Source: Pseudomonas sihuiensis | Lineage (GTDB): Bacteria; Pseudomonadota; Gammaproteobacteria; Pseudomonadales; Pseudomonadaceae | NCBI RefSeq assembly: GCF_900106015.1 | Contig: NZ_LT629797.1 | Span: 3,968,001 to 4,032,000 of the forward strand | Reading direction: 5' to 3' | Length of the DNA: 64,000 nt | Shown here: piece by piece, positions 1 through 64,000 of the stretch | Layout of the letters: each line of letters opens with the position of its first letter | Position numbering within the stretch: position 1 is the first letter of the stretch | The notes under the pieces: model-generated | The model's input: the letters and a program-made list of their open reading frames with translations, nothing else | What the model was told of the DNA's origin: nothing | Database searches by the model: none | Program-made: the position numbers and the translations under genes

Positions 1-2
1 AA

Positions 3-44
3 GCACCTTACTGGCAGATTGAAACCCAGGAATTCAAGGTATGA
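3..44 (+). CDS. 3' end of an unidentified upstream gene (partial)
   Basis: Reading from base 3 gives the C-terminal peptide APYWQIETQEFKV followed by TGA at 42-44. The stop overlaps the ATG of the next gene at 41 (ATGA), the usual sign of translational coupling in one operon. Only 13 residues are visible, so the family cannot be named. The coupling suggests it forms a functional pair with the DUF6708-like gene. Confidence 0.5.
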   Translation, partial: APYWQIETQEFKV

Positions 45-1225
45 CCACCGAGACTTACGGCCCTGCTGCCTATCGTGGCCAGGCACTACCCGCACTGCCA
101 CCACCAATTCGCGACAGACAAGGGCTGTTCGACACTGCCTTGAAATGGGGACATTACGCCAACCTGGATTCGATATCCGAGATCGAAGGCCAGCTGATGA
201 GCGAATCCCAACTGACCTATGAGAGGCAAACCAAGGAGAGGCGTAAACAGCAGATCTATTGTGATGCTCAGAGATGGAACTTTGAAAACAGTGACAAAAC
301 ACTGCATTTCTTATTCATATTGAAAATTCTGAGCGTAACGCTGTTCTGTTTACCATGGACAATCGAGCTGGCCGTGATCTCTGATCATGGCAGCATTATC
401 ATCCCCATCGGAGTGATAGCATCCATATCAGCATTATGCTTGCATGCCACTTCAAGACCTTGGCTGACCTATATATTGGGTGGTGTACTTGGCGTAATAA
501 CTGCCGGTGTCATTGCCTGGCATCAAGGTGCGCTCTGGGGATACTGGAGTGAGCAAACGGCCTTCTGGTTTGGTGCCGCTCTACTTTTCATGGCCATCAT
601 CGGCGTCGACCTGCTGATCGGCCTTTATTCCCTGATCTATAACCACGACGGCAGCGGCTTCAACCGACGTGACGGCATGGTGCGTATCGGCAGGCGCTTC
701 CGTTCTCCCTTCATCGCGCCCTTCTACGAATTCGATCCGGTCATGCAACTGCAGGTCACGCCTCATGGCGGGCATGACTACGTGCTCTGGCTGCATCATC
801 GCTACACCGATAACCAGGTCTGCCTGGGCATGAAGATGCACAGCCTGGGCCTCGACAAGGCCAACCTCTACGCCTTCTGGGATACCCTGCAGCGTTACAT
901 GGATGTCGAGCAGCCGCTGCCCGACCTGCCCGTGCTGGAACAGAGTCGCCACCTTGACCCCGTTACCGCCGCCCATGATGCCGCCATCGGTCGCCCCGAG
1001 CGTTACTGGCGCGACCGCACCTTCGAGGACTGGAAGCGCAGTTCCGCGTCCCGGAATCTGAAGGAGAAGCTGACCAGCCACCCCTGGCAACAGCAACCTT
1101 GCACCCTGCGGAACAAAATCGACCCGGCTCTGAACATCGAGACCTACTACCGCAGCCAGGAAGCCAGGGGCATCCAGGTTCCACCAAAGGGTAGCGGGGT
1201 CAACGAGGCTCTTCAGGGCTCATAA
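41..1225 (+). CDS. DUF6708-like multi-pass membrane protein
   Basis: A 394-residue protein with a charged N-terminal region of about 85 residues and four hydrophobic segments at roughly 88-106, 112-130, 135-155 and 172-195. A soluble C-terminal half starts at the FNRRDGMVRIGRR stretch. The block RRDGMV...FYEFDPVMQL...GGHDYVLWLHHRYTDNQ resembles DUF6708 proteins, which I recall near type VI secretion effector genes; that assignment is from memory. The start ATG overlaps the stop of the preceding gene. Bases 200-600 are clearly richer in A/T than the 3' half, so the gene looks compositionally mosaic, which suggests transfer or recombination. It could be an accessory or immunity-type protein; function unproven. 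Confidence 0.6.
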   Translation: MTTETYGPAAYRGQALPALPPPIRDRQGLFDTALKWGHYANLDSISEIEGQLMSESQLTYERQTKERRKQQIYCDAQRWNFENSDKTLHFLFILKILSVTLFCLPWTIELAVISDHGSIIIPIGVIASISALCLHATSRPWLTYILGGVLGVITAGVIAWHQGALWGYWSEQTAFWFGAALLFMAIIGVDLLIGLYSLIYNHDGSGFNRRDGMVRIGRRFRSPFIAPFYEFDPVMQLQVTPHGGHDYVLWLHHRYTDNQVCLGMKMHSLGLDKANLYAFWDTLQRYMDVEQPLPDLPVLEQSRHLDPVTAAHDAAIGRPERYWRDRTFEDWKRSSASRNLKEKLTSHPWQQQPCTLRNKIDPALNIETYYRSQEARGIQVPPKGSGVNEALQGS

Positions 1226-1333
1226 GCTACGCGCTACACATCCACCACCTGCACGGGCATCAATGACAACCACGCCCCGTGCTTCCTTAATTGCTGTTGA
1301 ATGCACCAGCAACACCTGTTCTCCTGGCCCTTA

Positions 1334-2575
1334 TCAGCCCTGAACACGGCGCCCATGCCTCAAGACGACCATCAGCACCAACATCCCCACCCCACCCGCA
1401 ACCACGAACAACCCCTCATACCCCAACGCCTTGGCCAGCACCCCGCTGCTGGCCCCGACGAAGCCGGACAGCAGCAACTGCGCCGAGGCCTGCAGGGTGA
1501 AGTCGGCGCCTTCGTGTTCCGGGCGGCACATGCGCATCATGGCGGCGAACAGGGCGACGGTGGACATGCCGTCAGCCACCTGTTCGAACAGGGTCACGGC
1601 ATAGACCAGGCCGGTGTTGGCGCCTTGCCCCACTAGCAGCGCCAGGGCGGCGATGCCGATCGCCTGCAGGGCGCCGAACAGGATCAGCGCGCGTAGCACA
1701 CCGATACGGGCGTAGAGCAGGCCGCCGAGCAGGGCGCCGCCGATGCCGGCCAGGCTGCTGATCAGGGTCAGTTGACCAAGCTCCCCGGTGCTCCAGCCCT
1801 GGTCCACCAGCATCGGCTTGATCATGGGTGAGCCGAGCGAGTCACCGAGCTTGAAGGTCAGCACCACCGCCAGCCACAGCAGCATGCCGGGCTGCACCAG
1901 CAGGCCGCGATAGTGGTTAAGCAGCAGGCGCGGGCCGAGGGCGGTTTCGGCCAGGGCTGGCTGGAAGGGCAGGACGCGGCGCTCGGGGAACAGCCAGATC
2001 GGCACGGTCATCAGTAGGATCAGGCCAGCCAGCAGGCCAAGCGCAAGGTTCCAACCCAGCGGGTCGATCACCAGCAACAGGCCGCTGCCGCTGACGATCA
2101 TGCCGACCTTGTAGCCGCCGACCTGCAGGCTGTTGCCAAGACCACGCCAGCGTTCAGGCAACAGGCGCACGGTAAGGCCGTCGGTGGCGATGTCCTGAGT
2201 CGAGGCCAGCAGGTTGATCAGTAGCAGCAAGCCGAGCAACAACCACAGGACGGAGCCGAACAGCGTCTGCGGGGCGAGCAGCGCCAGTGCCGCGACACAG
2301 ACAATCACGCCACTTTGCAGCGGCAGGATCCAGCCACGGTGATGGCCCAGGCGGGGCGAGGCCAGACGGTCGATCCAGGGCGCCCACAAGACTTTAAGTA
2401 GCCAGGGTAGCGCCAGCAGCTTGAGCAGGCCGATCAGCGCCAGGTCGACGCCATGCTGGCGCAGCAGCACCGGCAGCGAGTGGGCGATCAGCCCGGAAGG
2501 CAGGCCCTGCGCGCAGTACAGCGAGGCCAGTAGCACCAGCGTGGCGTTGGACGGGCGAGAGGCGGTGGGCGACAT
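1334..2575 (-). CDS. MFS transporter, RhtX/FptX or AmpG-like
   Basis: A 413-residue polytopic membrane protein with about 12 hydrophobic helices. The N-terminal block LYCAQGLPSGLIAHSLPVLL and the loop WAPWIDRLASPRLGHHRGWI match the RhtX/FptX siderophore-importer and AmpG permease group. The motif TQDIATDG between helices 4 and 5 is also shared by that group. The start is placed at the ATG at 2575; a TTG six codons upstream is possible but less likely. It is a single gene with no siderophore genes beside it, so the substrate is unknown. Family assignment is firm, substrate assignment is not. Confidence 0.75.
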   Translation of the reverse strand: MSPTASRPSNATLVLLASLYCAQGLPSGLIAHSLPVLLRQHGVDLALIGLLKLLALPWLLKVLWAPWIDRLASPRLGHHRGWILPLQSGVIVCVAALALLAPQTLFGSVLWLLLGLLLLINLLASTQDIATDGLTVRLLPERWRGLGNSLQVGGYKVGMIVSGSGLLLVIDPLGWNLALGLLAGLILLMTVPIWLFPERRVLPFQPALAETALGPRLLLNHYRGLLVQPGMLLWLAVVLTFKLGDSLGSPMIKPMLVDQGWSTGELGQLTLISSLAGIGGALLGGLLYARIGVLRALILFGALQAIGIAALALLVGQGANTGLVYAVTLFEQVADGMSTVALFAAMMRMCRPEHEGADFTLQASAQLLLSGFVGASSGVLAKALGYEGLFVVAGGVGMLVLMVVLRHGRRVQG

Positions 2576-2665
2576 GGCGGGCGCTCGCGGCAAAAGCGCA
2601 AGCCTAGTGGTTTGCGCCTGCGGGCGGCAACGAGGCGGTGGTTACAGTTCGTAGCTCGACTCGTC

Positions 2666-2764
2666 GCGGCTGAAGCCCCTCCCACAGGGCAAGACGTTCG
2701 ATTAGTTGCAGCCCGGTGCAATCCGGGGCCGTTGCCATCGCTCCCGGATTGCATCCGGGCTACG
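2666..2764. repeat. REP-type palindromes between the MFS gene and znuA
   Basis: Two repeat units. The first is GCGGCTGAAGCCCCTCCCAC at 2666-2685, a REP half seen again near 22.1, 24.45 and 38.7 kb. The second (2708-2764) is an inverted pair in which GCAGCCCGGTGCAATCCGGG is answered by CCCGGATTGCATCCGGGCTA. Related copies of this second type lie at 5875-5936 and 19928-19988. The two flanking genes both point left, so this lies downstream of znuA and upstream of the MFS gene. No gene is seen in 2576-2791. Confidence 0.75.
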
Positions 2765-2791
2765 TGAAAAACGTTCACGACGCCAAAGGTC

Positions 2792-3736
2792 TTACAGGCT
2801 ATTCAGGCACTCGGTCAGGCCGCCTGCCAGGTTTTCCAGCAGTTGTTCATAGCCGTTGGCACTGACTGGCAGGGCGCCGCCGAGGGCATCGAGTTCCGCC
2901 AGTTTCACCGGCAAGCCGGCACTGAGGGTTTCGGCCAGGCGCGGGCGCAGCGGCGGCTCGCTGAACACGCAGCTCGGGCCGGTCTGTTGCAGCGTCTTGC
3001 GCATGGCAGCGACATGGCGCGCACCGGGCTGTACTTCGGTCAGCACGCTGAACACGCCGGCGTGCTTGAGGCCGTAGGCGGCCTCGAAATAGTCGAATGC
3101 TTCGTGGAAGACGAAATACGGCTTGCCCTGCAAAGCGGCCAGTTGCGGGCGAATGCGGCCATCGAGCGCATCCAGGCGCGCTTCGAAGGCTTGCAGATTG
3201 GCGGCGTAACGCGCGGCGTTGGCGGCATCCAGCTTGGCCAGGTCGGCGGCCATGCGGGCGGCGATCACCTTGGCGTTGTCGGCGGCCAACCACAGGTGGG
3301 CATCCAGGCTGCCCGGACGGTGATCATGGTCATGACCAAGCTCATCGCTGGCATGTTCGTGACCATGATCATGCTCGTCTTGGTCATGATCGTGTTCGTC
3401 GTGGCTATCGCCGAAATGGCGCAGGGTCATGCCGGGCAGATCCTGCACCGCCACCTGGGGCTTGTCGCGACTGCTCAGTACACGCGGTAGAAAACCCTCC
3501 ATGTCCGGACCGATCCAGTACAGCAGGTCGGCATCACGCACTCTCCGTACATCGGACGGCCGCAGCGCATAGTGGTGCGGCGAGGCACCGGGCGGCAGCA
3601 GCACCTCGGGTTCGCCGATGCCGTCCTGCACCGCCGCGGCGATCAGTTGCAGCGGTTTGATACTGGTCAGCACACGCACCTCGGCCTGGGCACTGGCGAC
3701 GAAAAACAGGGTAAAGAGACAGAAAAGACGCAACAC
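2792..3736 (-). CDS. znuA: Zinc ABC transporter periplasmic binding protein ZnuA
   Basis: A 314-residue cluster A-I (ZnuA/TroA family) solute-binding protein that captures Zn2+ in the periplasm for ZnuBC. It has a cleavable signal peptide (MLRLFCLFTLFFVASAQA). Metal-ligand histidines are expected in GASPHHYALRPSD (about residue 53) and in LDAHLWLA and FHEAFDYF further on. Between them is a loop of about 30 residues, 108-140, packed with His, Asp and Glu, typical of ZnuA and absent from Mn-type TroA. The start is a GTG at 3736; the ATG at 3743 is out of frame. The gene is divergent from zur-znuC-znuB, and the short intergenic region holds a Zur-box-like sequence. Confidence 0.96.
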   Translation of the reverse strand: MLRLFCLFTLFFVASAQAEVRVLTSIKPLQLIAAAVQDGIGEPEVLLPPGASPHHYALRPSDVRRVRDADLLYWIGPDMEGFLPRVLSSRDKPQVAVQDLPGMTLRHFGDSHDEHDHDQDEHDHGHEHASDELGHDHDHRPGSLDAHLWLAADNAKVIAARMAADLAKLDAANAARYAANLQAFEARLDALDGRIRPQLAALQGKPYFVFHEAFDYFEAAYGLKHAGVFSVLTEVQPGARHVAAMRKTLQQTGPSCVFSEPPLRPRLAETLSAGLPVKLAELDALGGALPVSANGYEQLLENLAGGLTECLNSL

Positions 3737-3763
3737 GGGGCATACTCGGATGGAATTGAACGG

Positions 3764-3776
3764 GTAATATAATAAC
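3764..3776. promoter_or_regulatory. Candidate Zur box between znuA and zur
   Basis: GTAATATAATAAC is an imperfect inverted repeat that resembles the Zur operator core GTTAT-N3-ATAAC. It lies 28 bp from the znuA start and 27 bp from the zur ATG, so one site could repress both directions. It matches less well than the boxes at 34767 and 62466. That would fit weaker binding, but this is inference. Confidence 0.65.
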
Positions 3777-3802
3777 GTCTCTCACCAGCGCCGTCCTTGC
3801 CC

Positions 3803-4288
3803 ATGACCGACACACCCCTGGCTGCACGCCCTCATGACCACTCCCGTTGCGTCAGCCATGCACTGGCCGAGGCCGAGGCCATCTGCGCGCGCCAGGGCCT
3901 GCGCCTGACTGCCCTGCGCAAGCGCGTGCTGGAACTGGTCTGGGCCAGCCACAAGCCGCTAGGCGCTTATGACATCCTCGGTGTATTGAGCGACGAAGAC
4001 GGTCGCCGCGCGGCGCCACCGACGGTTTACCGCGCGCTGGATTTCCTGCTGGAAAACGGCCTGGTGCACCGCATCGCCTCCCTCAACGCCTTCGTCGGCT
4101 GCAGCCACCCTGAGCACGCGCATCAGGGCCAGTTTCTGATCTGCCGTAGCTGCCACGCCGCCACCGAACTGGAGCAACCAGCGATCAGCCAGGCCATCGT
4201 CGACGGGGCGGCCGGCGTCGGTTTCGTCGTCGAAAGCCAGACCGTGGAAGTGGTCGGCCTCTGCGCAGGCTGCAAGGGCACGGCATGA
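3803..4288 (+). CDS. zur: Zinc uptake regulator Zur (Fur family)
   Basis: A 161-residue Fur-family repressor that uses Zn2+ as co-repressor. The winged helix spans about 25-90 ([13 protein letters not shown]...[19 protein letters not shown]). The C-terminal part carries the structural zinc cysteines (CRSCH near 113 and CAGC at the C-terminus) and the regulatory His cluster HPEHAHQG. The ATG at 3803 is preferred over the in-frame TTG at 3797. The stop overlaps the znuC start (ATGA), so zur, znuC and znuB form one operon and Zur probably controls its own synthesis through the box at 3764. In P. aeruginosa this gene is also called np20. Confidence 0.96.
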
Positions 4289-5073
4289 GCGACGCGCTGA
4301 TCCGTCTCGACGGGGTCGCTGTCAGCTTCAACGGCCAGCCTGTGCTGGACGACGTGCAGCTGAGCGTACAACCCGGCGAGATCGTCACCCTGATCGGGCC
4401 CAACGGTGCGGGCAAGACCACCCTGGTGCGCGTGGTGCTCGGCCTGCTGCAGCCTGAGCGTGGCAACGTGCGTCGGGCGCCACGCCTGCGCATCGGCTAC
4501 ATGCCACAAAAACTCCACGTCGACGCCACCTTGCCGCTGTCGGTGCTGCGTTTCCTGCGCCTGGTACCGGGGGTGGATCGCAAACGCGTCCTGGCAGCAC
4601 TGGCCGAGGTCGGTGCGGAACAGGTGATCGACAGCCCGCTGCAGAGCATTTCCGGTGGCGAGATGCAGCGCGTGCTGCTGGCCCGCGCGCTGCTGCGCGA
4701 GCCACAACTGCTGGTGCTCGACGAGCCGGTGCAGGGCGTCGATGTCGCCGGCCAGGCCGAGCTGTATCGACTGATCTCGCGACTGCGCGAGCGCCATGGC
4801 TGTGGCGTGCTGATGGTCTCGCATGACCTGCATCTGGTGATGAGCGCCACCGATCAGGTGGTCTGTCTCAACCGCCATGTCTGCTGCTCCGGCCACCCGG
4901 AGCAGGTCAGCGGCGACCCGGCGTTCATCGAACTGTTCGGTCAGGACGCCAAGAGCCTCGCCGTCTACCACCACCATCATGACCACGCGCACGACCTGCA
5001 TGGCGGCGTGGTTCAGCCCGGCCTGACCATCCACGGCCCGGCTCACGTTCATGGCCCTGGTTGCAAACACTGA
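4285..5073 (+). CDS. znuC: Zinc ABC transporter ATP-binding protein ZnuC
   Basis: A 262-residue ABC ATPase that drives Zn2+ import through ZnuB. Walker A is GPNGAGKTT (near residue 36), the signature ISGGEMQR is near 128, and Walker B LLVLDEP is near 149. The C-terminus is unusually histidine-rich ([13 protein letters not shown] and [12 protein letters not shown]). Such a cytoplasmic His tail is common in ZnuC and may sense or buffer zinc. The start overlaps the zur stop, and the TGA overlaps the znuB ATG (TGATG). Confidence 0.96.
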
Positions 5074-5861
5074 TGCCCGATTTCCTCCTCAACGCCCTGC
5101 TCGCCGGCCTTACCCTGGCCCTGGTGGCCGGCCCGCTCGGCTCCTTCGTGGTGTGGCGGCGCATGGCCTATTTTGGCGACACCCTGTCCCATGCTGCCCT
5201 GCTTGGCGTGGCATTGGGGCTGATGCTCGACGTCAGCCCGACCCTGACGGTGACCGTCGGCTGCGTGCTGCTCGCCGTACTGCTGGTGACCCTGCAGCAG
5301 CGCCAGCCGCTGGCCTCCGACACCCTGCTGGGCATCCTCGCCCACAGCACCCTGTCGCTGGGTCTGGTGGCGCTGAGTTTCATGCATGACGTGCGCATCG
5401 ACCTGATGAGCTACCTGTTCGGCGACCTGCTCGCCGTCAGCCCCAGCGATCTGGCCTGGATCATCGGCGGCAGCGCGCTGGTGCTGGCGCTGCTGGCTTG
5501 GTTGTGGCGACCGCTGCTGGCGATCACCGTGCACGAGGAACTGGCACGGGTCGAAGGCCTGCCGGTGGCGGCGATTCGCCTGGCGCTGATGCTGCTGATT
5601 GCCGTGGTGATCGCCGTGGCGATGAAGATCGTCGGCGTACTGCTGATCACCTCGCTGTTGATCATCCCCGCGGCCGCTGCCCAGCGCCACGCGCGCACGC
5701 CGGAGCAGATGGCCGTGGGCGCCAGTCTGCTCGGGCTGCTGGCGGTGTGCTGCGGCCTGGCGCTGTCCTGGTATCAGGACACGCCGGCCGGGCCATCCAT
5801 CGTGGTCAGTGCCGCTGCGTTGTTCCTGGCCAGTTTCGCCCTGCCCAAGCGCAGCGGTTGA
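5073..5861 (+). CDS. znuB: Zinc ABC transporter permease ZnuB
   Basis: A 262-residue inner-membrane protein of the ABC-3 permease family with seven to eight hydrophobic segments; it forms the Zn2+ channel with ZnuC. The typical N-terminal pattern GSFVVWRRMAYFGDTLSHAA is present near residues 24-43. The ATG at 5073 overlaps the znuC TGA, and an in-frame TTG twelve bases upstream is not needed. It is the last gene of the zur operon and is followed by a palindromic repeat rather than a clear terminator. Confidence 0.96.
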   Translation: MPDFLLNALLAGLTLALVAGPLGSFVVWRRMAYFGDTLSHAALLGVALGLMLDVSPTLTVTVGCVLLAVLLVTLQQRQPLASDTLLGILAHSTLSLGLVALSFMHDVRIDLMSYLFGDLLAVSPSDLAWIIGGSALVLALLAWLWRPLLAITVHEELARVEGLPVAAIRLALMLLIAVVIAVAMKIVGVLLITSLLIIPAAAAQRHARTPEQMAVGASLLGLLAVCCGLALSWYQDTPAGPSIVVSAAALFLASFALPKRSG

Positions 5862-5874
5862 CGGCGCATCGCGC

Positions 5875-5936
5875 GTAGCCCGGATGCAATCCGGGACAGC
5901 TGCGCCATGTTGTTCCCGGATTGCATCCGGGCTACG
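5875..5936. repeat. REP-type inverted repeat after znuB
   Basis: GTAGCCCGGATGCAATCCGG is followed about 20 bases later by its inverted counterpart CCCGGATTGCATCCGGGCTA, giving a strong hairpin downstream of znuB. The sequence is almost the same as the copies at 2708-2764 and 19928-19988. It may protect the operon mRNA 3' end or act as a bidirectional stop, by analogy with REP elements. Confidence 0.8.
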
Positions 5937-6060
5937 GCTCATCCTTGTAACCTCCCCCCAGCCCTTTCCCATGAATGAGCCCGGGACCCCGAACAGCGTG
6001 AAATCGAGGCCGTAAACCTGTATGATTGCGCGTTTTTTGCACAATTCGAGACGCGTAGTT

Positions 6061-6906
6061 ATGAAGTCGTTCGCTTTTCGTGGTCTTCCGCTTTTTCTGG
6101 TTCTACTTCTGGCCGGTTGCCAGAGCAGCCAGCAGCACAGCCTCCCGCCGGTCGACGATCTGGTCGTCGCCTTCCGTCAGCTCGACCTGAGCCTGGCCGA
6201 AGAACGCCTCGACGACGCGCGCAGCCAGCTCAGCACACTGCAGCAGCGCGCCAGCCGCGACACGCGTCTGGAGCAGTACCAGCGCCAGCTGGCCGAGGCC
6301 TATATGGAGCAAGGCCGCGAAGCGCTGCAGCAGGGCGATCTGGATCGCGCCGCGCAGGCACTGGGCCAGGCCCGCAGCCTGATGCCGCAGGCGCCGGCCC
6401 TGAGTCACGATCTCAACCAGGCCATCGACAGCGCCCGTACGGCACGCCAGGCGGCTGCCGAGCAACAGGCACGCGATGCAGCAGCCAAGCTCGATGCCGA
6501 GCGCCAGGAGCAACTGCGTCAGCAGCGTCTGGCCAGCGAGCGCCAGGCAGCGGCCAAGGCAGCAACCGCGCCAGTAGCCGCAAGCCAGCCAGCGCCAGTG
6601 GTCGAGAGCGAGCCCACAGCGCGCCTGATCGATCCGAACGCCATCACCAGCAGTGTGGCCATGCCTATGCTGGACAACCAGGACAACGAAAACCTGCGCC
6701 GCCTGCTCGACAGCGTGGCGGCGGATGTCGTGACCTTTCGCTGCGCCGTGCGCATCGAAGTACGCGAGGCCAAGGATTATCCCTGGGTTGCGGCGCTGCT
6801 GTCGGCGCGGATCAAGAAACTCGACCCAAGCTTTCGTCCGCAGTTGAGCCAGAAGATCGCTCCGCAACAGGTGCCACGCCTGCTGTTGAGCCCAAAGCGC
6901 AACTGA
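6061..6906 (+). CDS. Conserved lipoprotein with helical repeats (PA5502-like)
   Basis: A 281-residue predicted lipoprotein. The lipobox is LLLAGC near residue 20, after the hydrophobic stretch MKSFAFRGLPLFLVLLL. The middle (about 30-140) is strongly helical and looks TPR-like (EQGREALQQGDLDRAAQALG...). A Gln/Ala-rich coiled coil follows at about 140-190, then a Pro/Ala linker and a C-terminal globular part with one Cys. It sits between znuB and metN, the same place as PAO1 PA5502 from memory. Function unknown. The ATG at 6061 is chosen because the lipobox then falls at normal distance. Confidence 0.8.
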   Translation: MKSFAFRGLPLFLVLLLAGCQSSQQHSLPPVDDLVVAFRQLDLSLAEERLDDARSQLSTLQQRASRDTRLEQYQRQLAEAYMEQGREALQQGDLDRAAQALGQARSLMPQAPALSHDLNQAIDSARTARQAAAEQQARDAAAKLDAERQEQLRQQRLASERQAAAKAATAPVAASQPAPVVESEPTARLIDPNAITSSVAMPMLDNQDNENLRRLLDSVAADVVTFRCAVRIEVREAKDYPWVAALLSARIKKLDPSFRPQLSQKIAPQQVPRLLLSPKRN

Positions 6907-7077
6907 TGCCTTCGCTTATCGGTAATGCAATTTTGTAATAACCATAGGCCAACAAAGATTTTCTCGGCCTAAACACCGCCGGGTAAACTAGCGCCCTTTT
7001 GCGCCCCACCCGGCGCCCGATGGCCGGCCCCTTCCACCTGGGGGCCCGCCCTTGAACACACCCAAAAGGTCGTTCGC

Positions 7078-8085
7078 GTGATCCAGTTTCAATCCGTCCA
7101 CAAAGCCTACCGCGTCGCCGGTCGCGAGATTCCGGCGCTGCAGCCCACCACGCTGCAGGTCGGCAGCGGCCAGGTGTTCGGCATCATCGGCCATTCCGGC
7201 GCCGGCAAGAGCACCCTGCTGCGCCTGATCAACCGCCTGGAGGAACCCTCCGGCGGTCGCATCGAGATCGACGGCGTCGATGTCACCGCCCTCGATGCCA
7301 ATGGCCTGCGTCGCTTCCGCCAGCAGGTCGGGATGATCTTCCAGCACTTCAACCTGCTGTCGTCGAAGACCGTCGCCGACAACATCGCCATGCCGCTGCG
7401 CCTGGCCGGCGAGCTGAGCCGCGCCGAGATCGACGCCCGCGTCGCCGAGCTGCTGGCCCGCGTCGGCCTGCAGGATCACGCCAACAAATACCCCGCGCAG
7501 CTCTCCGGTGGGCAGAAGCAGCGCGTCGGCATCGCCCGTGCGCTGAGCACGCGACCGAAGATCTTGCTGTGCGACGAGGCCACCAGCGCCCTCGACCCGC
7601 AGACCACCACCGCCGTGCTGCACCTGCTGGCCGAGATCAACCGCGAACTGGGCCTGACCATCGTGCTGATCACCCACGAGATGGACGTGATCCGCCGCGT
7701 CTGCGACCGCGTGGCGGTGATGGATGCCGGCGTCATCGTCGAAGAAGGCCCGGTGGCCGAGGTGTTCCTGCACCCGCAGCACCCGACCACCAAGCGTTTC
7801 GTGCAGGAGTCCGAGCATGTCGACGAAGCCGAACAGCGCGATGACTTCGCTCATGTCGAAGGCCGCATCCTGCGCCTGACCTTCCAGGGCGAAGCCACCT
7901 ACGCACCGCTGCTGGGCACCGTGGCCCGCGAGACCGGTGTGGACTACAGCATCCTCGCCGGGCGCATCGACCGCATCAAGGACACCCCCTACGGCCAGCT
8001 CACCCTGGCCCTGACCGGTGGCGACATCGACGCCGCGCTGGCGCGCTTCGAAGCCGCCGACGTGCATCTGGAGGTACTGCGCTGA
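7078..8085 (+). CDS. metN: Methionine ABC transporter ATP-binding protein MetN
   Basis: A 335-residue ATPase for import of D/L-methionine. Walker [10 protein letters not shown] is at 38-46, the signature LSGGQKQR at about 142, and Walker [14 protein letters not shown] at about 162. The C-terminal NIL domain (about 260-335) is the regulatory methionine-binding module of MetN. The start is GTG at 7078 with AAGG about 10 bases upstream. The TGA overlaps the metI ATG. Upstream (6907-7077) I saw no SAM riboswitch; the control signal is not evident. Confidence 0.95.
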
Positions 8086-8753
8086 TGCTCGAACAACTGC
8101 TGCCCAACGTGTTCTGGCCGGAAATCTGGCAGGCCAGCCTCGACACCCTGAACATGCTGCTCGGCTCGATGCTGTTCACCGTGCTGCTCGGCCTGCCACT
8201 TGGCGTGCTGCTGTTCCTCACCGGCCCGCGCCAGCTGTTCGAGCAGAAGGCTCTGTATGGCGCGCTGTCGCTGGTGGTGAACATCCTGCGCTCGGTGCCC
8301 TTCGTCATCCTCTTGATCCTGATGATCCCCTTCACCGAGCTGCTGGTCGGCACCTCGCTGGGCGTGGCTGGCGCCATTCCGCCGCTGGTGGTGGGTGCCA
8401 CGCCGTTCTTCGCGCGCCTGGTGGAAACCGCCCTGCGCGAGGTGGAACGCGGCATCATCGAGGCGACCCAGGCCATGGGCGCCACTACCTGGCAGATCAT
8501 CACCCGCGCGCTGCTGCCCGAGGCGTTGCCCGGCCTGCTAGCGGCCACCACCGTCACCGCGATTACCCTGGTGTCGTACACCGCCATGAGCGGCCTGATC
8601 GGCGGCGGCGGCCTCGGCGACCTGGCCGTGCGCTACGGCTACCAGCGCTACCAACCGGACGTGATGGCCGTGACCGTGATCCTGCTGCTGATTCTGGTGC
8701 AGGTGCTGCAGATGGTCGGGGATCGCCTGGTGGTGCATTTTTCCCGTAAATGA
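8085..8753 (+). CDS. metI: Methionine ABC transporter permease MetI
   Basis: A 222-residue inner-membrane permease of the methionine uptake family, with five hydrophobic helices. The cytoplasmic coupling loop EATQAMGATTWQIITRALLPEALPGL (residues about 126-151) is the EAA motif that contacts MetN. It is translationally coupled to metN (TGATG) and followed by metQ after 61 bases. Length and motif are typical. Confidence 0.95.
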   Translation: MLEQLLPNVFWPEIWQASLDTLNMLLGSMLFTVLLGLPLGVLLFLTGPRQLFEQKALYGALSLVVNILRSVPFVILLILMIPFTELLVGTSLGVAGAIPPLVVGATPFFARLVETALREVERGIIEATQAMGATTWQIITRALLPEALPGLLAATTVTAITLVSYTAMSGLIGGGGLGDLAVRYGYQRYQPDVMAVTVILLLILVQVLQMVGDRLVVHFSRK

Positions 8754-8814
8754 TGAAAAGCGGCGACTCGCTACCCGCGAGACCCGCACCAACCTTCCCA
8801 AAAGGAACCTTGAA

Positions 8815-9585
8815 ATGAAGAAGCTGCTGACTGCCATCGCCGCCTGCGCGGCCTTCTCGGCCCAGGCCGAAACCCTCAACGTCGCCGCCACCCCGGTGCC
8901 GCACGCGGAGATCCTCGAGTTCGTCAAACCAGCCCTGGCCAAAGAAGGCGTGGAGCTGAAGGTGCGTGTATTCACCGACTACGTGCAGCCCAACCTGCAG
9001 GTGCAGCAGAAGAACCTCGACGCCAACTTCTTCCAGCACCAGCCGTACCTGGACGAGTTCAACGCCAGCCGCAAGACCGAACTGGTCAGCGTTGCCGGCG
9101 TGCACGTCGAGCCCTTCGGCGCCTACTCCAGCAAGATCAAGAACCTGAGCGAGCTGGCGCAAGGCGCCACCGTGGCCATCCCCAACGACGCCACCAACGG
9201 CGGCCGCGCCCTGCTGCTGCTGCAGAAGGCCGGTGTGATCAAGCTCAAGCCGGAAGCCGGCATCCTCGCCACGCCGAAGGACATCGTCGAGAACCCGAAA
9301 GGCATCAAGGTGCGTGAACTGGAAGCGGCCACCCTGCCGCGCGTGCTGAGCCAGGTCGACCTCGCCCTGATCAATACCAACTACGCCCTGGAAGCCAAGC
9401 TGAACCCGACCAAGGACGCCCTGGCCATCGAAGGCAGCGACTCGCCGTACGTGAACATCCTGGTGACCCGCGCCGACAACAAGGACAGCGACGCCGTGCA
9501 GAAGCTGGTCAAGGCCCTGCACAGCGCCGAGGTCAAGCAGTTCATCGAAGAGAAGTACAAGGGCGCCGTCGTCCCGGCGTTCTGA
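8815..9585 (+). CDS. metQ: Methionine-binding protein MetQ (NlpA family)
   Basis: A 256-residue periplasmic binding protein of the NlpA/MetQ lipoprotein family. The signal peptide MKKLLTAIAACAAFSAQA ends before ETLNVAATP. There is no Cys at the cleavage site, so unlike E. coli MetQ this one should be a soluble periplasmic protein. Family motifs include FFQHQPYLDEFN and ATIPNDATNGGRALLLL-like segments. A good ribosome site (AAAAGGAACC) precedes the ATG. It is the last gene of metNIQ, followed by a hairpin terminator. Confidence 0.95.
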   Translation: MKKLLTAIAACAAFSAQAETLNVAATPVPHAEILEFVKPALAKEGVELKVRVFTDYVQPNLQVQQKNLDANFFQHQPYLDEFNASRKTELVSVAGVHVEPFGAYSSKIKNLSELAQGATVAIPNDATNGGRALLLLQKAGVIKLKPEAGILATPKDIVENPKGIKVRELEAATLPRVLSQVDLALINTNYALEAKLNPTKDALAIEGSDSPYVNILVTRADNKDSDAVQKLVKALHSAEVKQFIEEKYKGAVVPAF

Positions 9586-9613
9586 TCGCCGCTGACACCC
9601 TGAGCTGTACCCG

Positions 9614-9646
9614 ATGCCGCGCCGCTGCAAAGCCGCGCGGCATTTT
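9614..9646 (+). terminator. Rho-independent terminator after metQ
   Basis: ATGCCGCG and CGCGCGGCAT can form a GC-rich stem with a loop of about a dozen bases, followed by TTTTC. It ends the metNIQ transcript 29 bases after the metQ stop. Confidence 0.75.
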
Positions 9647-9671
9647 CATGTCTGCGCGATGAGCGGCGTGC

Positions 9672-10100
9672 TCACGACGGGATAAAGCGCAGTACACCGG
9701 CTTGCCGCGGCCCGGCGCCGCTAGGGTCGTCACTGGGATGGGCGATGCCGTCGCTGACCGGCACCTCAGCGAAGTCGAACGGGCTGATGCCCTCCAGGCA
9801 GGCGACATTGACACCGTACTGGCGGGAGTTGGAGCGGCGCTGGTGGTGGGTGTAGATGCCACAGCGTGAACAGAAGAAATGCGCGGCGCTCTGGGTGTTG
9901 AAGCGATAGGTGGTGAGCAAGTCTTCACCCTGCAGAAGACGAAAGCCGGCCAGCTCGGCCGAGACCGCCACCGCCCCGCGCATGCGGCAGTAGGAGCAGT
10001 TGCAGCGCCGTGCGCTGTGCAGGCCATCGCTCAAGGTCACGTGAAAGCGCACACCGCCGCAATGGCAGGCGCCGTTGATCTCGCCGATATCCTTGTTCAT
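9672..10100 (-). CDS. GFA/CENP-V family zinc-binding protein
   Basis: A 142-residue protein with the fold of glutathione-dependent formaldehyde-activating (GFA) enzymes. Zinc ligands are visible as CHCGGVRF (about 12-19), CNCSYC (about 33-38) and FCSRCGIYTHH (about 76-86). Family members bind zinc, but most have no proven formaldehyde activity, so only the fold is assigned. Four bases separate it from the LysR gene upstream on the same strand. Confidence 0.88.
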   Translation of the reverse strand: MNKDIGEINGACHCGGVRFHVTLSDGLHSARRCNCSYCRMRGAVAVSAELAGFRLLQGEDLLTTYRFNTQSAAHFFCSRCGIYTHHQRRSNSRQYGVNVACLEGISPFDFAEVPVSDGIAHPSDDPSGAGPRQAGVLRFIPS

Positions 10101-10103
10101 CCG

Positions 10104-10994
10104 TCAGACCTCCGCTCGACAGGAAACCTCATCATAGGTTGGATCAGCCAGGCACTGCAGCAACCAGTCCAGCGCCGGCTGGCGCTGGGCGCGGCGCAGG
10201 GTCGCGACCAACTCGCGGTGGAAGGTGAGCTCACCCAGTTCCAGTACGCGTAGCGCCTGGGGCCGGTTACACCACAAGCCGGCACGCGGTATCAGCGATA
10301 CACCCAGCCCACACTCGACCATACGCACGATGGCCTCCAGCTCGTCCAGCTCTAGCGCCTCGCGGGGCGTCAGCCGTTGTTCGCGGAGGAAACGCTCGAC
10401 CTGGCGACCACCGAAGGAACGGCGGTCATAACGCACGAAGGGCTGCTCGCGCAGCAGTTGCAGCGGATCGTCCCCCGGCAGGCCAGGCGGTACGATCAGC
10501 ACGAAGGGTTCGCGAGCCAGGGGGACCTGCATCAGTTCCTTGGGCAACTCGAAGGGCGGACGGATCAGTACCGCCAGATCCAGTTCACCGGCATCCACCT
10601 GCCCCAGCAGATCGAGCGAGACACCCGGCACCAGCTTCAGCTCGACCCGTGCGGCCTGAGTACGAAAGCGCACCAGGGCCTCGGGCAACAGCCCTGTCTG
10701 GACACTGGCGATGGCACCAATTTTGAGTTCGCCCTGCCATTCGGCCAGCGCCGTCGGCACCGCCATCTGCGCGTAAAGACCCAGTATCTGTTCTGCTAAC
10801 GGCAAGGCGTGGCGTCCACCGGCACTGAGCACCGCGCTACGACCGCTGCGATCAAACAGGCGCACACCAAGGTTCTGCTCCAGCACGCGCATCTGCGCGC
10901 TGACGGCAGACTGGGTCAGCCCTACGCGCTGCCCCGCAGCGGCGAAGGTGCCATGTCGGGCTACGGTGACGAAGGTTTTCAGCTCACGCAGCAT
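10104..10994 (-). CDS. LysR-family transcriptional regulator
   Basis: A 296-residue LysR regulator. The N-terminal helix-turn-helix covers about 1-60 (MLRELKTFVTVARHGTFAAAGQRVGLTQSAVSAQMRVLEQ) and the effector domain about 90-290. It is divergent from the VOC-family gene at 11107 and co-directional with the GFA gene. By the usual LysR arrangement it probably acts on the shared 10995-11106 region. The inducer is unknown. Confidence 0.9.
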   Translation of the reverse strand: MLRELKTFVTVARHGTFAAAGQRVGLTQSAVSAQMRVLEQNLGVRLFDRSGRSAVLSAGGRHALPLAEQILGLYAQMAVPTALAEWQGELKIGAIASVQTGLLPEALVRFRTQAARVELKLVPGVSLDLLGQVDAGELDLAVLIRPPFELPKELMQVPLAREPFVLIVPPGLPGDDPLQLLREQPFVRYDRRSFGGRQVERFLREQRLTPREALELDELEAIVRMVECGLGVSLIPRAGLWCNRPQALRVLELGELTFHRELVATLRRAQRQPALDWLLQCLADPTYDEVSCRAEV

Positions 10995-11106
10995 GGACGC
11001 CTCGATTGATCAAAAGTATTTGAGCTTGCGAGTAAGGATATTCGCTTTCAATCGATTTGGCTGTTGCTAGGCTAGCCCGACAGACAATAACCAGAGGTAT
11101 TCCGTG

Positions 11107-11532
11107 ATGTCCCTTGCGCCCTTCCACCTGGCAATTCCCGTTCATGACCTGGCAGCAGCCCGACATTTCTACGGCGAGGTATTCGGCTGTGCCGAGGGTC
11201 GCAGCAGCGACCACTGGATAGACTTCGATTTCTTCGGCCACCAGTTGGTGATCCATGAAGCGCCGAAGATGGCCTACCAGGAGTCGGCCGCCAGCAACCC
11301 CGTGGACGGCCACGACGTGCCGGTGCCGCACTTCGGCGTGGTGCTCGGCTGGGCCGACTGGGAAGCGTTGGCCGAGCGCCTGCGCAGCCGCGAGACGAAG
11401 TTCGTCATCGAGCCCTATGTACGCTTCAAGGGCCAGGTCGGCGAGCAGGCCACCATGTTCCTCCTCGACCCCTGCGGCAACGCGCTGGAGTTCAAGGCGT
11501 TCAAGGACATCGGCCAGCTGTTCGCCAAGTGA
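11107..11532 (+). CDS. VOC (glyoxalase/dioxygenase superfamily) protein
   Basis: A 141-residue single-domain vicinal oxygen chelate protein. The two beta-alpha-beta-beta-beta modules are [23 protein letters not shown] and [20 protein letters not shown]. Candidate metal ligands are His near residue 6, His near 73 and the Glu in GNALEFKAF near 129. The ATG at 11107 is preferred to the GTG just before it. It is divergent from the LysR gene. The substrate is unknown; members range from glyoxalases to resistance proteins. Confidence 0.85.
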
Positions 11533-11565
11533 ACGCAGGCTACCTGGGTAGCGAGCAAATGCTGT

Positions 11566-14448
11566 TCAGTCCAGTGGATTATCGATCTGCGCACGCAGCA
11601 GCTCGGCGAAGGCGCTTGCCTCCACCGGGCGGCTGATCAGAAAACCCTGGATCTCATCGCAGTTCTGGCTCTTGAGAAAGTCCATCTGTGCCTGAGTTTC
11701 CACGCCCTCGGCCACCACTTTCAGCTCCAGGCTGTGGGCCATGGCAATGATCGCACGGGTGATCGCCGCGTCTTCGCCACCGGGCGAGAGATCGCGGATG
11801 AAGGTCTGGTCGATCTTCACGTAATGCACCGGGAAGCGCTTGAGGTAGCTGAGTGAGGAGTAGCCGGTGCCAAAGTCGTCGATGGCCAGTTTGACCCCCA
11901 GCTCCCGTAACTGGCGGAAGGTGACGATGACGCTGTCGACGTTATCCAGCAGTTGGCTTTCGGTCAGTTCCAGCTCCAGGTACTGCGGCGCCAGGCCGGT
12001 TTCTTCGAGCACCTGGCGCACCAGACTGGTGAGGTTGCCCTGACGTAACTGATACACCGAGATGTTCACTGACACTCGTATCTGCGCCAGCCCCTGGCGC
12101 TGCCATTCACACGCCTGCTGGCAGGCCTGACGCAGCACGAACTCGCCAATCGGTGCGATCAGCCCGGTTTCCTCGGCCAGACCGATGAACTCGCTCGGCG
12201 GCACCATGCCCTGTTGCGGATGGCGCCAGCGCACCAGCGCCTCGGCAGCATTGAGCTGGTCGTCGGCGAGGTTCAGTTTGGGCTGGTAGAACACCTCCAG
12301 CTGGCCTTCGTCGATGGCCTTGCGCAGCTGGTTCTCCAGTTGCAGGCGCTCCAGGGTGCAGGCCTGCAGGTTATCGGTGAAGAACTGGAAGGTGTTGCCG
12401 CCCAGGTGTTTGGCATGTTGTACGGCCATATTGGCCTGGCTGATCAGCGCGCTGATCTCGCGCGCATAGTCCGGCATCAGGCTGATACCCAGCGAGGCGC
12501 TGACCACCAGCTCGTGGCCACCAACGGTCATTGGCACACGCAACTTGGCCAGTAGCCGACTGGCCACCCGTGCCAGGCTGGAAAGGCTGCCATAGGCATC
12601 AAGGATGATGGCGAACTCATCACCCGACAGCCGTGCAATGCAGTCAGCTTCCGGTACGGCCTGGGTCAGGCGACGGCTCATCTGCCGCAGCAACTGGTCC
12701 GCCACTTCATGGCCGAGGCGGTCGTTGAGCAGTTTGAAACGGTCCAGGTCGATGTGCACCAGGGCAATGCTGCGGCCGCTCTGGCGGGCACGCTGGCTGG
12801 CCTCGTGCAGACGCTCCTTGAACAGACTGCGGTTGGCCAGGCCGGTCAGATCATCGTAGTGCGACAGGTAGCGCAGGCGCTCCTCGGCCTCGCGTCGCGC
12901 GCTGAGGTCGGCAAAGAAGCCGACGATTTGGCTGGGCCGGCCGCTGGCGTCGCGTATCAGGTTGAGCTGCAGCCATTGCGGGTAGAGTTCGCCGCTCTTG
13001 CGCGTCTCGATCAGTTCGCCCTGCCAGGTGCCGCTACTGTCCAGCTCCTGACGGATCATCTGGTACTGCCTGCGCATCTCACGGCTGCCGATCAGGCTGG
13101 TCACCGTGCGCCCGACCACTTCCTCACTGCTGTAGCCGGTCACCGAGCTGAAGGCGCGGTTGACTGCCAGCACACGGTAGTCGGGGTCGAGAATGAAGAT
13201 GCCTTCGCTGGCCGCCTCGAATACGGTCGCCGCCAGGCGCTGCTGCTGCTCCTGCTGACGTCGCGCGCTGACATCGCGTCGGGTACCGAGCATGCGCCGC
13301 ACACGGCCGGCGGCGTCGCGCTCGACTGCACGGCCTCGGTCTTCGACCCAGACCCAGTGACCATCGACATGGCGCACGCGGTACTCGATCTGATAATCCT
13401 CGCTGCGTCCCTTGAGGTGCCGGACCAGCGCCCGACGCAGCCCCGGCAGGTCATCCGGGTGCAGGCGCGGCGTCAGGTCACGCAGCATCACTTGTACCTG
13501 GCCCGGCTCCAGGCCAAACAGCTCGCGCAGGTGCGAGTGGTGCACCTGGTCGCTGTCCAGGTCCCAGTCCCACAGCCCCAGCTCGCTGGCTTCCAGCGCC
13601 AGGGCAAGACGCGCCTGGCTCTTGCCCAGGGCATGGGTCGCTTCGTCCAGCTCCAGGGTGCGCTCGGCCACACGCATTTCCAGTTCGCCATGAGCTCCGC
13701 GCAGTTCGCGCTCGGCGCGACGACGCTGTTCCACTTCGCGCGCCAGTTCTTCGTTGAGCCCTTCGGCACACTGCTTGGCACGCTCCAGGTTACTGATCAA
13801 CGCCAGGTTGTGGAAACGCTGCTGCAGGCTGCGCTGCACCAGGCGGTTGACCTGCCAGGCCACCACCAGCAGGGCAAGAAACAGAATCACGCTAAGCAAC
13901 CCCCAACCACGTTGCAGGCCGCTGCCCGAGAGCAGCAGGAAGCCGGCCGACGGCAGCAGGCAGGGCAAGGCGAAGGTGAGGAAAGCGGGCAGGCTGACGG
14001 CATAGGCCACGCTGGCCGAGAGGATCGCTGCGGCGATCAGGCCGTAGACCAGCGCCTGCTGGTAGAACACATCGGTAGGCACCAGGACGATCACGGCGAA
14101 GGCCAGGGTCAGGCCGGAGGCTCCGGCACCGAACAGGAAGATGCGCCGCCAGTAGGGTTCGGCCTGACGGCTGGGCAGCGCCTGGTTGAAGGCATTCACC
14201 TGAGTCAGGCGCAGCAGCACCAGCAACACCACCCAACCCAGCCACGCCGCGAGTAACGGCGCGCTCTGCTGGCTCCATAGCAACAGGCTGCAGGCCAGGC
14301 CGACCAGCAGCATGAGCAAGGTGGGCAAGCGCGACCCCTGAAACAGCAGACGGGTACGTTCGACGGCAATATCCGTGGCGAACTGACGTTCAGCCTGATG
14401 CGGGTCCAGCGTCACCTCTTGAATTACGGCGCAAGTCGTGGCGGTCAT
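11566..14448 (-). CDS. Membrane PAS-PAS-GGDEF-EAL cyclic-di-GMP protein
   Basis: A 960-residue protein. Six hydrophobic segments in about 40-205 form an N-terminal membrane sensor. A coiled coil (205-270) follows, then a PAS with PAC motif (about 275-400), a second PAS (about 405-525), a GGDEF domain (about 530-695) and an EAL domain (about 705-950). The cyclase signature reads LSGDEF instead of GGDEF, a variant that some active cyclases tolerate. The EAL site AEALVRW and later ligands (VSVNISVYQ, ELTESQLLD, IDDFGTGYSSL, KIDQTFI, AEGVET) are intact, so phosphodiesterase activity is the safer prediction. It lies beside uvrD, as PA5442 does in PAO1 from memory. Confidence 0.92.
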   Translation of the reverse strand: MTATTCAVIQEVTLDPHQAERQFATDIAVERTRLLFQGSRLPTLLMLLVGLACSLLLWSQQSAPLLAAWLGWVVLLVLLRLTQVNAFNQALPSRQAEPYWRRIFLFGAGASGLTLAFAVIVLVPTDVFYQQALVYGLIAAAILSASVAYAVSLPAFLTFALPCLLPSAGFLLLSGSGLQRGWGLLSVILFLALLVVAWQVNRLVQRSLQQRFHNLALISNLERAKQCAEGLNEELAREVEQRRRAERELRGAHGELEMRVAERTLELDEATHALGKSQARLALALEASELGLWDWDLDSDQVHHSHLRELFGLEPGQVQVMLRDLTPRLHPDDLPGLRRALVRHLKGRSEDYQIEYRVRHVDGHWVWVEDRGRAVERDAAGRVRRMLGTRRDVSARRQQEQQQRLAATVFEAASEGIFILDPDYRVLAVNRAFSSVTGYSSEEVVGRTVTSLIGSREMRRQYQMIRQELDSSGTWQGELIETRKSGELYPQWLQLNLIRDASGRPSQIVGFFADLSARREAEERLRYLSHYDDLTGLANRSLFKERLHEASQRARQSGRSIALVHIDLDRFKLLNDRLGHEVADQLLRQMSRRLTQAVPEADCIARLSGDEFAIILDAYGSLSSLARVASRLLAKLRVPMTVGGHELVVSASLGISLMPDYAREISALISQANMAVQHAKHLGGNTFQFFTDNLQACTLERLQLENQLRKAIDEGQLEVFYQPKLNLADDQLNAAEALVRWRHPQQGMVPPSEFIGLAEETGLIAPIGEFVLRQACQQACEWQRQGLAQIRVSVNISVYQLRQGNLTSLVRQVLEETGLAPQYLELELTESQLLDNVDSVIVTFRQLRELGVKLAIDDFGTGYSSLSYLKRFPVHYVKIDQTFIRDLSPGGEDAAITRAIIAMAHSLELKVVAEGVETQAQMDFLKSQNCDEIQGFLISRPVEASAFAELLRAQIDNPLD

Positions 14449-14738
14449 AGGCGATGTTCTTGTAATGGTTGCCTAAGGGTCTGCGGGGTAAATATCGGCG
14501 CCCTCAGCCCTGACGTCGCGGGAGAATACCCGAGACAGACGCTGCGCCCAACAAAGATGTGGACCATTTCACAGGGTGATGGCCAACTTTTGGCGAGCGC
14601 CCAAGATCGTACTGGCCCTTGGCCGCCTGCCTGCGCCCATCTGCGCGCTGACCTGCCGGTCGTCGGTTAGATCCGGTCGGTTTCGCCTCACCTGGCCGAC
14701 GGTTTGCCCTCCCCTGCCGCGCCCCCTAGAATGCCGCG

Positions 14739-16922
14739 ATGCAAAACGACCCCGAACTCCTCCTCGCTTCGCTCAACGACGCCCAGGTCCAGGCCGTGGC
14801 CGCCCCGCTCGGCCGCCAGCTGGTGCTGGCCGGCGCCGGCTCGGGCAAGACCCGCGTGCTGGTGCACCGCATCGCCTTCCTGATCCAGGCGATGGGCGCC
14901 TCGCCTCACTCGATCCTGTCGGTGACCTTTACCAACAAGGCCGCCGCCGAGATGCGCCACCGCATCGAGCAGATGCTCGGCCACAACCCGGCCGGCATGT
15001 GGGTCGGCACCTTCCACGGCCTGGCCCATCGCCTGCTGCGCGCGCACTGGCAGGAAGCCGGGCTGGCCGAGAACTTCCAGATTCTCGACTCCGACGATCA
15101 GCAGCGCCTGATCAAGCGGGTGATCCGCGAACTGGGCCTGGACGAACAGCGCTGGCCGGCCAAGCAGGCGCAGTGGTTCATCAACGGGCAGAAAGATGAG
15201 GGGTTCAGACCCCAGCACATCCAGGCCGGCGGCGACCTGTTCCTGGCCACCATGCGCGGCATCTACGAGGCCTACGAAGCGGCCTGCGCACGCACCGGGG
15301 TGATCGACTTCTCCGAGCTGCTGCTGCGCGCCCTCGACCTGTGGCGCGACAAGCCGGGCCTGCTCGAACATTACCAGCGGCGTTTCCGCCATATCCTGGT
15401 GGACGAGTTCCAGGACACCAACGCCGTGCAGTACGCCTGGCTGCGCCTGCTGGCCAAGGGCGGCGACAGCCTGATGGTGGTGGGCGACGACGACCAGTCG
15501 ATCTACGGCTGGCGCGGCGCGCGCATCGAGAACATCCAGCAGTTCTCCAGCGACTTCCCCGACACCCAGCTGATCCGCCTGGAGCAGAACTACCGCTCCA
15601 CCGCCGGCATCCTCAAGGCGGCCAACGCGCTGATCGCCAACAACAACGGGCGCCTCGGCAAGGAGCTGTGGACCGATGGCGGCGACGGCGAGCCGCTGGC
15701 CCTGTACGCCGCCTTCAACGAACACGACGAAGCGCGCTACGTGGTCGAGAGCATCGAGGACGCCCTGCGCAAGGACGGCCTCAAGCGCAGCGAGATCGCC
15801 ATTCTCTATCGCTCCAACGCCCAGTCGCGCGTGCTGGAAGAGGCGCTGCTGCGCGAGAAGATCCCCTACCGCATCTACGGTGGTCAGCGCTTCTTCGAGC
15901 GCGCGGAGATCAAGAACGCCATGGCCTATCTGCGCCTGCTCGACGCACGAGACAACGATCCGGCGCTAGAAAGAATCATCAACGTGCCTGCACGTGGTAT
16001 CGGCGAAAAAACGGTAGAAAACATTCGCCAATTTGCGCGTGAGCATGAGCTACCAATGTGGGCGGCTATTCGCCGAATGCTCGCAACAAAAACATTGTCC
16101 GGTAAGGCCGCCGGGGCGCTGACCGCATTCATCGATTTGATAAATAACCTCGACGAGAAAGTCGCTGCCATGCCCCTGCACCAGATGACCCAGGTGGTCA
16201 TCGAAAAGAGTGGCCTGCTCGCCTATCACGAGGCGGAAAAGGGCGAGAAGGGCCAGGCCCGGGTAGAGAACCTCGAGGAACTGGTCAGCGCCGCGCGCGC
16301 CTTCGAGAATGACGAAGACGACGAGCTGACCCCGCTGCAGGCCTTCCTCACCCACGCCTCGCTGGAGGCCGGCGACACCCAGGCCGCCGAGAACGAAGAC
16401 AGCATTCAACTGATGACCCTGCACAGTGCCAAGGGCCTGGAATTCCCCCTGGTGTTCCTGGTGGGCATGGAAGAGGGTCTGTTCCCGCACAAGATGAGCC
16501 TGGAAGAACCGGGCCGATTGGAAGAAGAACGCCGCCTGGCCTATGTCGGCATTACCCGTGCCATGCAGAAGCTGGTGATCAGCTACGCCGAAACCCGGCG
16601 TCTCTACGGTAGCGAGACCTACAACAAGGTGTCGCGCTTCGTCCGCGAAATCCCCGCACCGCTGATTCAGGAAGTGCGCCTGAGCAACAGCGTCAGCCGC
16701 CCGGTGAGCACCAGCTCGATGGGTGGCGGCAGTCTGTTCGCCGGCAGCGCCGTACCGCAGACGCCCTTCAGTCTGGGCCAACGCGTACACCACAGCCTGT
16801 TCGGCGAGGGCACCATCCTCAATTTCGAGGGTGCTGGCGCCCAGGCGCGGGTCCAAGTGAATTTCGAAAACGAAGGCAGTAAGTGGCTGATGCTGGCATA
16901 CGCCAAGCTCGAAGCCTGTTAG
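14739..16922 (+). CDS. uvrD: DNA helicase II UvrD
   Basis: A 727-residue superfamily 1A 3'-5' helicase used in mismatch and nucleotide excision repair. Walker A GAGSGKT is at 32-38. Other motifs are FTNKAAAEMRHRI (Ia), LVDEFQDTN (II), VVGDDDQSIYGWRGA (III), LEQNYRST (IV), LMTLHSAKGLEFPLVFLVG (V) and EERRLAYVGITRAM (VI). The C-terminus keeps the Tudor-like tail GQRVHHSLFGEGTILNFEG. Bases 15955-16150, inside domain 2B, are close to half G+C, while the flanks are near two thirds; see findings. Length is normal. Confidence 0.97.
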   Translation: MQNDPELLLASLNDAQVQAVAAPLGRQLVLAGAGSGKTRVLVHRIAFLIQAMGASPHSILSVTFTNKAAAEMRHRIEQMLGHNPAGMWVGTFHGLAHRLLRAHWQEAGLAENFQILDSDDQQRLIKRVIRELGLDEQRWPAKQAQWFINGQKDEGFRPQHIQAGGDLFLATMRGIYEAYEAACARTGVIDFSELLLRALDLWRDKPGLLEHYQRRFRHILVDEFQDTNAVQYAWLRLLAKGGDSLMVVGDDDQSIYGWRGARIENIQQFSSDFPDTQLIRLEQNYRSTAGILKAANALIANNNGRLGKELWTDGGDGEPLALYAAFNEHDEARYVVESIEDALRKDGLKRSEIAILYRSNAQSRVLEEALLREKIPYRIYGGQRFFERAEIKNAMAYLRLLDARDNDPALERIINVPARGIGEKTVENIRQFAREHELPMWAAIRRMLATKTLSGKAAGALTAFIDLINNLDEKVAAMPLHQMTQVVIEKSGLLAYHEAEKGEKGQARVENLEELVSAARAFENDEDDELTPLQAFLTHASLEAGDTQAAENEDSIQLMTLHSAKGLEFPLVFLVGMEEGLFPHKMSLEEPGRLEEERRLAYVGITRAMQKLVISYAETRRLYGSETYNKVSRFVREIPAPLIQEVRLSNSVSRPVSTSSMGGGSLFAGSAVPQTPFSLGQRVHHSLFGEGTILNFEGAGAQARVQVNFENEGSKWLMLAYAKLEAC

Positions 16923-16945
16923 TACACCGTACCTGGAGATAATCG

Positions 16946-18040
16946 ATGAATCGCCGCAATCTGTTCGGCACCGCTCTGGCGCTGATCGCCGCCATCGGCC
17001 TGGTTGGCTGCAAAGAAGACAAGGCTGCCAGCGAGCAAGCCGCTGCCAAGCCGGCAGAAATCATCCACTGGAAGATGGTCACGTCCTGGCCGAAGAACTT
17101 CCCCGGCCTGGGCACCTCTGCCGAACGTCTGGCCGAACGTATAAATGCCATGAGCGCCGGGCGCCTGACCGTCAAGGTCTACGCCGCCGGTGAGCTGGTG
17201 CCGGCGCTGGAAGTATTCGATGCCGTTTCCCGCGGCACCGCCGAGATGGGCCACGGCACCCCGTACTACTGGAAGGGCAAGGTCCCGGCTGCGCAGTTCT
17301 TCAGCAGCGTGCCGTTCGGTCTTTCGACTCTGGAAATGAACGCCTGGCTCAGCCACGGCGGTGGCCAGGCGCTGTGGGACGAAACCTACGCACCCTTCGG
17401 CGTGAAGCCGCTGCCGGCCGGCAACACCACCATGCAGATGGGCGGCTGGTTCAACAAGGAAATCAACAGCCTGGACGACATCAAGGGCCTGAAGATCCGC
17501 ATGCCGGGCCTCGGCGGCGAAGTCTGGAGCAAGCTCGGCGCGATCACCGTCAACCTGCCGGGAGGCGAAATCTTCACCTCCCTGCAGACCAGCGCCATCG
17601 ATGCCACCGACTGGGTCGGCCCGTACAACGACCTGGCCTTCGGCTTGCACAAGGCGGCCAAGTACTACTACTTCCCGGGCTGGCAGGAGCCGCAGGCCGT
17701 GGTCGAATCCATGGTCAACCAGAAAGCCTTCGACGCGCTGCCGGCCGACCTGCAGGCCATCGTCGTCGAAGCCGCGCGCGCCGCGACCCTGGATATGATG
17801 GACGACTACGTGTTCAACAACGCCAAGGCGCTGCAAAGCCTGAAGAGCGAGGGCGTGCAGTTCAAGCGTCTGCCGGACGAGGTGCTGCAAGCCATGCGTG
17901 AGCAATCCAACGTGGTGCTCGAAGCTCTGGCTGCCGAGAACGACCTCAACGGCCGCATCTGGGCCTCGCAGAAAGCCTTCCTCGAAGAGGCCAGCGCCAT
18001 GCAGGCGCTGACCGAGAAAGAGCTGTACAACTGGCGTTGA
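16946..18040 (+). CDS. TRAP transporter solute-binding lipoprotein, copy 1
   Basis: A 364-residue DctP/TakP-type periplasmic receptor of a TRAP transporter. The signal MNRRNLFGTALALIAAIGLV ends in a lipobox (GLVGC, Cys at about 24), so the protein is probably membrane-tethered. Family landmarks are WKMVTSWPKNFPGLGT, the strand GLKIRMPGLGGEVWSKLGA with its substrate-anchoring Arg, and the pocket TSAIDATDWVGPYNDLAFGL. The WPKNFPG-type group includes 2-oxoacid binders such as TakP, so an oxoacid ligand is a guess. A good ribosome site (GGAGA) precedes the ATG. No DctQ/DctM permease lies nearby. Copy 2 follows directly. Confidence 0.9.
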   Translation: MNRRNLFGTALALIAAIGLVGCKEDKAASEQAAAKPAEIIHWKMVTSWPKNFPGLGTSAERLAERINAMSAGRLTVKVYAAGELVPALEVFDAVSRGTAEMGHGTPYYWKGKVPAAQFFSSVPFGLSTLEMNAWLSHGGGQALWDETYAPFGVKPLPAGNTTMQMGGWFNKEINSLDDIKGLKIRMPGLGGEVWSKLGAITVNLPGGEIFTSLQTSAIDATDWVGPYNDLAFGLHKAAKYYYFPGWQEPQAVVESMVNQKAFDALPADLQAIVVEAARAATLDMMDDYVFNNAKALQSLKSEGVQFKRLPDEVLQAMREQSNVVLEALAAENDLNGRIWASQKAFLEEASAMQALTEKELYNWR

Positions 18041-18048
18041 GCCAACTG

Positions 18049-18074
18049 AACGGGGCCAAGAGCCCCGTTTTTCT
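18049..18074 (+). terminator. Terminator between the two TRAP receptor genes
   Basis: ACGGGGC and GCCCCGT form a perfect stem with a short loop, followed by TTTTTCTT. It should end most transcripts of copy 1 before copy 2, so the second copy needs read-through or its own promoter in the few bases left. Confidence 0.88.
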
Positions 18075-18089
18075 TAGGGATAACTGCCG

Positions 18090-19172
18090 ATGCATCTTCG
18101 TTCGCTGCTCCTCCTGCCCCTGCTCGCCTTCGGCCTCATCGGCTGCAAGGACGACTCCGCGCCGGCCGACCAGGCCGCAGCCCCCGCCCAGACCTTCCAC
18201 TGGAAGATGGTCACCACCTGGCCGAAGAACGCACCCGGCACCGGCACCGCAGCCGAACGCCTGGCCGAGCGCGTCAACGCCATGAGCGCCGGGCGCCTGA
18301 CCATCAAGGTCTATGCCGCTGGCGAGCTGGTGCCGGCGCTGGAAGTGTTCGACGCGGTGTCGCGCGGCACGGCCGAACTCGGCCACGGCACGCCCTACTA
18401 CTGGAAGGGCAAGGTGCCGGCCGCACAGTTCTTCGGTGCGGTGCCCTTCGGCCTGTCCACCCTGGAAATGAACGCCTGGCTGAACAAAGGCGGCGGCCAG
18501 GCGCTGTGGGACGAAGCCTATGCACCGTTCGGCCTCAAGCCGCTGACGGCGGGCAACAGCACCATGCAGATGGGCGGCTGGTTCAACAAGGAAATCAACA
18601 GCCTGGCTGACATCAAAGGCCTGAAGATCCGTATGCCGGGCCTCGGCGGCGAAGTCTGGAGCCGCCTGGGTGCGACCACCGTGGTGATGCCGGGTGGCGA
18701 AATCTTCACCGCACTGCAGACCGGCGCCATCGACGCCACCGACTGGGTCAGCCCCTACAACGACCTGGCCTTCGGCCTGCAGAAGGCCGCCAAGTATTAC
18801 TACTACCCCGGCTGGCAGGAGCCGCAATCGGTGCTCGAACTCTTGATCAACCAGAAGGCATTCGATGCGCTGCCGGCCGACCTGCAGGCCATCGTCACCG
18901 AAGCGGCACGCGCAGCGACCCAGGACATGATGGACGACTACGTCTACCACAACGCCCTGGCGCTGGACGAACTGAAGAAGAGCGGCACGCTGCTCAAGCG
19001 ATTCCCCGACGAGGTGCTGCGGGCCATGCAAAACGAGAGCGAACAGGTGCTCGGCGACCTAGCCGCGCAGAGCGAACTCAACGGCCGCATCTGGGCCTCG
19101 ATGCAAGCCTTCCAGGCGCTGGCCACCTCGATGCAGGCGCTGTCGGAAAAGGAGCTGTACGACTGGCGCTGA
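18090..19172 (+). CDS. TRAP transporter solute-binding lipoprotein, copy 2
   Basis: A 360-residue paralogue of the preceding gene. Most positions are identical over the whole mature region, including WKMVTTWPKN, RLAERVNAMSAGRLTIKVYA, PYYWKGKVPAAQFFGAVPFG and GLKIRMPGLGGEVWSRLGA. The lipobox is FGLIGC. Differences concentrate in the signal peptide, the linker after the lipid Cys and the C-terminal helices. Tandem duplication is the simplest origin. Changes near the pocket (VGPYND to VSPYND, ITVNLPGG to TTVVMPGG) suggest the copies may differ in ligand preference. Confidence 0.9.
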   Translation: MHLRSLLLLPLLAFGLIGCKDDSAPADQAAAPAQTFHWKMVTTWPKNAPGTGTAAERLAERVNAMSAGRLTIKVYAAGELVPALEVFDAVSRGTAELGHGTPYYWKGKVPAAQFFGAVPFGLSTLEMNAWLNKGGGQALWDEAYAPFGLKPLTAGNSTMQMGGWFNKEINSLADIKGLKIRMPGLGGEVWSRLGATTVVMPGGEIFTALQTGAIDATDWVSPYNDLAFGLQKAAKYYYYPGWQEPQSVLELLINQKAFDALPADLQAIVTEAARAATQDMMDDYVYHNALALDELKKSGTLLKRFPDEVLRAMQNESEQVLGDLAAQSELNGRIWASMQAFQALATSMQALSEKELYDWR

Positions 19173-19199
19173 GCCGCTCAGGGTTATAGCCCTTACCCT

Positions 19200-19264
19200 T
19201 GTGGGAGCCCCGCTCCGGGGCGAAGCTGTATTACCTCAGGTTCGCGGCGGGGCGCCGCTCCTAC
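19200..19264. repeat. REP-type inverted repeat after the TRAP receptor genes
   Basis: GTGGGAGCCCCGCTCCGGGG at 19201 is answered by GCGGCGGGGCGCCGCTCCTAC near 19244-19264. This is the common Pseudomonas REP arrangement (GTGGGAG...CTCCTAC) and can fold as paired hairpins. No gene is seen in 19173-19349. Confidence 0.7.
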
Positions 19265-19349
19265 CCGTTCGGCGCGGCCACATCTGACCTATCGGGCTCC
19301 GTTTGTCGTTCCAGGCTGCGCCTCATGCCCTGGCGGCCATACTTCACGG

Positions 19350-19931
19350 ATGAAAAACAAGCCGACCGACCCCGCCCACATTCTTGATAACGCCCTGCAA
19401 CTGGCCGACGTCTGCGGCTGGGAGCGCCTGCACCTGTTCGACGTCGCCGCCGCGCTCGACATCGGCCTGGACGATATCGCCCGTCACTACCGCGACAAAG
19501 ACGATCTGGTGGAGGCCTGGTTCGACCGCGCCGACCTGGCCATGCTCGGCCACGCCAGAAATCCCGATTTGCAAGGTCTGAACGCCGAACAACGTCTGGA
19601 AAGCTGCCTGCTGGCCTGGCTCGACAGCCTCGCTACCCACCGGGCCGTCACCGGACAGATGCTGCTGTACAAGCTCGAACCCGGGCATATCCACCTGCAG
19701 GTGCTCGGCCTGATGCGCATCAGCCGCACCGTGCAGTGGTGGCGCGAAGCCGCTGGCCGGCAAAGCCTGCACCTGCGCCGCATCGCCGAGGAAACCCTGC
19801 TCACCGGCGCCTACCTGCGCAGCTTCGTGCACTGGCTGCGCCATCCCGAAGAAGACGCAGCAACCTTCCGCGCCTTTCTGCGTGGCCAACTACGCTGCGG
19901 TCCGCTGCCTCTACTGCTGCAACGCCCGTAG
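19350..19931 (+). CDS. TetR-like transcriptional regulator
   Basis: A 193-residue protein. Residues 8-55 look like a divergent TetR helix-turn-helix (ILDNALQLADVCGWERLHLFDVAAALDIGLDDIARHYRDKDDLVEAWF). The rest is helical ligand-binding or dimer domain. The stop codon TAG lies inside the downstream palindromic repeat (19928-19988), so the repeat has fixed the C-terminus. No obvious target gene is coupled to it. HTH assignment is good; the ligand is unknown. Confidence 0.75.
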   Translation: MKNKPTDPAHILDNALQLADVCGWERLHLFDVAAALDIGLDDIARHYRDKDDLVEAWFDRADLAMLGHARNPDLQGLNAEQRLESCLLAWLDSLATHRAVTGQMLLYKLEPGHIHLQVLGLMRISRTVQWWREAAGRQSLHLRRIAEETLLTGAYLRSFVHWLRHPEEDAATFRAFLRGQLRCGPLPLLLQRP

Positions 19932-19988
19932 CACGGATGAAATCCGGGGCCATGGTTGCGGGCCTTCCCGGATTGCATCCGGGCTACG
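19928..19988. repeat. REP-type inverted repeat overlapping the TetR stop codon
   Basis: GTAGCACGGATGAAATCCGG and CCCGGATTGCATCCGGGCTA form a degenerate inverted pair, the third copy of the element also present at 2708-2764 and 5875-5936. Its left end supplies the TAG stop of the TetR-like gene. Confidence 0.78.
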
Positions 19989-20107
19989 CGGACAAATCGC
20001 AGGGTGCTCGCCCTACAGGCAAAAGCCGGAAACATTCTGTCACTGGTCATGCCCACCCATGACGGGCAAGATGCCTACCAAGCTTTTCCACAAGAGAGAA
20101 AACCGTG

Positions 20108-20962
20108 ATGCAGCGTTTCCTCAGTATCGCCATGGTGCTGTGCCTGGCACTGACCTTCAGCTTCGAAGCCCACGCCAAACGTTTTGGCGGTGGCAAATCC
20201 TTCGGCTCCGCGCCCAGCCACCAGACCCGCCAGGCCACGCCGCCGGCGCAGTCGGCTGCCCAGGCACCCGGTCGTCAACAGCCTGCCGCTGCCGCCAGCG
20301 GCGCTTCGCGCTGGCTCGGCCCGCTGGCCGGTCTGGCCGCCGGTGGCCTGCTGGCCTCGATGTTCATGGGTGATGGTTTCGAAGGCCTGCAGATCATGGA
20401 CATGCTGATCTTCGGCCTGATCGCCTTCCTGCTGTTCCGTTTCCTCGCCGCTCGTCGCGCCCGCCAACAGCCACAAATGGCTGCTGCCGGTGCGCCGTAC
20501 CAGCGTGAAATGCCGAACGCCGACAACGCGCCGGCCGCTGGCAGCAATATCTTCGGTGGTCGCCTGGCCTCGGCCGCTCCGGTGATCAACGCCCCGGCCT
20601 GGTTCAACGAGCAGAGCTTCATCGCCGCCGGTCGCGAGCACTTCATGAACCTGCAGCAGCACTGGGACGCCGACGAGATGGACAAGATCTCCGAGTTCGT
20701 CACCCCGCAACTGCTGGAGTTCCTCAAGCGCGAGCGCGCCGAACTGGGTGACGGCTTCCAGTCCACTTACGTCGATAACCTCGACGTGCAACTCGATGGT
20801 GTCGACGATAACGCCGAGAAGACCATCGCCACCCTGACCTTCAGCGGTGTGTCGAAGACTTCGCGCTTCGACCAGGGCGAGCCGTTCAGCGAAAGCTGGC
20901 GCCTGGAGCGCGCCCAGGGCGACAACCAGCCCTGGCTGATCGCCGGCATTCGCCAGAACTGA
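20108..20962 (+). CDS. Tim44-like domain protein, exported or membrane-anchored
   Basis: A 284-residue protein. It has a signal peptide (MQRFLSIAMVLCLALTFSFE) ending near AHA, a low-complexity Gly/Ser/Gln/Ala region rich in basic residues (about 23-65), and a hydrophobic segment around 72-115. The C-terminal Tim44-like domain covers about 160-284 (FIAAGREHFMNLQQHWDADEMDKISEFVTPQLLEFLKRE). Bacterial Tim44-like proteins are thought to be membrane-associated, but their role is not settled. The ATG at 20108 is preferred to the GTG just before it. It is followed by a strong terminator. Confidence 0.85.
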   Translation: MQRFLSIAMVLCLALTFSFEAHAKRFGGGKSFGSAPSHQTRQATPPAQSAAQAPGRQQPAAAASGASRWLGPLAGLAAGGLLASMFMGDGFEGLQIMDMLIFGLIAFLLFRFLAARRARQQPQMAAAGAPYQREMPNADNAPAAGSNIFGGRLASAAPVINAPAWFNEQSFIAAGREHFMNLQQHWDADEMDKISEFVTPQLLEFLKRERAELGDGFQSTYVDNLDVQLDGVDDNAEKTIATLTFSGVSKTSRFDQGEPFSESWRLERAQGDNQPWLIAGIRQN

Positions 20963-20980
20963 TCGCTACGGCGCACTGAA

Positions 20981-21006
20981 AACCCGGGCTTGCCCGGGTT
21001 TTTTTA
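20981..21006 (+). terminator. Rho-independent terminator after the Tim44-like gene
   Basis: AACCCGGGC and GCCCGGGTT make a perfect 9 bp stem with a very short loop, then a run of seven T. The site ends the 20108-20962 transcript. Confidence 0.95.
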
Positions 21007-21053
21007 TTTCGGCATTTGCCGGTTATCGCGGCTGAAGCCGCTCCTACAGCCCA

Positions 21054-21524
21054 TCACGATGGATCGGTAGCCGCCCGGCGCATGCCGATATGCGGGATGT
21101 CATCCTCCAGGTACACCTCGCTCACCGCCGCGAAACCGTAACGCCCGTAGTAACCCTGCAGATGCGCCTGCGCCGACAGATACACCGGCACGCCCGGCCA
21201 ACGCTGGTGACACTCGAGCAGCGCCTGCTCCATCAGCCGGTGACCCAGCCCGGTGCCGCGCGCCCGCTCGGCGATCACCACCCGACCGATCACCACCTCG
21301 CCTTCCATACGCTGCGGATCGAGCAGGCGCAGATAGCCCACCAGCCCCGACTCGTCACGCGCCAGCAGGTGGCAGGTGTCACCGACCAGGTCCTGACCAT
21401 CGGTTTCCAGATAGGGACAGTTCTGCTCGACCACGAACACCTGGGTGCGCAGCGCCAGCAGCTCATAGAGGGTGGCGGTATCGAGTTCGCTGTGGTGCAG
21501 GCAGTACCAGGCAAGAGGTGACAT
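21054..21524 (-). CDS. ElaA-like GNAT acetyltransferase
   Basis: A 156-residue single-domain GNAT protein of the ElaA group. The acetyl-CoA site is IGRVVIAERARGTGLGHRLMEQAL (about 79-102), with the R/Q-x-x-G-x-G/A pattern as RGTGLG. The N-terminal part LYELLALRTQVFVVEQNCPYLETDGQD is typical of ElaA. The ATG at 21524 gives the family's normal start (MSPLAWYCLHHSELD); upstream extension reads poorly. The substrate is unknown. Confidence 0.88.
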   Translation of the reverse strand: MSPLAWYCLHHSELDTATLYELLALRTQVFVVEQNCPYLETDGQDLVGDTCHLLARDESGLVGYLRLLDPQRMEGEVVIGRVVIAERARGTGLGHRLMEQALLECHQRWPGVPVYLSAQAHLQGYYGRYGFAAVSEVYLEDDIPHIGMRRAATDPS

Positions 21525-21629
21525 CAAAGGGCTCCGCAAAAGCGCCAGTATGCCGTGACGTCGACATGTTTTCATTCTGCCGGCCAGCTACTGTATAAAG
21601 CCGATCCCCCCTGATGAGGAGCCGACGCC

Positions 21630-22037
21630 GTGGAAGAAGTCATCGAACAGCTGCGCGAACTCAACGAGCCGGTACCGGTACCGCTGGAGCTGCCGGAAGA
21701 AGAGACCCTGGTGGAAATTCAGGAGCAGATCCTCATTCACTTGCCCTTCGAGCTGCGCGAATACCTGCTCAAGGTCAGTGATGTGGTCTACGGCCGCCTG
21801 GAGCCAGTGACCGCCAGTGATCCGCAATCGCACACCTACCTGCCCGAAGTCGCCGCCGAAGCCTGGAGCCTCGGCCTGCCACGCGATCTGGTGCCGCTGT
21901 GCCAGGACGGCCGCGACTACTACGCCGTGGATGTGGAAGGGCAGGTCTGGCTATGGGATGGCGACGAAGGCGAGCTGACCGACGAAAGCTGGGACTCGGT
22001 CTGGCACTGGTGCCGCGACGTCTGGCTGGAGAGCTGA
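21630..22037 (+). CDS. SMI1/KNR4 (SUKH-type) family protein
   Basis: A 135-residue acidic protein. The segment LPFELREYLLKVSDVVYGRLEP...WSLGLPRDLVPLCQDGRDYYAVDVEGQVWLWDGDEGE is the SMI1/KNR4 pattern. Bacterial members of the SUKH superfamily often serve as immunity proteins, but stand-alone housekeeping members are common in Pseudomonas. There is no toxin gene next to it, so I favour the latter. The start is GTG at 21630 with a strong ribosome site (GAGGAG) nine bases upstream. Confidence 0.82.
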   Translation: MEEVIEQLRELNEPVPVPLELPEEETLVEIQEQILIHLPFELREYLLKVSDVVYGRLEPVTASDPQSHTYLPEVAAEAWSLGLPRDLVPLCQDGRDYYAVDVEGQVWLWDGDEGELTDESWDSVWHWCRDVWLES

Positions 22038-22045
22038 CGACAAAG

Positions 22046-22119
22046 CCTTGTCGCCGCTGAAGCGCCTCCCACAGTTGGCAGCCGCACGTGACCCCGTGGG
22101 AGGGACTTCAGCCGCGACC
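22046..22119. repeat. Inverted REP pair between the SMI1 and GntR genes
   Basis: CGCTGAAGCGCCTCCCACAG near 22051 and GTGGGAGGGACTTCAGCCGC near 22097 are inverted copies of the GCGGCTGAAGCCCCTCCCAC REP unit, separated by about 25 bases. The flanking genes converge, so the pair sits where two transcripts end. Confidence 0.75.
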
Positions 22120-22145
22120 GGCACAACACATCAGCCAAACCCGGC

Positions 22146-22799
22146 TCACACCTCGCCCTGCTCCAACGCCAGCAGGTTGAGCAAAAACCGCGCGAAATAC
22201 AGCAGATCCTGCTCCATGGCCTGACGTGCGCCCTTGGCGTCGCCGGCCTCGATGGCGGCGAAGGCGTCTTCATGAAAGTCGTTGAGCCGTAGCGACAGGT
22301 CGGCGCCGGTAAAAAGCCGGTTGAAGAAGGGGCCGATCTGCAGCCATAGCGACTCGATCGAACGCATCAGCACCGGGTTGCCGCAGGCGCCGTACAGGTG
22401 CAGGTGAAACTGGCTGTTGGCGTTGAGGTAGTCCTGCACCTGGCGCGTCTCGATGGCCACATCCATGCGTTGCACGCAGTCCCGCAGCAGGGCCAGGTCG
22501 TCGCGGCTCAGGCTTGGCGTGGCCAACTCCACTGCCAGGCCTTCCAGCGCCAGGCGCACCTGAAAGATGTTCTCGTAACGTTCGCGGGTCATCGACGGGA
22601 CCCGCACGGAGCGCTGCTGCTCACCCTCCAGCACGCCCTCGGCCACCAGCCGCTGCAGGGCCGCGCGAACCGGCATCGGGCTGGTGCCCCATTGTGCCGC
22701 GAGGTCACGGATCTTCAACCGCTCCCCAGGTTGAAAGCGCCCTGCCAGCAGGCCCGAGCGGATGTTCTGATACAGCTGTTCCTGCAGATTGTCAGCCAT
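22146..22799 (-). CDS. GntR-family (FCD domain) transcriptional regulator
   Basis: A 217-residue regulator of the FadR subfamily. The winged helix is at about 8-72 (QNIRSGLLAGRFQPGERLKIRDLAAQWGTSPMPVRAALQRLVAEGVLE). The all-helical FCD ligand domain covers about 80-210 and has the expected His and Asp residues of the metal site (NSQFHLHLYGA, NDFHEDAFAAI). It is divergent from the aminotransferase gene, and two palindromic operators lie between them. That makes it the likely local repressor of the aminotransferase-ligase pair. Effector unknown. Confidence 0.92.
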   Translation of the reverse strand: MADNLQEQLYQNIRSGLLAGRFQPGERLKIRDLAAQWGTSPMPVRAALQRLVAEGVLEGEQQRSVRVPSMTRERYENIFQVRLALEGLAVELATPSLSRDDLALLRDCVQRMDVAIETRQVQDYLNANSQFHLHLYGACGNPVLMRSIESLWLQIGPFFNRLFTGADLSLRLNDFHEDAFAAIEAGDAKGARQAMEQDLLYFARFLLNLLALEQGEV

Positions 22800-22932
22800 G
22801 CGCTACCTCCCTCGGTGGCGCCGGCAGTTGAGCAAGGGTCAGGCTACAGTCACGCATGAAAGGCTCCAGTGAGAAATGTGGCGAGTCTACGTCAGGAACT
22901 GATTTTGTGTGAAAAATGGCTGAACATGAAAT

Positions 22933-22949
22933 ATTTCGTGATCACAAAT
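22933..22949. promoter_or_regulatory. Palindromic operator 1 for the GntR regulator
   Basis: ATTTCGTGATCACAAAT is a 17 bp inverted repeat with one mismatched pair, centred on GTGATCAC. Its centre lies 62 bp from that of the stronger operator at 22994-23013, about six helical turns, so the two sites face the same side of the DNA. Location between divergent GntR and aminotransferase genes supports the role. Confidence 0.7.
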
Positions 22950-22993
22950 ACATCTTTAATGGCAAAAATCCTGAGCTCTATAAGACCATTTAC

Positions 22994-23013
22994 TATTTTG
23001 TGATCACAAAATA
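22994..23013. promoter_or_regulatory. Palindromic operator 2 for the GntR regulator
   Basis: TATTTTGTGATCACAAAATA is a perfect 20 bp palindrome that ends 33 bp before the aminotransferase ATG. The GTGATCAC core with A/T flanks resembles FCD-type GntR operators (TTGT-type half sites). It would overlap the promoter or early transcribed region of the aminotransferase operon. Confidence 0.8.
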
Positions 23014-23046
23014 TCATGCCTGTAGCGTCCAATCGAGGTAAGACCC

Positions 23047-24441
23047 ATGACCACCGCCAGTGGTATCAGCCCAATCGCCGTTGATCGTTTCGTCGCTGCC
23101 GAGCGCGAACTGTTCCTGTCCCGCAATCCGAAGTCCGTGGCCCTGGCCGAACGCGCCCGCCACTCGCTGTACGGCGGCGTACCGATGCACTGGATGGCCG
23201 ATTGGTCGACGCCGGTGCCACTGTTCGTCGAACGTGCCAAGGGCGCACGTTTCTTCGATGTGGACGGTCACGAGCACATCGACTTCTGCCTGGGCGACAC
23301 CGGCACCATGTTCGGCCACTCGCCCGACCCGGTCGCGCGCGCCCTCGCCGAGCAAGCGAACAATGGCCTGACCACCATGCTGCCGGGCGAGGACGCTGTG
23401 GTTTGCGGCGAGCTGCTGGCCCAGCGCTTCGGCCTGCCCTACTGGCAGGTGACCGCCACCGCCACCGATTCCAACCGCTACGTGCTGCGCTGGGCGCGTG
23501 CCATTACTCAGCGCAAGACCCTGCTGGTGTTCGACGGCTGCTACCACGGCACCGTCGACGACGTGATGGTGCGCGAACGCGATGGCCAGACCGTGCACCG
23601 CTCCGGCTTGGTCGGCCAGGCCTATGACCTGACCGAGCACAGCCGCGCCATTCCCTTCAACGACGTCGCAGCGCTGGAAGCCGCATTGGCTCAGGGCGAC
23701 GTCTGCGCCCTGCTCTGCGAGCCGGCGATGACCAACATCGGCATGGTCCTACCCGATCCGGGCTTCATGCAGAAGTGCCGCGAGCTGACGCGCAAGTACG
23801 GCAGCCTGCTGATCATCGACGAAACCCACACCATCTCCACCGACATCGGCGGCTGCACGCGGCTGTGGGGCCTCGACCCGGACTTCTTCGTGGTCGGTAA
23901 ACCCATCGCCGGTGGCGTGCCCTGCGGCATCTTCGGTTGCAGCGCAGCGATGGCCGACGCCATGACTAAGGCGCGTCAGCGCGCCAGTGAAGAAAGCCAC
24001 GGTCACGGCCACAGCGGCATGGGCACCACCCTGTCGGCCAACGCCCTGGCCATGCACTGCATGCGTGCCAACCTGGAACAGGTGATGACCCAGGCCGCCT
24101 ATGACCACATGCTGCCGCTGGCGGCGCGCCTGGCCGAGGGCTTGCGCCAGTTGATTGGCAAGCACGACCTGAACTGGTCGGTGACCGAGCTGGGCGCACG
24201 CTGCGAATTCCAGTTCTGCGCCACCCCGCCGCGCACCGGCGCCGAGGCCGAAGCGGCGTTCCATGACGAGCTGCAGATGGCCCTGCACCTGTACCTGATC
24301 AACCGCGGCATCCTGATCACCCCGTTCCACAACATGACCCTGTGCTGCCCAAGCACCACCGAGGCCGATGTGGACAAATTGATCGCCATGCTCGATACGG
24401 CCCTCACCGAGCTACTGGCCATTCCCGGCGCCCGTGAGTGA
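23047..24441 (+). CDS. Class III (glutamate-1-semialdehyde-like) aminotransferase
   Basis: A 464-residue PLP enzyme of fold type I, subgroup II. The PLP-binding Asp is in LIIDETHT (Asp near 259) and the catalytic Lys is in FVVGKPIAGGVPCG (near 286). The sequence FCLGDTGTMFGHSPDPVARALAEQ is typical of glutamate-1-semialdehyde mutase relatives. It is not hemL itself: the length and C-terminus differ, and it is paired with a glutamine-synthetase-like ligase. A strong ribosome site (GAGGTAAG) precedes the ATG. The pair suggests catabolism of an amine or amino acid; the substrate is unknown. GntR control is likely. Confidence 0.85.
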   Translation: MTTASGISPIAVDRFVAAERELFLSRNPKSVALAERARHSLYGGVPMHWMADWSTPVPLFVERAKGARFFDVDGHEHIDFCLGDTGTMFGHSPDPVARALAEQANNGLTTMLPGEDAVVCGELLAQRFGLPYWQVTATATDSNRYVLRWARAITQRKTLLVFDGCYHGTVDDVMVRERDGQTVHRSGLVGQAYDLTEHSRAIPFNDVAALEAALAQGDVCALLCEPAMTNIGMVLPDPGFMQKCRELTRKYGSLLIIDETHTISTDIGGCTRLWGLDPDFFVVGKPIAGGVPCGIFGCSAAMADAMTKARQRASEESHGHGHSGMGTTLSANALAMHCMRANLEQVMTQAAYDHMLPLAARLAEGLRQLIGKHDLNWSVTELGARCEFQFCATPPRTGAEAEAAFHDELQMALHLYLINRGILITPFHNMTLCCPSTTEADVDKLIAMLDTALTELLAIPGARE

Positions 24442-24446
24442 TACCC

Positions 24447-24495
24447 GTGGGAGGGGCTTCAGCGGCGACAATCGCGGCTGAAGCCCCTCCCACAG
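24447..24495. repeat. REP hairpin between aminotransferase and ligase genes
   Basis: GTGGGAGGGGCTTCAGCGGC and GCGGCTGAAGCCCCTCCCAC form an almost perfect inverted pair with a loop of about eight bases. It lies inside a putative operon, so it may lower or process read-through to the ligase gene, as described for intra-operon REP elements. Confidence 0.85.
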
Positions 24496-24532
24496 GATGA
24501 ACTGCGCCCCACGACCCTTTGCGAGAACCGCC

Positions 24533-25900
24533 ATGCAATTCGCCAATCCCCAGGAAGCCCGCGACTTCCTCGAACGCCACCCCGACGTACGCAGCATCGA
24601 GCTGATGTTGATCGACGCCAACGGCATCCCGCGCGGCAAGCTGCTGCACCGCGACGAACTGCTGGCCATCTACGAGAACGGCCGACCGCTGCCCAGCTCG
24701 ATCCTGTCACTGACCATCCAGGGCGAGGACGTCGAGGAAAGCGGCCTGGTCTGGGAAGTGGCCGACGCCGACTGCTGGACCTACCCGCTACCCGGCAGCC
24801 TGACCCTGCAACCCTGGCGCACGGTGCCCACCGGCCAGCTGCAGGTGAGCATGCATCCGACTCAAGGCCTGCCGGCCACGCCGGGCGACCCACGCCATGT
24901 GCTGGCGCGCACCATCGACGCGCTCAAGGCCGACGGCTATCACCCGGTAATGGCGGTGGAGCTGGAGTTCTACCTGCTGGACAAGCAGCGCGACGCCAAT
25001 GGTCGCCCGCAGCCCGCCGTGCAGATGAACGGTGTGCGCCCGCAGGCGCCGCAGGTCTACGGCGTGTATGAGCTGGAGCAGATGCAGCCGTTCCTCGACG
25101 ACCTCTACGCCGCCTGCGAAGTACAGGGTTTGCCCGTGCGTACGGCGATCTCCGAGTACGCCCCCGGCCAGCTCGAGCTGACCCTGGAACACCGCTTCGA
25201 TGCGCTGCAGGCGGTGGACGAAGGCGTGCGCTACAAGCGCCTGGTCAAGGGCGTGGCGAACAAGCACGGGCTGCAGGCCTGCTTCATGGCCAAGCCGTTC
25301 GGCGACCTGGCCGGCAGCGGCATGCATATGCACGTGTCACTGGCCGATGCCGAAGGCAACAACCTGATGGCCTCGGAAGACCCGTACGGCACGCCGCTGC
25401 TGCGCCATGCCATTGGCGGCATGATGGCCACGCTCAACGATGCCCTGGCGATCTTCTGCCCCAATGCCAACTCCTTCCGCCGCTTCCAGGCCAACAGCTA
25501 CGCGCCGCTGGCCAAGAGCTGGGGGGTGAACAACCGCACCGTATCCTTCCGCGTGCCGGGCGGGCCGGCCAACAGCCGCCACGTCGAGCACCGCATCTGC
25601 GGCGCCGACGCCAACCCCTACCTGGCCGCGGCGGCGATCCTCGCCGGCATCCACAAGGGCATCCGCGAGCAGATCGACCCGGGCGCGGCCATTGTTGGCA
25701 ACGGCTACGAGCAGGCCCGCGAAACCCTGCCCACCGACTGGCTCACCGCCCTGCGCAATCTGCAAAGCTCGAACTGGGCGCGCGAGGCGCTGGGCGAGGA
25801 CTTCCTCAAGGTGTTCCTGGCGATCAAATGGGCCGAGTACCGCCAATTCATGGGGGAAGTGGGTGAGCAGGATTGGCGCTGGTACCTGAGTCACGCCTGA
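24533..25900 (+). CDS. Glutamine synthetase family ligase (PuuA-like)
   Basis: A 455-residue type I glutamine synthetase-fold enzyme. The metal and ATP site is seen in MAVELEFYLLD (ExE, about 138-148), EYAPGQLELTLEHRF and GSGMHMHVSL. The KSWGVNNRTVSFRVPGG segment and the final EYRQF region are typical of gamma-glutamylpolyamine synthetases (PuuA/SpuI). No adenylylation loop Tyr is evident. With the upstream aminotransferase it may process a polyamine or other amine. The ATG at 24533 gives the family's normal start (MQFANPQEARDFLERHP); an upstream in-frame ATG would read into repeat sequence. Confidence 0.85.
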   Translation: MQFANPQEARDFLERHPDVRSIELMLIDANGIPRGKLLHRDELLAIYENGRPLPSSILSLTIQGEDVEESGLVWEVADADCWTYPLPGSLTLQPWRTVPTGQLQVSMHPTQGLPATPGDPRHVLARTIDALKADGYHPVMAVELEFYLLDKQRDANGRPQPAVQMNGVRPQAPQVYGVYELEQMQPFLDDLYAACEVQGLPVRTAISEYAPGQLELTLEHRFDALQAVDEGVRYKRLVKGVANKHGLQACFMAKPFGDLAGSGMHMHVSLADAEGNNLMASEDPYGTPLLRHAIGGMMATLNDALAIFCPNANSFRRFQANSYAPLAKSWGVNNRTVSFRVPGGPANSRHVEHRICGADANPYLAAAAILAGIHKGIREQIDPGAAIVGNGYEQARETLPTDWLTALRNLQSSNWAREALGEDFLKVFLAIKWAEYRQFMGEVGEQDWRWYLSHA

Positions 25901-25944
25901 GTCGGACAGGTGGATGAAAAAGCGTCATCCACCCTACGCTCAGC

Positions 25945-27195
25945 TCACAGCAGCAGGCAGCGCGCGCCGTCATCCTCCAGCATGGGACCGGCAAAACACA
26001 GCCGGCCCTGCTCATCGAGCTGTGCTGGCTGCCCCGGATAGTAGGGGTTATCGAAGGCGCGCAGCTGCTCGGTACTTGGCGTACCTTGAGGCAGTTGGGA
26101 CAGCCCCTGCAGCAGGCGACGATAAGCTTCAAGGTCCTGTAGTCTTACCGCATAACGACGATAGTCAGGCGCCCCAATTTCAAGCAACACGTTACCCATT
26201 GGGTTGCGCCAGTTGCGTTGCCATTGGGCTGCGGGCAACTGCCGCAGCTCCCCGACAAACAATTCAGGCGGGCGCCGCGACAGCTCGGCTATCGGCTGAT
26301 AGAACGTCAAGCTGGCATTGGTGCTCATCTGTGGGCGCAGGCCCCACCGCAGCATCAGCCACTCGCCCAAGCTGTTCTCCGCCTTGGGCAGCGCCTCGAA
26401 AAGTAACGCCATCCCCTGAAACTCATGCTGCAGCGGCATCAGTAGGCTGCGCTCAGCGTCATCGAAGGCAGGCACACTGCTCGGCGCCGGCATCAACCCC
26501 TCACGATAGAGCACGGCCTGCCAGCGCATGTTGCGCTCGACCATACGCGCCAGAATCATCTTCGCGATCAGCGTATCAGCGCGGCGCAGTTGCCCTCGCA
26601 GCAGGTGCAGCTCCTCATCGAGACGCGCCCGAACCTGCTCACCTTCCCCCTCCTGAGCCGCCTTGAGCAGTTGCAGAGTCAGCAGCTGCTGGCCACTCAC
26701 GAGGTAACGGTGCGGCGGCAACGGGGCAATGATGCTGGCCTCCAGAAGATTGCGGTAGTCATCGAGCTGGAGAAACTGCCAGTAGCGATCGCGCAGAAGA
26801 CGCTGCTCATCCGTCTCGACCCAGCCAGACACCCCACTCAGCAGCGTGGTCAGACAGCCATCTTTCTCTATCGCACAGAACAATGGTCCCTGCGGTAAAG
26901 CCAACGTGGCAACCACCGGCTCTGCAAAGCCCTCATCCATCGGGCCGTGGCTGCTGCGCCAGGCACGATAGGCCTTTAGCCGCTCGACACCCAGTGCCTC
27001 TGGCGACTGCTCAAGGTCAGCATCCAGTCCATTGAGAAACACATAGGCCCGACTCTGCCCCTCATCGACCTGAGCCTGTTCCAGCCAGGTTTGAGCGTCG
27101 GCACTCAGCGGTTCATCCCGCATCCAGGCATAGCCGACAGCGACCAGCAGCACTGGCAGGCCCAAGAGCAGCGCGACGATCCCTCTGCGCATCAT
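25945..27195 (-). CDS. Hypothetical membrane-anchored protein
   Basis: A 416-residue protein that I do not recognise. One N-terminal hydrophobic helix (RRGIVALLLGLPVLLVAVGY) looks like an uncleaved anchor, leaving a large periplasmic domain. That domain is mostly helical with many Leu, Gln and Arg residues and no catalytic motif I can name. Its ATGATG start overlaps the stop of the upstream gene, so the two are translationally coupled and probably act together. Confidence 0.7.
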   Translation of the reverse strand: MMRRGIVALLLGLPVLLVAVGYAWMRDEPLSADAQTWLEQAQVDEGQSRAYVFLNGLDADLEQSPEALGVERLKAYRAWRSSHGPMDEGFAEPVVATLALPQGPLFCAIEKDGCLTTLLSGVSGWVETDEQRLLRDRYWQFLQLDDYRNLLEASIIAPLPPHRYLVSGQQLLTLQLLKAAQEGEGEQVRARLDEELHLLRGQLRRADTLIAKMILARMVERNMRWQAVLYREGLMPAPSSVPAFDDAERSLLMPLQHEFQGMALLFEALPKAENSLGEWLMLRWGLRPQMSTNASLTFYQPIAELSRRPPELFVGELRQLPAAQWQRNWRNPMGNVLLEIGAPDYRRYAVRLQDLEAYRRLLQGLSQLPQGTPSTEQLRAFDNPYYPGQPAQLDEQGRLCFAGPMLEDDGARCLLL

Positions 27196-27902
27196 CGACT
27201 CACTTTGATGTAACGACCACCGACACTGATACCCATGCCGCCATAGTCCTGACAACCCTCGGCGAACACTTCCTGCACGCGCAGCTCGATGCCCTCACGC
27301 AGCAGTTGCACCGCACAGCCGCTGTCCAGGCTGGCATCCTCCAGGCGCATCTGCACGCCGTCGCCGACCAGCTTGCCATCCAGCTCGCCGATGGCGGCTG
27401 GACCATATTCCTCGACCCGCGCACCGGCACGCACGGGCGAGAAACTGGCGTGATAGCCGCCATTGCCGTCCTCGCTGATCAGCAGCTCGCTCCACACCGC
27501 CTGGCCGCCGTAGCGCAGGTAGCGGCCGACGGGGCTGGCGCTCAGCGCTGGATAATTAAGTGTCTCGGCCACCTTGCGCAGGTGCAGGCGGGTCGAGGAG
27601 CCGCTGAGATTGTTGTCCAGCGCCACGCCCAGCCAGGCACGCGCCATGCCCGCATCGCCAGCGCGCAGATTGGCGAGGATGAGATTGTTCAGCGCCAGCT
27701 CCAACTGTGCCGTGTCACCCTCCTCGACGCGTCGTAACTGACGTTCGAAAGCTTCGATGGCCTGCTCGAAGCGGCCGTCCTGATAGGCGGCGCTGCCGAC
27801 CTGGTTGCACTGCACCGCTGTGGCGCATTCTTCGGTCGCCTGCACGGCACCCGCGAGCCCCAGCAGCAGCGGCAGGAGCAATAATTCCGAGCGAATCAGC
27901 AT
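27192..27902 (-). CDS. Hypothetical exported protein with TPR-like region
   Basis: A 236-residue protein. A signal peptide (MLIRSELLLLPLLLGLAGAV) is followed by ATEECATAVQCNQVG. Residues 30-110 resemble two short helical repeats (AAYQDGRFEQAIEAFERQLRRVE and LALNNLILANLRAGDAGMARAWLGVAL). The C-terminal half is beta-rich with two Cys (SGCAVQLL and EGCQDYGG) that could form a disulfide. The ATG at 27902 is chosen because AAGGA lies eight bases upstream. It is coupled to the anchored protein downstream and divergent from the thioesterase. Function unknown. Confidence 0.7.
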   Translation of the reverse strand: MLIRSELLLLPLLLGLAGAVQATEECATAVQCNQVGSAAYQDGRFEQAIEAFERQLRRVEEGDTAQLELALNNLILANLRAGDAGMARAWLGVALDNNLSGSSTRLHLRKVAETLNYPALSASPVGRYLRYGGQAVWSELLISEDGNGGYHASFSPVRAGARVEEYGPAAIGELDGKLVGDGVQMRLEDASLDSGCAVQLLREGIELRVQEVFAEGCQDYGGMGISVGGRYIKVSR

Positions 27903-27994
27903 GGATGGCATCCTTGCAGTAGTGAGTGTGTATCTTGCATCCCCAGAGCCAGCAGGCCTTACTCTCATAAGCCCCACACGTACTCGGAGCGACG

Positions 27995-28489
27995 ATGGAA
28001 GCCGGAACCGCGCAACTGACGATGACCGTACTGATGACACCGGATATGGCCAATTTCTCCGGAAATGTCCACGGTGGCACGCTGCTCAAGTACCTCGACG
28101 AAGTCGCCTACGCCTGTGCCAGCCGCTACGCCGGCTGCTACGTGGTGACCCTATCGGTGGATCAGGTGATGTTCCGTGAACCGGTGCACGTCGGCGAACT
28201 GGTCACCTTCCTTGCCTCGGTCAACCACACCGGGCGTACTTCGATGGAAATCGGCATCAAGGTGATCACCGAGAACATCCGCGAGCGCTCGGTGCGCCAC
28301 ACCAACAGCTGCTTCTTCACCATGGTCGCTGTCGATGCCAATGGCCGCCCGGCGCCGATCCCGGAACTGCAGCCGGACACCGCCGACGGCCTGCGCCGAC
28401 AGCGCCAAGCCAAGCAGCGCCGGCAGATTCGCGAGGAGTTGCAACAGCGCTACCAGGCGTTGAGCGAAGAGAAGAACGCCGAAGCGTAG
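27995..28489 (+). CDS. Hot-dog acyl-CoA thioesterase (YciA/BACH-like)
   Basis: A 164-residue hot-dog fold thioesterase. The family signature is MANFSGNVHGGTLLKYLDEVAYACASRYAG with catalytic Asp near residue 40. A second conserved block is FREPVHVGELVTFLASVNHTGRTSMEIGIKV. The C-terminus is a charged helix (about 128-164). It hydrolyses acyl-CoA in the cytoplasm; chain-length preference cannot be read from sequence. It is a single gene, divergent from the hypothetical pair at 25945-27902. Confidence 0.9.
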   Translation: MEAGTAQLTMTVLMTPDMANFSGNVHGGTLLKYLDEVAYACASRYAGCYVVTLSVDQVMFREPVHVGELVTFLASVNHTGRTSMEIGIKVITENIRERSVRHTNSCFFTMVAVDANGRPAPIPELQPDTADGLRRQRQAKQRRQIREELQQRYQALSEEKNAEA

Positions 28490-28525
28490 GACGGGTGCAA
28501 CCCGCCGCCGATGGCGCCTCGCGCC

Positions 28526-29059
28526 TCAATCGTGACCGATATAGAACAACAGCTCGCGGCGCTGCGGGTGATCCTTGAGCCAAGTACGAATCTCGTCGGC
28601 GCGAGCGATGGCTTCTTCGCCGGCGATGCGGCTAAAGCGCTCGCGCCGGGCCTGTTCGCTGGCCTCCTGCCGTACCTGGCGCTGCCAGGCATCGGTAAAG
28701 ATCGCCGGCATGCGCTGGCTCAGCTCCAGGGCCTTGAGCAGTTGCCATTCGCCGCTGTCCAGCCAGGCTTCATCGCACGTGCCGCACAGGTCGAGACGAT
28801 TGGCGCGGGTGCCGCTGATCTGAAACTTGCTCATCAGCTTGGCGCACTTGGGGCAGCTCAGGGCATGGCTGGTTTCGCCCACTTCGGCCTCGGCGGCCAG
28901 CTCGGTTGATGTCTCTTGTGCTGGCTGACGCTCGGCCCAGTCACGGTAATGCAGCAGGCTGACCAGCGTGCCTTGGCACTGTGCGCAGCCATGGCCGAGC
29001 AGGCCATCTTCGAGTTTTGCCGGTTGCAGACGGGTGGTACGACAGGCGGGGCAATGCAT
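28526..29059 (-). CDS. TFIIB-type zinc-ribbon protein
   Basis: A 177-residue protein with two zinc ribbons: MHCPACR...HGCAQCQG (about 3-30) and LSCPKCAKLM...LDLCGTCDEAWLDSGEW (about 68-104). The second matches the zf-TFIIB family (CxxC...CxxCGxxWLDxGE). A helical C-terminal tail (about 115-177) ends FYIGHD. These small proteins are widespread, but their role is not known. It is convergent with the thioesterase gene. Confidence 0.85.
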   Translation of the reverse strand: MHCPACRTTRLQPAKLEDGLLGHGCAQCQGTLVSLLHYRDWAERQPAQETSTELAAEAEVGETSHALSCPKCAKLMSKFQISGTRANRLDLCGTCDEAWLDSGEWQLLKALELSQRMPAIFTDAWQRQVRQEASEQARRERFSRIAGEEAIARADEIRTWLKDHPQRRELLFYIGHD

Positions 29060-29181
29060 GGTGACGTCCTTTTCATCTGAAGAGAGCGAACGCTAATGCA
29101 GAGCCGACGCATGGGCAAGCCACTGTGCTGAGAAGCACGTGGCAGATAAGCTAAGCTCTGTCTCCCGAAGCTGGAGTCGCC

Positions 29182-29577
29182 ATGATCAACCTGTTCGATG
29201 TCTTCCTGCTGATGCTGTTCGCCGCTGCCTGCGCCTGGCTATGGCGCGGCCACGGTATTCGTGAGCGTGCGCTGGCCTTCGCCAAGCAGCACTGCGCCAA
29301 GCTCGACGTGGAGTTGCTCGATGGCGCCGTGGCATTGCGTCGTCTGGCTATCCAGCGTGATGCCAGAGGCCATCGTCGCCTGGCGCGACTCTATGACTTC
29401 GAGTTCACCGTCACCGGCGAGCAACGACTGCGCGGGCATATCAGCATGTTCGGCCCGCACCTCGGCCGCATCGAACTGCAGCCCCACCCGATATTGGAGC
29501 CGCAGCCCGAACCGGTTGCGGTGCAGCAGCCAGGCAATGTCATCCGCCTGGAAGACTGGCGGCGCAAGGCGCAATAG
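29182..29577 (+). CDS. DUF3301 protein
   Basis: A 131-residue protein with one N-terminal transmembrane helix (NLFDVFLLMLFAAACAWLW) and a basic cytoplasmic domain. The segments RERALAFAKQHCAKLDVELLDG and RLARLYDFEFTVTGEQRLRGH match DUF3301, and the end reads VIRLEDWRRKAQ. Function unknown. It stands alone between convergent and divergent neighbours. Confidence 0.85.
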   Translation: MINLFDVFLLMLFAAACAWLWRGHGIRERALAFAKQHCAKLDVELLDGAVALRRLAIQRDARGHRRLARLYDFEFTVTGEQRLRGHISMFGPHLGRIELQPHPILEPQPEPVAVQQPGNVIRLEDWRRKAQ

Positions 29578-29589
29578 CGCCTGCCCGAT

Positions 29590-30468
29590 TCAACCGCGCT
29601 GCAGCAGGAAAGCGGCCACGCGCTCGGCGCTGTCTGCCGGTTGCTCCTGCATGAAACAGTGCCCACCCGGCACCACCTGACTGCGCACATGGGGGTTGCT
29701 CGCGCACCAGCGCGCCACGGACTTGGCAACGAAGGGATAGGTGTGCACACCGTGAATCACCTCGGTCGGCGTCGTCACCTTGGCCAGCGACGGCCACAAG
29801 CGCCGCGGGAAGGAGCCGAAGATATCCGCCTCACGGCTTGGCCGGCACTTGAGCTCGACACCGCCCTCGACATCCTTCAGTGCATGCTCGATATAGGCGT
29901 CGAACGCTGCCTCGTCCCAACCACGGAACATGCCACGGCCATGCAGTGCGGCATGCGCGCTGGCACGATCCGGCCATTGCCGGCGACGCTTCTGCGCCTT
30001 CTTCGCCAAACCGGTGCGCTGCGCCAGGCCGACTACGTCGGACAACGCCATCACCCCGATCATCGCCGGGCTGAACAACACCGGATCGAGCAGTACGGCG
30101 CGACGGAACAGCTCGGGATGACGCGCCAGGATCAAACTGGTGAGCACACCGCCGAAACTATGCCCCAGGGCGAAGCGCGGCACCGCGCCGAATGGTTCAC
30201 GCAAGGTCTCGAAGGCCTCCACCGCCAGCTCGGCGCTGCGGTTCCAGCCATGGAAGCGACCGCCATGGTCGCTATCGCCGTGGCCCTGCACGTCGCACAG
30301 CCAGAGGTCGAAGTCCTCGGCCAACGCGGCCAGCATCGGCGTATAGACGCGCCCGCAATAGCCATTGCCGTGCAGGAAATGCAGCAACGGCTTGCCCGAC
30401 GGCGGCGTGTGCCAGCCGCGCAGGGTGAAGCCGGCAGAGGTGTCGTGAGACCAGGGCAGCAGTTGCAT
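29590..30468 (-). CDS. Alpha/beta hydrolase
   Basis: A 292-residue alpha/beta hydrolase. The oxyanion loop is LHFLHGNGYCG near 30 and the nucleophile elbow is FALGHSFGGVL (Ser near 105). The catalytic His is likely in VVPGGHCFMQEQP near 273. No signal peptide is seen, so it is cytoplasmic. The substrate is unknown. Confidence 0.88.
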   Translation of the reverse strand: MQLLPWSHDTSAGFTLRGWHTPPSGKPLLHFLHGNGYCGRVYTPMLAALAEDFDLWLCDVQGHGDSDHGGRFHGWNRSAELAVEAFETLREPFGAVPRFALGHSFGGVLTSLILARHPELFRRAVLLDPVLFSPAMIGVMALSDVVGLAQRTGLAKKAQKRRRQWPDRASAHAALHGRGMFRGWDEAAFDAYIEHALKDVEGGVELKCRPSREADIFGSFPRRLWPSLAKVTTPTEVIHGVHTYPFVAKSVARWCASNPHVRSQVVPGGHCFMQEQPADSAERVAAFLLQRG

Positions 30469-30505
30469 GAAGGTTATCCACAGCGACGAGAGCGCGGCGA
30501 GTTTA

Positions 30506-31483
30506 TCAGCCCACCGCTGGGATTCGGCACGCAGCGAACGAGGCGCTTAGCGTTTCGGCGTCCTGCGCCTGATCGAAGATCAATTCCAGGCGCGAGTCCT
30601 TGCGCCATTCGCTCGGGGTCCAGGCCTGTAGCCCTTGCCCCTGCAAGGCATTTAGCGAGTGCCAGCCTTCGCCGCCATGCAGCACGGCCTTGGCCCTGCG
30701 CCAATCCATATGCTGCAACCACTGGCTCACCTGCGCGAGATCGAAACGTTGACTGGGGTGCCAGCGCCAGCCAATGCTCCAGCCCTCGACCTGATCCTGC
30801 ACCAGGCAGATCGGCTCGGCGGCATTGCGCCAGATCTGCGCCAGGCCAGGTGCAGCTGCGGGTAACTCGGCGCTCACCTCGATGGGCGAGGCCTGCGCCG
30901 CCAGTACCGGCAACAGGGCCAGGTCGAGCCGACCCTGCGCGGTCCAGTGCAGCGGCATGGATGGCAGATCGGTAGCAATCCGCGCTCGCGCCTCGGCGTC
31001 CAAGCCTTCGCTCTTGTTCAACAGCAGCAAGCCGGTCTCATCCAGCGCCTGACGCTGCACGTCCGGCAGCGGCTGACCGCTAGCCAGCGCGGCAGCATCC
31101 AGCACCATCAGTGCCGGTTGCACGGCCAACACACCGAGCCAGGGCGGCTGACGCAATTGCGCCAGCAACTGCGCCGGATGCCCCAAGCCGGACGGCTCGA
31201 TCAACAGACGGTCGGGCCTGGCCTTGCGCAGCAGGCGCCCGAGGCCAACCTGAAACGGCGCGCCATTGATGCAGCACAGGCAACCACCTGCCACTTCGGC
31301 CATGGCAATGCCGTCGTCGCCCTGCTCGAGCAAGGCGGCGTCCAGGCCTATCTGGCCGAATTCGTTGATCAGCACCGCCCAGCGCTCGCCCGCCGCTTTC
31401 TGCGCCAGCAGGTGACGGATCAACGTGGTCTTGCCGGCACCGAGCGGGCCGGCAATGAGGTGGGTAGGGATTTGACTGAGCAT
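30506..31483 (-). CDS. COG0523 (CobW/ZigA-type) metal-chaperone GTPase, 1
   Basis: A 325-residue G3E-family GTPase. Walker A is GPLGAGKTT near 11, the metal motif is GGCLCCING (CxCC) near 66-74, Walker B-like LLIEPSGLG near 95, and NKSEG (NKxD-like) near 163. The C-terminal domain (about 215-325) is short. COG0523 proteins deliver or sense zinc, cobalt or other metals. Position in a block with a second COG0523 gene, DUF1826, dksA2 and folE2 suggests a zinc role. No Zur box was seen directly upstream. The ATG at 31483 is preferred over an extension into the intergenic region. Confidence 0.88.
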   Translation of the reverse strand: MLSQIPTHLIAGPLGAGKTTLIRHLLAQKAAGERWAVLINEFGQIGLDAALLEQGDDGIAMAEVAGGCLCCINGAPFQVGLGRLLRKARPDRLLIEPSGLGHPAQLLAQLRQPPWLGVLAVQPALMVLDAAALASGQPLPDVQRQALDETGLLLLNKSEGLDAEARARIATDLPSMPLHWTAQGRLDLALLPVLAAQASPIEVSAELPAAAPGLAQIWRNAAEPICLVQDQVEGWSIGWRWHPSQRFDLAQVSQWLQHMDWRRAKAVLHGGEGWHSLNALQGQGLQAWTPSEWRKDSRLELIFDQAQDAETLSASFAACRIPAVG

Positions 31484-31578
31484 GAAGGTATGTTCGGTGG
31501 TTCGCCAGACAAGTGCCAGCACAGACTGCAAAGAAACGGCATGTTAGATTCGCCGGCAGTTTTTCGGGAGTCGAAACG

Positions 31579-31929
31579 ATGCGTGCATGGCTGTTGCTGT
31601 TTTCCCTGCTGCCGGGCCTGGCCCTGGCCGAAGCCTGCGTGGTGCATAGTCAGGCCGAGCGTCTGGATGTGAAGGTCTGCCAGGAGAACCGCAACATCCC
31701 CGCCACGCTGTTTCGTGAGGGCTTCTGCCAGCCGCAGTTGCAAGGCCAGACGGTCGAGGTGGAATTCGTCGAGCAGTGCCCCAAGGGTGCCCACGGCGTC
31801 TGCCAGAACGCGCGCGCCGGTAGTGGTATGTACCTGCAGGACATCCACTACTACGGCGTGGCCAGCGACGCGTTGTACCTGGAGCCGGCCTGCACCAGCC
31901 AGTATCAGGGCACATGGATCAAACCCTGA
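31579..31929 (+). CDS. Small exported Cys-rich hypothetical protein
   Basis: A 116-residue protein with a signal peptide (MRAWLLLFSLLPGLALA) ending before EACVVHS. The mature part has six Cys (ACVVH, VCQEN, FCQPQ, QCPKG, VCQNA, ACTSQ), probably as disulfides in the periplasm. I do not recognise a family. It is divergent from the COG0523 gene; a homologue sits in the equivalent PAO1 block by memory only. Confidence 0.72.
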   Translation: MRAWLLLFSLLPGLALAEACVVHSQAERLDVKVCQENRNIPATLFREGFCQPQLQGQTVEVEFVEQCPKGAHGVCQNARAGSGMYLQDIHYYGVASDALYLEPACTSQYQGTWIKP

Positions 31930-32017
31930 ACGCTCGCCCAGCGAGAAAACAGGCCACTGCTGACATCAAAGCGTCATCCAAAGAGCGCCTAATGGCTGCG
32001 GGTACCTCACGTAACCC

Positions 32018-32088
32018 TCATGTCGAGTCACGCGTCGACATGATCTCTTGGTGCTTAAGGCCGGGGCAGCCGCTCCGGCCTATTTTTT
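32018..32088 (+). terminator. Hairpin pair ending in a strong terminator
   Basis: A near-perfect hairpin ATGTCGA...GTCGACAT at about 32019-32042 is followed by GGCCGGGGCAGCCGCTCCGGCC and TATTTTTT at 32059-32088. The second is a clear Rho-independent terminator. It lies about 130 bases after the small Cys-rich gene, further than usual, so the stretch 31930-32088 might also hold a small RNA. Confidence 0.85.
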
Positions 32089-32106
32089 AGTGGTTCCCCG
32101 CTATCC

Positions 32107-32170
32107 GTAGGGTGCGCTGTGCGCACCAGCAAACGCCTCGGTATTCACGGTGCGCACAGCGCACCCTACG
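32107..32170. repeat. Inverted repeat of the GTAGGGTGCGC type
   Basis: GTAGGGTGCGCTGTGCGCAC at 32107 and GGTGCGCACAGCGCACCCTA at 32149 are perfect inverted copies flanking about 20 bases. A related single arm, GGTGCGCGCGGCGCACCCTA, occurs at about 63757. It lies between the terminator and the DUF1826 gene end. Confidence 0.75.
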
Positions 32171-32189
32171 CAACGCGGCTTCGCTCGAC

Positions 32190-32833
32190 TCAGGCCAACC
32201 AGTCCAAGGTTAACAGCAAGCGTCGCTGCCCGGCAGGCGGTCGCGGCGAACGGTGAATCAACCCACGCCCCTCGTTACCCTGCCACTTCTCGCCCTTGGC
32301 CAGCGCTACATGGCCGGCGTCGAGACGCTGGATCAACGCCTCGTCCTGCGGCTCTTCATCCGGCTGACCGAGCTTGCTGCGCGGCATCACGCCCTCCTCC
32401 AGCCAGTCGCTGCCGACACCGGCATAGCTGGTGATCAGCCGCAGCGGCACATGGTCGACGTGAAAACGCGGGCACATGGCCTTGTCCAGCGCACGCAGGC
32501 GCAGGCCGATGCGCTCGGCATCGAGCAGACAGGCGTAGGCCCGCACCAGCCAGGCCACGTCGGCGAGAAAGGCCGCCTGGCCCGGCAGATCGGCGTACTG
32601 CGCCACCAGGCCATCGAGGTTCGGCTCGCTGTCCGCGCGCGGCAGCTCCAGGGTCATGGACTGCGCCAGCGGTTCACCTTGCGCCAGTAGCCCGTCGGCG
32701 AAGTCGGCGATCTGCGCCGGCAGGCGGCGCTGCCAGACGGCCAGATTGACGCCGTCATGCAGCACCTCGCTGAGCACCTGAATATCCCCGTCCAGCACCT
32801 GCCGGGACACTTTCGGCAACTGCAGGGCGAACA

Positions 32834-32834
<1 letters not shown>
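32190..32834 (-). CDS. DUF1826 protein, possible 2-oxoglutarate/Fe(II)-type fold
   Basis: A 214-residue protein of family DUF1826. It carries CPRFHVDHVPLRLITSY (His125, Asp127) and later GLIHRSPRPP (His194) with Arg204/205. That spacing resembles the HxD...H facial triad of Fe(II)/2-oxoglutarate dioxygenases; this is my inference and not an established function. The ATG overlaps the stop of the COG0523 gene (TGATG), so the two are co-translated. Its partner and the nearby Zur box tie it to zinc limitation. Confidence 0.82.
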
Positions 32835-34039
<1,205 letters not shown>

Positions 34040-34053
34040 GGGGTGTTCCTCGT

Positions 34054-34741
34054 TCAGTCACGGTCACGCTGATGTTTTTCGCGCTGCTCCTGACGCTCCT
34101 TGGCTTCGATGCACAGGGTCGCGGTCGGGCGCAGCAGCAGGCGCTTGAGGCCGATGGGTTCGCCGATTGAGGGTCTGCCCCCCGTTTCGTCGTGGTCGCG
34201 CCGGCGCCAGTTTTTGCGCGGGGCTAGGCGCGAGACGCGAAGTTTGGTGCTCCAAATGAGCCGTCGAGCAACAACGCACCGCGCAAAAACTGGCCCGGCC
34301 CTTCGGGTTGCGCGGCAAATGGCGCCATGCGGCGTTGCGGGACTTGGCAAGGGACCACCATTCCCTGCGTCCCGCGCCTTGCCTGGCGCCATTTGGCGCA
34401 GCAACGCGGCTCGCGCCGAAACGGGGGGCAGACCCTGGGCACCAGCCGTATTCGCCACGCGCCAGGCGTTCGAGCGCCTGGTCGATCTTGTCCAGCAGCT
34501 TCTTTTCCCGCTCCAGCAGGCGCAGCTGCCACTGGCGTTGCTCCTCGGCGGCACCGATGTCGGCGACATCGCTGCTGATCTCGGGTTGGCGCAGCTCGGT
34601 GAATTCCTCCTCGATACGCGCCTGCAACTCGGCACGCTGAGTCAGCAGCAGCTCGCGGAAGAACTGCTGCTGGGCGTCGTTCATGTAGTCATCGGCTGGC
34701 TGAGCCAGCAGCTCGGCTTCGGTAGTCACGGTCAGGGTCAT
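34054..34741 (-). pseudogene. dksA2: dksA2 broken by a MITE-like element
   Basis: Residues 1-102 read as an intact DksA2: coiled-coil region MNDAQQQFFRELLLTQRAEL...RLLEREKKLLDKIDQALERLARGEYGWC. A 265 bp element (34171-34435) follows, and the normal C-terminus GEPIGLKRLLLRPTATLCIE resumes in another reading frame, ending at 34054. Because 265 is not a multiple of three, no single frame joins the halves. DksA2 is the zinc-independent substitute for the zinc-finger DksA that binds RNA polymerase with ppGpp. The product here would be a chimera with about 120 junk residues. It starts 26 bp from the Zur box shared with folE2. Confidence 0.93.
34171..34435. mobile_element. 265 bp MITE-like element with 19 bp perfect terminal repeats
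   Basis: The ends are GGGTCTGCCCCCCGTTTCG and its exact reverse complement CGAAACGGGGGGCAGACCC. Inside are further inverted pairs: CCAGTTTTTGCGCGG with CCGCGCAAAAACTGG, and CAAATGGCGCCA with TGGCGCCATTTG. There is no coding region. I see no clear target-site duplication; joining the flanks without the element restores the expected residue spacing of DksA2. It would need a transposase from elsewhere. No second copy was noticed in the window. Confidence 0.85.
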
Positions 34742-34766
34742 GGCAAATCGGCTAGCTTGTTTTAAT

Positions 34767-34781
34767 TGTTATAACATAACA
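34767..34781. promoter_or_regulatory. Zur box between dksA2 and folE2
   Basis: TGTTATAACATAACA closely matches the gammaproteobacterial Zur operator. The same 15 bases, and four flanking ones, occur upstream of the TonB receptor at 62466-62480. It lies between divergent dksA2 (26 bp) and folE2 (32 bp), both known Zur targets in P. aeruginosa, so it should repress both when zinc is plentiful. Confidence 0.92.
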
Positions 34782-34812
34782 TTTATTTCTGACAGCTACC
34801 CACGGATTTGCA

Positions 34813-35703
34813 ATGAACGAACAGCCCCTGCCGGACATAGCCGCCCAAGCCACCCACCATGACCTGCCGCTGGACTGGGTCGGCATGGCCGGCATCGCCC
34901 TGCCCATTCGTCTGGCGGACGCCGTCGTGACTGCCAGCGTCGATATCGGCGTGAGCCTCGACGATGCCGGCGCGCGCGGCATCCACATGTCGCGCCTGTA
35001 CCTGGCGGCGCAGCGCCTGGTGCATCAGCCATTGAACGTGCCGGCGGTGTTGCAGGTGCTGGACGACTGCCTGAGCAGTCATCAGGAGCTGTCCGACAGC
35101 GCCACCCTGACTCTGCGCGGCGAAGTGCCGCTCAAGCGTCCGGCGCTGGTCAGCCCGCTGCACGGCTGGAAGACCTACCCCTTCGAACTGCGCGCCCGGC
35201 AGAATGGCCGGGGCGTGAACATCGAGCTGCAGGTCGAGGTCAGCTACTCGTCCACCTGCCCTTGCTCTGCCGCACTGGCACGGCAGCTGATCCAGCAACG
35301 CTTCGCCTGGGACTTTCCCGACCAGCAGGTGGATTACTCGAGCGTGCTCGACTGGCTCGGCTCGACCCAGGGCATCCTCGCCACACCGCACAGCCAGCGC
35401 AGCACGGCGACCCTGCAACTGCGCCTGGCGCCAGGCTGCATCGACCTGCCCGTGCTGGCACTGATCGACAGCGCCGAACAGGCCCTCGGCACACCGGTGC
35501 AGACGGCAGTGAAGCGCGCCGACGAACAGGCCTTCGCCCTCGCCAACGGGCAGAACCTGATGTTCTGCGAGGACGCCGCACGCCGTTTGCACCGCGCCCT
35601 GCGTCAGTTGCCGCTAGCCAGCGCATTCCGCGTGCGGGTGGTGCACGCGGAAAGCCTGCACGCCCACGACGCGGTGGCCGAAAGCAGCTGGAATTGGTGT
35701 TGA
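34813..35703 (+). CDS. folE2: GTP cyclohydrolase IB FolE2
   Basis: A 296-residue type IB GTP cyclohydrolase that makes dihydroneopterin triphosphate for folate and queuosine. It can use metals other than zinc, unlike FolE. The active-site Cys region is YSSTCPCSAALARQLIQQRF (about 143-162); other conserved blocks are GMAGIALPIRL and MFCEDAARRL. The Zur box directly upstream means it is expressed in zinc starvation. Length and start are typical. Confidence 0.95.
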   Translation: MNEQPLPDIAAQATHHDLPLDWVGMAGIALPIRLADAVVTASVDIGVSLDDAGARGIHMSRLYLAAQRLVHQPLNVPAVLQVLDDCLSSHQELSDSATLTLRGEVPLKRPALVSPLHGWKTYPFELRARQNGRGVNIELQVEVSYSSTCPCSAALARQLIQQRFAWDFPDQQVDYSSVLDWLGSTQGILATPHSQRSTATLQLRLAPGCIDLPVLALIDSAEQALGTPVQTAVKRADEQAFALANGQNLMFCEDAARRLHRALRQLPLASAFRVRVVHAESLHAHDAVAESSWNWC

Positions 35704-35840
35704 ACAGGCATGCGGTGGGCGCTGTGGCTATCCTGAACGGGTAACGGCCATTCCCGGAGCGGCTGCTTGAGCGGCCTGGAACCGGGCAAAGCCTGTGGCG
35801 TCTGTGCTTAGATAGACGCTCACGCTGTAAAGGACACCGC

Positions 35841-37760
35841 ATGCAGATCGAACTGATCGAGATCCGCGACCACCTGAATCGCTACGCCCCCTTCGACAAC
35901 CTGCCGGAACAAACTCTCGACGAGATCGCCCGCCAGGTGCAGGTGGGCTACTTCAAGGCCGGTAGCGAAATCCTCGCCGTCGGTGCGCCGATCCACGAGC
36001 TGCATTACGTGCGCAGCGGCGCGGTGGAAATCCACCGGCGTGGCGGCGAACTGCACAACCGCCTCACCGAGGGCGACATCTTCGGTCAGGCCGGCCTGCT
36101 GCGCGGCAACAAGGTACGGCTGGGTGCCACCGCGATCGAAGACAGCCTTATCTACTTCATCCCCGGCGCGCTGTTCCATCAGCTCTGCGAGCAGTTCGAC
36201 AGCTTCGCCGACTTCGTCGAGGCCGAAGGCCAGTCGCGTCTGAAATCCGCCCTGGAAGACAGCCACGGCAAGGCCAGCGAGCTGATGAAGATCAAGGTGC
36301 GCAAGCTGATCTCGCGCAGTGCGATCAGCGTGCCCCTGGATACGCCGATCCAGCAGGTGGCGCAGGTGATGACCGAACACAGCGTGTCCTCGGTGATCGT
36401 CGTCGACCCCGGCACGCGCTGGCCCGACCCGAGCCAGGTGGACGTGGCCGACCAGCAGAGCCAGGTCATGGCCGGCATCCTCACCGACCGCGACCTGCGC
36501 ACCCGCGTGGTCGCCGCCGGGCTGGCCAGCGATACCCCGGTCAGCCAGATCATGACGCCCAACCCCATCACCCTGCAGGCCGACGACTCGGTGTTCGAGG
36601 CCATGCTGTGCATGCTGCGCAACAACATCCACCACCTGCCGGTGCTGCATCGCCGGCGCCCAGTGGGCGTGGTGGCGCTGGCCGACATCATCCGCTACGA
36701 GTCGCGCAGCAGCCTGTATCTGGTCAACGGCATCTTCAACAAGACCTCGGTGGAGGGGCTCAAGAGCCTGCTGCCGGACCTGCGCGCCACCTTCGTGCGC
36801 ATGGTCGCCGACGATGCCAGCGCACACATGGTCGGCAGCGCCATGAGCGGCATCGGCCGCGCCTTCAGCCAGCGCCTGCTGGAGTTGGCCGAACAGAAGC
36901 TCGGCCCGCCGCCGGTGCCCTACTGCTTCATGGTCGCCGGCTCCATGGCCCGCGACGAGCAACTGCTGCTCACCGACCAGGACAACGCCCTGGTGCTCGA
37001 CGATAGCTTCGACCCCGACGAACACGACGCCTACTTCGCCGAACTGGCGCAGTTCGTCAGCGACGGCCTGGCCGCCTGCGGCTACAGCTACTGCAAGGGC
37101 GGCATCATGGCCACCAACCCCAAGTGGCGGCAGCCGCTGAAGGTATGGCGGCAGTACTTCAGCGAGTGGATCGAGCGGCCCAACCCGGAAACCCTACTCA
37201 ACGCCAGCATCTTCTTCGACCTCGACGGCCTCTACGGCGAAACCGAGCTGGTGGAAAACCTCAAGGACCTGCTGGCACAGAAAGCCAGCGCCAGCCCTGC
37301 CTTCCTCGCCGCGCTGGCGCGTAACGCGCTCAACCGCACGCCGCCGCTGGGCTTCTTCCGCACCTTCGTGATGGAAACCGACGGCCGCCACCGCAACATC
37401 ATCAATCTCAAGGGCCGCGGCACCGCCCCGCTCACCGACCTGATCCGCGTGCACGCCCTGGCCTGTGGCTCCAAGGCGCAGAACTCGCTGGATCGCCTCG
37501 ACGCCATCGCTGCCACCAAGCTGCTGCCCAAGGAGGCGCTGGAGCACCTGCGTTACGCCTTCGAGTTCCTCAGCCTGGTGCGCGTGCGTCACCAGGCCCG
37601 TGAAGTCGAAGCCGGCAACGCGCCGAGCAACTACATCGAGCCGGAACAATTCAGCGCCAGCGAACGCCAGCACCTCAAGGAAGCCTTCCAGGTGATCAGC
37701 AACGCGCAGAAATTCCTGCGTTTTCGCTACCCGGCGCAACCGGCGAGCCGTCCGCGATGA
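35841..37760 (+). CDS. CNMP-CBS-DUF294 nucleotidyltransferase-like protein
   Basis: A 639-residue protein with three parts. A cyclic-nucleotide-binding domain is at about 15-125. A CBS pair is at about 155-300 (IQQVAQVMTEHSVSSVIVVD and VSQIMTPNPITLQADDSVFEAM). A DUF294 nucleotidyltransferase-like domain with DUF294_C is at about 320-630. The motif GSMARDEQLLLTDQDNALVL (about 371-390) keeps the GS...D-x-D pattern of the nucleotidyltransferase fold. Such proteins are related to GlnD-type sensors, but their target is not known. It is coupled (ATGA) to an exonuclease. Confidence 0.9.
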   Translation: MQIELIEIRDHLNRYAPFDNLPEQTLDEIARQVQVGYFKAGSEILAVGAPIHELHYVRSGAVEIHRRGGELHNRLTEGDIFGQAGLLRGNKVRLGATAIEDSLIYFIPGALFHQLCEQFDSFADFVEAEGQSRLKSALEDSHGKASELMKIKVRKLISRSAISVPLDTPIQQVAQVMTEHSVSSVIVVDPGTRWPDPSQVDVADQQSQVMAGILTDRDLRTRVVAAGLASDTPVSQIMTPNPITLQADDSVFEAMLCMLRNNIHHLPVLHRRRPVGVVALADIIRYESRSSLYLVNGIFNKTSVEGLKSLLPDLRATFVRMVADDASAHMVGSAMSGIGRAFSQRLLELAEQKLGPPPVPYCFMVAGSMARDEQLLLTDQDNALVLDDSFDPDEHDAYFAELAQFVSDGLAACGYSYCKGGIMATNPKWRQPLKVWRQYFSEWIERPNPETLLNASIFFDLDGLYGETELVENLKDLLAQKASASPAFLAALARNALNRTPPLGFFRTFVMETDGRHRNIINLKGRGTAPLTDLIRVHALACGSKAQNSLDRLDAIAATKLLPKEALEHLRYAFEFLSLVRVRHQAREVEAGNAPSNYIEPEQFSASERQHLKEAFQVISNAQKFLRFRYPAQPASRPR

Positions 37761-38464
37761 GTGAGCGCGCGGCCCAGGACTGGCCGCAACTGTTCGCCAA
37801 CCTCGCCGACAGCAGCCGCGACCCGCGCCTGCGCGCCTACTACGGCGCCGGCTGCGTCGCGGCCGATACGCCGCTGCAGGATGTCCCGCTGGTGGCACTG
37901 GACGTGGAAACCACCGGCCTCGACCCGCGTGAGCACGCCATCGTCAGCCTTGGTCTGGTACCGCTGAGCCTGCAACGCATACGCTGCAGCGAGGCGCGCT
38001 ATTGGGTGGTCAAGCCCACCGGCGAGTTGAACGCCGAATCGGTCACCTTCCACCACATCACCCACAGCGACATCCGCCACGCCCCACGCCTGGCCAGTGT
38101 GCTCGACGAACTGCTCGAAGCCCTGGCCGGCAAGGTGGTGGTGGCGCACTACCGTAATATCGAGCGCAGCTTCCTCGACCAGGCCGTGCGCCAGCACCTG
38201 GGCGAAGGGCTGATCTTCCCCATCATCGACACCATGGAACTGGAAGCCCGTCTGCATCCCAAACGCACCGTAAGCTGGTGGGATCGCCTGCGCGGTCGTG
38301 AGCCCACCTCCATCCGCCTGGCCGACAGCCGCCTGCGCTACGGCCTGCCGCTGTACTCGGCGCACCATGCGCTGACCGACGCGCTGGCCTGTGGCGAACT
38401 GCTGCAGGCCCAGGTGGCGAGGCATTACCCGGCGCCTACGCCGATCAGCGCACTCTGGAGCTAA
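37757..38464 (+). CDS. DEDDh 3'-5' exonuclease
   Basis: A 235-residue DnaQ-like exonuclease. Motif I is VALDVETTGLDP (Asp and Glu near 51-53), motif II is near VVVAHYRNIERSFLD, and motif III is YSAHHALTDALA with catalytic His and Asp near 206-210. It resembles the polymerase III epsilon exonuclease domain but lacks the alpha-binding tail. The ATG overlaps the stop of the CNMP-CBS gene, a pairing often kept in proteobacteria, so they probably act together in nucleotide signalling or DNA quality control. Confidence 0.9.
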   Translation: MSERAAQDWPQLFANLADSSRDPRLRAYYGAGCVAADTPLQDVPLVALDVETTGLDPREHAIVSLGLVPLSLQRIRCSEARYWVVKPTGELNAESVTFHHITHSDIRHAPRLASVLDELLEALAGKVVVAHYRNIERSFLDQAVRQHLGEGLIFPIIDTMELEARLHPKRTVSWWDRLRGREPTSIRLADSRLRYGLPLYSAHHALTDALACGELLQAQVARHYPAPTPISALWS

Positions 38465-38522
38465 ACTCCAGCCCCCACGCAATGCGTGGGCACTCTCGAA
38501 TCAAGATAGCGCAGACACGCCC

Positions 38523-38684
38523 ATGAATCGCCGCAAAAAGATCAAACAACTGCTCGAAGCCCACGCCAAGAAGGCCAATGCCAAGCTCGCGCCTAAAAGC
38601 AATAAACCCAAGTACATCAGCAAAGCTGACAGGGCGAAGTTGGAGGCTGAAGCTGCTCAAGAGCTTGTCACGCCCGCTGAGTAA
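38523..38684 (+). CDS. DUF2986 small basic protein
   Basis: A 53-residue Lys- and Ala-rich protein (MNRRKKIKQLLEAHAKKANA...) that matches DUF2986. It is probably cytoplasmic and nucleic-acid binding by charge, which is inference. It follows the exonuclease after 58 bases. A REP unit (GAGGCTAAAGCCTCTCCCAC) lies downstream at about 38747. Confidence 0.8.
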   Translation: MNRRKKIKQLLEAHAKKANAKLAPKSNKPKYISKADRAKLEAEAAQELVTPAE

Positions 38685-38775
38685 AAATCGGATAAACGGA
38701 TGATGCCCACGATGTGCGTCGGCCCCATCGAAAAGCCAAGAGCATCGAGGCTAAAGCCTCTCCCACACGAACGGG

Positions 38776-39678
38776 CTAACCCAGCACCTTGTCCGCCGTA
38801 TAAACCGCCTCATCAAGAAACACGTTTACCGCCGGGTGATCACGCTCGCCCTTGCGGTAAGCGAGGAACACACCGCGTTGGATCGCCGGCAGCAGCGGCA
38901 CGGCGGTGACGCCGGGTAGCGTTCGCACCAGGCGCAGGCCGGAGACGATGGAGATGGAGTTGCCCGAGGCGACCATGGCCGCGACCATCTCGAAGCCGGC
39001 GCAGTGGGCGTTGATGCGCGGCGCGTAGCCCGAGCGGCGGCACAGGTTGGTGATGAATTCGCCGAACGAACTGCCGGTGGAGTCCAGCGCCCAGGCTTCG
39101 TCGCGTAGCTCGGCGATGGTCAGGCTGTCGCGTCTGGCCAGGGCATGGTCGATGGGCAGCAACACGTGCAACTGGTCCTGGGTCAGGGGAATCAGCGCGT
39201 AGTTCTCGCGGTTCTCGTCGGGCTGCACGGCCAGGTCGTCGATCACCGCCACGTCGATCTGCCAGGCGCCGAGGGCGCTGAGGCTTTCCTGCGGCTCCAG
39301 CTCCAGCACCACCACGTTCAGCCGCGGGTAGGCGCTACGCAGCGCGCGCACGGTTTCCGCGATTACCGCCACGGCAATCGAGGGGAAGGCTGCCACGCGC
39401 AATTCACCGGCGATTTCGCCGCGCAGCAGCGCCAGCTCCGAGCGCGCTTCGTCGAGCACCATGAGAATGCGTTCGGCATGTGCCACCAGGCGCTCGCCGG
39501 CCGGGGTCAGCACCACGCCGCGCCCGCGCCGTTCGATTAGCGCCATGTCCACCTCGCGTTCGAGCTGGGACACTTGCTGCGAAACCGCCGAAGGCGTCAG
39601 GTGCAGCGACTCGGCGGCGGCCGCCATGGTGCGGCAGCGGGCCAGTTCACGCAGGGTGCGCAGACGGGTGATGTCCAT
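38776..39678 (-). CDS. LysR-family transcriptional regulator
   Basis: A 300-residue LysR regulator with the HTH at about 1-60 (MDITRLRTLRELARCRTMAAAAESLHLTPSAVSQQVSQLE) and the effector-binding domain at about 90-295. It is divergent from the L-serine ammonia-lyase gene and separated from it by an A/T-rich region of 183 bases. Local control of sdaA is a reasonable inference. Confidence 0.9.
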   Translation of the reverse strand: MDITRLRTLRELARCRTMAAAAESLHLTPSAVSQQVSQLEREVDMALIERRGRGVVLTPAGERLVAHAERILMVLDEARSELALLRGEIAGELRVAAFPSIAVAVIAETVRALRSAYPRLNVVVLELEPQESLSALGAWQIDVAVIDDLAVQPDENRENYALIPLTQDQLHVLLPIDHALARRDSLTIAELRDEAWALDSTGSSFGEFITNLCRRSGYAPRINAHCAGFEMVAAMVASGNSISIVSGLRLVRTLPGVTAVPLLPAIQRGVFLAYRKGERDHPAVNVFLDEAVYTADKVLG

Positions 39679-39861
39679 GGCGCGATCTCAATAGTTAAGG
39701 GTCGCTAACGAATAGGTTAAAAATAAATCAGTATACATAATGATATCGCCGGCCTTAGATAGAGATATCCACACGCGCTGAACCGGGCGCGTGGTTCACC
39801 CACATACAGGCATCGCTGAAAACCCGGTTTTCAGCCGTGCCCACAGAAGAAGAATCTCGCC

Positions 39862-41250
<1,389 letters not shown>

Positions 41251-41267
41251 TGCACCACCACTAGATA

Positions 41268-41308
41268 CAAAAACGCCGCGGACCCTGACAGATCCGCGGC
41301 GTTTTTGT
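41268..41308. terminator. Strong bidirectional-type terminator after sdaA
   Basis: ACGCCGCGGA and TCCGCGGCGT form a 10 bp stem with A-rich sequence on the left and TTTTTG on the right, so it can stop transcription from sdaA and possibly from the opposite strand. Confidence 0.93.
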
Positions 41309-41403
41309 TTGTGGCCGTTGGCGATGATGCGGCATTGAAAGCGCCCTCTCGCCCAGCCCCTCCCCATCAATCAATAGGAGAGGGGAACGAGCTGCGTAAA
41401 CAC

Positions 41404-41498
41404 TGAAAAAGCCGTCATGCCCGCGCAGGCGGGCATCCAGAACCTACGAATCATCTGGGCTCCCGCCTGCGCGGGAGTGACGATAAATAGCTTTTTCA
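41404..41498. repeat. 95 bp element with inverted ends, copy A
   Basis: The outermost bases TGAAAAAGC and GCTTTTTCA are exact inverted repeats. Inside, GTCATGCCCGCGCAGGCGGG is answered by CCCGCCTGCGCGGGAGTGAC. The second copy is at about 52671-52764. It lies just after the 3' end of the BCCT gene and could fold into one long hairpin. No coding capacity. Confidence 0.85.
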
Positions 41499-41506
41499 GA
41501 ACATCC

Positions 41507-43173
41507 CTAACGCGGCTCGCTCATCAGGCCTTTGACGATGGAAATACAGCCCACCAGCAGCACGATGGTGAACGGCAGGCCCGTCGACACGGCCATGGCC
41601 TGCAGCGCCACCAGACCGCCACCGAGCAGCAGAGCGATGGCGATCACGCCTTCGATGCTGGCCCAGAACACGCGCTGCGGTACCGGTGCATTGACCTTGC
41701 CGCCCGCGGTGATGGTGTCGATCACCAAGGAGCCCGAGTCCGACGAGGTGATGAAGAACACCACCACCAGCACGATGCCGATGAACGAAGTGATGCCGGT
41801 CAGCGGCATTTCACCGAGCATGCTGAACAGCTTCAGCTCCAGGCCGGCTTCCTGCGCACCGGTGAAACCATCGACCAACAGCTGGTTGATGGCGGTGCCA
41901 CCGAAGGCGGTCATCCACAGCACCGAGACCAGCGACGGCACCAGCAACACGGCGATGAGGAACTCACGCACGCTGCGACCACGGCTGACGCGGGCGATGA
42001 ACATGCCCACAAACGGCGACCAGCTGATCCACCAGGCCCAGTAGAAGGCGGTCCAGCCCTGGCTGAAGTTGGCATCTTCACGGCCGACCGGGTTGGACAA
42101 CGCCGGCAGGTACTGCAGGTAGGCGCCGAGGTTCTTGAAGAAGTCGGTGAAGATCACCAGGGTCGGCCCGGCGATGATGATGAACAGCAGCAGGGCCATG
42201 GCCAGGCCCATGTTGATCTCCGACAGGCGCTTGACCCCCTTGTCGAGGCCGGCGACCACCGAGGCCAGGGCGATCAGAGTGATGGCGACGATCAGCAGTA
42301 CCTTGGTGGTGTCCGTGGCCGGGATGCCGAACAGGTACTCCACACCCGCAGCCGCCTGCTCCGCGCCCAATCCCAGCGAAGTGACCAGACCGAACAGGGT
42401 GGCGAACACCGCGAGAATGTCGACGATATGCCCCGGCCAGCCCAGACGCGCTCACCCAAGATCGGGTAGAAGATCGAGCGGATCGACAGCGGCAGGCCCT
42501 TGTTGAACGAGAACAGCGCAAGTGCAAGGGCGACGATGGCGTAGATCGCCCAGGGGTGCAGGCCCCAATGGAAGATGGTCGCGGCCATGCCCAGGCGCAC
42601 GGCTTCCTCGGCATTACCGGCGGCACCGCCAAGCGGAGCCCAGTCGGTGCGCACGCCATCTTCACCGACGGTGATCCCACCCATCGCCGAGCTGTAGTGC
42701 GACATGGGTTCGGACACACCGTAGAACATCAGACCGATGCCCATACCGGCGGCGAAGAGCATGGAGAACCAGCCCATGTAGGTGTAGTCGGGGGTCGCGT
42801 CCTTGCCACCGAGGCGCACCTTGCCCAGCGGCGAGACGATCAGCCCTAGGCAGAGCAGGACGAAGATGTTGGCGGCGCCGATGAAGAACCAGGCCATGTG
42901 GTGAGTGAGCCAGTCGCGCACACCACTGAACAGCGGTTCGATCTGATTCTGCAGGGCCAGGGCGAGGATCACGAAGATCACCGCGACCAGTGCGGAGATG
43001 GTGAAGACCTTGCCGTGAATGTCGAGGGCGAAGACGAACTGCCCTTTGATGTTGTCCTGACCGATGACGTAATCGGTGTCGATCAGGTTGGCTTCACCGG
43101 TCGGTGCCGGGATGCCTTCGTGGGTTTCCGCTGCGGATGGCGGGGACGTGTCATGCGAAGGGACGTTTCCCAT
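41507..43173 (-). pseudogene. BCCT-family betaine/choline/carnitine transporter, frameshifted
   Basis: The N-terminal part (43173 to about 42443) reads a normal BCCT carrier: helices, then GWFSMLFAAGMGIGLMFYGV and IFHWGLHPWAIYAIVALALA. The C-terminal part (about 42440 to 41507) continues in another frame from VFATLFGLVTSLGLGAEQAA to MSEPR, with YWAWWISWSPFVGMFIARVS, the Trp-box of the family. The frames switch at 42441-42443, where the coding strand has GGG after the codons for ERVW and one more G restores GWPGHIVDIL. The intact protein would be about 555 residues. It could be a real lesion or a sequencing slip in a G run. Confidence 0.88.
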
Positions 43174-43458
43174 ACGAGGCGTACTCCTTGATGTGTTTTG
43201 GGCTCGCTAAGCCGAACGTGAACAGGACGGATGCCCTCCTCGAATTAAAGACGACCTGCAAGCGGGTCGAACCGGAAAGGGTAACACATGAATTCCGCTC
43301 ACTCAGACTCACAGACACATGAAAGTCCTGAATAATTCCTCGAAAGGTGGCAATTTGCCCGACACTGCCATTCGCCAGATAGCCATGGCAGGATGCTCGC
43401 GAACGCTGCATAACCCCCGTGGTCAGCTGCACACAGCCTGTGCAAAGGAAGACCCTGC

Positions 43459-44904
43459 ATGCCTGCGGATTTCGGCATTCCCCATCTGTTCGCGTATCTG
43501 ATCGCCACCATCCACGCCCTTGGTGTACTGGCCGCGATCCACGCCGTGCTGACCGTGCGCACCGCCCAGGGCGCGCTGGCCTGGGGCCTGTCGCTGTTCT
43601 TCATGCCCTACCTGACGCTGCTGCCGTACCTGGTGTTCGGCCGCAGCCGCTTCGATGCCTACGTCAAGGCGCGGCGCCAGGCCGACAAGGAAATGCACCA
43701 CGCCATGGCCGAACAGGATTGGCGCCCCTGGGTCGAGGAAGCCAAGGCGGCGCACCTGTCGCCGGCCTACGACCGCCTGCGCGCGCTGCCGCGCCTGTCG
43801 CATCTGCCTGGCCTGATCGGCAACCGCGTCGAACTGCTGATCGACGGCGAAGCCACCTTCGCCGCCATCTTCGCAGCCCTGGCCAGCGCCCAGCAGGTGA
43901 TCCTGCTGCAATTCTTCATCATCCGTGATGACCGCCTCGGCCGGCGCCTGCAAGACGTACTGCTGGAGCGCGCCTCCGCGGGCGTACAGGTGCATGTGCT
44001 GTATGACGGCGTCGGCAGCCATTCGCTATCCGCCGCCTTCATCGATCGCCTGCGCCGCGGCGGCGTGCAGATACACGCCTTCCCCACACGCGCCGGGCTG
44101 TTCAATCGCTTTCAGCTGAATTTCCGCAATCACCGCAAGATCGTCGTGGTCGACGGCGAGATCGGCTTTCTCGGCGGGCTCAACGTCGGCATCGAATACC
44201 TCGGGCAGAAGCCGCCGCTAGCGCCCTGGCGCGACACCCACGTCGAAGTGCGCGGCCCCGTGGTGGCCAGCCTGCAGGAAGCCTTCGCCGAAGACTGGTA
44301 CTGGGCCTGCCAGAAGCTGCCGCCGCTACTGATGCCGAGCAAGCAGGATGACCCCGGCCTGCTCTGCCAGGTGGTCGCCAGCGGCCCGGCCGACCCGCAG
44401 GAAACCTGCTCGCTGCTGTTCGTCGAAGCGATTCACGCAGCGCGCGAGCGGGTGTGGCTGAGCAGCCCCTATTTCGTGCCCGACGAGGCGCTGTTCGCCG
44501 CGCTGCGTCTGGCGGTGATGCGCGGCGTGGACGTGCGCCTGCTGCTGCCGTCACGCCCCGATCACCGCATTGTCTATGCCGCCTCCAGCCTCTACGCCTT
44601 CGAGGCGCTGCGCGCCGGCGTGCGCATCTTCCGTTACCAACCGGGGTTCCTGCACCAGAAGGCGCTGCTGATCGACCACGATGTCAGCATGCTGGGCAGC
44701 GCCAACCTGGACAACCGTTCCTTCCGCCTGAATTTCGAGGTCAACCTGCTGACCTTCGACGAGGGCTTCAACGCCCAGGTAGCGAACATGCTGGAGGAAG
44801 ACTTCAGCCGCTCACGCGAGCTGGTCAACGCCGACCGGCGCAACCTGCACCGCCTGCAGCAACTGGGCATGCGCGTAGCGCGGCTGATCTCGCCGATTCT
44901 CTGA
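43459..44904 (+). CDS. cls: Cardiolipin synthase (phospholipase D family)
   Basis: A 481-residue inner-membrane enzyme that joins two phosphatidylglycerols to cardiolipin and glycerol. Two N-terminal helices lie in about 5-62. The two HKD motifs are [17 protein letters not shown] (near 223) and [21 protein letters not shown] (near 402). The length is typical for ClsA. The 285 bases upstream (43174-43458) hold no gene and no clear signal. Confidence 0.95.
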
Positions 44905-44962
44905 GCCGCGGCTATGGTTAGGATGCCAGCCGCTGTTAGCTGTCAGCGAGAACCCGCCTGCC

Positions 44963-45688
44963 ATGACCAAGTGCTTTGCCCTGCTGCTCTGCCTGTTCGT
45001 CCTGCCCGCTCTGGCACAGGAGGAGATTCACGTCGGTGTCGAACTGCAGCCCTATCAGCCTTACTCGGATGTGGAGAACGGCGAATACCGTGGCTATGCA
45101 CGCGATCTGCTGGACGCCTTCGCCGCCGAGCATGGCTATCGCTTCGTCTACATGCCGCTGCCGGTCAGGCGCCTGCTCGGTGATTTTCTGTCCGGCCGGG
45201 TCGACCTCAAGTTCCCCGATCACCCGCAATGGAACGCCGACCAGAAAGCCGGCCATGACATCAACTACAGCGCCCCGGCAGCGCCTTATGTCGACGGCAT
45301 TCTGGTAAAGCCGCAGCACCTCGGTCAGGGCCAGCAGCGCATCGAACTGCTCGGCACGCAGAATGGCTTCACGCCCTGGCCCTACCTGCCGGACATCCGC
45401 GCCGGAAAAATCCGCCTGATCCAGGCCAACCAGATCGACTCGTTGCTGCGCATGGCAAGCAGTGACCGCGTCGACGCGGTCTACCTCAACCCCAGGGTAG
45501 TAGCCCACCAACTCAGGCAGATGCGCATGGCGGCCGACAGCCTGGTGTTCGACCCAGAGCTGCCGCACGTGGAAGATCACTACTACCTGTCGAGCATCCA
45601 CCACCCGCAACTGATCGAGGCGTTCAACCGTTTTCTCGAAGAACGGGCCGAATTGGTGAGAGAAATTCGCCGTCGCCACGGGCTGTGA
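44963..45688 (+). CDS. Periplasmic SBP_bac_3-type substrate-binding protein
   Basis: A 241-residue protein. The signal peptide is MTKCFALLLCLFVLPALA. It is followed by a family 3 solute-binding fold (IHVGVELQPYQPYSDVENGEYRGYARDLLDAFAAEHGYRFVYMPL). There is no ABC permease or ATPase gene beside it. Orphan proteins of this type can be sensors, or binding proteins for a distant transporter. The ligand is unknown. Confidence 0.8.
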   Translation: MTKCFALLLCLFVLPALAQEEIHVGVELQPYQPYSDVENGEYRGYARDLLDAFAAEHGYRFVYMPLPVRRLLGDFLSGRVDLKFPDHPQWNADQKAGHDINYSAPAAPYVDGILVKPQHLGQGQQRIELLGTQNGFTPWPYLPDIRAGKIRLIQANQIDSLLRMASSDRVDAVYLNPRVVAHQLRQMRMAADSLVFDPELPHVEDHYYLSSIHHPQLIEAFNRFLEERAELVREIRRRHGL

Positions 45689-45712
45689 GTCGACCCGTGG
45701 CGTGGCGGCGGC

Positions 45713-47845
45713 TCAGTACTTCCAGCTGACGCTCACGCTGGCATTACGCGGAGCGCCGTAGTAGGCCTGAGTCCAGTACAGGCTGCTCAGGTACTTCTCG
45801 TCAGTGAGGTTGTTGAGGTTGGCCGACACGCTCCAGTTCGGGTCAATGTCGTAGCTGGCCATGAGGTCGACCACGGCGTAGGCCTTCTGCTTGGCGTCGG
45901 CAGTACCGATAGAGGTGAACCCGTCGTCGGCAGTCAATGGCACGGCGATCTTGATATCGTCCTGCCAACGCACCGCGGCGCCGACCTTGAGCTTCTCCAT
46001 ACCCGGGATACGGTAGGTCGCGGCTGTCTTGATCATGTGCTTGGGCGAGTAGGTCACGGCATGCGAACCGTCGGCATTGGTGATGTCGACGAAGGTATAA
46101 CCAGCGCTGAGCTGCAGGCCTTCCAGCGGTTCACCGGAGAACTCCAGCTCGTAGCCTTCGCTGGTCAGGCCTTCGATGGCGCGGTAGTAGGCCACCGAAC
46201 CTCTCATGCCGGCCTGCTCGGCGAAGTTGTCCTGCTCGGTACGAAACACCGCCAGGGAAACGTTGACCTTGTCGTCGAACAATTCGCCCTTGATCCCGGC
46301 TTCGTAGTTCACACCTTCCAATGGTGCAAGGCGCGAACCCGTCACATCGTTCTTGGTCTGCGGCGTGAAGATTTCGGTGTAGCTGGCGTAGACCGAGTAC
46401 TGATCGGTGATGTCGTAAACGACACCAGCGTAAGGTACGACCTTGCCACTGTTCTTCGACGACTTGGCCAGACCGTAGTTGGTGCCGTCGCTCTTCACGT
46501 CGATCACACGAGCGCCGGTAATCAGGCTCAAGTCATCGGTCAGACTCCAGCGCGCAGCACCGTAGACGCTCTTCATGCGATCGGTGAAGTCACTGCCGGC
46601 GCTACCGTTGTCGTTACGGGGCTTCGGATAATTGCCGGTCCACTGCTCCAGCGGTGGCAGCATGGTGCCGGTGCTGGAGTCGTACCAGGACAGATCCTCC
46701 AGCTCGGAGCGCGACCAGCTGCCACCGAGGGCCGCCTCATGCTGGCGCCCGGCAAGGTTGAACGGGCCACTGACCTGCACATCGACGATCAGCTGCTTGT
46801 TCTCCTCGCTGTACTCGGATGGGTAGGAATACAGGCCGGCGCCGGTTTCTCGATTGGGCGTGCCGTAGACGTAGAACATCGAACCGTCGCTCTTCTTCTC
46901 CACACGGGTGAGCACGGTCTTGGCCTGCCAGCCGTTGTCGAAGGTGTGCGCCAGCTCGGCGAAGGTGCGATTTTCCTTGTTGTCCCAGTAGGCCCAATCG
47001 GTGGCGGTACTGGTAGAGCGCGAATAGTTGGTCTTGCCGCCGTCCTGATAGACCAGTGGCAAAGCCCCCCACATCGGCGAGTTGGCGTCGCTGGTCTGTA
47101 GGGTATGACCGAGGGTGAAGACGGTGCGGTCGTCCAGGTCGAACTCCAGTACGCCATGGAACACGTTCTTCTCACGCGAGTAACGGTCGAGGTAGGAGTT
47201 CTTGTTTTCGTTGGCGTACACCACGCGCCCACGCACTGTACCGGCATCGTTGAGCGCGCCGGACAGGTCGGTGTCGATGCGGCGCTTATCCCAGGAGCCA
47301 GCCGTCAGGTCCACGCGCGCCTGCGGTGCCAGGGTTGGTCGCTTGCGCACGAAGTTGACCGTTGCCGACGGGTTGCCGGTGCCGGAAATCAGGCCGTTGG
47401 CACCCCGGATCACTTCCACGCGCTCGTACATGGCGGTGTCCAGATCGCCCTCGACGTTGCCGTAGACGAAGGGCACGGAGATGCCGTCGTACTGGAAGTT
47501 GGTGATGTCGAAGCCGCGGGCGGTGTAGTAGGTGCGATCCGTTTCGACTTCCTGCACCTGCACGCCCGGCACGGCCTTGAGTGCATCGTTGACGCTGGTG
47601 AGCTTGAAGTCGCGCAGCTGGGCGCCGCTCAGGGTGGAAATCGACTGCGGCGTCTGCCGCGGGGTCAGGTCGAGCTTGGTCGCAGCGCTGCTGGGGGTGG
47701 ATTTGTAGCTATCGACCTCGGCCACCGTACTGCTGCCAACCACGGTCTGGGCATCGAGCTCGATCTGCTCCTGCTCGGCCAGGGCTTGATTGAAACTGCA
47801 GGCGGCCGCAACCGCCACCGCCAGGTGGGTTTTTCTGCTGAACAA
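45713..47845 (-). CDS. TonB-dependent siderophore receptor (FhuE/FpvA-like)
   Basis: A 710-residue outer-membrane receptor. The signal peptide is MFSRKTHLAVAVAAACSFNQ with cleavage near ALA. Plug domain covers about 50-160 (TPRQTPQSISTLSGAQLRDF, GFDITNFQYDGISVP, MYERVEVIRGANGLISGTG). The 22-strand barrel ends in the aromatic NASVSVSWKY terminus. The plug pattern matches the ferric-hydroxamate/pyoverdine type receptors. No N-terminal signalling extension for a sigma/anti-sigma pair is present. A Fur box lies upstream, so iron limitation should induce it. The siderophore is unknown. Confidence 0.92.
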   Translation of the reverse strand: MFSRKTHLAVAVAAACSFNQALAEQEQIELDAQTVVGSSTVAEVDSYKSTPSSAATKLDLTPRQTPQSISTLSGAQLRDFKLTSVNDALKAVPGVQVQEVETDRTYYTARGFDITNFQYDGISVPFVYGNVEGDLDTAMYERVEVIRGANGLISGTGNPSATVNFVRKRPTLAPQARVDLTAGSWDKRRIDTDLSGALNDAGTVRGRVVYANENKNSYLDRYSREKNVFHGVLEFDLDDRTVFTLGHTLQTSDANSPMWGALPLVYQDGGKTNYSRSTSTATDWAYWDNKENRTFAELAHTFDNGWQAKTVLTRVEKKSDGSMFYVYGTPNRETGAGLYSYPSEYSEENKQLIVDVQVSGPFNLAGRQHEAALGGSWSRSELEDLSWYDSSTGTMLPPLEQWTGNYPKPRNDNGSAGSDFTDRMKSVYGAARWSLTDDLSLITGARVIDVKSDGTNYGLAKSSKNSGKVVPYAGVVYDITDQYSVYASYTEIFTPQTKNDVTGSRLAPLEGVNYEAGIKGELFDDKVNVSLAVFRTEQDNFAEQAGMRGSVAYYRAIEGLTSEGYELEFSGEPLEGLQLSAGYTFVDITNADGSHAVTYSPKHMIKTAATYRIPGMEKLKVGAAVRWQDDIKIAVPLTADDGFTSIGTADAKQKAYAVVDLMASYDIDPNWSVSANLNNLTDEKYLSSLYWTQAYYGAPRNASVSVSWKY

Positions 47846-47927
47846 GGGACAATCTCCTGATGCGCTGTCGATAGCCGCTGGCAGTCCCTTCGCAGCCGAA
47901 TGCCTCCCTGGCAGGCATTTGCCAATC

Positions 47928-47946
47928 GCAAATGCAAATAATTAGC
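47928..47946. promoter_or_regulatory. Fur box upstream of the siderophore receptor
   Basis: GCAAATGCAAATAATTAGC agrees with the 19-base Fur consensus GATAATGATAATCATTATC at about 13 positions. It lies 83 bp before the receptor start, suitable for repressing its promoter when iron is plentiful. Confidence 0.7.
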
Positions 47947-48009
47947 GACAAAATTCTCGCAGCAGGCATCTTCCCAGTCAATACGAATAATTTACATCTA
48001 CAGCTGCAT

Positions 48010-48525
48010 TTATCTGCTTCTTAGGGTGCCGCAATCCGCCCCCACCCAACGTGCTCGACTTTCCATGCTGCTCGGCTGGCCGTTGTAAGTGCCTTTGACC
48101 TGGGTGGTGAATTCCTTGTCGCTGACGAAACGCGTCTCCCCTTCGCCCTGGGCATCCGGGCAGTTGAAACGGAATTTCCACAGCGTCGCGCTGCGTTCGA
48201 GAATCTCGTTGCTGCAGCCGGAGTCAGGATCGTGCAGGGGGATTTCCTGAGCCTTGATCTGCTCGGCGGTGAGGCACATCTGCACGCCACCGGCACCGAG
48301 TTTGATGCCCTGCTCGGCCATCATGTTCTCCATCATCTGCCGCTGTTCGGCCGGCAGGTTCTGCATCTGCGCCAGCATTTCCTCCATACCGGGCATGGCC
48401 TGGCCACCCACCTGCATGTTGTGCGAACTGACTTCCCAGACACCGGGCTGGAGATCCAGGGCGCTGGCCATGACGGGCGACAGGCAGAGGACGAGCGGGA
48501 TGGTGGAGCGAAATATAGGGCGCAT
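48010..48525 (-). CDS. DUF3617 exported protein
   Basis: A 171-residue protein. It has a signal peptide (MRPIFRSTIPLVLCLSPVMA) ending near SALD, then the DUF3617 start LQPGVWEVSSHNMQVGGQAMPGMEEM. Four Cys (MCLTAEQI, GCSNEILE, FNCPDAQ, DCGTLR) may form two disulfides. The ATG at 48525 has GGAG about 10 bases upstream. Function unknown; periplasmic. Confidence 0.85.
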   Translation of the reverse strand: MRPIFRSTIPLVLCLSPVMASALDLQPGVWEVSSHNMQVGGQAMPGMEEMLAQMQNLPAEQRQMMENMMAEQGIKLGAGGVQMCLTAEQIKAQEIPLHDPDSGCSNEILERSATLWKFRFNCPDAQGEGETRFVSDKEFTTQVKGTYNGQPSSMESRARWVGADCGTLRSR

Positions 48526-48576
48526 GACGGGTCTCCTGGGCGAGTGGTTAGCCAAGCCTAGCAGGCCCTAGATGAA

Positions 48577-48612
48577 CAAAACCCCCACAGGCTCGCGCCG
48601 CATGGGGGTTTC
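48577..48612 (-). terminator. Terminator for the TRAP/DUF1850 operon
   Basis: AAACCCCCA and TGGGGGTTT form a stem around GCTCGCGCCG. On the minus strand it ends with TTTTGTT, so it ends the leftward transcript 55 bases after the DUF1850 stop. Confidence 0.8.
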
Positions 48613-48666
48613 CTTCTTTTGATCCGGCACTTGTGGCGCCGGGAACCTGGGTCCGCTCTGGCGAAC

Positions 48667-49070
48667 CTAGCCCGCGTCAGCCGCAGGGGAGCTCAGCTCA
48701 CAGCTCCAGAGCTCCAACGCCGGCTGGCTCGCTTGTGGCGGGCCGAGCCAATCGCTCATCGGGCGACAACGCTGGTTGAAACACAGTTGGTAATCCCCGG
48801 CTTCAGGCGTACGCCCGACTCGCAGGGGTTGCAAAGGCGGTAGCTGACGCTGGTAGTGCCAGCTGCCATTGCGCAGTTCGGCGCCGTCGGGAATTTCCAT
48901 TCCGGCGCCGGAACCCTTGACCCGCGCCTCGCCGAGGACCAGGCCCTCGGCGGTGACACGGTAATCCTCTTCCCAGCGCACCTTCTCGATGGTGTGGGTC
49001 CAGGCCAGGGTGAAGGCCGGCGTTGGCAACTCTGCCCATACCGCGCCGGCCAACCCCAGGCACAGGCCGA

Positions 49071-49074
<4 letters not shown>
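48667..49074 (-). CDS. DUF1850 protein linked to the TAXI TRAP transporter
   Basis: A 135-residue protein with a short signal peptide (MIGLCLGLAGAVWA) then ELPTPAFTLAWTHTIEKVRWEEDYRV, the DUF1850 start. DUF1850 genes are regularly found with fused TRAP-TAXI permeases; the role is unproven. The start is GTG at 49074, which overlaps the permease TGA (GTGA). An upstream GTG inside the permease gene would add a non-conserved extension. Confidence 0.85.
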
Positions 49075-51098
<2,024 letters not shown>

Positions 51099-51230
51099 GG
51101 AGTGCAAACCTCATGACTACTTCGATACGGGACAGAGTCGCCAACAAAACCTACCGTCCATGAACGCCGGTTTTATTCGCGATTCTGTGAAGAACGGACC
51201 GCGGCGCAAGCGCCACGGCCCGAGCCGTCA

Positions 51231-52184
51231 TTACAGCGCGCCGGCTTCCTTGTAGAAGCGCTCGGCACCCGGGTGCAGCGGGATCGGCAGGTTCTGGGTA
51301 GCGGTCTCCAGCTTGATGTCCTGGGCGGCGGAGTGAGCGGTACCCAGACGGCCGAGGTTGTCGAACATCAGCTTGGTCATCTGGTAGGCCACCTCGTCGG
51401 ACACGCCTTCGTGAGTGACCAGGATGTTGGTGATGGCAACGGTGGGCACGTCGGCGTCCTGACCGTCGTAGGTGCCGGCCGGGATGGTGGCTGCCTCGTA
51501 GGCGGCGTTGTCGATCTTCGCGGTCACTTCGGCCGGGATAGCGACGAAGCTGATCTTCATGGTCGAAGCCAGGTCACGAATGGCGGCCATACCCAGACCG
51601 GAAGACTGCAGGGTGGCGTCCAGCTGACGGTTCTTGATCAGCTCGACCGACTCGGCGTAGGGCAGGAACTCGACCTTGCCCATGTCCTTGTAGGTCAGGC
51701 CAGCGGCTTCGAAGATGGCGCGAGCGTTGAGCTCGGTGCCGGACTTCGGCGCACCCACGGAGATACGCTTGCCCTTGAGGTCTTCCAGGGTCTTGATGCC
51801 GGATTCGGCGTTGGCAACGATCTGGATGTAGTTCGGGTAGGTACCGGCGATGGCGCGGATCTTCTTCAGCGGCGCCTTGAAGCCAGCGTCTTCGACGCCG
51901 TTCCAGGCATCGGCGACCGAGTCACCGAGGGCGAAGGCCAGCTCACCGCGACCGGCTTCGAGCAGGTTGAGGTTTTCCACCGACGCCTTGGTCGCCTGGA
52001 CCGAGGTCTTGGAGCCCTCGATGCCGTTGCTGTAGAGCTGCGAAAGGGCCACGCCGATCGGGTAGTACACACCGCTGGTACCGCCGGTGAGCACGTTGAT
52101 GAAAGTTGGGGCAGCGAGCACTGCGGTGCTGGCAGTGATGGCCGCGGCAGCGGCGAACAGGCTGAGTTTCTTGGTCAGTCGCAT
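51231..52184 (-). CDS. TAXI-type TRAP solute receptor
   Basis: A 317-residue TAXI-family periplasmic receptor. The signal peptide is MRLTKKLSLFAAAAAITAST with cleavage near VLA. The family motifs are INVLTGGTSGVYYPIGVALSQLY and the strand GKRISVGAPKSGTELNARAI. TAXI receptors usually bind glutamate or small dicarboxylates; the ligand here is unknown. It is first in the operon and driven by a sigma54-like promoter. A DctB/DctD-like two-component pair lies just upstream on the same strand. Confidence 0.94.
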   Translation of the reverse strand: MRLTKKLSLFAAAAAITASTAVLAAPTFINVLTGGTSGVYYPIGVALSQLYSNGIEGSKTSVQATKASVENLNLLEAGRGELAFALGDSVADAWNGVEDAGFKAPLKKIRAIAGTYPNYIQIVANAESGIKTLEDLKGKRISVGAPKSGTELNARAIFEAAGLTYKDMGKVEFLPYAESVELIKNRQLDATLQSSGLGMAAIRDLASTMKISFVAIPAEVTAKIDNAAYEAATIPAGTYDGQDADVPTVAITNILVTHEGVSDEVAYQMTKLMFDNLGRLGTAHSAAQDIKLETATQNLPIPLHPGAERFYKEAGAL

Positions 52185-52440
52185 GGAAGTATCTCCGTCG
52201 TTGTTATTGGCTGTATGCAGAGTTTCACTCTAGACGACGCCGCACAGGCAGCGTCGACGTTGCGCGATCAGCAGCGCAGGGTGCAGCGTAGGACAAGAGC
52301 CGCGGCGGGCGCGGTAGGAAGGCGGCCCATGCACGGCAGCGAGTGCGGCATGGCGCGAGGGGCATGGCAGTTCATGGGCTGACCTCTTGTCGTTGTTATG
52401 GTCGCCACGTCGGCAAGATGCTGCGCGGCTGTAACTGTCA

Positions 52441-52457
52441 TAGCAGATGCCGTGCCA
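52441..52457 (-). promoter_or_regulatory. Sigma54 (-24/-12) promoter for the TAXI TRAP operon
   Basis: Read on the minus strand, TGGCACGGCATCTGCTA matches TGGCAC-N5-TTGC with one change. The GG and GC dinucleotides are correctly spaced. Transcription would start near 52431, about 245 bases before the receptor ATG. The inverted pair GATCT/AGATC near 52490 is a possible activator site. The remaining 52185-52822 region has no gene; it holds this promoter, the 95 bp repeat copy B and a REP unit. Confidence 0.8.
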
Positions 52458-52670
52458 GGGCCTGAAAAGCCCGAGATAGAGGGGTTAGATCTAAAGATCA
52501 ATGGGTCATTGAGCGGGAAATCGCCTACATCTGTGACAGGGTCGGCAAAATTCCGCTTATCGCGTCACGCACCCCACAGTAGCCGCGCCCCGCGGCGAAT
52601 GGCGGCCATCACGCAATACCAAGCTCATACCCAAAAGCTTCGCCTCGGGGCGGGGCTGCCACAGGTCAAG

Positions 52671-52764
52671 GGAAACCGTCATGCCCGCGCAGGCGGGCAC
52701 CCAGAATCTGCCAATCAACAGGGCTCCCGACTTCGCGGGAGTGACGATAAGTGGCCTTTTCAGA
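52671..52764. repeat. 95 bp element with inverted ends, copy B
   Basis: The segment with GTCATGCCCGCGCAGGCGGG and CGGGAGTGACGATAAGTGGC is about 80-85 percent like copy A at 41404-41498, including CCAGAA and TTTTCAGAACATC. Its ends are less perfect than in copy A. A short REP unit (GCCGGCAAGCCGGCTCCTAC) follows at about 52797-52816. Confidence 0.8.
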
Positions 52765-52822
52765 ACATCTCAAGGTTAGCTGCCCACCCAAGATCGCCGG
52801 CAAGCCGGCTCCTACAGCGCGC

Positions 52823-54163
52823 TCATTCTTCGCCGCCTGGCAGATAATCACCGCGCGCCAGGCCATGGCGCTGCATCTTCTCGTTGAGGGTGCGGCGCGG
52901 CAGCTGCAGCATTTCCATCACCGCGGTGATGTTGCCCTGGCATTGTAGCAAGGCATTGTGCAGACACTGTGCCTCGAAGGCTTCCATCTGTTGCGCCAGC
53001 GCCTGACCGGCGAAGCGCTCGGCCGGCGGTGGGCTGGACAGCCCCAGGGCATGGCGCTCGGCGGCGTTGATCAGCTCACGGACGTTGCCCGGCCAGTCAT
53101 GACCGAGCAACCGAGCGAGCTCGCTCGGCGCCAGTGGCGGCGCTTCGCGCCCATGACGCAGCGCCGCCTCATGGGCGAAATGTTCGAACAGCAGCGGAAT
53201 GTCCTCGCGGCGCTCGCGCAGCGGCGGAATATGCAGGGTAGCGACGTTCAGGCGGTACACCAGGTCCTCGCGGAAACGCCCGGCCTTGACCTCGTCGAGC
53301 AGATCCGGCTTGGCCGCGCTGATCACTCGCAGATCGACCTGGATGCTCTTGTTCGAGCCGAGGCGTTCCAGGGTCTTCTCCTGCAGCACACGCAGCAGTT
53401 TGACCTGTTGCGCCAGCGGCAGACTCTCCACCTCGTCGAGGAACAGGGTACCGCCATCGGCATGCTCGATACGGCCGATGCGCCGTGCCTGGGCGCCAGT
53501 GAAGGCGCCGCTCTCGTGACCGAATAGCTCGCTTTCGAAGATGGTCTCGGGAATCGCCGCACAGTTCAGCGCGGCGAAGGCCTTGCTAGCCCGTGGGCTG
53601 AAATCGTGCAGGCTGCGCGCCACGCGCTCCTTGCCGCTGCCGGTCTCGCCGCGGATCAGCACGTTGACCGAGGTGCCGGCCAGTTCGAGGATCTGCCGCC
53701 GCAGGTTTTCCATCGGCCGCGAAATGCCGATCAGTTGGCTCTCGATACGGCCCTTGTCGGCCACCTGCCGACGCAGTTGGCGGTTCTCGCAAACCAGCCG
53801 GCGCTTATCCAGCGCACGGCGCACGCTGTCGAGCAGACGCTCGGGGGTGAAGGGTTTCTCGATGAAGTCATAGGCACCCTGACGCAGTGCCTGCACCGCC
53901 ATGGGTACATCGCCATGGCCGGTGACCAGGATCACCGGCAGGTCGGTGTCCACCTGCAGCAGCTTATCCAGCAATTGCAGGCCATCGCTGCCGGGCATAC
54001 GCACATCGCTGACGACGATGCCGGGGAAGTCGCGGTCGACCAGAGCCAAGGCTTCGGCCGCACTGGCGCAGGTACGCACCTCGAAACCGGACAGTTCCAG
54101 CCACTGCTGCACCGCCTCGCGAATCGCCGCTTCGTCGTCGACCACTATGACCTGAGCGCTCAT
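52823..54163 (-). CDS. Sigma54-dependent response regulator (DctD-like)
   Basis: A 446-residue NtrC-family activator. The receiver spans about 1-120 with phospho-acceptor Asp in VVSDVRMPG (near 53). The AAA+ domain covers about 140-375: Walker A GETGSGKE near 172, the sigma54-contact loop ESGAFTGA and Walker B GGTLFLDEVESLP. A Fis-type HTH (ITAVMEMLQLPRRTLNEKMQRHGL) is at the C-terminus. With the sensor kinase upstream and the -24/-12 promoter of the TAXI operon downstream, it most likely activates that transporter. Confidence 0.95.
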   Translation of the reverse strand: MSAQVIVVDDEAAIREAVQQWLELSGFEVRTCASAAEALALVDRDFPGIVVSDVRMPGSDGLQLLDKLLQVDTDLPVILVTGHGDVPMAVQALRQGAYDFIEKPFTPERLLDSVRRALDKRRLVCENRQLRRQVADKGRIESQLIGISRPMENLRRQILELAGTSVNVLIRGETGSGKERVARSLHDFSPRASKAFAALNCAAIPETIFESELFGHESGAFTGAQARRIGRIEHADGGTLFLDEVESLPLAQQVKLLRVLQEKTLERLGSNKSIQVDLRVISAAKPDLLDEVKAGRFREDLVYRLNVATLHIPPLRERREDIPLLFEHFAHEAALRHGREAPPLAPSELARLLGHDWPGNVRELINAAERHALGLSSPPPAERFAGQALAQQMEAFEAQCLHNALLQCQGNITAVMEMLQLPRRTLNEKMQRHGLARGDYLPGGEE

Positions 54164-54188
54164 GGTACCTCCTCTTGAGAACGGCCGC

Positions 54189-54358
54189 AGTGTAGGGTGG
54201 GTTAGCGCCGCGAACCACTATCTTCAACACAACCCCGCCAGTGCTGCGGCGCGTAACCCAACGGGCGATCTTCCCGCGAGACACCAATGGTGGGTTACGG
54301 CGCGGCATAAATTGCGGATTCATCGGTATGCGTGAAGTGCGCCTAACCCACCCTACGC
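54189..54358. repeat. Inverted GTAGGGTGGGTTAG repeat between regulator and kinase
   Basis: GTAGGGTGGGTTAG at about 54192 and CTAACCCACCCTAC at about 54344 are exact inverted copies, with further variants of the motif (GGTGGGTTACGGCGC, GCGTAACCCAACGGG) between them. The gap of 214 bases has no gene. It splits the kinase from the response regulator, so co-transcription is possible but not direct coupling. Confidence 0.6.
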
Positions 54359-54377
54359 AACCGACACTAACAGGCTG

Positions 54378-56129
54378 TTACGGCGCGGCCGGCAGCCTCA
54401 GGGTAAACACCGCGCCCAGCTCACCGTTATGCGCCTCCAACGTGCCGCCGAGATCGCGCACGATACCGTAGGACACCGCCAGCCCGAGCCCCAACCCCTG
54501 CCCCACCGGCTTGGTGGTGAAGAAGGGTTCGAATACCCGACCGAGGGTTTCCTCGGCGATGCCGCCGCCACTGTCCTCGACGCTGAGCAGGCAGCCATCA
54601 TCTTCGCAGGCGATGCGTACCAGCAGGATGCGTGATTCGCTGTCGGCCATGGCGTCGAGGGCGTTGTGCAGCAGGTTGAGGATCACCTGTTCGATGCGGA
54701 TGGCATCGCCAAGCACTTCGGCCTCTTCGTCGATCTGCGTGCGCAGCTCCACCTGCTCGCTGCGCATACGCGGCGCCAACAGCTGCAGGGCCTGCTCCAG
54801 CACATCACCGAGGCACAGGCGCTCGCTGAGGCCGGCCGGGGTCTTGCGGGCAAAGGTCTTGAGGTGGCCAGTCAGCGCCGCCATGCGCTGCAGCAGGCCA
54901 TCGATACGCTGCAGACCGTCGCGCACCGCTTCCGGCCGACCACTGTCGAGCAGCAGGCGCAGGCTGCCGAGCTGCATCTGCAGGGCGGTCAGCGGCTGGT
55001 TGATCTCGTGCGCCAGCGCCGCCGACATCTGCCCCAGCGCAGCCATCTTGGCGGCATGCACCAGGCCGTCCTGGGCTTCGCGCAGCTCGGCGGTACGCAG
55101 TTCCACCTCACGCTCCAGGCGCTCACGGATACCGGCCTGCAGGCGCTGGTTCTTGCGCCGCTGGATAAGGAACAACAGCAGGAAGGCGAAGGTCATCCAT
55201 ACCCCGGCAGCAGCCAGGCGATAGCTGCGCACGCTGTCCGCCAGACCGACCGGCTCGCTGAGCAGATGCAGGGTCCAGCCCTCTTCGGGCATGTGCAGAC
55301 GCTGCCAGAGATAGTCGCGATTACCGTCGGGGCCATCGACGCGCGCCCAGTCAGCATCGTCGTCGATATGCCGATGCACCTGATGCGCCAGCGGCTGCAG
55401 CGCCTGCTCGGCGTAGCGGCGCACCTCCACCAGTTCGGCGCGCGCCTGTTCGTCGAGTGGCTGCAAGGCGCGGAAGCGCCAGACCGGCTTGTTACTGAGG
55501 ATTACCACCTGATAGCTGTCGGCGACCAGCAGCACGCCGGGCTGACCGACCCATTCGCGCTGCAGGTCTTCCAGCTCCAGCTTGACCACCAGCACACCGA
55601 GCAGCTCACCCTTGGCATCGCGCACCACGTGGGAGAGGAAATAGCCGGGAATACCGGTGGTCACGCCCACCGCGAAATAGCGTGCACCGCCATCGCGCAG
55701 GGCGTTCTGGAAATAGGGCCTGAAGGCGTAGTTGTTACCGACAAAGCTGCTCCAGTCGCGCCAGTTGCTGGCCACCAGGGTTTCGCCCTGGGCATCGAGC
55801 AGGTACAGCACGGTAGAGCCGGCGGCCGCGTTGAGCCGCTCCAGGCGCTGGTTCAGCGCCTGGCGTAGCTGACGATCATGCGGCGCACGCAGCAGGCTGC
55901 GGATGTCGCTGTCCAGCGCCAGCACTTCAGGTACCGAGCTGAAGCGCTCGACCAGGGTGCGGATCGACTGGGCATAGAGCTGCAACTGCCCGCGCGCCTC
56001 GACACTGCGCTCGTCCCAGGCGCGCTGCTCGGCATGCCGTCCACCGAGCCAGAGGCTCAGCAGCAGACCGGCGAGAATCGCCAGAACGGTGAACAGTACG
56101 CGGTAACGATGCTGTTGCGGCAAGGGCAT
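54378..56129 (-). CDS. Sensor histidine kinase (DctB-like)
   Basis: A 583-residue kinase. One helix at about 12-30 and a second at about 290-312 enclose a double-Cache periplasmic domain. A coiled coil is followed by HisKA with the phospho-His in LAHEINQPLTALQMQL (near 362) and HATPase motifs ILNLLHNALDA (N box), VEDSGGGI (G1) and KPVGQGLGLGLAVSYGIV (G2). Domain order matches DctB, which senses C4-dicarboxylates. It pairs with the regulator at 52823. Confidence 0.95.
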   Translation of the reverse strand: MPLPQQHRYRVLFTVLAILAGLLLSLWLGGRHAEQRAWDERSVEARGQLQLYAQSIRTLVERFSSVPEVLALDSDIRSLLRAPHDRQLRQALNQRLERLNAAAGSTVLYLLDAQGETLVASNWRDWSSFVGNNYAFRPYFQNALRDGGARYFAVGVTTGIPGYFLSHVVRDAKGELLGVLVVKLELEDLQREWVGQPGVLLVADSYQVVILSNKPVWRFRALQPLDEQARAELVEVRRYAEQALQPLAHQVHRHIDDDADWARVDGPDGNRDYLWQRLHMPEEGWTLHLLSEPVGLADSVRSYRLAAAGVWMTFAFLLLFLIQRRKNQRLQAGIRERLEREVELRTAELREAQDGLVHAAKMAALGQMSAALAHEINQPLTALQMQLGSLRLLLDSGRPEAVRDGLQRIDGLLQRMAALTGHLKTFARKTPAGLSERLCLGDVLEQALQLLAPRMRSEQVELRTQIDEEAEVLGDAIRIEQVILNLLHNALDAMADSESRILLVRIACEDDGCLLSVEDSGGGIAEETLGRVFEPFFTTKPVGQGLGLGLAVSYGIVRDLGGTLEAHNGELGAVFTLRLPAAP

Positions 56130-56169
56130 AGGCGGCTCGCGGGATCAATACGAGCCGCATGTTACTCCA

Positions 56170-57354
56170 TCACGAATACAGGTCAGCACGGGTCCACGGC
56201 AGATCATGACCGCCGTCATCGCGTGGCTTCACCGCCAGGATCTGATGCAGGTTCATCCAGCCATGCTGGAAGCCATAGGCGCAGCCAGCCAGGTACAAAC
56301 GCCAGATGCGCAGCGACTTTTCCGGCACCCACTGCGCGGCGGCTTGCAACTGTCGCTCCAGACCCTGGCTCCACAACTGCAGGGTGCGCGCGTAGTGCAG
56401 ACGCAGGCTCTCGACATCGACGATCTCCAGCCCGGCCTCGCTAATCGCCTTGCTGATGGTCACCAAGTGCGGCAGCTCACCTTGCGGGAACACGTAGCGG
56501 TCGATGAACTCACCGGCGCCACGACCGACCGGACGGCCGTCGGTGAAGCGCGAGGTGATGCCATGGTTCATCACCAGACCGCCGGCCTTGACCGCGCCGA
56601 ACAGACGCTGGCAGTACAGCGGTAGATTGGCGTGGCCGACGTGCTCGAACATGCCGACGCTGACCACCTTGTCGAAGCGGCCGTCCTGCGGCAGGTCACG
56701 GTAATCCAGCAGCTCCAGGGTCACGCGCCCTTCCAGGCCTTCCTCGGCCACGCGCTGCAGGCCCAGCTCCAGCTGCGCCTGGCTGAGGGTGATGCCGTAG
56801 ACCTCGACGTCGAACTCGCGCGCGGCAAAACGCGCCAGGCCGCCCCAGCCGCTACCGACGTCGAGCAGCCTGTCACCCGGCTGCAGGCGCAGCTTGCGAC
56901 ACAGGTGGCGCAGCTTGGCCTGCTGGGCCTGGTTCAGGTCTTCCTGGCCGGTTTCGAAGTAGGCGCAGGAGTAGACCATGTCGCGGTCCAGCCACAGGCG
57001 GTAGAACTCGTTGGACAGATCGTAGTGGTAGCTGATGGCCTCGGCATCGCTGCGCTTATCGTGGGCGACGTAATGCTCAGTTGGTGTGGATTCATCACCG
57101 AGCAGCGCCGTACTCAGCGCATCGCCAACCTCGATGGCCTCTTCGATAGGGCCTTCCAGGTCCACCCGGCCTTCGACATAGGCAGCGCCCAGAGCATCCA
57201 GGCTGGGATGGGCCAGTTGCGTGACCAGCGAGGGATCCTTCACCACCAGCGTCACCCTGGGTTTGGGCCCAAGGTCGATCTGCTTGCCGTCCCACAGTTT
57301 CAGGCGCAGCGGCAGTCGTAGATCACGAAGTGCGGTGGGCAGTTGCGCGAGCAT
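56170..57354 (-). CDS. Cyclopropane-fatty-acid-synthase-family methyltransferase
   Basis: A 394-residue SAM-dependent methyltransferase of the Cfa family. An N-terminal lipid-binding-type domain (about 1-90) is followed by AISYHYDLSNEFYRLWLDRDMVYSCAYF, a Cfa hallmark. The SAM loop is LLDVGSGWGGLARFAA near 150. Active-site residues such as the Glu in GMFEHVGHANLP are present. The ATG at 57354 is chosen because AGGAGG lies 7 bases upstream; the ATG at 57360 would abut it. Cfa itself or a paralogue making other modified lipids cannot be told apart. Confidence 0.9.
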   Translation of the reverse strand: MLAQLPTALRDLRLPLRLKLWDGKQIDLGPKPRVTLVVKDPSLVTQLAHPSLDALGAAYVEGRVDLEGPIEEAIEVGDALSTALLGDESTPTEHYVAHDKRSDAEAISYHYDLSNEFYRLWLDRDMVYSCAYFETGQEDLNQAQQAKLRHLCRKLRLQPGDRLLDVGSGWGGLARFAAREFDVEVYGITLSQAQLELGLQRVAEEGLEGRVTLELLDYRDLPQDGRFDKVVSVGMFEHVGHANLPLYCQRLFGAVKAGGLVMNHGITSRFTDGRPVGRGAGEFIDRYVFPQGELPHLVTISKAISEAGLEIVDVESLRLHYARTLQLWSQGLERQLQAAAQWVPEKSLRIWRLYLAGCAYGFQHGWMNLHQILAVKPRDDGGHDLPWTRADLYS

Positions 57355-57438
57355 GGGCATCCCTCCTGGCCAGGAGTCTGTGTTACAGAGACTAGCTTAG
57401 ATGACCTTTGCGCCCTTGCAGCAGTTCGATCCTGGCGA

Positions 57439-58446
57439 CTAGCGGCGCCTGAGCAGGGCCACGAAGAACGCTCCGCCAATGGCGGCGGTGACGATGCCGA
57501 TGGGCAGATCCTGCGGCGCCAGCCAGGTGCGCGCGGCGACATCGACCCAGACCAGGAACAGCGCCCCCAGCAGCGCCGCCACCGGCAACACGCGACGATG
57601 CTCGGCGCCGACCAGAAAGCGCGCCACGTGCGGCAGCATCAGCCCGACGAAACCGATGGCGCCGGACAGCGACACCAGCACGCCAGTGAGCAGCGAGGCC
57701 ACCACGAATACCAGTAGGCGCACCCGCCTAGGCTCCAGGCCCAGGCTCACCGCACTCTGCTCGCCGGCCATCAGCGCATTCAGCGCGCGACCCAGGCCGA
57801 GCAGCACGGCCAGCGCCAACGCCAGGCACAGCGCCGGCAGCCAGAGCAGTTCCCAGCGCGCCAGGCCCAGGCCGCCAAGCATCCAGAACAGCACCGAGCT
57901 GGCCGCATGGGGGTTGCCCAGGTACAGCAACAGGTTGCTCGCTGCCATCATCACGAACGACACCGCCACGCCGGCCAGCAGCAGGCGCTCGCTGTGCAGC
58001 CGACCACCGCGGCTGGCAATCGCCAGCACCAGCAGCATGCTCGCCATGGCGCCGACGAAGGCCGCCAGCGGCAAGCTGAGCATCCCGGCGAACTCGCCCA
58101 GGTAGAGCACCACGAGCACCGCACCGAAGGCTGCGCCAGAGCTGACGCCGAGCAGGTGCGGGTCGGCCAGCGGGTTGCGCGTTACCGCCTGCAGCGCCGT
58201 ACCCACCAGGGCCAACCCAGCGCCCACCAACGCACCGAGCAGCACCCGTGGCGCGCGCAGTTGCCAGACGATGCTGTCCTGGCCGACGCTCACCGCCACT
58301 GCGGGCTCGATGCCGAACAGCTGCCGAGCGAGTATTGCCAGCACACGCTCCAGCGGCACCTGAGCCGCACCGAAGACCAGCGACAGCGCACAGGACAGCG
58401 CCAGCAATACCGTCAGGCCGAGCAGCAGCAAGTGAAAACGCGTCAC
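57439..58446 (-). CDS. FecCD-type ABC permease of the Zur/B12 operon
   Basis: A 335-residue permease of the BtuC/FecCD family with about ten helices. The typical blocks are RAPRVLLGALVGAGLALVGTALQAVTRNPLADPHLLGVSSGAAFGAVL and VSLSGAIGFVGLMLPHVARFL. It is the inner-membrane channel of the TonB-linked system. The start is GTG at 58446, overlapping the binding-protein TGA (GTGA). It is last in an operon in which every junction overlaps. The family carries B12, heme, siderophores or metal complexes. Confidence 0.92.
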   Translation of the reverse strand: MTRFHLLLLGLTVLLALSCALSLVFGAAQVPLERVLAILARQLFGIEPAVAVSVGQDSIVWQLRAPRVLLGALVGAGLALVGTALQAVTRNPLADPHLLGVSSGAAFGAVLVVLYLGEFAGMLSLPLAAFVGAMASMLLVLAIASRGGRLHSERLLLAGVAVSFVMMAASNLLLYLGNPHAASSVLFWMLGGLGLARWELLWLPALCLALALAVLLGLGRALNALMAGEQSAVSLGLEPRRVRLLVFVVASLLTGVLVSLSGAIGFVGLMLPHVARFLVGAEHRRVLPVAALLGALFLVWVDVAARTWLAPQDLPIGIVTAAIGGAFFVALLRRR

Positions 58447-59471
58447 TGCGAGAAGGCCTCGGGATGCAGCGCGGCAGCCAGGGTTTCGATGGCGGCGACG
58501 TTGTCCAGGCTCGGTGTGACGGCGAGATAGGAGAGCACCACGAAGCGCTGCTGGCGAATCGCCGTGACGCCCTGCAGCGCCGGGTGCTGCAGGAGAAAAT
58601 CGCGCTTCTGCGCCGCCGTGCGTTCGCCATAATCGACGATTAGGATCAGCTCCGGGTCCTGCTCGACCACGGCTTCCCAACCCACCTGCATCCAGTTGGC
58701 CGCTACGCCGTCCATCACGTTGCGCCCACCGGCCGCGGCGATCAGCGACTGCGGCATGCCCAAACGGCCAGCACTGAAGGGCAGGTCCTCGCCGCTGTCG
58801 TAGACGAACACCCGCGGTCGCGTCGGTTGCTCACCGAGCTGCGCACTTACCGCTGCCACCCGCGCCTGCATGCCCTGTACCAGGGTCTCGGCACGTTCCT
58901 CGACGGCGAAGATGCGGCCGAGATTGCGCAGGTCGGTATAGACATCGTCCAGGCTGGCGACGCGCTTGGGCATAACGTGCGCACAGGACTCGCTGAGCTC
59001 GTACACCGGGATGCCGAAGCGCGCCAGGCTGGCCGGGGTGACCTCGCCGCCGATGCGCATGCCGTAGTTCCAGCCGGCGAAGAAGAAGTCGGCGTCGGCA
59101 TCGAGCAGATTCTCCAGCGACGGATAGCGCGCGGCCAGTTCGGGCAGCCCATCGAGCTGCGCCTGCATGGCCGGCTCGACGGTCTTCCAGCCGCTGATGC
59201 CGCTGTAGCCGACCATGCGCTGCCTCAGGCCGAGGTCCAGGAGCATGGCGGTCAGGGTGATGTCGTGGCTGACCGCGCGTTGCGGCGGGCGCTCGATGGT
59301 CAGTTGGCGATCGCAGCTGGTGACGGTGACGGCCCAGGCGGGGCTGGCCAGCGCCAGCAGGATTGCACCAACGAGTGTAGGAGCGAGCTTTGCTCGCGAA
59401 GCTTCTGTCGTTTCCCAGGGTTCGCGAGCAGAGCTCGCTCCTACAGATGCAGCCGTGCATGAACGCTTCAT
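58443..59471 (-). CDS. BtuF/FecB-type periplasmic binding protein with REP in its leader
   Basis: A 342-residue binding protein of the class III fold (Cobalamin/metal-chelate type): VSHDITLTAMLLDLGLRQRMVGYSGI...LLDADADFFFAGWNYGM. The true signal peptide looks like LAPTLVGAILLALASPAWA. In front of it is an in-frame extension of about 30 residues (CTAASVGASSAREPWETTEA) encoded by a REP palindrome at 59377-59446. The ATG at 59471 overlaps the ATPase TGA (TGATG). The long polar n-region is odd for export and may lower secretion or be trimmed. Ligand unknown. Confidence 0.88.
   Translation of the reverse strand: MKRSCTAASVGASSAREPWETTEASRAKLAPTLVGAILLALASPAWAVTVTSCDRQLTIERPPQRAVSHDITLTAMLLDLGLRQRMVGYSGISGWKTVEPAMQAQLDGLPELAARYPSLENLLDADADFFFAGWNYGMRIGGEVTPASLARFGIPVYELSESCAHVMPKRVASLDDVYTDLRNLGRIFAVEERAETLVQGMQARVAAVSAQLGEQPTRPRVFVYDSGEDLPFSAGRLGMPQSLIAAAGGRNVMDGVAANWMQVGWEAVVEQDPELILIVDYGERTAAQKRDFLLQHPALQGVTAIRQQRFVVLSYLAVTPSLDNVAAIETLAAALHPEAFSQ
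59377..59446. repeat. REP palindrome inside the signal-peptide region
   Basis: TGTAGGAGCGAGCTTTGCTC and its inverted counterpart GAGCAGAGCTCGCTCCTACA enclose about 30 bases. This is a standard Pseudomonas REP pair, but it lies within the coding region of the binding protein and keeps the frame open. On the mRNA it would fold just after the start codon. Confidence 0.85.
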
Positions 59472-60241
59472 CAAACAATCCAAGTAATGCGCGGATGACC
59501 CGCCAGTGGATGGGTATCGACCAGCGCCTGCAGGCCGAACACCTGCTGCAGCAACTCGGCGGTGAGCACCTCGGCAGGCGTACCGATGGCCACCAGACGG
59601 CCCTGGTCGAGCACGCAGAGGCGGTCGCAGAAGGCCGCCGCCAGGTTTAGATCATGGAAGCTGGCCAGCGTCGCCAGGCCCAGCGCCTTGATCTGGCCCA
59701 GCAGTTCGAGCTGGTAGCGCGGGTCGAGGTGGTTGGTCGGCTCGTCGAGGATCAGCACTTGCGGCTGCTGCACCAGGGCCCGGGCGAGCAGAGCGCGCTG
59801 CTTCTCGCCACCCGAGAGGCAGGCGAAGGGCTGCTGCGCCAGGTCGCTCAAACCGACACGGGCCAGCGCCTCATCCACCAGACGCAGATCCTCGGCATCG
59901 TCGCCATCGAACAGCCCCTTGTGCGGCGTACGGCCCATGGCCGCCACCTCGTGCACGCGCAGGCCGAAGTCCTGCGGAAATTCCTGCAGCACCACGGCCA
60001 CGCGCTGCGCACTCCAGCGCGGCGGGCGCTGCCACAGCGCCTCGCCGTCCAGCTTGACCTGGCCGGCGCTGGGCCGCTGGAAGCGATAGGCACAGCGCAG
60101 CAGGCTGGTCTTGCCGCTGCCGTTGGGGCCGATCAACCCCAGCAGCTCGCCGTCGCCGACGTCCAAGTCGATGCCCTCGAGCAGCGGACGCTGGCCGTCG
60201 GGCGACCAGGCCAGCGCCTGAATACGCAAACGCGGAGTCAT
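59471..60241 (-). CDS. ABC ATPase of the Zur/B12 operon (BtuD/FecE-like)
   Basis: A 256-residue ATPase. Walker A GPNGSGKTS is near 36, the signature CLSGGEKQRALLARAL near 139 and Walker B VLILDEPTNHLDP near 160. It resembles the FecE/BtuD group that powers TonB-linked uptake. The ATG at 60241 overlaps the receptor TGA (TGATG), and the TGA overlaps the binding-protein ATG. An upstream in-frame start would sit inside the receptor gene and is not needed. Confidence 0.93.
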   Translation of the reverse strand: MTPRLRIQALAWSPDGQRPLLEGIDLDVGDGELLGLIGPNGSGKTSLLRCAYRFQRPSAGQVKLDGEALWQRPPRWSAQRVAVVLQEFPQDFGLRVHEVAAMGRTPHKGLFDGDDAEDLRLVDEALARVGLSDLAQQPFACLSGGEKQRALLARALVQQPQVLILDEPTNHLDPRYQLELLGQIKALGLATLASFHDLNLAAAFCDRLCVLDQGRLVAIGTPAEVLTAELLQQVFGLQALVDTHPLAGHPRITWIV

Positions 60242-62349
60242 CAGAAGCTGTAATCCGCGGTGACGAAGAACGAACGTGGCGCCCCCAGGTACCACTGCTC
60301 GCCGTCGCTGCTGGCGGTGGTGGCGTACTGGCGGTCGAACAGGTTGTTCAGCTCCAGACCCAGGCGCACATCCGGCAACGCCTGCCAGGCGATGTTGGCG
60401 TCGACCACGGTGTAGCCAGGCACCTTGGCGGTGTTGGCCGTATCGGCATAACGCGCATCGACATAACGCGCGCCGATACCGGCATCCACGCCACTACCGA
60501 GCGCCTTGTTCAGCCACAGGTTGGCGGTGCGCTTAGGCACGTTGGTCGGGCGATTGCCGCTGCGGTCGCCGCCGCCTTCGACGAAGTCGTCGTACTCGGC
60601 GCGTACGAAGGCGGCGTTGGCCGACACCTGCCAGCCCCGACCCAGCGCCAATTCCAGGGTGGCCTCCAGGCCATCGGAGGATTGCTGGCCGATCTGCTCG
60701 GTGGGCGAGGTCGGGGTTGCGCGGCTGAGCAGCTTCTTCTTGACGATATGGTAGGCGGCCAGCGTCCACTCGCCCTGCCCACCCCAGAACATCTGCTTGA
60801 GGCCGATCTCGCTCTGCCTGGCTTCGCTGAGGTCGAACTGCTGCTGAGTCGGGTTCAGGGTCAGCAAGTTGTTCACCCCCTCGGTGCTGGTGGCGTACTG
60901 ACCGTACAGCGACAGCTCGGGGGTCAGGGCGAAGACCAGCCCGGCACGCCAATTGTCGCCACTCAGGCTGCGGTCGACGCTGCTGCCATCGATCAGGTTG
61001 TCGCGCTGCAGATGCACCTGATCACGGCGCACCCCGGTGACCAGCGACAGGCGCTCGGTCAGCTGGGTACGGTTCTCGGCGAACAGCGAGAACTGCCGCG
61101 CCAGGTTGCGCTCGCGCGGGCCGTAGCCGAGCGGGTCGGTGCTCTGGTACTGACCGCCGCCGGAGCCGTTCAGCGGCACGCTGTCGCTGAAGCTGCTGGC
61201 GAAATCGTGCTGGCGGGCGAAGTGGATGCGGTTGTAATCCACACCAATCACGGTACGGCTATCGAGGCCGAACAGGGTGTGATCGAGGGTGAAGGTCTGG
61301 CGGTCGCCGACCTGTTCCTGGGTGTGCTTGATCTCGTAGAACTCGCTGCGCTCGACCGTATCGCCCGGCTGCCAGCGAAAGGCCTCGGCATTGCGCCAGT
61401 AGCGCTGGGTTTTGATGTAGTAGAGCTGGTTGCTGGCACTGAGCACGTCGTTGATGTGCCAGTCGCTTACCAGGCGGGTGATCTGGTCGTTGTAGCGAAT
61501 GTCGGCATTGGCGACGTTGTAGTTACGTTCGCGGATGCTCTCGCGGTACTTGCCGGCCACCAGCGGCGTGCCGAGATAACGCATCGGGCTCTGGTCGCCA
61601 TGGTCATGGGACAGGGTGAAGCTCAGGTCGTCATGGGCGTCCCAGCGCAGGGCCGCGCTGAGCGCCAGGCTGTCCGAATCACCGCGGTCGACCCAACCAT
61701 TGCTGGCCTGCTGATTGATGTTGAAGCGGTAGCTCAGTTCGTCACTCAGCGAACCGCCGCTGTCCAGCGCAGCCTGGCGGCGGTCGTCGCTGCCGTAGCC
61801 GAGGCGCAGCTGGTTGCGGATCTCGCCGGCGAAGGGCTTCTTCGGCACCACGTTGATCACCGCGCCGGTGGCGCCCTCACCATAGAGCACCGAAGCCGGG
61901 CCGCGCAGCACGTCGATGCGCGCTACCGACCAGGTGTCCACCGGGAAGGTCACGGTGCCGGCGCCGACGTACTGGCGGGTGCCATCGTACAGCTGCATGG
62001 TCGCCGAATGGCCGGTGAAGCCGCGCGCCGACAGCGCGGTGCCGCCATTGCCGGGCGAGCCGATGCTGCTGATACCCGGCGTGCGGGTCACGGCGTCCTG
62101 CACCGTGAGGTTGTTGCGCCCACGTACCTCGGCGCCGCTCAGGCTGCTGGTGCTGGCCGGGGTTTGCAGGGCCGACAGCTCCAGGCGCGAGCCGGACGTG
62201 GTGGGCGTATGCAGATCGCTCTCGCCTTCCTCGGCAGCGGACGCCTGGACGGTGACGGCAGGGAGATCGACATGAGATTCGCTGGCCATGGCCACACCGC
62301 CGACCAGCAGCGCGAATGGCAGGGAGCAGAGGCGTAGAAGGTGCTGCAC
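60241..62349 (-). CDS. TonB-dependent receptor of the Zur/B12 operon (PA2911-like)
   Basis: A 702-residue outer-membrane receptor, start of a four-gene operon. The signal peptide is MQHLLRLCSLPFALLVGGVA with cleavage near AMA-SES. The plug (about 45-160) contains NLTVQDAVTRTPGISSIG and VARIDVLRGPASVLYGEG; the barrel ends GAPRSFFVTADYSF. The GTG at 62349 gives a normal leader; any longer reading would run through the Zur box. PAO1 PA2911-PA2914 is a Zur-controlled operon of the same make-up, from memory. The substrate may be a zinc or cobalt complex or a corrinoid. Confidence 0.9.
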   Translation of the reverse strand: MQHLLRLCSLPFALLVGGVAMASESHVDLPAVTVQASAAEEGESDLHTPTTSGSRLELSALQTPASTSSLSGAEVRGRNNLTVQDAVTRTPGISSIGSPGNGGTALSARGFTGHSATMQLYDGTRQYVGAGTVTFPVDTWSVARIDVLRGPASVLYGEGATGAVINVVPKKPFAGEIRNQLRLGYGSDDRRQAALDSGGSLSDELSYRFNINQQASNGWVDRGDSDSLALSAALRWDAHDDLSFTLSHDHGDQSPMRYLGTPLVAGKYRESIRERNYNVANADIRYNDQITRLVSDWHINDVLSASNQLYYIKTQRYWRNAEAFRWQPGDTVERSEFYEIKHTQEQVGDRQTFTLDHTLFGLDSRTVIGVDYNRIHFARQHDFASSFSDSVPLNGSGGGQYQSTDPLGYGPRERNLARQFSLFAENRTQLTERLSLVTGVRRDQVHLQRDNLIDGSSVDRSLSGDNWRAGLVFALTPELSLYGQYATSTEGVNNLLTLNPTQQQFDLSEARQSEIGLKQMFWGGQGEWTLAAYHIVKKKLLSRATPTSPTEQIGQQSSDGLEATLELALGRGWQVSANAAFVRAEYDDFVEGGGDRSGNRPTNVPKRTANLWLNKALGSGVDAGIGARYVDARYADTANTAKVPGYTVVDANIAWQALPDVRLGLELNNLFDRQYATTASSDGEQWYLGAPRSFFVTADYSF

Positions 62350-62457
62350 GCGAGTGATTCCGGATCTTCCAGGAGAGTCGTCAGGACGCTCCAGGCTCCG
62401 GGTGTGCGCGTTGAAGGCGGTCAGCCTTGACGCTTCGCAGTCGGTGCCTGAGGCGAT

Positions 62458-62482
62458 AATGTTATTGTTATAACATAACATT
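62458..62482. promoter_or_regulatory. Zur box upstream of the TonB receptor operon
   Basis: A 25 bp inverted repeat with core TGTTATAACATAACA, identical over 19 bases to the box at folE2/dksA2 (34765-34783). It lies 109 bp upstream of the receptor GTG and downstream of the cobalamin riboswitch on the same strand, so a Zur-repressed promoter probably starts here. Confidence 0.93.
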
Positions 62483-62693
62483 ATCGTTTTTCGCAGGTAG
62501 CCTGAAACGGGCTCACGCCCTTCGTTCAGGCATGCAGAAGAGAGGTTCTTGTAGCGGAAATGGCGCGCCATATTGCTTCCATCGCAAAGAGAAAAGGCAC
62601 GGCAATCCGATGGAAATGCGCAACAGCAGACAGGGGCACGGCGGCGCCCTACTGGAGTCAACGCCCGCCCACCGCGGGTTGCCAGACACAAAC

Positions 62694-62864
62694 GACTCCA
62701 GGCCGGTCTCCGGGCTTGCGAGGGTCATGAACGCATCGCCTTCCCATGCGCGGGGCGCACAGTGGCGTATCGATGCGGTCGCTCGCTTACCGTTGCGGGG
62801 GCAGCGTCGGACTTCAACCGACTTCCCGTTTCACCTCACGCGCGGCGGCGTGAGACACCTGAAG
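62694..62864 (-). ncRNA. Cobalamin (B12) riboswitch
   Basis: On the minus strand the conserved core reads AACGGGAAGTCGGTTGAAGT, then TGCCCCCGCAACGGTAAGCG, and ends in the B12 box AAGCCCGGAGACCGGCCT. The P1 stem pairs CTTCAGG (62864-62858) with CCTGGAG (62702-62696). Just downstream CTGGAGTC can instead pair with GACTCCAG (62659-62652), which would break P1. That is a plausible ligand-controlled switch. The next annotated gene on this strand is the TonB receptor, 345 bases away, with the Zur box in between. The rest of 62350-62979 holds no gene I can support. Confidence 0.93.
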
Positions 62865-62979
62865 CGGGGCGGATATGACCACCCACACCCGCTCAAGTCA
62901 AGGCGCGGGGGCAATTGCGGGAGGCGCTTTAGCGGCGACTGCTCGTAGCCTGGATTGGCCGCAGGCGTAATCCGAGTTG

Positions 62980-63678
62980 CTAATTGTTGCCCTGCTCATC
63001 GATGCGCAACTCCGGCAACGCCCTACCCGCCACCAGGCGCTCATCGACCAGGCGAATCACCGCCGCCTCGTCCTTGATGCCGTACCACTCGCCCTGTGGA
63101 TAAAGGCTCGCAGTCGGCCCCAGATCGCAGGGGAACTGGCACTGGCTGCGGGTGATATGCACACCGCCCTCGCACTCCAGCTTTCCCGCGGCCTTGAGCC
63201 GCTGACGCAGAGTTTTCCACAGGCCCAGCGCGCCCTTGCGGGTGCAGCGCGGGCCGTTGCACAGCAGCAGGCGCTGCGCATGCGGTGGGATCTGCGACCA
63301 GGCGTGATGCGCAGGAACGGGCGGCACATCGCTGCAGGGCAGATGCGCTTCGCGATGCGCCAGCAGTGCGCTCAGGCCATCGAGCCAGGTGTCCTCCAGT
63401 GCCGTGCAGACCACGAACACCTCGGCGCCGTCGCCCCGTTCGGCGATGCGCTCGCGCAGCCAATCACGGTGCGCAGCATCGGCGCGCGGCTCCAGATCGA
63501 CCACCAGCAGCGGGCGCGGCGCCTCATCGATGGCCTGCCAGAAGCCATCCTGCTCGCTGTCATGCAGATGCGCCTCGCCGAGCAACGCTTCAATGCGCTG
63601 CTGCAGACGCTCGGACGATGCCCCACGACCCAGGCCGGGGCCGATGAACAGAACGCGGGCGTAGGGGGTTTGGCTCAT
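62980..63678 (-). CDS. Thioredoxin-like [2Fe-2S] ferredoxin-domain protein
   Basis: A 232-residue protein. The N-terminal half (about 1-120, ARVLFIGPGLGRGASSERLQQRI) resembles a CbiX/chelatase-like or sirohydrochlorin-type fold. The C-terminal half is a thioredoxin-like ferredoxin: RLLLCNGPRCTRKGA (Cys near 138 and 143) and ITRSQCQFPCDLGPTASLYP (Cys near 178 and 182). It lies directly after cobK in the cobalamin gene block. A role in electron supply or metal handling for corrin synthesis is inference. The ATG at 63678 is preferred over an extension into REP sequence. Confidence 0.8.
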   Translation of the reverse strand: MSQTPYARVLFIGPGLGRGASSERLQQRIEALLGEAHLHDSEQDGFWQAIDEAPRPLLVVDLEPRADAAHRDWLRERIAERGDGAEVFVVCTALEDTWLDGLSALLAHREAHLPCSDVPPVPAHHAWSQIPPHAQRLLLCNGPRCTRKGALGLWKTLRQRLKAAGKLECEGGVHITRSQCQFPCDLGPTASLYPQGEWYGIKDEAAVIRLVDERLVAGRALPELRIDEQGNN

Positions 63679-63829
63679 GACGGTCTCCAGAACGGGCCGG
63701 CAGTCTAGCAGCGCGTCGTGGTCCGGAGGCAATCCGGCGGGTAATAGAAGGCCCGGTGCGCGCGGCGCACCCTACGGAATCAGCGCAGGCGTAAGGCCGC
63801 CAGGCCGGCGTTGGCGGGTTTCACCCGCC

Positions 63830-64000
63830 CTACAAGGACAGCGCCTCGTAGAGAGCGCCCAACTCCGCGAACTCACGCGTTACCGCCGGCAACTCAGGCC
63901 GGCGCAGCAGCAACACCGGCAAGCCCAGCTCACGGGCCACCTGCAACTTTGGCTCGGTGGAGGCGCTGCCGCTGTTCTTGCTTACCAGCACGTCGCAGCG
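63830..64000 (-). CDS. cobK: Precorrin-6A reductase CobK, C-terminal part
   Basis: The last 56 codons of a gene that continues beyond base 64000. The text CDVLVSKNSGSASTEPKLQV...LGLPVLLLRRPELP is the conserved C-terminus of CobK/CbiJ precorrin-6A reductase, including the KNSGxxxTxxKL NADPH-side motif. It reduces precorrin-6A in aerobic cobalamin synthesis. Only the 3' end is in the window. The stop is followed by the GGTGCGCGCGGCGCACCCTA repeat arm and then the ferredoxin-like gene. Confidence 0.9.
   Translation of the reverse strand, partial: RCDVLVSKNSGSASTEPKLQVARELGLPVLLLRRPELPAVTREFAELGALYEALSL

Follow-up and report, generated by a model that had tools for sequence, protein, structure and literature searches.

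The closest described counterpart of the operon considered here is the PA2911-2914 system of Pseudomonas aeruginosa, which the accessible portions of three papers present as a Zur-regulated importer of pyochelin-cobalt (PMC11481552, PMC13083405, PMC4542158). In those portions PA2911 is repressed by zinc and the handling of pyochelin and cobalt is affected by PA2914 (PMC11481552), and zinc- and Zur-dependent expression is reported for P. aeruginosa only (PMC11481552, PMC4542158); the Zur box of PA2911 in this species is described as lying more than 300 bp upstream of the ATG (PMC10393844). Literature searches found no paper pairing PA2911-2914 with a riboswitch, and the word riboswitch is not used in the searched text of four papers on this importer. 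A paper on the Bc1 c-di-GMP riboswitch of Bacillus thuringiensis (PMC11218506) contains both a riboswitch and the string Zur, the latter 34 times, but concerns another ligand and another organism. The original prediction, that no described system has both controls on one operon, thus holds in the literature searched, but P. aeruginosa PA7 also carries both elements, in reverse order.

We analyzed a 64,000-nucleotide stretch of Pseudomonas sihuiensis, hereafter the window, in which the genes follow the receptor-ATPase-binding protein-permease order and the receptor is orthologous to that of PA2911-2914. This four-gene operon had been predicted from the sequence, and the Pfam families as well as start-stop overlaps at all three junctions bear it out (table 1). 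PA7 stands here for P. aeruginosa (2 of 25 searched genomes of its genus carry an ortholog at E<=1e-150) and shares with the window the gene order, an ortholog that is 63% identical and a cobalamin aptamer (nhmmer 162 bits). The two differ in that the Zur box of PA7, at -381, is upstream of the aptamer (-311 to -116), whereas that of the window is downstream of it, inside a reading frame that has two starts. Zur-only operons of the P. fluorescens group have the same receptor family, with all three ABC genes in four of the six loci examined with their flank (the other two stretches being cut short or devoid of ABC genes); unlike in the window, no riboswitch was found in them and no nested start is described here. 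With other RF00174 riboswitches of B12 uptake and synthesis genes the window shares a full aptamer and perhaps also masking of the ribosome site; it differs from them in that the riboswitch is followed, still inside the same gene, by another start under the control of a protein.

Table 1. Operon genes and control elements in the window, by window position.
Feature	Position	Strand	Evidence or remark
-35-like TTGACT, putative promoter of riboswitch transcript	62896..62901	-	Pattern conserved ahead of aptamer
Candidate -10 TCATAT, same putative promoter	62873-62878	-	
Cobalamin riboswitch aptamer	62684..62877	-	Rfam RF00174, 118.5 bits vs gathering score 31.5, model 1-189 of 189
Candidate anti-Shine-Dalgarno TTTCCATCG	62608..62616	-	Can pair with CGATGGAAG; 8-9 bp helix over Shine-Dalgarno
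Shine-Dalgarno GGAA of riboswitch-controlled start	62577..62580	-	In-frame GGAA-ATG in 113/116 riboswitch loci
ATG, long-form start	62569..62571	-	Kept and in frame in 22/22 dual (Zur-downstream) loci
Zur box, 31-nt palindrome (predicted)	62455..62485	-	Core GTTATGTTATAAC 62467-62479; within long reading frame
GTG, short-form start	62347..62349	-	222 nt after long ATG
Receptor gene, TonB plug and barrel	long 60241..62571, short 60241-62349	-	PF07715, PF00593, TIGR01783
ABC ATPase	59471..60241	-	PF00005; ATG overlaps receptor stop (TGATG)
Periplasmic binding protein, Peripla_BP_2	58443..59471	-	PF01497; start overlaps ATPase stop
FecCD permease	57439..58446	-	PF01032; GTG overlaps binding-protein stop

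Both control elements of the original prediction are confirmed: each is on the strand of the operon, and a group of relatives has kept the two together. The aptamer exceeds its gathering score over the full length of the model, as expected of the complete cobalamin riboswitch that had been proposed; the C-terminal part of cobK, said to be adjacent, is found at 63836-64000, and one ORF without Pfam family (62980-63708) separates it from the riboswitch. Directly before the aptamer, the pattern TTGAC-N17-19-TnnnnT occurs in 112 of 116 non-redundant riboswitch loci versus none of 116 shuffled copies, the promoter-like TTGAC being placed 26-31 nt before the aptamer in those 112. A consensus promoter scan of 62300-63000 flagged zero promoters, the TTGAC site included, and so backs neither of the two promoters proposed below. 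A terminator between riboswitch and Zur box had been named as a finding that would contradict dual control, and an intrinsic terminator scan of the same interval detected none there.

Masking of the ribosome site by the cobalamin riboswitch is possible from the leader sequences. The candidate helix of 8-9 bp over the Shine-Dalgarno is possible in all 22 loci that have the Zur box downstream of the riboswitch, and one of at least 7 bp can form in 76 of 113 riboswitch loci versus 31% of shuffles. Of 113 lowest-energy folds, 87 pair the whole Shine-Dalgarno; that of the window leader pairs three of its four bases, via another helix, does not contain the masking helix and is no more stable than its shuffles (z 0.07). 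The in-frame GGAA-ATG escaped the pattern used in three riboswitch loci (L065, L088 and L147), and in the riboswitch-only relatives that were looked at the receptor's own start occupies the position of this ATG.

The near-perfect Zur operator that had been noticed is confirmed as a palindrome whose 15-mer, TGTTATNNNATAACA, matches the window twice, both times exactly (up to two mismatches allowed; expected 0.19; two matches in none of 100 shuffles). With at most one mismatch permitted, five sites were returned from the whole 5.48-Mb genome, of which the only two exact ones are both inside the window, and the same search with the pattern read backwards returned 0 sites. The box thus lies near the operon start beyond what chance would give. 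Its other exact copy, at 34767-34781, is located between ORFs named dksA-like and folE2-like from their sequence. Both dksA and folE2 are typical Zur targets. The genome also encodes a candidate Zur protein, namely a second FUR-family protein at 3893-4252 (37.3 bits) named from its context beside znu-like ORFs. When the Zur scan was run on 231 upstream regions as a control, one matched after shuffling and two after reversal, and Zur-like matches more than 700 nt upstream (e.g. in G096) were set aside. The distance of 109 bp first given for the box varies with how it is drawn, being 105 nt from the 31-mer to the GTG and 117 nt from the core to the GTG; from the core to the first base of the long ATG there are 92 nt in the window, a distance common to all 22 dual loci.

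The original prediction overlooked that the riboswitch ATG opens a frame running through the Zur box into the receptor. In all 22 Zur-downstream loci this ATG is in frame with the receptor and no stop interrupts the frame across the box, whereas the two other frames contain stops in all 22 (1-3 and 1-5, respectively). Neutral simulation was run 4000 times from each of three roots; in no run did all 22 frames stay open, a mean of 16-18 of the 22 sequences acquiring a stop. The GTG of the short start is invariant (22/22 versus 16 of the 84 remaining Val codons of that alignment) and is preceded by GGA in every locus (background 49 of 1269 windows); its spacing from the ATG is 222 nt in 16 loci, 153 in five and 216 in one, always a multiple of three. 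At an identity cut of 80%, what remains of the N-terminal extension splits into five clusters, while the box is kept in the 22 loci, with L053 showing 9 of 10 core matches. Conservation of the extension at the amino-acid level is weak (18 chosen pairs gave dN/dS values of 0.36-1.25, most of them 0.5-1), so that the protein may tolerate it without benefiting from it; with about 75 residues ahead of the signal peptide, export of the long form may be hindered. On this comparative evidence there appears to be a single gene with a long, B12-controlled start and a short, Zur-controlled one. Since the Zur box is inside the riboswitch-controlled frame, two start codons are in play and not transcripts alone; the long and short transcripts originally envisaged fit the conserved TTGAC, but the elements are not simply serial in a leader.

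The comparative search of PA2911-type operons that had been suggested recovered both elements in 26 of 172 non-redundant relatives, with the riboswitch only in 90, Zur only in 52, neither in two and unusable upstream DNA in two (L095, with practically none, and L025, in which the aptamer is visible). This count excludes incomplete receptors, repeat entries of the same mature protein and re-fetched copies, and the 80 named loci are the best matches to a query led by the window, with the riboswitch over-represented. An evenly drawn sample of the genus, with 42 orthologs in 99 genomes, gave the riboswitch only in 16, Zur only in 21 (G071 being a weak case) and both in four, one ortholog having no upstream DNA. 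The nhmmer aptamer model was built from 23 aptamers, of which 19 came out of these loci, so that on the first 42 loci it agrees with cmscan in part because of how it was made. The relatives with both elements have Zur downstream of the riboswitch in 22 cases and upstream in four, including PA7, L209 and L213 and one doubtful. In L082, a Zur-upstream case with 9 of 10 core matches, the box may belong to a divergent gene. No aptamer was detected in one clade comprising 53 relatives, 51 of them carrying a Zur box and two neither element (L196 and L199, of the fluorescens clade); where relatives have Zur only, the sole element found is a box some 60-160 nt ahead of the receptor. Conversely, the module is riboswitch-only in 4 of 25 rows of the mendocina/oleovorans clade, so that dual control is not indispensable there. 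FastTree gave 11 changes in Zur presence and two in riboswitch presence, but the tree overcounts Zur gains because the 5' module recombines between lineages; we estimate about five Zur origins, in the mendocina/oleovorans group, PA7, the pair L209/L213, the fluorescens group and L157. The arrangement probably arose by in-frame placement of a Zur promoter, together with a signal-peptide start belonging to it, in a gene that the riboswitch had previously controlled alone.

Concerning the cargo, a cobalt complex is likely. The receptor scores above the cut-off of the siderophore-receptor model TIGR01783 (267 bits; cut-off 223.5) and far under those of the B12-receptor models (94.6 of 599.7 bits for TIGR01779; 42.9 of 836 for BtuB). 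Unlike what the pyochelin-cobalt system of PA2911-2914 entails, NRPS condensation domains had 0 matches in the window genome, for which reason its production of pyochelin is improbable and self-made pyochelin is unlikely to serve as the cobalt ligand; pyochelin from other species may be taken up. (The best PchB-like match, with 57.1 of 73.35 bits, was below the cut-off; it lies some 3.5 kb away from a Zur-like site that has one mismatch, and the surrounding ORFs of at least 180 aa revealed no pyochelin cluster.) That the operon imports corrinoids such as B12 itself, with zinc control secondary, would agree with the riboswitch, the nearby cobK and the BtuC/BtuF-like scores of permease and binding protein, which are below their cut-offs, but the receptor scores above speak against it, as does the P. 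aeruginosa counterpart, which is reported in the accessible text to act on pyochelin-cobalt; we consider this reading doubtful. Of the corrinoid or cobalt-complex importer first proposed, the link between zinc and cobalt fits published work (PMC11481552, PMC13083405) and the corrinoid part is doubtful.

The sequences show the two elements, two conserved starts, an open frame and the states in relatives; from these we infer two transcripts, the direction in which each control responds, control at translation, that the long form is exported and what the operon carries. We regard it as fairly probable that this is an operon for importing a metal complex in which a single gene contains two nested control modules, so that the same importer can probably be called by two different shortages. 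A promoter just before the aptamer would produce a long mRNA, on which plentiful B12 would let the riboswitch block translation at the upstream ATG; with low B12 this ATG would be used and the ribosome would pass the Zur box without a stop into the receptor, yielding a long form in which 74 additional residues precede the short start. The Zur box would hold another promoter, which Zur would shut off under ample zinc and which would give a short mRNA translated from the GTG into a form with the signal peptide at its start. The overlapping genes would couple the ABC transporter to either receptor form, with an outcome close to an OR gate in which a shortage of either B12 or zinc suffices for the importer to be made, the cobalt complex then serving B12 synthesis in one shortage and zinc replacement in the other. 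More tentatively, and at somewhat less than even chances, we propose that nested starts (the B12-riboswitch start giving a 51-74-residue pre-signal extension, the Zur start an ordinary precursor), with both forms arriving in the outer membrane, constitute such an OR gate in one frame, and that the B12-linked cobalt importer was recruited to zinc control several times independently, by insertion downstream of the riboswitch, by placement upstream or by its replacement.

Zur sitting on the box could, however, also halt the long transcript, in which case the gate would be AND and not OR. Serial control of this kind, in which the riboswitch transcript is the main one, Zur acts as an intragenic roadblock and both low B12 and low zinc are needed, is favored by the position of the box in a transcribed and translated stretch in the 22 downstream loci and by the serial order in PA7, L209 and L213; yet the invariant GTG that follows the box, with its GGA, speaks for a short start of its own, and the Zur-only relatives have the box before the receptor as their only element, which makes the roadblock unlikely. 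If instead control had passed to Zur and the riboswitch were a leftover, with the long start out of use, one would understand the seemingly awkward export of the long form, and the clade without detected aptamer indicates that such a hand-over can be complete. Against this stand the high aptamer score, the retention of the putative promoter and of the candidate masking helix and the long frame, open in every dual locus where simulated drift would close most, and we judge a leftover quite unlikely. That the palindrome of the Zur box is accidental, or belongs to another gene, with the operon under the riboswitch alone, is extremely improbable: four rows of the same clade do manage without it, but the exactness of the two 15-mers in the genome, the location of the other copy, the persistence of the box within a diverging extension and the zinc repression reported in the accessible text for the related P. 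aeruginosa operon (PMC11481552) all argue for a genuine operator.

The nested arrangement bears on a system known for zinc starvation and cobalt import, PA2911-2914, in that a riboswitch precedes the receptor in the PA7 ortholog and in 116 of 172 relatives; the level of B12 may consequently confound experiments on importers of this type. The series of riboswitch-only, doubly controlled and Zur-only operons makes it testable how a gene changes its regulator without loss of function, and it supports, by evolution, the view that cobalt import helps in zinc shortage. If the nested OR gate and the repeated recruitment are true, these bacteria would offer a natural series for the change of regulator of a gene.

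The placing of the operon, the cobalamin riboswitch and the Zur box by the original prediction, all on the minus strand, was correct. The riboswitch is a full match to RF00174 (118.5 bits), and the operon runs in the order receptor, ATPase, binding protein and permease, with every start overlapping the stop of the preceding gene, as read from the sequence. Two exact copies of the Zur 15-mer are present in the 5.48-Mb genome, each of them within the window (0.19 expected there; two in none of 100 shuffles), and a further three genome sites differ by one mismatch; the reversed pattern matches nowhere in the genome with up to one mismatch. The ORF between cobK and the riboswitch belongs to no Pfam family and shows weak similarity to 2Fe-2S ferredoxins (NCBIfam E ~2e-4, below the cut-off). 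The window holds a zinc importer, its regulator (znu- and zur-like ORFs) and two Zur boxes. The dksA-, folE2- and COG0523-like ORFs, named by sequence reading, are typical Zur targets, and the FUR-family protein is taken to be Zur.

Features of the window that bear on the proposed control by zinc and B12
Feature	Position	Strand	Remark
znuA-like, znuC- and znuB-like ORFs	2792-5861	- (znuA-like)	flank the zur-like ORF
FUR-family protein, zur-like	3893-4252	+	37.3 bits
COG0523-like ORF	32834-34039	-	adjoins dksA-like/folE2-like pair
dksA-like ORF	34064-34741	-	named by sequence reading
Second perfect Zur box	34767-34781		between dksA-like and folE2-like ORFs
folE2-like ORF	34813-35703	+	named by sequence reading
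Short start (lower GTG)	62347-62349	-
Zur box of the operon	62455-62485	-	within long reading frame
Long start (ATG)	62569-62571	-	behind riboswitch
Riboswitch aptamer	62684-62877	-	RF00174
ORF between cobK and riboswitch	62980-63708	-

In an even sample of 99 genomes of the genus, 42 carry an ortholog of the receptor (at least 58% identity; next match down at 356 bits); a simple Zur scan combined with cmscan found the riboswitch only in 16 of these, the Zur box only in 21 and both in 4, one having no upstream DNA. A wider set joined 80 named loci, a sample of the family in which 103 of 398 genomes had a match at E<=1e-200, and a sample of the genus of P. aeruginosa (2 of 25 genomes with an ortholog, both already in the set). 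Its aptamers were detected by nhmmer, whose result for the upstream aptamer agrees with that of cmscan in the first 42 loci, partly by construction. The 231 loci, repeats included, comprise 117 with the riboswitch only, 67 with the Zur box only, 43 with both and 4 with neither; applied to the same 231 upstream regions, the Zur scan matched one after shuffling and two after reversal. Removing repeats leaves 172 rows, of which 90 have just the riboswitch and 52 just a Zur box; where both are present, the Zur box is downstream of the riboswitch in 22 rows and upstream in 4. Two rows have neither element, and in two the upstream region is unusable. In loci of the P. putida group (L093, L097, L101, L102, L109 and others) a further aptamer match of lower score (27-37 bits, nhmmer) lies downstream of the receptor, at about 7920-8310.

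An in-frame GGAA-ATG follows the aptamer in 113 of 116 riboswitch loci, mostly at 104-118 nt in the riboswitch-only relatives among the matches listed (184 in L067), and this ATG opens a signal peptide in all five riboswitch-only loci translated. Such an ATG persists in the 22 dual loci whose Zur box is downstream, invariably 92 nt ahead of the Zur core, and the lower GTG follows the ATG at 222 nt (16 loci), 153 nt (5) or 216 nt (1). In all 22 the long frame enters the receptor without a stop and the other two frames carry stops (1-3 and 1-5). The extension splits into five clusters at an 80% identity cut, and therefore room for stops existed. Neutral F81 simulation was run 4000 times from each of three roots along a tree of the extension alone, the root being open and the Zur box fixed. 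No run left all 22 frames open, and 16-18 of the 22 sequences gained a stop on average. The amino acids of the extension are under weak constraint: in 18 chosen pairs dN/dS is 0.36-1.25, mostly 0.5-1. The selection against stops indicates that the long frame matters. The predicted long form, with about 75 residues ahead of the signal peptide, may or may not be exported. The lower start is no less clear: it is GTG in 22 of 22 dual loci (16 of 84 for other valine codons of the same alignment), with GGA 6-15 nt ahead in each (background 49 of 1269 windows).

The riboswitch likely has its own promoter: 112 of 116 riboswitch loci, and no shuffled copy, carry TTGAC-N17-19-TnnnnT 26-31 nt upstream of the aptamer, a motif that a consensus promoter scan of 62300-63000 in the window left unflagged. 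The motif is absent from L209 and L213, two relatives with the Zur box ~145-160 nt upstream of the aptamer; this absence suits a transcript starting at the upstream Zur box. A helix able to mask GGAA can form over 8-9 bp in 22 of 22 dual loci; among 113 loci, 76 allow 7 bp or more, vs 31% of shuffles. The lowest-energy fold of the window sequence lacks this candidate helix and the leader stretch has no unusual stability, so that translational control is no more than likely. We conclude that the long start would respond to B12, and the short one, via Zur, to zinc.

On a FastTree phylogeny of mature receptors, rooted with four paralogs and weakly supported at deep branches, an aptamer-free clade of 53 holds 51 Zur-only and 2 neither rows, and the distant L157 is also Zur only. 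The mendocina/oleovorans clade of 25 rows comprises 21 with Zur downstream and 4 with riboswitch only, L164 having the downstream state outside it. The upstream state occurs in PA7, L209 and L213, and doubtfully in L082; L209, L213 and L157 share one genus (code g15), taken for Stutzerimonas. The fewest changes are 11 for Zur and 2 for the riboswitch. The 5' control module recombines, moving separately from the receptor. Five riboswitch-only loci (L010, L011, L056, L142, L073) have leaders 99-100% identical and receptors 78-95% identical; the control region of L164 is the mendocina-group dual module (identity of up to 99% in the aptamer and 90% in the leader), its receptor being nearer another lineage (85% vs 75-77%). 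L073 has a mature receptor gene that is itself a mosaic, ~60 to 97% identical per 240-nt block depending on the partner (L056, L007, L084, L164). Because the module recombines, origins of Zur control are fewer than 11, and we read about five.

PA2911-2914 of P. aeruginosa is described, in passages of PMC11481552, PMC13083405 and PMC4542158, as a Zur-regulated, reported pyochelin-cobalt importer, a cobalt or cobalamin link being already supposed in PMC4542158. A passage of a review (PMC10393844) places the PA2911 Zur box >300 bp upstream of the ATG, where it escaped the review's own 150-bp scan. In PA7 (L094, about 4117-4381) a Zur box and then a complete cobalamin aptamer precede the PA2911 ortholog, the box ~370 nt before the ATG with the aptamer in between. 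The word "riboswitch" is absent from the searched text of these four papers. Among the papers searched, none contains both PA2911 and riboswitch, and searches that paired a cobalamin/B12 riboswitch either with Zur or with cobalt and receptors of Pseudomonas brought up no title or abstract opening naming such an operon. The catalogue of B12 elements in bacteria reportedly compiled by Rodionov et al. in 2003 may list the present aptamer, without the Zur box.

Pyochelin synthesis requires NRPS enzymes. The window genome has no match to a condensation domain and none to PchB above the cut-off, and therefore probably makes no pyochelin. The receptor scores above the siderophore-receptor cut-off and below the B12-receptor ones. 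The likeliest cargo would be cobalt complexed by a different ligand, or a ligand supplied by neighbours.
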